Source of the DNA: a virus
Strand: one strand, 5' to 3'
Length of the DNA: 22,548 nucleotides
IMG/VR virus record: IMGVR_UViG_3300047318_000228
Location: 1-22,548 of that record
A program made the position numbers and the translations under genes. The notes beneath the pieces are model-generated. The model saw only the letters and a list, made by a program, of their open reading frames with translations, did no database searches and was not told where the DNA came from. Below are positions 1-22,548 of this stretch, piece by piece (position 1 is the first letter of the stretch; each line of letters starts with the position of its first letter).

Positions 1-2359
1 TGACGCTCCCGTACAGATCGCAGTCCGCGTACCCGAGGCTGGTGAACACGCGGCGGCTGACGTCCACCGTCCCCAGCGTGTGCGTGCCCACTCCCGCGGC
101 CACCGCGTAGTCGGTGCCCGTGCCGCCGGATGTCGACCACGCCTGCCCGCTGTCCGCGGTACCCCAGCTGCTGGCCGCGGTCCGCGTGAACGTGTCGATG
201 ATCTTCGAGGAGACCGCGGTCACCCGCATCACCTCACCACCCACCCGCACATCCCACGGCACCTCGCCCGCGTCGGTGGTCCACAGCATCGTCGGGTCGT
301 AGACCGGGGCCACGTCCAGCGCCGTGTCCGCTGTCCCGACCGCAGTGAGCAGCACCGAGTCGTCGGTATCGATCCGCGCCGTCGACCCGTCGAGGTAGCC
401 GACTTGGTTGTACGGGGACGCCGGCGCGCAGGTGAAGGTGAGCCGGTGCTCGAAGTGGGTGATGGTCTCGGACATGCCGAGGACCAGCTGGTCGATGGTG
501 TCCGGGGGCAGCCACGACGGGGGGTTGGTGACCTGCACGCGGTCACCGAGACGGAGGGCGAGGATCGCACGCCGCATGTCCGCCGTGATGCTCGGGTGGA
601 TCAGGTTCACCGAGATGCTGGGGAACCTTGCCTCGTCCACGGTGCCGAGCCGTACCCGCCACGCCGCCTGATCCCGCAGCGTCGCGCTCGCCGTGGTGGC
701 CAGGTTCAGGGAGACGTCGCTCCCGTACACGCCCATCCCCGCCGGAGGCAGTGCTGTCGACAGGGTTCCGTCCGTCGCCTCATACGAGCCGGTCACCCCG
801 TTCACGGTGACGGTGACCTTGTTCTGTACGTACCGGTCGTCCTCCACCGGGACGGGGACCTGCGCCAGGTTGAAGCTGGGGTAGTCGAGGATCAGCGCCG
901 GGTCCTGCCCGTGCAGCGACGCCCGCGTCCGATACCCCAGCCCGAGCACCGACCGGTTCTCGTACAACAACCCGCCATCCGCGAGCACCGACTCCTGCAC
1001 CAGCGACAGCACGTTCTGCCGGCCCTGCGCACCCAGCGCCGCCGTGTCATCGAGGTCACCGACCCAGTCGACGGGGATGGCCTCCTCCCCGCACAGCCTC
1101 TGGATACGGCGGCCCGCGGTCTCGCCCACCGGATTCAGCCGACGGCCCAGCGCATCCACCGCGGTGATCGCGTTCTCCACCGTGACGTGTCCGACCGCCA
1201 CCCCCGGCAGATACTGCGTACCGATCGGGCCCACCACAGACCGGGACGCCGGGCCGAACTGCACCCGCGTGACACGGCTGAGCTGAGTCCCGCCAGCCGT
1301 GTCGGTGACGGAGGCCGTGACACCGGTGGCGACGTCGGTGATACGGAGGGCCCGGGTGATGCTGGCGCCCGACTCCTGGAACTCGATGCTGACGTACACG
1401 AGTTTCCCGCGGACGTCGTAGGTGCCCTCCAGGTCGGCGCTCAGGTTCGTGCCGTCCGAGGCTTGGGTGCGCAGTGTGAACGAGCGTGAGGTGTCGGTGA
1501 AGTTGCCGTAGTACAGCTCCCAGACCTGCGCCGCCCCGGGCGAGTAGTCCACCTGGTCGATCGCGCACACGACTTTGCCCGTGGTCAGCCCTGCTGCGGG
1601 GACGAACACCAGGAAGCGGACCTGAGTGCTGCTCGGGTCGTCGTATTTCGCGACCCCGCCGGACAGGGAGCAGGACGTCAGATCGGGCAGCGGGTCTGAC
1701 GCGCCGGCCCCGGAGTATGAGGCCAGCGCTGGCGTGCCCGACAGTGTCATCGGGGAGCCGGACGGCAGCGCCGATGCGATCGACGTCGCATCCGACGTGT
1801 CCTCGCACGGCCAGTACGCGACCACGCTACTGGCCAGCGGGTCAGTAACCGCGTTGTAGATCACCGACCGTTCCGGCGCCGGAGCCTGCGCCAACCGCTG
1901 CAAGATCCCCGTCACGGTGACGTCGCACCACACGTCCGATCCGGTCGGATCCCAGCCCGGCGCCCACTCCGACACCTCCCCCCACAACCGGTACGCCTTG
2001 CCCCCACTCCCGTCCGGGACCGAGATCCTCAGCGGCGTGTTCCGGCCGATCAGCCCGAAGTACGCGCCCGACGGATTCCTCGGCGAGAACCTGCCGTCCG
2101 TGTTCCGCAGTTGCAGCCCGGCCTGCGCCCGCTCCGTCTGCGACCCCTCACCACCCGTAATCCCATAGGAGATCGAGATCTGACCCGAGTCGTCACGGAC
2201 CATGCAGTACGAGGTGATGTCGACCCACACGCCCGCGACCAGCAACTCCACCTGCACGGGCTGCCCGTTCGACGCCTCCCCGGACGCGCTGAGGGGGCCA
2301 GCAACGGCGCCCATACGGCGCTGCCAGCCCATCACCCGCGCTGCGAGACCTCCAGGCAT
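1..2359 (-). CDS. Minor tail / baseplate protein, 3' end cut by window edge
   Basis: An uninterrupted leftward frame starts at ATG 2359-2357 and stays open for 786 codons to the window edge, so the C-terminus is missing. By position just after the tape measure and one small gene, it is a tail-tip/baseplate protein of the kind that binds the host surface. Residues 1-175 are beta-rich. Around residue 180 a segment beginning YWPCEDTS resembles the start of LamG/concanavalin-like jelly-roll domains and runs to about 350. Residues 596-645 (GDRVQVTNPP, then FEHRLTFTCAPASPY) look like the conserved end of actinophage minor tail proteins. Near residue 718, TFTRTAASSWGTADSG begins a second probable jelly-roll that is truncated here. 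The start lies 3 bases after the upstream stop with a weak GGGACGAG ribosome site, suggesting coupling. The tail assignment is firm; the domain calls are from motif memory. Confidence 0.85.
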   Translation of the reverse strand, partial: MPGGLAARVMGWQRRMGAVAGPLSASGEASNGQPVQVELLVAGVWVDITSYCMVRDDSGQISISYGITGGEGSQTERAQAGLQLRNTDGRFSPRNPSGAYFGLIGRNTPLRISVPDGSGGKAYRLWGEVSEWAPGWDPTGSDVWCDVTVTGILQRLAQAPAPERSVIYNAVTDPLASSVVAYWPCEDTSDATSIASALPSGSPMTLSGTPALASYSGAGASDPLPDLTSCSLSGGVAKYDDPSSTQVRFLVFVPAAGLTTGKVVCAIDQVDYSPGAAQVWELYYGNFTDTSRSFTLRTQASDGTNLSADLEGTYDVRGKLVYVSIEFQESGASITRALRITDVATGVTASVTDTAGGTQLSRVTRVQFGPASRSVVGPIGTQYLPGVAVGHVTVENAITAVDALGRRLNPVGETAGRRIQRLCGEEAIPVDWVGDLDDTAALGAQGRQNVLSLVQESVLADGGLLYENRSVLGLGYRTRASLHGQDPALILDYPSFNLAQVPVPVEDDRYVQNKVTVTVNGVTGSYEATDGTLSTALPPAGMGVYGSDVSLNLATTASATLRDQAAWRVRLGTVDEARFPSISVNLIHPSITADMRRAILALRLGDRVQVTNPPSWLPPDTIDQLVLGMSETITHFEHRLTFTCAPASPYNQVGYLDGSTARIDTDDSVLLTAVGTADTALDVAPVYDPTMLWTTDAGEVPWDVRVGGEVMRVTAVSSKIIDTFTRTAASSWGTADSGQAWSTSGGTGTDYAVAAGVGTHTLGTVDVSRRVFTSLGYADCDLYGSV

Positions 2360-2362
2360 AGA

Positions 2363-2869
2363 TCACTCGTCCCAGGTGATCTTGCAGCGCAGATCCACCG
2401 CCGTTGTCGGAGTGGTCACACGCACCCGGAGGAACTTGGAGACCGCCACGATGTACCGCTCGTCCGGCATGAACTGATAGGAGTACGTCAGCGGCGACTC
2501 ACCGGACACCGAACTGAGCGAGACCGCGTCGAATACCCGCGACGCCGTGGTCGTGCCCTCAGCGCTTGCCGTGTAGCCGGTAAGGGCAGCGCCGCCGATA
2601 CACAGGGACGCCGGAGCGTTCGGGTCGAGGGGCTGAATTCCCGCAGCAACGTGCGCCGTCACGGTCGCGGCCACGTCAGTCTGGATCAGCTCGATGACCG
2701 CGTCCGCGCCCGGCGGGTCGTCCAGGGTGAACGACCAGCTGATGAGTTGGATCTGCCGCGTCGCCGGTGTTGCCACCTGAAGCATGGTCTTGATGGCCGT
2801 GCCGGTCGTCACTGCCTGCTGCGCTGCGGTGGTCGGCATGGGGCCGTTCCACGTCGTGTACCGGTGCAT
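2363..2869 (-). CDS. Conserved-type tail-associated protein of unknown function, 168 aa
   Basis: This 168-residue protein lies between the tape measure and the large minor tail protein, the slot that usually holds a distal-tail-like protein. It is preceded by AGAGGGA about 7 bases before ATG. The sequence is beta-strand and Ser/Thr/Ala rich, with no signal peptide, membrane segment or Cys cluster. It ends ...LRCKITWDE, and its stop is 3 bases before the next start. I do not recognise a domain. A role at the tail tip is inferred only from position in a tightly packed operon. Confidence 0.8.
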   Translation of the reverse strand: MHRYTTWNGPMPTTAAQQAVTTGTAIKTMLQVATPATRQIQLISWSFTLDDPPGADAVIELIQTDVAATVTAHVAAGIQPLDPNAPASLCIGGAALTGYTASAEGTTTASRVFDAVSLSSVSGESPLTYSYQFMPDERYIVAVSKFLRVRVTTPTTAVDLRCKITWDE

Positions 2870-2884
2870 CCGTGTTCCCTCTCT

Positions 2885-5800
2885 CTATCGGCCGCGCGGC
2901 GGGTTGAAGACCTGCTGCACATTTCCGCCGCGCGCCCGGACCATGTGGCGAATCTCGTCGAGCAGGAACGCCTCGTACCGAGACGAGCCACCCGACGAAC
3001 GGACCTCCAAGATCACGTTGACGTCCTGCTTGCCGCCCCCGCCCCCTACGGGTCCGGCCGCCGGGCGGCGCGGCTCGTTGAGCATCGACATCCACGACCC
3101 AGCCATCTGCCGCGACTGCCCAGCCGGATACACCGTCGAGCTCGCCGGCAGACGCACCAGCTCCGGGCCTTCCTCACCCACCCACGTCAGCCCGCCACGC
3201 AGCCCACCGGACGCCGCGCCGACGATCCCGCCGTTGGCCTTGCCCTTGAACGCCTTCTCGATCGCCTTCTCCATGGACTTGGCGAGCTTGTCCATGGACT
3301 TCTTCAGGCTGTTCTGCGACGCGGTCAGCATCTTCACCACGGCGGTCTGCTTCGCGATCTCGCCGCCGTACACCGTGTCCGCGGTCGTCTTGCCTGCCGC
3401 GCCGGCCGCCTTCCCGATCTGGCCCTGCAACTGGTTCATCGTCGTGATCTCTGACGACGACGCACCAAGTAGCGCGCCCGCAGTCTCCAGCCCGCCGCCC
3501 TCGATCCCGGCTTCGGCGATCTGCTGGATGAGGTCCTTGCTGACGCCCTTCTTCTGCAAGTCCTTCAGCGCACTGGCGAAGGCGGTGGCCTTGTCGCGGG
3601 ACTGGGTGAGGCCGCCCATGATCGAGCCGACCGTGACCGTCTTGTCGCCGCCCGCACCCCGGGTGATGTTCGCCGAGGACAAGACCCCGCCCTTGACCGA
3701 GGACGACAGCGAGGACGCGGCACTCTTGAGGTCGTTGAGCTTGTCCTTCGCCTTCCCCAACGAGGCCGTGACGGAGTTGAGCTGCTTCTCCTGCCTGAGC
3801 AGCGCCTTGCCCGTGGCGTCGAGCTGCTTCAGCAGCCGGGATTCCGTCTTCCCGTGCGTGGCCTTCATGATCACGCTGCGCCACTGGTTCAACGCGTTCA
3901 CCAGCGAACTCACCGAGTCGGGCTTACCCAGCGCCGACCCGAACTCGCTGCGCTGGTAGCCCGCAGCCTGCCCGAAGTGGGAGACGGTCAACTGGCCCAT
4001 CGCATCGTGCCGGGCCTGCGACTCAGCCTCCGCCTGCGCCTTCGCACGCTGCTGCGCCTTCGACAGCTTGCCGCCCTTGGCGAACCCGGCCAGCTTCAAC
4101 CGGCCCGCGTTCAACGCATCGAGGAGACCCACCCCGTACTTACGGACAGCCTTCGCCTGCACCACGTACTCGGTGTCCGACACCGCAGCCATCGACCCAG
4201 ACCCGAAGCTCGCGACGATGCTGTCCGAGGTCGGGCTCCCCGGCCCCTGCACATACCCGCCGTTGGGGAAGTGCTGAAGGTTCCCGCCGGACGCGTACCC
4301 GCGGACCGGGCCGCCTGCCGCCAGGTCCGGGCGGTGCGCGGCCGCGACCGTCTGCCCCGGACGGCCGACCGTCTGGAAGTACGTCCGCCGGTACGTGTCG
4401 ATGTAGGTGGATGCCTTCTTCCCGTTGACCGCATTCATTGCCCCGTTGACACTGCTGATGACGCGAAGGGCATTCCCTCCGGCGGTGATGACGACCTTGC
4501 CATTCGGCAGGCGCTTCACGTGCATTCCGAGGGCTTCCAATACCTTTTCGGCGCTGCCGGAAAGGGCATTGAGGGTGACGGACTTGGCGCCGGGGGTCCT
4601 CTTCAGCGCGGCGTTGAACGCGTCCAGCCCGACCTTCGCGTCCTCGGCGTTCATGGTGACCTTGGCGGTCTTGTTCGGGATCTTCAGGATCTGGTCAGCC
4701 AGGGCCGCGGCCTCCTGCTTGTTCAGGCCCATGGCTTCCGCACTCTTGATCAAAGAGGAGCGGCCTCGCTCGTAGATCCCGTTGACCGTTTCCCACGACG
4801 AGCCCGACTCCCGCGCTGACGTGGCAGCCGAGTCAGTCTTGTCCGCGAGATCCTGCAACGCGGAGGCCGCGTTGCGGGCCTTCTCCGAGCCGAGGTTGAG
4901 GACCCCGTTCGTCATGCTCAGCGCGCCGTGGTTTTCCCGGGCCGCCTTCGCTGCGGCATCGATGGCCGCCTCGAAGCCGATCATGCCGCCGAGGCCCTGG
5001 CGCTGGACATCGTTCAGCGCCTGGATCGCCCCACGCAGCCCGTCAGCCGACTGCTTCTGCGCATCCAACTTCGTCGACGCATCCAGCGCCGCCTGCCCAA
5101 ACAGACCCTGAGCCTGCGCCGCGAGCTCCTGCTCATGCCGGGCATCCGCGACAATATTCTTGTACTTGGGGACCAGACTGTTGATCTCTTTCTGTGTTGC
5201 CCCGTTCGCCTTAAGCGCGGCCTCGAACTCCTTGAACTGCGCGGCCGCTTCCTTCGCGTGACCACCCGACGCGAAATCAGCCATCGACTGATCAAAGGAT
5301 GCAAAGTCATCCTTCAACCCCCCGAGCGACTTACCCCGGTTGACAAGGTCATCGATCTTCGGGACGAGTACGTCGATCAGCGGGCCCATGCCGAGCTTTC
5401 TCGGCATCTCCAGCCCCTTGTCGAGGTCGGCCTGCCCCTTCTTCATCGCCTTCACCTTGGCGACAAAACCGTCCATGTCGCCAAACGTCTTCTTCAACTC
5501 ACCCGAGAACTTGCCCGTAGCCGACAAGCCCTTCAGGCTCGTCGTCAGCTTGTCGACATCCGGCGGCGCCCCCCGCGCTTTCTTCGCCAGCGCATCGATC
5601 CCGACCGCGACGACACCCAGCACCCCGAGAGCGCCGCCCACCTTCTGCAACGTGCTCATCCGCTGCACCACGCCCGAGATCGCCGACCCGACCCCACCGA
5701 AACGCGCCGCACGCGAAAACGCCGACAGCCGAGTAATCACCCCGGCGGATGCGGCCGCTGACACACCGGCGATCCCCAGCTTCAGCAGCTTGAATCCCGC

Positions 5801-7474
5801 GTACATCTGCAACATGCCCGACAGGAGACCCGTAGGAATCGCGTTGACCAACTTCGCGAACGCGTTGACCAGGGACAGCATGCTCACCCCGGTCTCCGAG
5901 GCAGCCGCCACCAGGTGGACCAGGGCCTTCGAGAGGTTCCCCAGGGTCTCGCCAACAGCCGGGCCCACCCGGCGCGCGTAGTCCATGAACTCGGTGAACT
6001 GTTTCGACTCGGTCTTCCCGGACATCGTCCGCGCGAAATGCACCAGCGCGTCATTCGCCTTCGACAAGGCGCCCGTGGAAAACTCCGCGAACTTGGACAT
6101 GAACGCATCGAAGCCGGAGCTGTTGATGCCCCCGGCGAGGATCGTCATGAACCGGTTCATCTCACCGGACGCGCCCTTCACCACCGGCGTCAACTTCGGG
6201 AACAACGCACCCAGGACCGCCATGCCCTTCGTCACGACGGGCATCGTGTCCCCAGCCAGACTCTTCGACCACTGCTGGTACTGCTCCTTCAGCACCCCCA
6301 CCGCAGCCGCAGCCCGCTGCGTTGCCGCCGGCATCCCAGCCAGCGCGCGGGAAACCTCCATCTGCGCCTGCGCCGCCTGCTGCGAGCCGCGCCCGTACTG
6401 CTTGACCGCGTCGTCATACTTCTTCTGCGCGTCCGTCGCACCCTTCATCGCGACCATCTGGCCGAGCACTGCCGCGCCGAACACGCCCACCGCGATACCC
6501 GCGGCGCCCGCACCCATCGCGATCGGAGCCAGCGACGCAGCCACCGGGAGCAGCGCCGGCGCCAGCAGGAGCGCCGCGGACTTCAGGTGCTCCATCGCCC
6601 CGCCCGCGCCGTCACTGCCACCGCCGGCCGAGGTGCGGACGGTGCCGAGCCTGCCGCGCAGTCCGCCCAGGGTGCCGGTGAGGCGGCGCATGCTGCCGTC
6701 GAGGTCGTCGGTGTCGGAACGCAGCGTGCGGGTGCGATCGCCAAGGTCACCGAGGCGGGTATTCGCCGTGTCCGCACGGACATTGAACGTCCGCAAGCCG
6801 TTCCCGGCCCCGACGGTGCTGGTGCGGAGCTCGCCCATGGCCGCCGCCGCGGCTGCTGCCCGGCCGCGGAGTGTGCGCAGGGCCCGTGCCGCGCCCTCCG
6901 CCTGCCGCTCCAACTCGTTCAACGCGGCCGCAGAGGCTGCGGCGCGAGTCGACAGCCCGTCCAACGCCGTGCTGACCTGCCCGGAGTTACTGCGCAGGTC
7001 TCGCATGGCGCGGGCGGCTGCCGTGATCTGCCCGGCCTGCCCGTCGAATGTCGCGGTGAGGCGGACGGGGCTCATCCGCTTCAGGTCCCGCAGCGCCCCT
7101 TTGATAGACCTCACGCCGGCGTTGGTCCGGTCATCCAACGTGGCCGTGAGACGGACGGGGCTTTGCGCCTTCAGCCCCCGTAGTGACGCTTTGATGGAGG
7201 TGATGCCGCGGCTGGTGCGGTCGTCGAGGGTGGCGGTGACGCGGACGTTGCCGGCGGTGCCGAGGGCGCGGAGGGCGCGGGCGGTGCCCTGTGCCTTGTT
7301 CTCCAGCCGCTGGAGGGACTGGCCGGCAGTGGTGGTCTGTCTCTCCAGCGTGCTGATGCTGCGCGCTGCGAGGGTCGCGTTCTGCTTGAGGTCTCGAACG
7401 GCCCGGTTGACGGAGGTAAGACCGTTGCCGGTTTCGTTGGCTACCCGTACCCGGATCTCGATGTCATTGCCCAC
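2885..7474 (-). CDS. Tail tape measure protein, 1529 aa
   Basis: This is the longest gene in the window and lies directly after the tail assembly chaperone. It sets tail length and is injected with the DNA. It starts at GTG 7474, with GGAGGAGGAGG six bases upstream, and overlaps the end of the frameshifted chaperone frame by 11 bases. The N-terminus has a repeated unit, with VR(V/L)TA motifs at residues 77, 107 and 137. Hydrophobic stretches lie near 297-345, 546-578 and 610-628. Alanine-rich coiled-coil-prone helices fill most of the rest. Glycine-rich blocks near 1055-1120 (SGGNLQHFPNGGYVQGPGSP) and near 1413-1448 (GGLTWVGEEGPELVRLP) are typical of tape measure C-termini. By the usual rule of about 0.15 nm per residue it predicts a tail of roughly 230 nm. 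I see no lytic transglycosylase or peptidase motif. Confidence 0.96.
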   Translation of the reverse strand: MGNDIEIRVRVANETGNGLTSVNRAVRDLKQNATLAARSISTLERQTTTAGQSLQRLENKAQGTARALRALGTAGNVRVTATLDDRTSRGITSIKASLRGLKAQSPVRLTATLDDRTNAGVRSIKGALRDLKRMSPVRLTATFDGQAGQITAAARAMRDLRSNSGQVSTALDGLSTRAAASAAALNELERQAEGAARALRTLRGRAAAAAAAMGELRTSTVGAGNGLRTFNVRADTANTRLGDLGDRTRTLRSDTDDLDGSMRRLTGTLGGLRGRLGTVRTSAGGGSDGAGGAMEHLKSAALLLAPALLPVAASLAPIAMGAGAAGIAVGVFGAAVLGQMVAMKGATDAQKKYDDAVKQYGRGSQQAAQAQMEVSRALAGMPAATQRAAAAVGVLKEQYQQWSKSLAGDTMPVVTKGMAVLGALFPKLTPVVKGASGEMNRFMTILAGGINSSGFDAFMSKFAEFSTGALSKANDALVHFARTMSGKTESKQFTEFMDYARRVGPAVGETLGNLSKALVHLVAAASETGVSMLSLVNAFAKLVNAIPTGLLSGMLQMYAGFKLLKLGIAGVSAAASAGVITRLSAFSRAARFGGVGSAISGVVQRMSTLQKVGGALGVLGVVAVGIDALAKKARGAPPDVDKLTTSLKGLSATGKFSGELKKTFGDMDGFVAKVKAMKKGQADLDKGLEMPRKLGMGPLIDVLVPKIDDLVNRGKSLGGLKDDFASFDQSMADFASGGHAKEAAAQFKEFEAALKANGATQKEINSLVPKYKNIVADARHEQELAAQAQGLFGQAALDASTKLDAQKQSADGLRGAIQALNDVQRQGLGGMIGFEAAIDAAAKAARENHGALSMTNGVLNLGSEKARNAASALQDLADKTDSAATSARESGSSWETVNGIYERGRSSLIKSAEAMGLNKQEAAALADQILKIPNKTAKVTMNAEDAKVGLDAFNAALKRTPGAKSVTLNALSGSAEKVLEALGMHVKRLPNGKVVITAGGNALRVISSVNGAMNAVNGKKASTYIDTYRRTYFQTVGRPGQTVAAAHRPDLAAGGPVRGYASGGNLQHFPNGGYVQGPGSPTSDSIVASFGSGSMAAVSDTEYVVQAKAVRKYGVGLLDALNAGRLKLAGFAKGGKLSKAQQRAKAQAEAESQARHDAMGQLTVSHFGQAAGYQRSEFGSALGKPDSVSSLVNALNQWRSVIMKATHGKTESRLLKQLDATGKALLRQEKQLNSVTASLGKAKDKLNDLKSAASSLSSSVKGGVLSSANITRGAGGDKTVTVGSIMGGLTQSRDKATAFASALKDLQKKGVSKDLIQQIAEAGIEGGGLETAGALLGASSSEITTMNQLQGQIGKAAGAAGKTTADTVYGGEIAKQTAVVKMLTASQNSLKKSMDKLAKSMEKAIEKAFKGKANGGIVGAASGGLRGGLTWVGEEGPELVRLPASSTVYPAGQSRQMAGSWMSMLNEPRRPAAGPVGGGGGKQDVNVILEVRSSGGSSRYEAFLLDEIRHMVRARGGNVQQVFNPPRGR
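6977..7246 (-). repeat. Three 30-residue tandem repeats in the tape measure N-terminus
   Basis: Residues 77-106, 107-136 and 137-166 of the tape measure protein are three in-register units of exactly 30 residues (90 bp). Each opens VR(V/L)TAT(L/F)D, and the first two share VR.TATLDDRT. A fourth, more diverged unit covers residues 7-30 (IRVRVANETGNGLTSVNRAV). The shared pattern is about VRxxAxxDxTxxGxxSIKxxLRxLK. The DNA copies have diverged, so the duplication is old. Confidence 0.85.
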
Positions 7475-8041
7475 CGTCCACCTCCTCCTCCGGGGTCCCT
7501 CGGCGTTCGATTTCGATCAGGTGGAGCAGCTCCACGTCCTCCTCCAGCAGGGCGCTGGGGAGGCAGTGGAAGCGGTCGCAGAGCTTGAGGATCAGGCGGG
7601 CACGCTGATAGGCGGCTGGGGGGCCGAGAGGGGTTCCATCGGAATCGACACCGCCGGGGACTGCTCGCCAGCGGGCGAGCTCTGAGGCAAAGGGCTGGCG
7701 TCGTCCACCTTGCCGCCGAGCCGTTCGATCCACTCGGTGGCGAGGGCGAGGGCGAGGTCGTTGTCGACCTCACCGAACAGCGCCTCCTTGGTGCAGGGGA
7801 TGGAGGTGCCGTCCTCGCGTTCGAGGTTCCAGGAGACGAGAGACTTGGCGAACTCCTCGAGTTGACGGACGACGCCGCTGCGGGCGTCGTCTTCCTCCGC
7901 CTCGGTGTAGCCCATGAGCCCGAGGTAGTCGCCGAGGCTCTTCCCGCGCGCGTAGGCGACGGGGTGTTCGGTGTCCTGGCCGTACACCTTGTGGCCCTTG
8001 AGGGACACTTCGATGCGGCGGACGGTCTTGCGGTAGCCCAT
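7464..8041 (-). CDS. Tail assembly chaperone, -1 frameshift fusion (gpGT-like), about 192 aa
   Basis: Ribosomes decode zero frame from 8041 to the TTG at 7690-7688, slip back one base, and continue in the frame that ends at TGA 7466-7464. This gives about 118 plus 74 residues. The extension begins ASELARWRAVPGG and carries DRFHCLPSALLEED, resembling the T-domain part (xLPSxxxxED) of phage chaperones. The extension frame has no convincing start of its own: its only upstream ATG, at 7733, lies inside the first gene. The fused tail ends inside the first codons of the tape measure gene, as in lambda-like phages. Production of both forms is inferred from the heptamer and family precedent. Confidence 0.87.
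7592..8041 (-). CDS. Tail assembly chaperone, zero-frame product (gpG-like), 149 aa
   Basis: This 149-residue protein lies directly upstream of the tape measure and downstream of a tail-tube-like gene, the fixed place of the lambda gpG-type chaperone in siphophages. The start ATG 8041 has GGAG five bases upstream and lies one base past the upstream gene's stop. The N-terminus (GYRKTVRRIEVSLKGH) looks like a beta-hairpin; the middle is acidic and helical (GYTEAEEDDARSG); the C-terminus is Pro/Ser rich and ends at TGA. A -1 slippery heptamer at 7694-7688 lets part of the ribosomes make a longer fusion. The role is to coat the tape measure before the tube polymerises. The assignment rests on position plus the frameshift. 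Confidence 0.88.
   Translation of the reverse strand: MGYRKTVRRIEVSLKGHKVYGQDTEHPVAYARGKSLGDYLGLMGYTEAEEDDARSGVVRQLEEFAKSLVSWNLEREDGTSIPCTKEALFGEVDNDLALALATEWIERLGGKVDDASPLPQSSPAGEQSPAVSIPMEPLSAPQPPISVPA
7688..7694 (-). other. -1 ribosomal frameshift slippery site CCCTTTG
   Basis: On the minus strand the bases read C CCT TTG in zero frame, an exact X XXY YYZ heptamer (X=C, Y=T, Z=G). CCT occupies 7693-7691 and TTG 7690-7688. After slipping, the tRNAs re-pair on CCC and TTT. It lies upstream of the zero-frame stop at 7592 and inside the overlap with the -1 frame that encodes the T-like extension. I did not find a clear downstream pseudoknot by eye. Confidence 0.85.
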
Positions 8042-8042
8042 G

Positions 8043-8450
8043 TCAGCTCCAGGTAGGGACGACGCCGTCGGCAAGGACGCCGGGCACGGCCGCGGTGAGT
8101 TCGCCGGAGTCCGACCTGGACAGCGGGTAGTCCGTGTACAGGACTTCGTTCGCGAGGGTCTTCGCCGCGACCGTCAGCGTCGTCGTCCGGGCCACCGTCG
8201 TGGAGGGCACGGTCTTGAACACGTCGTGCGACTGGTTCGAGGCCGGGTTGAAGACGATGTTCAGGGTGATGCTGAAGTCGGCGAGGAGCAGGGTGCGCTC
8301 CATCGCGCTCTTGTCGATGCCGGTGATGTTCCAGTCGGCGCGCGGGGTTGCGAACTGGAGGTTGGTGACGTCGTTGATGATCGCGCGGACGGTGCCGGAC
8401 GAATCGTCCACAGAGCACGTCGTCCATCCGATGCCGCTGGTCTTCGCCAT
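8043..8450 (-). CDS. Tail-tube-like protein, short form, 135 aa
   Basis: The gene sits immediately before the tail assembly chaperone, the classical place of the major tail (tube) protein, but its 135 residues are few for that family (lambda gpV is about 246). ATG 8450 has GGGGAG six bases upstream. The N-terminal part shares an ordered set of motifs with the larger tail-tube-like protein at 10063-9305: SG at residues 18-19, AI(I/G)N just after, (I/L)DKSA(M/F)ER at 45-52, and FNP at 67-69 against YNP. The rest is beta-rich (TTTLTVAAKTLANEV). It could be the true tube protein, or a tail-tube paralogue forming the tube end or a decoration. Tail role firm, exact role open. Confidence 0.8.
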   Translation of the reverse strand: MAKTSGIGWTTCSVDDSSGTVRAIINDVTNLQFATPRADWNITGIDKSAMERTLLLADFSITLNIVFNPASNQSHDVFKTVPSTTVARTTTLTVAAKTLANEVLYTDYPLSRSDSGELTAAVPGVLADGVVPTWS

Positions 8451-8453
8451 GGC

Positions 8454-8855
8454 CTACTCCCCTTCTGTTTCTGTGGCGCTGACCGTGGCGGGCAGCTCCT
8501 GGACCCACTTGGCTTCGCGCTCCCGGTCGGGTGCGAGAGAGCCGAACATCTTGCGGACGCCGTCCGCGTCGACCCAGCCCTTGTGGAAGTGCGTGGGATG
8601 CGTGATGGAGTTGGCCACCCAGTCGGCGACGACCTTCACCTCGTGCACCGTCTTGCCGCCGTCGACAAGCGCGTACAGGCGGTCGCTCGGTTCGGCGATC
8701 AGGATGGTGAAGCTCGCGGGGCCGACAACTCTCGACACCCACTGCGCCTCGTCAGGGATCTCGTGCACCATGGCGGGCGTCGCGATCTCGACGGTCTCGT
8801 ACTCGTCGGTGAGGTCGACGCCGTCGATGACCAGCCGTAGCTTCGGTTCGCTCAT
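8454..8855 (-). CDS. Unknown tail-region protein, 133 aa
   Basis: This 133-residue acidic protein begins MSEPKLRLVIDGVDLTDEYE. I chose ATG 8855 because AAGGGG precedes it, and a start further upstream would overlap the previous gene's coding end with a low-quality Ser/Arg leader. The N-terminus resembles a beta-strand followed by an acidic turn; the C-terminus is Glu/Thr rich. No domain is recognised. It lies between the two tail-tube-like genes, four bases after the upstream stop, so a role in tube or tail assembly is likely but not shown. Confidence 0.78.
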   Translation of the reverse strand: MSEPKLRLVIDGVDLTDEYETVEIATPAMVHEIPDEAQWVSRVVGPASFTILIAEPSDRLYALVDGGKTVHEVKVVADWVANSITHPTHFHKGWVDADGVRKMFGSLAPDREREAKWVQELPATVSATETEGE

Positions 8856-8859
8856 GCCG

Positions 8860-9294
8860 TCACCCCTTCTCGATCTCGTCGGCGATGCGCTGCTGGTGCT
8901 CACCGAAGTCCTCCACCCAGTCCGCGGCGCGGGAGTGGTTGCGCCGGCGGCCGGTCGGGTTGCCCCGCCAGTCCCCGTCCCGGACGAGATAGATCTCCGG
9001 GCGGGTGCGGTGCTCGGCGAAGCACCGCTGGTGCGCCTCGAACCGGAACACGGTCAGGCCGTCGCCAGTGCGTTGCTCACGGAAGGTCCGCCCGGACTTC
9101 TGCCGGATGTACGCGGCCTGCTCCTGGCCGAGCAAGGTGTTCTCGTCGACCTTCGACTCCCACCCGAACTGCCACGCCGCGCAGGCGACCTGCTCGCACG
9201 CGGCGACGACCGAGGTGTCCCGCGGCGCCGAGATCTGGAAGGTCTGGTAGGCGCCGACCTCCATGGCCGGCTGAAAGCGGTTCACTGCCTGCAT
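8860..9294 (-). CDS. Unknown tail-region protein, 144 aa
   Basis: A 144-residue protein starting MQAVNRFQPAMEVGAYQTF from ATG 9294, preceded by AAAGGGGC. It has two Cys residues close together (ACEQVACAAWQF), a basic Arg/His patch (GNPTGRRRNHSRAADW) and an acidic helical end (EHQQRIADEIEKG). No membrane segment or catalytic motif is apparent. It follows the larger tail-tube-like gene by 10 bases and precedes the 133-residue unknown by 4. Its composition is less beta-rich than the neighbouring tail proteins, so a non-structural or chaperone role is possible. I do not recognise the family. Confidence 0.78.
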   Translation of the reverse strand: MQAVNRFQPAMEVGAYQTFQISAPRDTSVVAACEQVACAAWQFGWESKVDENTLLGQEQAAYIRQKSGRTFREQRTGDGLTVFRFEAHQRCFAEHRTRPEIYLVRDGDWRGNPTGRRRNHSRAADWVEDFGEHQQRIADEIEKG

Positions 9295-9304
9295 GCCAGC
9301 CCCT

Positions 9305-10063
9305 TTAGAAGACGGTCGAGGCGTCGTTACGGACGGCGGTCACGGCGAACGTGGCCGAGGAGAAAGTCCCGGTCGTCACAGCACGGAGGTAGCGTTCGAC
9401 GGTCAGACCGCGCGCGGTCTCCAGGCGCTGCGTCGTCACCCCAGTCGCCGCGGTGAAGCCGCCTCCGGTGACGTCGGCCCACGCGTCGCCGACGCCGTTG
9501 TCCGAGGATTCTTGGATCTTGACGGTGACGCTGGTTCCGGTGAACGCGAACACCTGGAGATAGAACTGCGCACCGAACAGGCCAGACCCGTTGAACAGCG
9601 GCGGCGACCCGAGGCCGAAGTCGACGCCGGTGCCGTTCGTGCCTGCGGTGTCAGTGCGCTTGCCTGCGGTGAGGAGGTAGCCCCACTCGACGCCGTACCC
9701 GTTGGCCAGGGATGACGTGCTGAAGGTGAAGGAGCCGTCGTCGCCGCGGGTGCCGTCGTAGTTGGACTGCTTCGCGACCAGGCACGCTGCCGGACTGGCG
9801 AGTGCGGTGCCGCGGCAGTACATCTCGTGGACGTCCGCCGTCGGGAGGGCGGCCAGCACCGGGTGCGCGCCGGTCGGGTTGTACCAACTGGTCGCTTCCA
9901 GGCGGCCGTCACGGATGCCACCGATCCGCTCGAACGCACTCTTGTCGAGGCCGGTCGTCGTCAGCGGGGCGGGGCCGCCGCCGACGTTGCCGATCGCGGT
10001 GAAGTCGCCCGACAGGTCGTTGCCCGCGATGAACAGGGCGTCGCCGAGTCCGCTTTGTTTCAT
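9305..10063 (-). CDS. Major tail (tube)-like protein, 252 aa
   Basis: The 252-residue product (MKQSGLGDALFIAGNDLSGD...) has a length close to siphophage major tail proteins, is rich in beta-strand, Gly, Thr and Ser, and lies between the tail terminator and the chaperone. I chose ATG 10063 because GGAGGG lies four bases upstream; ATG 10075 has no comparable site. Residues 38-46 (GLDKSAFER) and 61-63 (YNP) match, at the same spacing, motifs in the short protein at 8450-8043. The C-terminal half (SVTVKIQESSDNGVGDAWADV) reads like a beta-sandwich domain, perhaps on the tube exterior. The HNH gene lies just upstream on the other strand, separating this gene from the rest of the operon. Confidence 0.82.
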   Translation of the reverse strand: MKQSGLGDALFIAGNDLSGDFTAIGNVGGGPAPLTTTGLDKSAFERIGGIRDGRLEATSWYNPTGAHPVLAALPTADVHEMYCRGTALASPAACLVAKQSNYDGTRGDDGSFTFSTSSLANGYGVEWGYLLTAGKRTDTAGTNGTGVDFGLGSPPLFNGSGLFGAQFYLQVFAFTGTSVTVKIQESSDNGVGDAWADVTGGGFTAATGVTTQRLETARGLTVERYLRAVTTGTFSSATFAVTAVRNDASTVF

Positions 10064-10080
10064 ACGACCCTCCATGAATT

Positions 10081-10116
10081 CAGGTAAAGGACTGGGCGAT
10101 TGGATATCATTGAGGT
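10081..10116 (+). promoter_or_regulatory. Possible promoter for a leaderless HNH transcript
   Basis: TATCAT at 10105-10110 matches a -10 element and ends six bases before ATG 10117, so transcription would begin at or next to the A of the start codon. GAGG at 10112-10115 is only one base from the ATG, too close to be a normal ribosome site, which fits leaderless translation, common in Streptomyces. No good -35 is visible, so confidence is low. Confidence 0.35.
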
Positions 10117-10737
10117 ATGCCGAAGTGCCTTCCGAACTGCACCTGCAAGCGCCACTCCAAGGTGGGCAAGTCCTGCCCGGCGGGCTGCACTTGCGCACGC
10201 CACTCGCCGTCCCCGGAACGGGGCCGCCGCATCAGCGAAGCCACGAAGGGCCGCAAGTTCTCTGCCGAACGCCGAGCTGCCTTGAAGTGCGCCGATGGCT
10301 GCACCTGCGCAAAACACACCTTGCGCAACTCCGGCCAGTACCAGCCCGGCTCCGATGGCTTCACCGGCACGCACACGGCGGAGACCCGCGCCAAGCTGGC
10401 CTCGTACACCGGCAAGAAGGCGTCGGCCTACAAGCACGGCCAGTCCGGCACCCTCACCTACGCCACGTGGGCAGCCATGCGAGGACGGTGCTACGACCCC
10501 CGGAACGCCTCGTACCCCAGCTACGGAGCGCGGGGTATCACCGTCTGCGAGCGGTGGCACAACTTCGAGAGCTTCCTCGCCGACATGGGCGAGCGCCCCA
10601 GCAAGGATCACTCCATTGACCGCATTGACGGCAAGGGGAACTACGAGCCCAACAACTGCCGTTGGGCAACCCGGGTGGAGCAGAACGCTAATCGTCCGGA
10701 CCCCGGAGGCTGGGTGAAGCGTCGCCAGCGCGGTTGA
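10117..10737 (+). CDS. HNH homing-type endonuclease with three CX3CXCX2H motifs, 206 aa
   Basis: This is the only rightward gene inside the structural block. Residues 115-189 form an HNH domain of the phage/intron type: YATWAAMRGRC, YPSYGARGITVCERW, then DHSIDRIDGKGNY with H165 as likely catalytic His, and NNCRWAT with N180. The region GRRISEATKGRKFSAERR (36-53) and a partial copy near 86-101 resemble NUMOD3 DNA-binding motifs. Three motifs C4-C8-C10-H13, C20-C24-C26-H29 and C58-C62-C64-H67 each follow CX3CXCX2H and are probably zinc sites. The stop is two bases from the converging tail terminator gene. It is probably a free-standing homing endonuclease that cuts alleles lacking it; the target and activity are inferred. 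Confidence 0.92.
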   Translation: MPKCLPNCTCKRHSKVGKSCPAGCTCARHSPSPERGRRISEATKGRKFSAERRAALKCADGCTCAKHTLRNSGQYQPGSDGFTGTHTAETRAKLASYTGKKASAYKHGQSGTLTYATWAAMRGRCYDPRNASYPSYGARGITVCERWHNFESFLADMGERPSKDHSIDRIDGKGNYEPNNCRWATRVEQNANRPDPGGWVKRRQRG

Positions 10738-10739
10738 TT

Positions 10740-11198
10740 TCACGGGGCCTCCTCCCAAAGGTCGTTGACGATGCAGGGCAGCCAGATCGTCATGACCCGC
10801 TGCAAGGCCCCGTCCTGGGGCAGGTAGCCGGCACGGACGTCCAGGGGCTGGCCGTTCGCGCCGAAGATGTCCACGTTGCGGACCAAGCCGCCGAGGGTGA
10901 AGTCGGCGCAGTACGCGGTGCACAGGGCGTCCACGGCGGCGACCATGCCGGGGTCGATCGCGTCCAGCGGCAACTGCTGAGCCGACGTGTACAGGCGGAC
11001 GTTGAGGACGACGAGCGTCGACACCGAGGCCAGGCCGGACGTGCGGATCGGGGTGACCCGCTCGACCCACACGCCCGCGGTGAGGCCACCAGACGATGAC
11101 GGGTGGATCGGCTCGTGCCCGTTGACCTGGTCGAAGTAGCCCGACGCGGAGGCGTGGGAGATCGCCGCGTCGAGGATGCCGGTGATGTCGAGAGCCAC
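10740..11198 (-). CDS. Tail terminator / tail completion protein, 152 aa
   Basis: This 152-residue protein (MALDITGILDAAISHASASG) has the size, helix-then-sheet layout and position (after the gp10-like neck gene, before the tail tube) of lambda gpU-type tail terminators, which cap the finished tube and join it to the head. It starts at GTG 11198, with GGGGGTGA just upstream formed partly from the previous gene's stop. The central segment (LASVSTLVVLNVRLYTSAQQ) is a likely strand pair. Its 3' end meets the end of the HNH gene with a 2-base gap. The assignment is from context and fold pattern. Confidence 0.75.
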   Translation of the reverse strand: MALDITGILDAAISHASASGYFDQVNGHEPIHPSSSGGLTAGVWVERVTPIRTSGLASVSTLVVLNVRLYTSAQQLPLDAIDPGMVAAVDALCTAYCADFTLGGLVRNVDIFGANGQPLDVRAGYLPQDGALQRVMTIWLPCIVNDLWEEAP

Positions 11199-11201
11199 AG
11201 G

Positions 11202-11588
11202 TCACCCCCTCATCTCAGGGAGGTGACGCTGCACCGCACGGTCCGCGATCATCGGGCCACGTGCGGCGACGAGGCCCTTGGTCTGCCGCCAGTGGTGGTA
11301 GCCAGGGAACCCCGGCCGGGGCCGGTTGCGGGAGCCGACGCCCTCCAGCCACGGGCCGTAGACGACGCCGTTGTCGTGGACGAGGGAGGTGTCCGCGGAG
11401 ACCCGGGTCGTCTGGACGTTGCTCTCGTAGTAGCCGGTGGGGTTCCGAAAGGTGGCGCCCATCAGGGACAGCGCGTGCTCTTCGGCGAACTCGGCGATGT
11501 CCTCGCGTGCGTCATCGGCCGCAGCCTGCATGGCGCGTGCGGCGCGCCCGTCGAACAGCGGGCCCTCGAAGGTGACGTCGATGCCCAT
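11202..11588 (-). CDS. HK97 gp10-like neck / head-tail joining protein, 128 aa
   Basis: The 128-residue product starts MGIDVTFEGPLFDGRAARAM and has an early amphipathic helix (ADDAREDIAEFAEEHALSLM) followed by a short Gly/Asn/Tyr region (GATFRNPTGYYESN). This is the layout of HK97 gp10-family proteins, which sit at the head-tail interface. ATG 11588 shares one base with the upstream stop (TGATG) and has GAGGAG six bases away; the GTG at 11591 would have poorer spacing. The end is basic (RAVQRHLPEMRG). It lies between the connector and tail terminator, as expected. Confidence 0.78.
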   Translation of the reverse strand: MGIDVTFEGPLFDGRAARAMQAAADDAREDIAEFAEEHALSLMGATFRNPTGYYESNVQTTRVSADTSLVHDNGVVYGPWLEGVGSRNRPRPGFPGYHHWRQTKGLVAARGPMIADRAVQRHLPEMRG

Positions 11589-12649
11589 CACACGCTCCTC
11601 ATCCGGGCCTTGCGGCCAACCGCGTCGTACACGGACTGCCGCAGCACGCCGAGCGCGCTGGTGTCCCGGTTGCGTTCGCTGCCGCCCTCACCGGCCCGGA
11701 CCGCCTTCGTGTACCCGGACGTCTCCGACGTGAGGCCGCTGATGGCCTGCGCGATGACGAGCTGCCGCACCAGCGCGGGCGGCTCCCACCGGACGACGGC
11801 AGTGGTGTCTGCGTGCGTGGTTGCGGTGGTGCCGAGTGCGCCGCGCGTCACCGTCAGAGAGCGGGCTGCGTAAATCGCGGTGGACTGGGAGTGCGCGGCC
11901 AGCGTGCTGCCGTCCCATGCCCGCTTGACGACCAGGTTGGTACCCGCGATGTCGACGATGAGCATGCGCTCGCCGTCTATGAGGATCACCTCGTCGACGG
12001 CGTACCCCGACCCGTCGGAGACCTCGACCGTCACTGTCTTCGCCTGCGCGTCCAGGGCGGTGGCGAGGGTCTGCCCCGTGTCCGCCATGCTCCGGCCTGT
12101 GACGAGCATCCGTTCGTCGTCGATGCCCAGCACGCTGCCCACACCCAGCGCCGCCGACCCGGTGGCGTTCACGGTGACCGAGGTCGCCGAGGTCGAACTG
12201 ATGGCAGCGGCAAGCGCGCCGGCCGCGGTCTCGTCGTTGGTGTAGCCCCACAGGCCGGTGACGGTGATGTCCCGCTGGTGGGTGTCGCCGCCGCCGAACG
12301 AGGCGTTCGAGCTGAGGTTCAGTTCGAGCCGCGAGTAGGGCGGCCCGGACCGGTTGGGTTCCAGCAGGACGTCGGAGGTGGAGATGGTGGTGTCGCCGCT
12401 GCTGATCGCCGTTACTTCGATCAGCTCTGAGTCGTCGAGCCACAGGCGCCACGCCGTGCCGTACTGGGAGGACGGCCAGTCGAAGTACCGGGTGGCCTGC
12501 TCGGGGTAGAAGCGGCGGTGGCACAGCTTGTCCGCGTCCCGGGACGCGGCCTGCAACTGCCGGTCGATCTGCGCCGCGTTGCGTGCGGTGAGCTTGGTGT
12601 CGAGGGCGCGCATGACGTCCTCGCGGGTCGCGTACCAGGGTGTGGTCAT
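11588..12649 (-). CDS. Head-tail adaptor/connector protein with internal repeat insert, 353 aa
   Basis: Residues 1-60 (TREDVMRALDTKLTARNAAQIDRQLQAASRDADKL) look like the helical gp6/gp15-type connector that docks on the portal, and the end (VRQLVIAQAISGLTSE ... VYDAVGRKARMRSV) completes such a fold. Unlike the usual 100-200 residues, the middle (about 140-290) holds a beta-rich insert with a repeated motif: LGIDDERMLVTG, then ILIDGERMLIVD with RAWDGSTLAAHS, then RGALGTTATTH. A perfect AGGAGGTGA ribosome site precedes ATG 12649, the strongest in the window, which suggests high or independent initiation. The stop overlaps the next start. The connector role is inferred from position and N-terminal pattern; the insert may be exposed at the neck. 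Confidence 0.78.
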   Translation of the reverse strand: MTTPWYATREDVMRALDTKLTARNAAQIDRQLQAASRDADKLCHRRFYPEQATRYFDWPSSQYGTAWRLWLDDSELIEVTAISSGDTTISTSDVLLEPNRSGPPYSRLELNLSSNASFGGGDTHQRDITVTGLWGYTNDETAAGALAAAISSTSATSVTVNATGSAALGVGSVLGIDDERMLVTGRSMADTGQTLATALDAQAKTVTVEVSDGSGYAVDEVILIDGERMLIVDIAGTNLVVKRAWDGSTLAAHSQSTAIYAARSLTVTRGALGTTATTHADTTAVVRWEPPALVRQLVIAQAISGLTSETSGYTKAVRAGEGGSERNRDTSALGVLRQSVYDAVGRKARMRSV

Positions 12650-12685
12650 CTCTTGTCACCTCCTCTCAAAGCTGGCGGGTCGGGG

Positions 12686-13093
12686 TTAGGGGCGGCCGTA
12701 GACAGACAGGGACACGCTCGTGAACGTCGGGGACCCGGTGCCGCCGACCGTCCAGCGGATCCGACCCGAGTTCGTCATCTGATAGCCGTTGTTGATCACG
12801 CCGTAGGTGGTGCCGGCACCCGTCACGACGACCCCACCGATCGCCGTTCCCGGGGAGGTCTGCACCCAGTTCCCGTACGCATCCGCCACGTCGAAGAACA
12901 GAGCCAGCGTCGGACTGCTGCCGCTGACACCGCCGATGGATGCGACCAGCAGGCCGTTACTGATCCGGGAGATGTCGATGGCCCCAGCCGCACCGGTAGC
13001 ACCGTTGGTGATGTTGGCCGTGACGTGGTCAGTGCTGCTGTTCAAGGTCAGACCGCTGGCCTTGAACAGCAGGGTGTCCCGGTAGGCGCCCAC
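12686..13093 (-). CDS. Unknown head-region protein, beta-rich, 135 aa
   Basis: A 135-residue Gly/Ser/Thr/Val-rich protein starting at GTG 13093, which shares one base with the upstream stop (TAGTG). The pattern of alternating hydrophobic and small residues (DISRISNGLLVASIGGVSGS, TFTSVSLSVYGRP) suggests a beta-sandwich. No Cys or charged catalytic cluster is present. Its place between the capsid gene and the connector suits a head decoration or head-completion protein. Not recognised as a named family. It ends at TAA with a 36-base gap carrying the connector's ribosome site. Confidence 0.78.
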   Translation of the reverse strand: MGAYRDTLLFKASGLTLNSSTDHVTANITNGATGAAGAIDISRISNGLLVASIGGVSGSSPTLALFFDVADAYGNWVQTSPGTAIGGVVVTGAGTTYGVINNGYQMTNSGRIRWTVGGTGSPTFTSVSLSVYGRP

Positions 13094-13524
13094 TACTTGC
13101 CTGCCTCAGCGGAATCGGTCGCCGACGTGCCTGCCGCCTGGCCGCCACCCGTCGAAGGGGCAGAAGAGTTCTCCGTCTGGTCCTTCTTCGAGCGGCTGCC
13201 CGTCGTTCGGGCACGCTTCGGGCTGGGCTGCTTGCTCGGCTCGGGCTCGATCGATGGCGTCTCGTCGGATGCTGATGAGCTGCTCCCAGGAGATGACTCC
13301 TCGCCCCCTTCCTCGCTCACATCGGGCCACACACTGGGTTCGCCCTCGCTGCTCCAGCCCCCGGCCACGACCGCAGCTCCGGCGATCGTCGGGCCACCGT
13401 GGCGGGTGATCTTCGGCATGTCTCCTACTCCCTGCTCGGTGTGCTCGGTGCTGCCGCAGTGCGGGCAGCGCGGAGCACCCACCGAGTACGTGGTGGTGCA
13501 CTCCGCACAAACCCACGCCGCCAT
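13093..13524 (-). CDS. Zinc-ribbon protein with acidic low-complexity tail, 143 aa
   Basis: The protein opens MAAWVCAECTTTYSVGAPRC, followed by PHCG: two CXXC knuckles (C6/C9 and C20/C23) forming a probable zinc ribbon. The rest is disordered: a Glu/Ser/Pro-rich acidic stretch, a basic patch (PKRARTTGSRSKKD) and a Gly/Ala/Ser end. ATG 13524 lies one base after the upstream stop with a poor ribosome site, so translation would depend on coupling. A second in-frame ATG at 13419 (MPKITRHGG) has GGGAG eight bases away and AGGAG two bases away; it could give a 108-residue form lacking the ribbon. The function is unknown; the setting suggests head assembly or interaction with DNA or scaffold. Confidence 0.75.
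   Translation of the reverse strand: MAAWVCAECTTTYSVGAPRCPHCGSTEHTEQGVGDMPKITRHGGPTIAGAAVVAGGWSSEGEPSVWPDVSEEGGEESSPGSSSSASDETPSIEPEPSKQPSPKRARTTGSRSKKDQTENSSAPSTGGGQAAGTSATDSAEAGK
13420..13431 (-). promoter_or_regulatory. Internal ribosome binding site before ATG 13419
   Basis: Minus-strand GGGAGTAGGAGAC precedes an in-frame ATG at 13419-13417. GGGAG is eight bases and AGGAG two bases from it. This is stronger than the site for the annotated start at 13524, so the gene may yield two proteins or may really start here. Confidence 0.5.
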
Positions 13525-13525
13525 G

Positions 13526-13984
13526 TCAGGCCGCTGCCACAGACGCGCCGTTGTCCAGCGGCACCCAGGTGAGCGTCCACGTGATGCCGCCATCCGCGCC
13601 GGTCGCCGTGACCTGCTCGATCGTTCCCGTGTTCACGACGATCGGCTGCTTCAGCGTGGGCACCGCACCCGGGCCCGTGACGATCGAGTCACCCGTCAGC
13701 CCCTGGAAGGAGACGAGGTTCCCGGCGGGGGTGTCCGTGGTCCCGATGTCGGTGGCCGCGCACAGGTCCTTGGTCGTCCCCGTGGTCGGGTTGGCCTGGA
13801 GCTTCACCGTGTTCGCGACGGTGATCGCGGTGGTGACCTCGCCCGTGATGGACGTGATCAGCACCTTTCCGCCGGTGATGGTGAACAGCGTCTTCGTCTC
13901 GACGACCAGCGGCGTGTACGCCTTCGACACCGCAGTGCCGAACAGCAGGGTCCGCAGCTCGTCGCCGTTGATGAGAGTGCTCAT
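13526..13984 (-). CDS. Unknown head-region protein, 152 aa
   Basis: The 152-residue product (MSTLINGDELRTLLFGTAVSK) has a short N-terminal helical part and a long Thr/Val/Gly-rich, strand-forming body (LFTITGGKVLITSITGEV, LTWVPLDNGASVAAA). It lacks Cys pairs or membrane segments (one Cys near residue 75). ATG 13984 begins two bases after the upstream stop with only a weak GGGGC site, so it is probably coupled. Position two genes after the capsid gene fits a capsid decoration or stabilising protein. I do not recognise a named family. Confidence 0.77.
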   Translation of the reverse strand: MSTLINGDELRTLLFGTAVSKAYTPLVVETKTLFTITGGKVLITSITGEVTTAITVANTVKLQANPTTGTTKDLCAATDIGTTDTPAGNLVSFQGLTGDSIVTGPGAVPTLKQPIVVNTGTIEQVTATGADGGITWTLTWVPLDNGASVAAA

Positions 13985-13986
13985 GG

Positions 13987-14418
13987 TCAGGCCCCCAGCG
14001 CAGGCAGGTTGGCCGGGGCGCGCTGCACGACCAGGTCGCGGGCGATCGCCTCGACCCGGCCCGCACCGGTCGAGGTGAGCTTCACGTAGTCGTAGTCGTC
14101 GGAGAGCTGCGCCCCGTCGATCTCCACCCACATCGCGTTCTGCGTAGCCGCAGCCGCCGTCACGACGGTCGCCGCTGCCGCCTGCGTGCGCTTCGTCCAG
14201 GCGTCGGTCCCGTCACCGGTGCACGTGTAGTAGCGGGTGACCGCGGCAAGGTTCTGCGCGCCGGTCCCGGCCGCGTCTTTCGCCTCGACGAGGGTGTAGG
14301 TGTCGCCCGCCGCGGCAGCGAGGTAGCAGGAGAAGGCGACGCCGCCGCAGTCCCGCAGGCTGATGTACACGCCGTCCGCCACCGAGATGACGTTCACCGT
14401 GCGTCCGAGTGCTTCCAT
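13987..14418 (-). CDS. Unknown protein following the capsid gene, 143 aa
   Basis: This 143-residue protein (MEALGRTVNVISVADGVYIS) is preceded by a strong AAGGAGG eight bases from ATG 14418. It has a Cys-containing early segment (RDCGGVAFSCYLAAAAGD), an Ala-rich middle (KRTQAAAATVVTAAAATQ) and a mixed C-terminus. It is the first gene after the stem-loop behind the capsid gene and has its own strong ribosome site, which fits a decoration protein needed in high amount. The role is inferred from position only. Confidence 0.78.
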   Translation of the reverse strand: MEALGRTVNVISVADGVYISLRDCGGVAFSCYLAAAAGDTYTLVEAKDAAGTGAQNLAAVTRYYTCTGDGTDAWTKRTQAAAATVVTAAAATQNAMWVEIDGAQLSDDYDYVKLTSTGAGRVEAIARDLVVQRAPANLPALGA

Positions 14419-14459
14419 GAGATGCCCTCCTTGAGGGGGTTGAGTGCCTCGTCGGATCA

Positions 14460-14493
14460 GGCCCCGGCAGGGGGGTTAGTGCCTGCCGGGGCC
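14460..14493 (-). terminator. 12-bp perfect stem-loop after the capsid gene
   Basis: GGCCCCGGCAGG at 14460-14471 and CCTGCCGGGGCC at 14482-14493 are perfectly complementary, with a 10-base loop. It begins seven bases past the capsid stop on the minus strand. There is no T-run, but strong GC stems without T-runs act as terminators or 3'-end stabilisers in Streptomyces. Since genes in the same direction follow, partial termination or RNA protection that raises capsid mRNA is likely. Confidence 0.75.
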
Positions 14494-14500
14494 GGCCGGG

Positions 14501-15859
14501 TCAGGAACGGGTCGCGACCTTCACGAACGGGGACAGGGTGTTGGAGCCCTTGCGGGGGGTGATCGCGGACTTGATCCACGGGGTGCCGTCGACGCGCTCG
14601 ATGATCCGCATGGCGGTCTTGTCGTTGCCGAACTTGAACTCGGTCGACGTGGACATCTGCATGGCCTGGCGGTCACCGATGAGGTAGTAGCCGAGGTCGA
14701 CGAAGTTGATGTCGCCCGCCGTACCGACCGAGCTGACCTTCTCGGTGAAGACGACGGGGCGTCCGAGGATCCGCATGGGCGGGGCGTCCTGGCCGCCGCC
14801 GTCGCCCATCCAGATCGCGGAGCCGCCTGTGCCGACGGACAGGGCCATCGTGGCGAGCTGCGGCAGCGTGTCGATGTGGGCGACCCACACGGCGTTGCCG
14901 AGCGACGAGGGGAGCATCCGGCTGTACGCCTTGATGATGTTCTCCCACACGATCGTCGCCGCGGCCTGGCCTGACTCCTTGGTGATGGAGACCGCGGCCG
15001 GGGCGTTGAGGAAGCCGAGGGGCTGGCCGACTCCGGTGCCGTCGATGAACGCGTTGTCCTCGAACCAGAGGAGCGCCTCCGGGTAGGACTGACTCATGAA
15101 CTGTTCGAGCGAGATGAGGCTGTCCTGGAACAGCTCGTTGGGGATCTCGCTGTACAGGGTGAGCTTCTTCGCCAGCAGTTCGATGCGGCCGAACTGGGGA
15201 GCGCTGTCGGTGAGGGTGCCGCCCTCCTCAGTCCAGTAGCCGGTGACGCCGCCGTGGACGCTGGACGCGTTGCTGGTGGAGTCGATCGTCGGGTACGGGA
15301 CCATGAGGGTTTCCATGGGCACGACGCGGGCGCGGGAGCGGACGAGGCCCTGCTCCATCGGAACGGTCAACAGTTCGCTGCGCAGCGACTCCGGGATGAG
15401 GAACCCGCCGTCGGACGGGACCGTCGACCCGAAGCTGTTCTGGATCTTCTTGATCTCGGAGCGTGCCGCGAACGCTTCCTGGGTGTTGGAGCCCGCCCAC
15501 GTTGCGACGAGGAAGTCGGCCCAGTTCCCGAACTGCTTGTCGAGCCCGGCACCTGCGGCCTTGCGGTTGTAGTACTTCGACCGGGCCGCCGGGCCGCCGT
15601 TGTCCCAGCCCGGCGTGAGGTTGAGCCGGTTGATCCCGTCGATCTGGTCGCCCTTGAGGACCGCCGCGAACTGGCGCTGCGTCTCCTCGCGGATCTGCGT
15701 TTCGATGGACTCGTCGGTTCGGGCCTGGCCCTTGGCGTAGTCGAGGATGAAGTTCTTGAACGTGTCCGGGGTCTCGGCGATCTTCGCAATGTTCGAGGTG
15801 TCGCCGAGCATGTCCTCCAGCTCGTCGGCATTGCGCGGGACGGTCAGAGTGGGTGCCAC
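14501..15859 (-). CDS. Major capsid protein, HK97 fold, 452 aa
   Basis: The 452-residue product follows the prohead protease. The first 140 residues are charged and helical (DELEDMLGDTSNIAKIAETP, ESIETQIREETQRQFAAVLK), like the delta domain that HK97-type capsids lose to the protease. The shell part starts near GGFLIPESLRSELLTVPMEQ, with VPYPTIDSTSN, an E-loop-like stretch and TGVGQPLGFLN, and ends SPFVKVATRS. These are hallmarks of phage_capsid (HK97) proteins. GTG 15859 has AAGGAGG five bases upstream. The cleavage site is not certain by eye; it would lie around residues 130-150. Confidence 0.95.
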   Translation of the reverse strand: MAPTLTVPRNADELEDMLGDTSNIAKIAETPDTFKNFILDYAKGQARTDESIETQIREETQRQFAAVLKGDQIDGINRLNLTPGWDNGGPAARSKYYNRKAAGAGLDKQFGNWADFLVATWAGSNTQEAFAARSEIKKIQNSFGSTVPSDGGFLIPESLRSELLTVPMEQGLVRSRARVVPMETLMVPYPTIDSTSNASSVHGGVTGYWTEEGGTLTDSAPQFGRIELLAKKLTLYSEIPNELFQDSLISLEQFMSQSYPEALLWFEDNAFIDGTGVGQPLGFLNAPAAVSITKESGQAAATIVWENIIKAYSRMLPSSLGNAVWVAHIDTLPQLATMALSVGTGGSAIWMGDGGGQDAPPMRILGRPVVFTEKVSSVGTAGDINFVDLGYYLIGDRQAMQMSTSTEFKFGNDKTAMRIIERVDGTPWIKSAITPRKGSNTLSPFVKVATRS

Positions 15860-15870
15860 TGGTGCCTCCT

Positions 15871-16959
15871 TCAGGCTGCTGCTGTCGCCGCGCTGGACGA
15901 CTGTTGGGGGTTGACGAGGTGAGAGAACGCGTCAGCCCACGGGTCGGGCTTCGGCTGGGTCAGGTGGGCGACCGCGGCAGCCCACTCGTCTACGGGGTCG
16001 CTGGTCGGCTCTGTCTCTTCGACGGCGGCCTGCGCCTCAACAGCCGGGACCACCGGCGCGAGTTCGGCAGCGGGCTCAGAGGCCACGGCCACCGGCTCGA
16101 CGTCTGCGACGGGAGTGTCCCGGCCGCGGACCATGGCGCGGAGCTGCTCGACGAACGCCTCGTCGAGTGCGTCGGCGATGGAGATGACGAGCGGCGGCTG
16201 CTGCTCGGCGACGGGAGGGGGGCTGGGTGCCGGTGCTTCAGGATTGGCCGGCCCGGTGTAGCCGTAGGCGGTGAGGTCGAACTGCTTGCGCATCTCCGGC
16301 TCGTCCTCGGTCGGCTGGGGCACCGGCTCGCCGCGCTTCGGCGTGGGGATCGCCTCGTCGGCGAGACCTGCCGCGACCGCGTCGTCAGGCAGGAACCAGG
16401 TCTCGGCGCGCATCTGCTCGCGCCACTGCTCCCGGGTGCCGCCGGCCCTCGCCGCGTAGGCGTCGGCGATGTTGTCGGAGATGAGGTCGAGGAGTTCGGC
16501 CATCTCTTCCATGTCCGCGGCGTTGCCGAGGCAGACCCCGGACGCTTCGTGAATCATGAGCATGGTGTTCGGGGCCATCTCGATGCGGTCACCGGCCATC
16601 GCGATGACGGAGGCGATGCTCGCGGCGATCCCGTCGACCTGCATGGTGACGTTCGCAGGGTGGGAGCGCAGTGCGTTGGCGATGGCGATGCCCTCGAACA
16701 CCGACCCGCCGGGGCTGTTGATGCGCACTCGCAGGTTCGGGGAGGTCACGCTCCGCAGGTCGGCGATGAACTGGTCGGCGGTCGCCCCGTACCAGCCGCC
16801 GACCTCGTCGTACAGCATCACCTCGGCCTCGTCCGGGGACGCCGCATTGCTGATGCAGTACCAGGACTGCGCCTCGACGCCATGCTGGGCGCGGAGCTTG
16901 TAGGCCTTCTCTCGCTGCTTCGCCGCGAAGGACGCGACCGTGGAGGGCAGTGTGATCAT
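15871..16959 (-). CDS. ClpP-type (S14) prohead protease with C-terminal scaffold-like extension, 362 aa
   Basis: Residues 30-205 are a ClpP-fold serine protease. RINSPGGSVFEG (79-90) and GIAASIASVIAMAG (110-123) place the catalytic Ser at 114; MIHEAS places His at 137; AETWFLPDDAVAAGLADEA (185-203) completes the domain. It matures the procapsid. ATG 16959 overlaps the portal stop by four bases (ATGA). After residue 205 comes a Pro/Ala/Glu-rich stretch, then short helices (SIADALDEAFVEQLRAMV, DEWAAAVAHL, WADAFSHLV). No separate scaffold gene is present between portal and capsid, so this extension probably serves as scaffold, perhaps also made separately from an internal ATG at 16293. Protease call firm; scaffold role inferred. 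Confidence 0.93.
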   Translation of the reverse strand: MITLPSTVASFAAKQREKAYKLRAQHGVEAQSWYCISNAASPDEAEVMLYDEVGGWYGATADQFIADLRSVTSPNLRVRINSPGGSVFEGIAIANALRSHPANVTMQVDGIAASIASVIAMAGDRIEMAPNTMLMIHEASGVCLGNAADMEEMAELLDLISDNIADAYAARAGGTREQWREQMRAETWFLPDDAVAAGLADEAIPTPKRGEPVPQPTEDEPEMRKQFDLTAYGYTGPANPEAPAPSPPPVAEQQPPLVISIADALDEAFVEQLRAMVRGRDTPVADVEPVAVASEPAAELAPVVPAVEAQAAVEETEPTSDPVDEWAAAVAHLTQPKPDPWADAFSHLVNPQQSSSAATAAA

Positions 16960-18578
16960 TCGTCGTCCCTCGTCTTCCTGCGCTTGATCACCTTGCAGCG
17001 GCAGTCGTTGCCGTGTTCCGCGCCGATGCACTTCACGTAGCCGGAGCCGCCGGGGTAGTCCTTGTACGCGGCGGCCCGGTTGCGGTAGACCGTGCCGTCG
17101 TTGTCGGCGCAGGGCTTGCACGTGTTGTCGTCGATCTCGGCGATCGCTTCCCACCGCATCGCGTTGTCGACGTCCTCACCCGCACCGCCGCCGGTCAGCC
17201 CGGCCACCGCCTCGTCCCACGACGCGGCCGGCCCTGGGGCCAGAGACGCCGCGGTTGCCGCCTGCGCCCCCTCAGGCAGGTCGAAGCCGAGCATCGGCAG
17301 GATGATCGGGGCGAGCAGCGGCGCCCGGGTGACGAGCTTGATGAGGAGCTCGCGGTCGGGGTCAGCATCGGGGGAACCGAAGGGGATGTCGGGGAGGCCG
17401 ACTGCGGCGAGGGCAGCAGGTCCGTAGGCGCCGGCGTCGGTGAGGAGCTTGACCGCGTTCGCCTGCGCCACGAGTTGCTTGGACTCCATCTCCACGTCGT
17501 CGGTGACGGGGTCCTCGAAGTCGAATTCGAGGCCGCGGCCGGTCGCCCCGTACATGGGGAGCAGGCGGGTGTTGAGCGCCTCGCGGATGCGGCGGAGCCG
17601 GGGTCGGACGAGCCAGCGGGCGAGTTGGTCGCTGGCGGCTTCCATGTTGGCGCGGTTCGCATCGTCGACGGTGCCGAGCATGGGCTTCGGGAACGCGAAC
17701 GCTTCGCGGATGATCTCGCGGCTGACGTTGCGGAGTTCGGCGAACTGCATGTCCGCCATCGAGTACGAGCGGTCGACCCACTTGAGGCCGTTCTCCAGGA
17801 CCGCGATCCTGTGCGCGTTGGACACGCCGCGGTGCTGCTCGTTCCAGCGGTCGCGGAACTCGTTGAACTCGTCGTCGGACAGGCGCTGCTCGGCCTGGAC
17901 GATGCCGCCGGGCTGCGCGCTGTTGCGGAAGAAGTTGGCATTCCACTCGGCGCTCGCCTTGCTGGATTCAAGATCAGCCAACAGCGTCTGCACCGGCCCC
18001 CACCCACGGTACGGATCCAACGGGTTGGGACGGCGCAGCATGATGACGTCGTCGATCCCGAGCGGGACCTGCTCCCCGGTCGGCGACGAGTACACGTACC
18101 CGGACAGGAAGTTGTCGCGGTCGGGGATCGGGGTCATGCGGTCCGGGCGGGCGAACCACAACTCCAGCGGGATGGTGGAGTTCTCGTTGCGCGAGATGAT
18201 CCACCACTGCTCACCGGTCAGTTCCTCGTGCTGCTGCGTCGCCTCACGCCACATCGGGCCGGTCATGAAACCGTTGGGCTGCATCCACAGGTCGAGGGCC
18301 GCATGCGAGGTGACCTCGACACGGTCCTCCGGGCGGCCCGACTTCGCGGACCGGTAGAGGTGCCAGTCGACCTGCGAGTACGCGGTGGTGATCCGCTCGA
18401 CGATGGCGAAGAGAGTGCCGACGCTGCCCATGGCGCGCATCTGGGCCTCTTGGCCGGCGGGGCGGACGATGCTGGATACGAGCCCGGAGCGGCCGCCGTT
18501 GGGGGCGAGGGCGATGGGGCTGCGGTTGGTGACGGAGCGGAGGCCGTGGGCGATGTCGCCGAAAATCGTTCTGGCCAA
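16956..18578 (-). CDS. Portal protein with MuF-like C-terminal Cys/His motif, 540 aa
   Basis: HK97/lambda-type portal: residues 47-330 contain the canonical pieces (SVGTLFAIVERITTAYSQV; DDVIMLRRPNPLDPYRGWGP; then SSKASAEWNANFFRNSAQPG and AFAFPKPMLG). It forms the dodecameric DNA gate. The C-terminus after residue 460 carries NAMRWEAIAEIDDNTCKPCA with C487, C490, C517, H522, C526 and C528. This has the TCxxC...C(R)C layout of MuF minor head proteins, and no separate MuF gene follows. The start is TTG 18578, with GGAGAGGGGG five bases upstream; no better ATG or GTG lies before the conserved core. The stop overlaps the protease start. Confidence 0.94.
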   Translation of the reverse strand: MARTIFGDIAHGLRSVTNRSPIALAPNGGRSGLVSSIVRPAGQEAQMRAMGSVGTLFAIVERITTAYSQVDWHLYRSAKSGRPEDRVEVTSHAALDLWMQPNGFMTGPMWREATQQHEELTGEQWWIISRNENSTIPLELWFARPDRMTPIPDRDNFLSGYVYSSPTGEQVPLGIDDVIMLRRPNPLDPYRGWGPVQTLLADLESSKASAEWNANFFRNSAQPGGIVQAEQRLSDDEFNEFRDRWNEQHRGVSNAHRIAVLENGLKWVDRSYSMADMQFAELRNVSREIIREAFAFPKPMLGTVDDANRANMEAASDQLARWLVRPRLRRIREALNTRLLPMYGATGRGLEFDFEDPVTDDVEMESKQLVAQANAVKLLTDAGAYGPAALAAVGLPDIPFGSPDADPDRELLIKLVTRAPLLAPIILPMLGFDLPEGAQAATAASLAPGPAASWDEAVAGLTGGGAGEDVDNAMRWEAIAEIDDNTCKPCADNDGTVYRNRAAAYKDYPGGSGYVKCIGAEHGNDCRCKVIKRRKTRDDE

Positions 18579-18596
18579 CGCCGCCCCCTCTCCGTG

Positions 18597-18845
18597 CTAC
18601 TGCTGCCGCCGCCCGTAGAACCGGTGGTTCAGGTACATGACGGCGACTCCGGAGGCTGCTACGCCTGCCGCGAGGTTCACCAACATGACTGATCCCGACA
18701 ACAGCATAGTCCCAGTCGTGTCAAGTAGAACCGGCATAGCCCTATTCACTGCCTGGCCCCACCTGCGGTGACGCTGCTTTGTCACGGTTGCGACCTTTCC
18801 GCCCAGGCGCGATGCCATTTGTTGGAACCATACAAGCGCAGTCAT
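18597..18845 (-). CDS. Small single-pass membrane protein between terminase and portal, 82 aa
   Basis: The 82-residue product has a basic amphipathic N-terminus (KVATVTKQRHRRWGQAVNRA), a hydrophobic stretch at about 46-71 (TMLLSGSVMLVNLAAGVAAS) and a basic end (NHRFYGRRQQ). ATG 18845 shares one base with the large terminase stop (TGATG), so it is coupled. Its DNA is noticeably less GC-rich than the flanking genes and uses codons such as CTA, CTT, AGG, GGA and TTG that neighbours avoid. This suggests recent entry. It is not a known part of the packaging machinery. It could be a holin-like or superinfection-related membrane protein, but nothing proves it. Confidence 0.7.
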   Translation of the reverse strand: MTALVWFQQMASRLGGKVATVTKQRHRRWGQAVNRAMPVLLDTTGTMLLSGSVMLVNLAAGVAASGVAVMYLNHRFYGRRQQ

Positions 18846-20173
18846 CAGACAAACCTCACCCGCGGCCGGCCCCCGAGATCCCGCTCCGCGACCATGTACC
18901 GCAGCGCGTCCATCGCGTGATCGTTCTGCTTCAGCGGAGCTTCCTTCAACTCAGAACCACCAGTTCCCGGCTTCACCGCCCACACGTACCCGGTGATCTC
19001 CTCGACCGTGCGGGTCGGGAGGGCACGCCCGGCCAAGTCCTCGTCCACATCGGCGAGCGAGTCACGGAAGAGGAACAGCCGGGGCTTCCCGTCCGCCTGC
19101 ACCTTCAGCCGCGACTGGACCGCCTGGATCCCGTCCGACACCGACTTCTTCGCCGGGACAGTCGACATGCCGAGGTGCCGCTCCAGCGTCGCCCGGTCCT
19201 CCGCATCGTGGTCGCAGACGATCGCCCGCGGCTGCGGCTCACACCACTTGCCGGACGCAGCCTTCATCAGGCTCAGCATCCGCTTCGCATGGTCCTCAAC
19301 CAGCGTCCGCGTCCGGTACAACTCCCGGTGCAGGTAGAGCCGGCCGTCGGGATCCTCCGCCCACCACTGGACGCACGTCGGGTTCGTGAACCCCAGGTCG
19401 ATGCTGATCCAGCGGGTCCACTCGGGCGGGATCTTGAAGCGGTCGATCAGGTGGACCGACTCGTCCCAGCCCTCGTACACCAGGCCCTCGGCCGCTACCC
19501 ACTTGCCCCACCGCATGCGCTCGTACCGGGCGCCGGTGAGGCTGTCGAGGCGGGCGAGGTAGGCCTGCCCGTACTCAGTCCACTGGGCGCCGTCGTAGAG
19601 GCGGGGGTTGTCCTCGTGCTTGCTGTACAGCATCGTGCAGCGCCCGGCCTCGGTCCGCTGCTTGAGGTGGTGGGTGGGGGGCCCGGGGTTCGTCGACAGG
19701 ATCAACTGCTGATAGGACAGCCGCCCGTTGCGCAGGCGGGTGACCAGGGTGTCCAGGTCTTCGGGTGTTGCCTCGATCGCCTCGTCGACGAAGATCAGGT
19801 CGTACTCGGTCGAGAGCAGCCGCGTCGATCGGTCGAGCCCGCCGACGACGATCACGGACCCGTTCGTGTACTTGAAGCTCGCGGGCTCCTGGGCTGATCC
19901 CCCGTAGAACGACACCATGCCGGCGGCCAGCGCCTCGGCGGCGACCTTCTGCCGGAACGTCACCAGCGTCGACGAGGTGAGTGAGGCGTGGGTCTTGCGG
20001 ACGATCAGCGCCCGGACGTTCCGCACGGACAGGCAGGCGAGGTGGATCTTCATCAGGGCGCCGACGCTCTTGCCTGTTCCCGCTGCGCCCGAGAGCAGGA
20101 TCTCGTTGTCCTTGCAGGACATGAGCGTCTTGACCGCGCCCCTGGGCTCGAAGCGGACCAGCGTCTCTGTCAC
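18845..20173 (-). CDS. terL: Terminase large subunit (TerL), 442 aa
   Basis: Packaging motor with ATPase and nuclease parts. Walker A is GAAGTGKS at 29-36, Walker B LIFVDEA at 126-132 with E131, and the coupling motif STNP at 160-163. The RNase H-like nuclease has ISIDLGF (D259), VCDHDAEDR (D321) and NDHAMDALRY (D418/D422). GTG 20173 overlaps the small terminase stop by four bases (GTGA). The length of 442 is usual for Terminase_6/PBSX-like enzymes. It docks on the portal to load DNA into the prohead. Confidence 0.96.
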   Translation of the reverse strand: MTETLVRFEPRGAVKTLMSCKDNEILLSGAAGTGKSVGALMKIHLACLSVRNVRALIVRKTHASLTSSTLVTFRQKVAAEALAAGMVSFYGGSAQEPASFKYTNGSVIVVGGLDRSTRLLSTEYDLIFVDEAIEATPEDLDTLVTRLRNGRLSYQQLILSTNPGPPTHHLKQRTEAGRCTMLYSKHEDNPRLYDGAQWTEYGQAYLARLDSLTGARYERMRWGKWVAAEGLVYEGWDESVHLIDRFKIPPEWTRWISIDLGFTNPTCVQWWAEDPDGRLYLHRELYRTRTLVEDHAKRMLSLMKAASGKWCEPQPRAIVCDHDAEDRATLERHLGMSTVPAKKSVSDGIQAVQSRLKVQADGKPRLFLFRDSLADVDEDLAGRALPTRTVEEITGYVWAVKPGTGGSELKEAPLKQNDHAMDALRYMVAERDLGGRPRVRFV

Positions 20174-20745
20174 GTGAGGTCTTCCGGGGAGACGCCGACG
20201 ATCTCGTACTTCACGCTCCCGGACAGGTTGACCTTCGTCTCAGCCTTCAGGCCGTGCAGGTTCTGGTACTGGTCGCGGATGCGAAGCGCGGTCTGGATTG
20301 CCTGGAGGCGGGGGCCGTCGTCCTGGAGCGGCTTCTCCTCACCGGTCTCCGGGTCCTTCATCGTGATGACTTTGCCGTGGGACACCATGACGTGGTTCCG
20401 CTCAATGATCTCCAGGGCCATCACGTACAGGGAGTCGAGCTGCTCCGACTCGGCCTGGATCAGCCGGGTGACGGCCGGCCGGACGACCTCGGCTTTCACG
20501 CCCTGGATGGCGCGCCATGCTGCGCCCTTGTCGTAGTAGCCGAACCGTTCGGCGAGTTGGCGGTAGCTGGTGCCGGGGTTGTCGGCGAGGTATTCGGCGG
20601 CGGCTGCGTCGCGGCGTGCGCCGTCGATGGTGCGGACGAATTTGCCGCTGCCGTCGCGGGTTTTGCCTTGGAGTGCGGGCTCGGCGGTGTGGCCGGCGCC
20701 GGTGGTGCGGTCGGCCGGTACGGGTGGCTCGTTACCGGTATCCAT
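20170..20745 (-). CDS. terS: Terminase small subunit-like protein, 191 aa
   Basis: The 191-residue protein lies immediately before the large terminase. Residues 42-92 contain a helix-turn-helix-like segment (RRDAAAAEYLADNPGTSYRQ, then LAERFGYYDKGAAWRAIQ) for DNA recognition. Residues 92-125 and 145-165 are helical oligomerisation candidates. The end (KVNLSGSVKYEIVGVSPEDL) may contact the large subunit. The family name is not certain, but position and layout fit a small terminase. ATG 20745 has no good ribosome site and lies inside a 9-bp inverted repeat, so initiation may be controlled. Confidence 0.82.
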   Translation of the reverse strand: MDTGNEPPVPADRTTGAGHTAEPALQGKTRDGSGKFVRTIDGARRDAAAAEYLADNPGTSYRQLAERFGYYDKGAAWRAIQGVKAEVVRPAVTRLIQAESEQLDSLYVMALEIIERNHVMVSHGKVITMKDPETGEEKPLQDDGPRLQAIQTALRIRDQYQNLHGLKAETKVNLSGSVKYEIVGVSPEDLT

Positions 20746-20762
20746 GATCTGATGGTAACGAG
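20728..20762. repeat. 9-bp inverted repeat around the terS start codon
   Basis: CTCGTTACC (20728-20736) and GGTAACGAG (20754-20762) are perfect inverted copies with 17 bases between. On the leftward mRNA the ATG (20745-20743) would lie in the loop. It may be an operator, a start-codon hairpin or a terminase recognition site. Function is inferred. Confidence 0.6.
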
Positions 20763-20798
20763 GGTGTGCAACTGGTCGACGGTGGTGCGCACACGGGC

Positions 20799-20838
20799 GA
20801 GGGCCCGCTCCTGTCGGTGGCGACGGGGGCGGGCCCTC
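20799..20838. terminator. Long GC stem-loop between regulatory genes and the late operon
   Basis: GAGGGCCCGC (20799-20808) pairs perfectly with GCGGGCCCTC (20829-20838). The inner eight bases on each side (20809-20816 with 20821-20828) also pair in a rightward RNA, counting two G-U pairs, leaving a 4-base loop. In a leftward RNA those two pairs become mismatches. It lies 14 bases past the stop of the leftward gene at 20853, so it most likely ends that transcript before the terminase genes. Bases 20763-20798, between it and the inverted repeat, hold no gene; the late promoter may lie there, but I see no clear -35/-10 pair. Confidence 0.7.
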
Positions 20839-20852
20839 TGCTGTGCGCGGGG

Positions 20853-21263
20853 TCAGGAGTGCAGGGTCTGTCGCATCTCGTCCGGGATGTCCTTGAGCAC
20901 CTCGCGGATCGGGAGCCAGCGCGGTACGTCAGGCTGGCCGTTCGGCTCGTCCGGGTCGATGGGCTTGATGTGGGAGTACCCCTTGGGCGGTGCCCAGAGG
21001 GCAAGTCCGTCGTCCACACCGACGAGCAACGCGAGGTACCCCTGTTTGGCGGCGGCCCGACCGGGACGGTCGACGAAGGTCGCGTCACTCGCGGCGTAGA
21101 GGCGTCCGGAGAGGTCGCGGCCGATGGCGCGGGGTGCGCGGGGTTCGGTGGGGTGTTGGAGCCAGACCCATCCGTAGGCGCCCGGGGTCTGCGCGAGGCC
21201 GATGACGGTGTCGACGGTGTCCCAGTCGGGAAGGTCGGCGGTGGTGGCGTGGCGGTCGGTCAT
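20853..21263 (-). CDS. Unknown protein, 136 aa
   Basis: The 136-residue acidic protein (MTDRHATTADLPDWDTVDTV) has a central Trp-rich piece (GAYGWVWLQHPTEPRAPRAI), a probable beta-rich middle (KQGYLALLVGVDDGLALW) and a C-terminal helix (PIREVLKDIPDEMRQTLHS). I prefer ATG 21263, nine bases after an AGG; ATG 21272 is also possible but has that AGG almost against it. A strong stem-loop follows the gene. I recognise no domain. It belongs to the small leftward cluster that ends with the WYL-like protein gene, so an early accessory role is plausible. Confidence 0.75.
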   Translation of the reverse strand: MTDRHATTADLPDWDTVDTVIGLAQTPGAYGWVWLQHPTEPRAPRAIGRDLSGRLYAASDATFVDRPGRAAAKQGYLALLVGVDDGLALWAPPKGYSHIKPIDPDEPNGQPDVPRWLPIREVLKDIPDEMRQTLHS

Positions 21264-21289
21264 GGGGTTCATCCTGTCGTGTCGGCGGG

Positions 21290-21463
21290 TCACGCGGGGC
21301 TGTGGTCGGGGCAGTAATCCCGGCCCTCAATGTCGCTCCACCCGTCGGCTGCGAGGGAGCGGCGGTGGTCGGCGGCTTCCTTCTCGCGGGGGGTGGGCTG
21401 GAAGGCGGCGCGGAGGGAGTACTCGGGGCAGTCGTCGTGGGCGCAGCGGATGGTGTGGGCCAC
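21290..21463 (-). CDS. Small Cys/His (zinc-finger-like) protein, 57 aa
   Basis: A short gene starting at GTG 21463 with a clear AAGGAG six bases upstream and ending at TGA 21292-21290. The 57 residues begin VAHTIRCAHDDCPEYSLRAA and end DGWSDIEGRDYCPDHSPA. C7, C12, C51 and H54 form a CX4C...CX2H arrangement that could hold one zinc ion. Small proteins with a W..(E)GRDYCPDH end are familiar from actinophage and Streptomyces accessory regions. The function is unknown: DNA or protein binding is a guess. The downstream gene begins 27 bases later. Confidence 0.78.
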   Translation of the reverse strand: MAHTIRCAHDDCPEYSLRAAFQPTPREKEAADHRRSLAADGWSDIEGRDYCPDHSPA

Positions 21464-21477
21464 GGGGGGCTCCTTCA

Positions 21478-21529
21478 GGTCAGGCGGCGAGCAGTAGGCG
21501 GGCTGCGAGCTGGTGGTCAGGCGGCGAGC
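21478..21529. repeat. 15-bp direct repeat at the end of the SH3-like gene
   Basis: GGTCAGGCGGCGAGC occurs at 21478-21492 and again at 21515-21529, 37 bases apart. The second copy is the 3' end of the 70-residue gene. The 53 bases between that gene and the start of the next hold no other gene. The repeat suggests a slipped duplication or recombination that left a second copy of the gene's terminal codons. Confidence 0.6.
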
Positions 21530-21729
21530 CGAACGGTCTGTGACACCCCGTACCGGGCAAGCTCCGCGGAGCTGGACAGGTAGCCGTCATAGCTGCCGCG
21601 CGGCCCGACGCCGGTGAGGTGGAAGCCCGCCGGGGTGACGGCATGGATGGTGCCGGTCCAGGTGGTGGTGCGGCCGGTGGGGTGGGTGCGGGTGACGGTG
21701 ACGCGGTCGCCGGTGCGGGGCTGGTACAT
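21517..21729 (-). CDS. Small SH3/KOW-like beta protein, 70 aa
   Basis: The 70-residue product (MYQPRTGDRVTVTRTHPTGR) has the PxxGDRVxVxR...G.V opening typical of small SH3-like/KOW barrels, then TTTWTGTIHAVTPAGFHLTG and a helix near the end. AGGAG lies seven bases before ATG 21729. It is 11 bases from the stop of the WYL-like gene, so probably co-transcribed. Such proteins often bind nucleic acid or other proteins; the function here is not known. Confidence 0.76.
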   Translation of the reverse strand: MYQPRTGDRVTVTRTHPTGRTTTWTGTIHAVTPAGFHLTGVGPRGSYDGYLSSSAELARYGVSQTVRLAA

Positions 21730-21739
21730 GGCGGGGCTC

Positions 21740-22156
21740 CTATGCGGCGAGGGCGTCGGCGAGGAGCTGGACGCGGGTGGTGATGGGGCAGTCGACCGGG
21801 TAGAGCACGGTGACGGTGGCGAGGCCGATGGTGCGGGCCGGCTTGTCGGCGGGGGCGGGGCGCTCGACCAGGTAGCGGGTGCGGTGGATCGAGTAGGTCT
21901 GGATGCGGTCCAGCCGGAAGGAGCGGGACTCGCCCGTCGACCTGTCCATCGCCTTGATGACGATGTCTCCGGCGGCGCTGACGGTGAAGTCGTAGATCTC
22001 GACGGTGCGGACGGTCTCGACGAGGCGGCCGGTGCGCTTGCCGTTCTCGTCCTTCTCTTCCTTGAGGTAGGCGAGGGTGGTGGGGTGCTGGCGGTCGGCG
22101 GCCTTGATGAGGCGGGTGAGGGTGGCGGTGGTGGTCTCGCGGCTCGTGCGCCTCAT
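21740..22156 (-). CDS. WYL-like regulatory protein, 138 aa
   Basis: The first leftward gene from the divergent control region. I chose ATG 22156 because GGGGGC precedes it and because the frame upstream crosses the promoter and operator repeats. Residues 1-30 are basic and helical (RRTSRETTTATLTRLIKAAD). Residues 50-95 (VEIYDFTVSAAGDIVIKAMD, then ESRSFRLDRIQTYSI) match the strand pattern and the RxFRLDRI signature of WYL domains, which sense ligands or nucleic acid in phage and defence regulators. The size is smaller than full HTH-WYL proteins and I see no clear HTH. It may act with another DNA-binding protein, such as the adjacent ribbon-helix-helix. Confidence 0.72.
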   Translation of the reverse strand: MRRTSRETTTATLTRLIKAADRQHPTTLAYLKEEKDENGKRTGRLVETVRTVEIYDFTVSAAGDIVIKAMDRSTGESRSFRLDRIQTYSIHRTRYLVERPAPADKPARTIGLATVTVLYPVDCPITTRVQLLADALAA

Positions 22157-22178
22157 CGGTGGTGCCCCCTTGCTCGGT

Positions 22179-22190
22179 GTGTATATACAG
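22179..22190. promoter_or_regulatory. Operator repeat 1 (GTGTATATACAG)
   Basis: An almost perfect palindrome that differs from operator 2 only in the last base. It lies immediately downstream of the leftward -10, over the expected transcription start, where a bound protein would block transcription. Its core GTATATAC fits the GTxTAxAC consensus of HutC-type GntR regulators. Confidence 0.7.
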
Positions 22191-22219
22191 AGACTAGGGC
22201 CTGTGTATATACACGTCAA
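22191..22219 (-). promoter_or_regulatory. Leftward promoter of the WYL-like gene cluster
   Basis: On the minus strand TTGACG (22219-22214) is followed after exactly 17 bases by TAGTCT (22196-22191), a close sigma-70 type pair. Operator 2 lies in the spacer and operator 1 just downstream. It would drive the four small leftward genes and be closed by a repressor. Confidence 0.72.
22203..22214. promoter_or_regulatory. Operator repeat 2 (GTGTATATACAC, perfect palindrome)
   Basis: A perfect 12-bp palindrome centred 24 bp from operator 1. It lies within the spacer of the leftward promoter and touches its -35. Confidence 0.75.
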
Positions 22220-22228
22220 GCCTTTCGC

Positions 22229-22257
22229 TAGACCTAATGCATATACACAACTAGAGT
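22229..22257 (+). promoter_or_regulatory. Rightward promoter of the ribbon-helix-helix gene
   Basis: TAGACC (22229-22234) and TAGAGT (22252-22257) are spaced 17 bases. The -10 ends six bases before ATG 22264, so the mRNA is probably leaderless; no ribosome site is seen. Operator 3 lies in the spacer. Confidence 0.6.
22237..22248. promoter_or_regulatory. Operator repeat 3 (ATGCATATACAC)
   Basis: It matches operator 2 at 10 of 12 positions, is centred 34 bp from it and lies between the rightward -35 and -10. It shares a nearby ACTAG with the flank of operator 1. Confidence 0.6.
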
Positions 22258-22263
22258 TGGCGC

Positions 22264-22461
22264 ATGGCCAAGCAGCGCACCGAGGGACACACGCCCCTCC
22301 GCCAACTCCGCATCCCAGACGACGAATGGAAGCCCTTCGGCGCCGCCGCCGGGGACCGTGAACGCACGCGCATCGTGCGGGAGTTCATCCGCTGGTACGT
22401 CGGCGAAGAGGGAGCCACGCTGCCGGAGCGCCCGGTGAGCAGCGAGGAGAAGAGCGCATGA
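22264..22461 (+). CDS. Ribbon-helix-helix DNA-binding protein, 65 aa
   Basis: The 65-residue protein has the Arc/CopG pattern: a basic strand (PLRQLRIP, residues 11-18), helix A (DDEWKPFGAAAG, 19-30) and helix B (RTRIVREFIRWYVGE, 34-48), then a short acidic tail. Such proteins form dimers that put a beta-ribbon into the major groove. It starts from a probably leaderless promoter whose spacer holds an operator repeat, so it may regulate itself and the divergent WYL-like cluster. The stop overlaps the next start (ATGA), so the two are translationally coupled. No toxin partner is visible in the fragment that follows. Confidence 0.82.
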   Translation: MAKQRTEGHTPLRQLRIPDDEWKPFGAAAGDRERTRIVREFIRWYVGEEGATLPERPVSSEEKSA

Positions 22462-22548
22462 GCCTTCCCAAGTACGGCTGGCCCGTCATGCCGGAGCCCG
22501 TCCGTAACCCGCGTGTGACCTACGAGTCGTGGCTCGCGATCAACTTCG
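22458..22548 (+). CDS. Start of an unknown rightward gene, truncated at the window edge
   Basis: The frame opens at ATG 22458-22460, overlapping the ribbon-helix-helix stop by four bases, and stays open for 30 codons (MSLPKYGWPVMPEPVRNPRV...). The coupling and codon usage support a real gene. The fragment has several Pro and Trp residues and is too short to identify. Confidence 0.6.
   Translation, partial: MSLPKYGWPVMPEPVRNPRVTYESWLAINF

Follow-up and report, generated by a model that had tools for sequence, protein, structure and literature searches.

A probable exchangeable repressor-operator cassette at the head of the late genes in Streptomyces phages

In lambdoid phages the immunity region is exchanged with repressor and operators moving together, and boundary or linker sequences lie at its flanks. 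Early control of the CI type is where phage immunity cassettes are known. Arc and Mnt of phage P22 are very small ribbon-helix-helix (RHH) proteins that adjoin the promoter they control, and they control ant/immI. For Cluster A mycobacteriophages, repressor and stoperator distances follow whole-genome distance and up to 30 sites occur genome-wide (PMC6550527); the Samy prophage paper names a putative immunity repressor. A literature search found no description of the slot reported here, which is weak evidence as most subscription papers lay outside its reach. On this limited evidence, the series of exchangeable repressor-operator cassettes at a late operon appears to be new, whilst immunity-type cassette exchange was already known.

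The DNA analysed (the window) is a 22,548-base IMG/VR record of its own, nearly all of which is one co-directional late gene set. On the minus strand, positions 2-21729 contain small genes followed by those for a terminase-small-like protein, large terminase, portal, head protease, capsid, tail, tape measure and tail protein. At the head of the set, as first late-operon gene, lies a gene for a 138 aa WYL-domain protein (21740-22156, minus strand; Pfam PF13280, E=8e-5), which consists of the WYL domain only, with no HTH. Because the genes are co-directional and a terminator scan gave no matches on the late-gene strand, we infer a single transcript from the WYL gene through the structural genes. 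By eye, an HNH-like endonuclease ORF is also visible within the leftward tail gene cluster, facing the other way (10117-10737, plus strand). Divergent from the WYL gene is a gene for an Arc-like RHH regulator of 65 aa (22264-22461, plus strand), whose relationship to the Arc family is seen by sequence (PHROG 6506 Arc-like repressor, E=1.6e-5) and which lacks an effector domain. Profile matches of this protein to solved RHH proteins are weak. Its monomer model, of modest confidence (pLDDT 71), has an extended segment and then helices at 19-29 and 32-46; a Foldseek search of the PDB with a model of only this pLDDT returned no match. No relatives of the protein were found in PLSDB plasmids.

The WYL and RHH start codons are separated by 107 bp, holding three palindromes and two promoters with 17-bp spacers. 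The leftward, late-operon promoter (TTGACG-N17-TAGTCT; 22191-22219, minus strand) has its -35 at 22214-22219 and its -10 at 22191-22196. The rightward promoter of the RHH gene (TAGACC-N17-TAGAGT; 22229-22257, plus strand) has its -35, which is weak and not conserved in relatives, at 22229-22234 and its -10 at 22252-22257. A generic sigma-70 scan flagged neither promoter. Since the rightward -10 ends 7 nt upstream of the RHH ATG, the RHH mRNA is probably leaderless. Operator OL1 (GTGTATATACAG, 22179-22190) lies over the predicted leftward start point and is kept in relatives. OL2 (GTGTATATACAC, 22203-22214), a perfect palindrome, lies in the leftward spacer and touches the -35 hexamer, and OR (ATGCATATACAC, 22237-22248), an imperfect palindrome, lies in the rightward spacer. 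The spacing is 34 bp from OR to OL2 and 24 bp from OL2 to OL1. A sequence-only reading had proposed a switch made of two divergent promoters, each having operators inside or over it, with exact 17-bp spacers and WYL and RHH genes on either side, and the coordinates and profile matches bear this out. It had also counted three copies of one operator word. Palindromes do occupy both spacers and the leftward start, but the exact word, GTATATAC, is found in OL1 and OL2 only, with no further copies in the 22.5-kb window and in 0 of 100 dinucleotide shuffles of it; OR carries GCATATAC. The imperfect half of OR is invariant in 8 of 8 same-flavour loci, and OR may therefore be a deliberately weaker site. 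A lack of conservation in related phages would have counted against the switch; the repeats are conserved in seven other loci of the same RHH family.

Relatives were drawn from a viral-contig scan (33 WYL relatives), a species-genome scan (11 Streptomyces loci) and a scan for an alternative left gene, encoding a DUF6011/SWIM-like protein (38 loci). Of 393 Streptomyces genomes, 13 have WYL relatives and 16 have SWIM relatives. Promoter and leader are alike in most relatives, whilst the operator words are radically different. Across 66 distinct slots, about 20 regulator families (9 RHH-like and 11 HTH-like, assigned by eye from sequence) were distinguished, each with its own operator word; the loci include near-copies and slot-level counts are not independent. 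PHROG matches back the RHH relationship of R1, R3, R4, R5 and R6 (5e-4 to 8e-8 for R3, R4, R5 and R6 relatives). The HTH-type family H1 gave a confident model (pLDDT 88) with weak PDB matches, several of them to HTH proteins such as KorA, and also has weak Pfam matches, whilst the HTH fold of H7 is backed by weak Pfam and stronger PHROG matches. A GTGN6CAC frame is present in 29 of 33 RHH slots versus 0 of 33 HTH slots (7 of 9 versus 0 of 11 families). Operators of R2 take the form TTG-N6-CAA. The inner bases vary between families, being TATATA (R1), TACGTA (R6), TAGCTA (R7), GTTAAC (R5) and TCATGA (R8), and RHH operator spacing is about 34 and 23-25 bp in R1, R2, R6 and R7. A CRP-type site was also considered for the GTG-N6-CAC operators; the actinobacterial CRP site, which we take to be GTG-N8-CAC, is unlike them.

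The promoter towards the left gene (TTGNNN-N17/18-[T/C]ANNNT) was found in 61 of 66 slots, versus 2.4 in mononucleotide shuffles. Moreover, a -10-like hexamer lies about 12 nt upstream of the regulator start in 34 of 66 slots, versus 9.2 in shuffles, an enrichment which makes leaderless regulator mRNAs likely in many slots. Two WYL slots (L006 2861-3000 and L027 2861-3000) contain repeated words with no recognisable divergent regulator, which may be lost or distant. Further flavours of the slot are seen at L110, L111 and L113, where a larger divergent protein and other repeated words (e.g. CCATAACCTATTG and CAATAGGTTATGG in L110) come before the WYL relatives.

In these computational comparisons the operators followed the divergent regulator. 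Operator distance was strongly correlated with regulator distance in both slot types (Mantel r = 0.81, 28 WYL slots; r = 0.75, 35 SWIM slots; P=0.0002 in both cases with 5000 permutations), versus r = -0.06 (WYL slots) and 0.08 (SWIM slots) for the left gene. Operator k-mers are common to same-family regulator pairs and not to different-family pairs. A closer look at single loci gives the same picture. The L026 locus has a WYL protein 59% identical and an RHH protein 83% identical to those of the window, and the same operators; in L007-L011 the WYL proteins are 86-88% identical and both the divergent gene and the operators are different. The WYL proteins of L016 and L017 are identical and their cassettes unrelated. 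Conversely, L037, L040 and L062 carry the RHH family and three operators of the window before a DUF6011/SWIM-like gene. Families R1, R3, H1, H2, H3, H5 and H6 are seen with both left genes, as are R2, R6 and H7 when further loci are included. On the WYL tree there are at least 19 changes of regulator family, and well-supported branches force 3-5 each for R1, R3, H1 and H2. Loci fetched later behaved as expected: an R6-like RHH gene came with GGTGTACGTACACC before a WYL gene, an R2-like one with TTGTGGCCACAA before a SWIM gene, and H2, H4 and H7 relatives each with their own words. Presumed repressor and operators are exchanged as one unit against a constant neighbour, in the lambdoid manner. 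This comparative evidence points to the RHH protein as the operator binder. Of the two candidates first put forward, RHH or WYL, the former stands because the operators follow its gene. To the extent that sequence can decide it, operator specificity does not come from the WYL protein, because the RHH gene and operators also precede the SWIM-like gene.

Short conserved sequences mark both edges of the cassette. The left boundary (22157-22178, minus strand) is the leader and ribosome-binding region (GAGCAAGGGGGCACCACCG) of the left gene, and the leader GAACGAGGGGG before that gene, which forms the edge, is common to WYL and SWIM genes. The window and L052 (the L037 contig) stay near-identical as far as the leader and are no longer related once the start codon is reached. 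The right boundary (22426-22462, plus strand) comprises the last RHH codons, a ribosome-binding region and the ATGA where the next gene begins, overlapping the RHH gene. This ATGA start and the final 30 nt of the regulator gene are conserved between unrelated RHH and HTH regulators: in 30 RHH/HTH family pairs at least 80% is common in these 30 nt, with upstream windows at background. The right boundary sequence is present once each in the window, BK340 and G002, always at the regulator end, and was not found in the S. fumanus prophage. Each edge includes a ribosome-binding region; translation may therefore preserve these sequences, and recombination may use them as joints.

In the S. fumanus prophage, the BK340 prophage and G002, the early region lies on one side of the slot and the late region, whose genes it heads, on the other. 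G002 is a longer phage record of the window's flavour, and its terminase and portal genes differ from those of the window. Relatives show a temperate lifestyle by integrase and host integration; the S. fumanus prophage carries an integrase (548022-548978, PF00589, E=1.8e-21), one is present in 6 of 16 records, and the window, a fragment, shows none. Inside the S. fumanus phage genome, just before the cassette, are DUF2637/SpdB-like and FtsK-like genes (L091 13763-18194), which are typical of Streptomyces conjugative elements and have similar counterparts in L094-L095 and L097-L098. BK340 has a second RHH gene (L094 7806-8155), where an early gene is preceded by three GGTGTGGCTACACC-type sites. 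One 122-kb contig has two SWIM-type slots (L082 and L083), of flavours R7 and H5, which is consistent with co-resident elements avoiding the same flavour; co-resident cases are few, and in them the flavours differ.

We consider it probable that an autoregulated RHH repressor holds the late operon off and that its cassette is exchanged between phages as a unit. RHH dimers would bind the GTG-N6-CAC palindromes, and at OL1 and OL2 they would cover the leftward -35, -10 and start, so that in the prophage, or at an early stage of infection, the late operon headed by the WYL gene (packaging, capsid, tail) would stay silent. Because the operators cover these elements of a near-consensus promoter, repression by occlusion is the simplest interpretation. 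The regulator's own promoter holds the third site, which points to autoregulation: RHH at OR would limit its own mRNA. Since the protein has no effector domain, repression could possibly be ended by titration via replicating genomes or by an antirepressor. Recombination at the boundary sequences would exchange cassettes, the whole repressor and operator unit being repeatedly replaced by units of other specificity or other fold. The presence of about 20 mostly unrelated cassette versions in one slot suggests that phages swap whole control modules and so change regulatory specificity.

A wider proposal is a good deal more tentative, and we hold it to be doubtful. Streptomyces phages might share a pool of mini-repressor cassettes, about 20 or more in number, mutually orthogonal and drawn from two or more folds. 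They would sit at the late-operon slot and, in at least one phage, at an early-gene slot too. These cassettes would act as late-gene immunity specificities and as a replication-coupled timer, in which the effector-free repressor is diluted by new genomes and late genes start only after replication. Also unlikely is that the cassette is the immunity system proper, its repressor alone setting homoimmunity groups as CI does in lambdoid phages. The large allelic diversity, the exchange as a unit and the differing flavours of L082 and L083 on one contig and of the two BK340 cassettes would all fit such a role. However, control of early lytic promoters was not found, the slot heading late genes, and there are other candidate regulators, such as the early-region RHH cassette of BK340 and a small divergent gene near the S. 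fumanus integrase.

Activation of the late promoter by the small regulator, rather than repression, is very unlikely. Some RHH proteins do activate, AmrZ being both activator and repressor (PMC3325190), but operators placed on the -35, -10 or start of a near-consensus promoter, flavour after flavour, form the classical geometry of repression.

We give hardly any credence to the suggestion, made from sequence alone, that the GTATATAC sites are the target of a GntR/HutC-type regulator whose gene lies elsewhere, in the host or the phage. The operator core does fit GTxTAxAC. This likeness looks coincidental because other RHH flavours share GTG-N6-CAC with different inner bases. In the S. fumanus genome (8.2 Mb), GTGTATATACAC with at most 1 mismatch has 2 sites, both in the cassette. 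The exact word occurs at 4 places in 3 of 393 Streptomyces genomes, two places being the S. fumanus cassette. The other two (L133 1501-1555 and L132 1501-1512) each stand alone in unrelated surroundings, in two further Streptomyces genomes, and probably belong to another regulator; the L133 site adjoins GTGTCTATACGTG, and such a regulator of the word may exist. No further GntR/HutC-type sites were found in the host genome, no scanned window protein matched GntR, and GntR (PF00392) is absent from G002 and G003, both longer phage records of the window's flavour, whilst from phage to phage the operators track the RHH gene. Many WYL proteins are transcription factors and this one is divergently encoded next to the operators, but that it binds them is next to impossible to reconcile with its lack of an HTH, with operators that change wholly beside identical WYL proteins and with their persistence when a DUF6011/SWIM-like gene replaces it.

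The probable reading, an exchanged RHH repressor-operator unit, corrects the first one in that no host GntR protein is necessary. A large allelic series at a late operon, with unrelated folds between the same boundaries, would mean that strong diversifying exchange acts on late-gene control too, and would be a natural source of small orthogonal repressor-operator pairs for use in GC-rich hosts. Moreover, as the RHH alleles have the GTG-N6-CAC frame in common and vary in the inner bases, RHH recognition can be tested directly.

Several described systems share parts of this arrangement. WYL relatives about 39-58% identical are found in the Streptomyces phage-plasmid ZL12 and about 30 Streptomyces plasmids (most 86-100 kb), although ZL12 has a different neighbourhood with a divergent 296-aa gene. 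The isolated Thermobifida phage P1312 (KT021004) has a DUF6011/SWIM-like gene at the same kind of slot, with a divergent MerR/excisionase-like regulator (H7 family) and repeated GTCAAC/GTTGAC words; it differs from the window in regulator flavour and host genus, and the regulator is annotated only as a transcriptional regulator. As with Arc and Mnt of P22, a tiny phage RHH protein adjoins its presumed target promoter, whereas here this is the promoter of a late operon, the sites have a GTG-N6-CAC frame and there are three of them, 34 and 23-25 bp apart. The Cluster A mycobacteriophages, likewise temperate phages of actinobacteria, have repressors and operator words that vary in concert from one phage to another (PMC6550527), but here specificity is uncoupled from the neighbouring gene and the sites are confined to the cassette. 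Lastly, as in lambdoid immunity regions, the repressor-operator unit is mobile, with short conserved flanks and non-homologous alleles at one position; unlike them, the slot heads late genes, its alleles are of two folds and about 20 families, and its boundaries are ribosome-binding regions.
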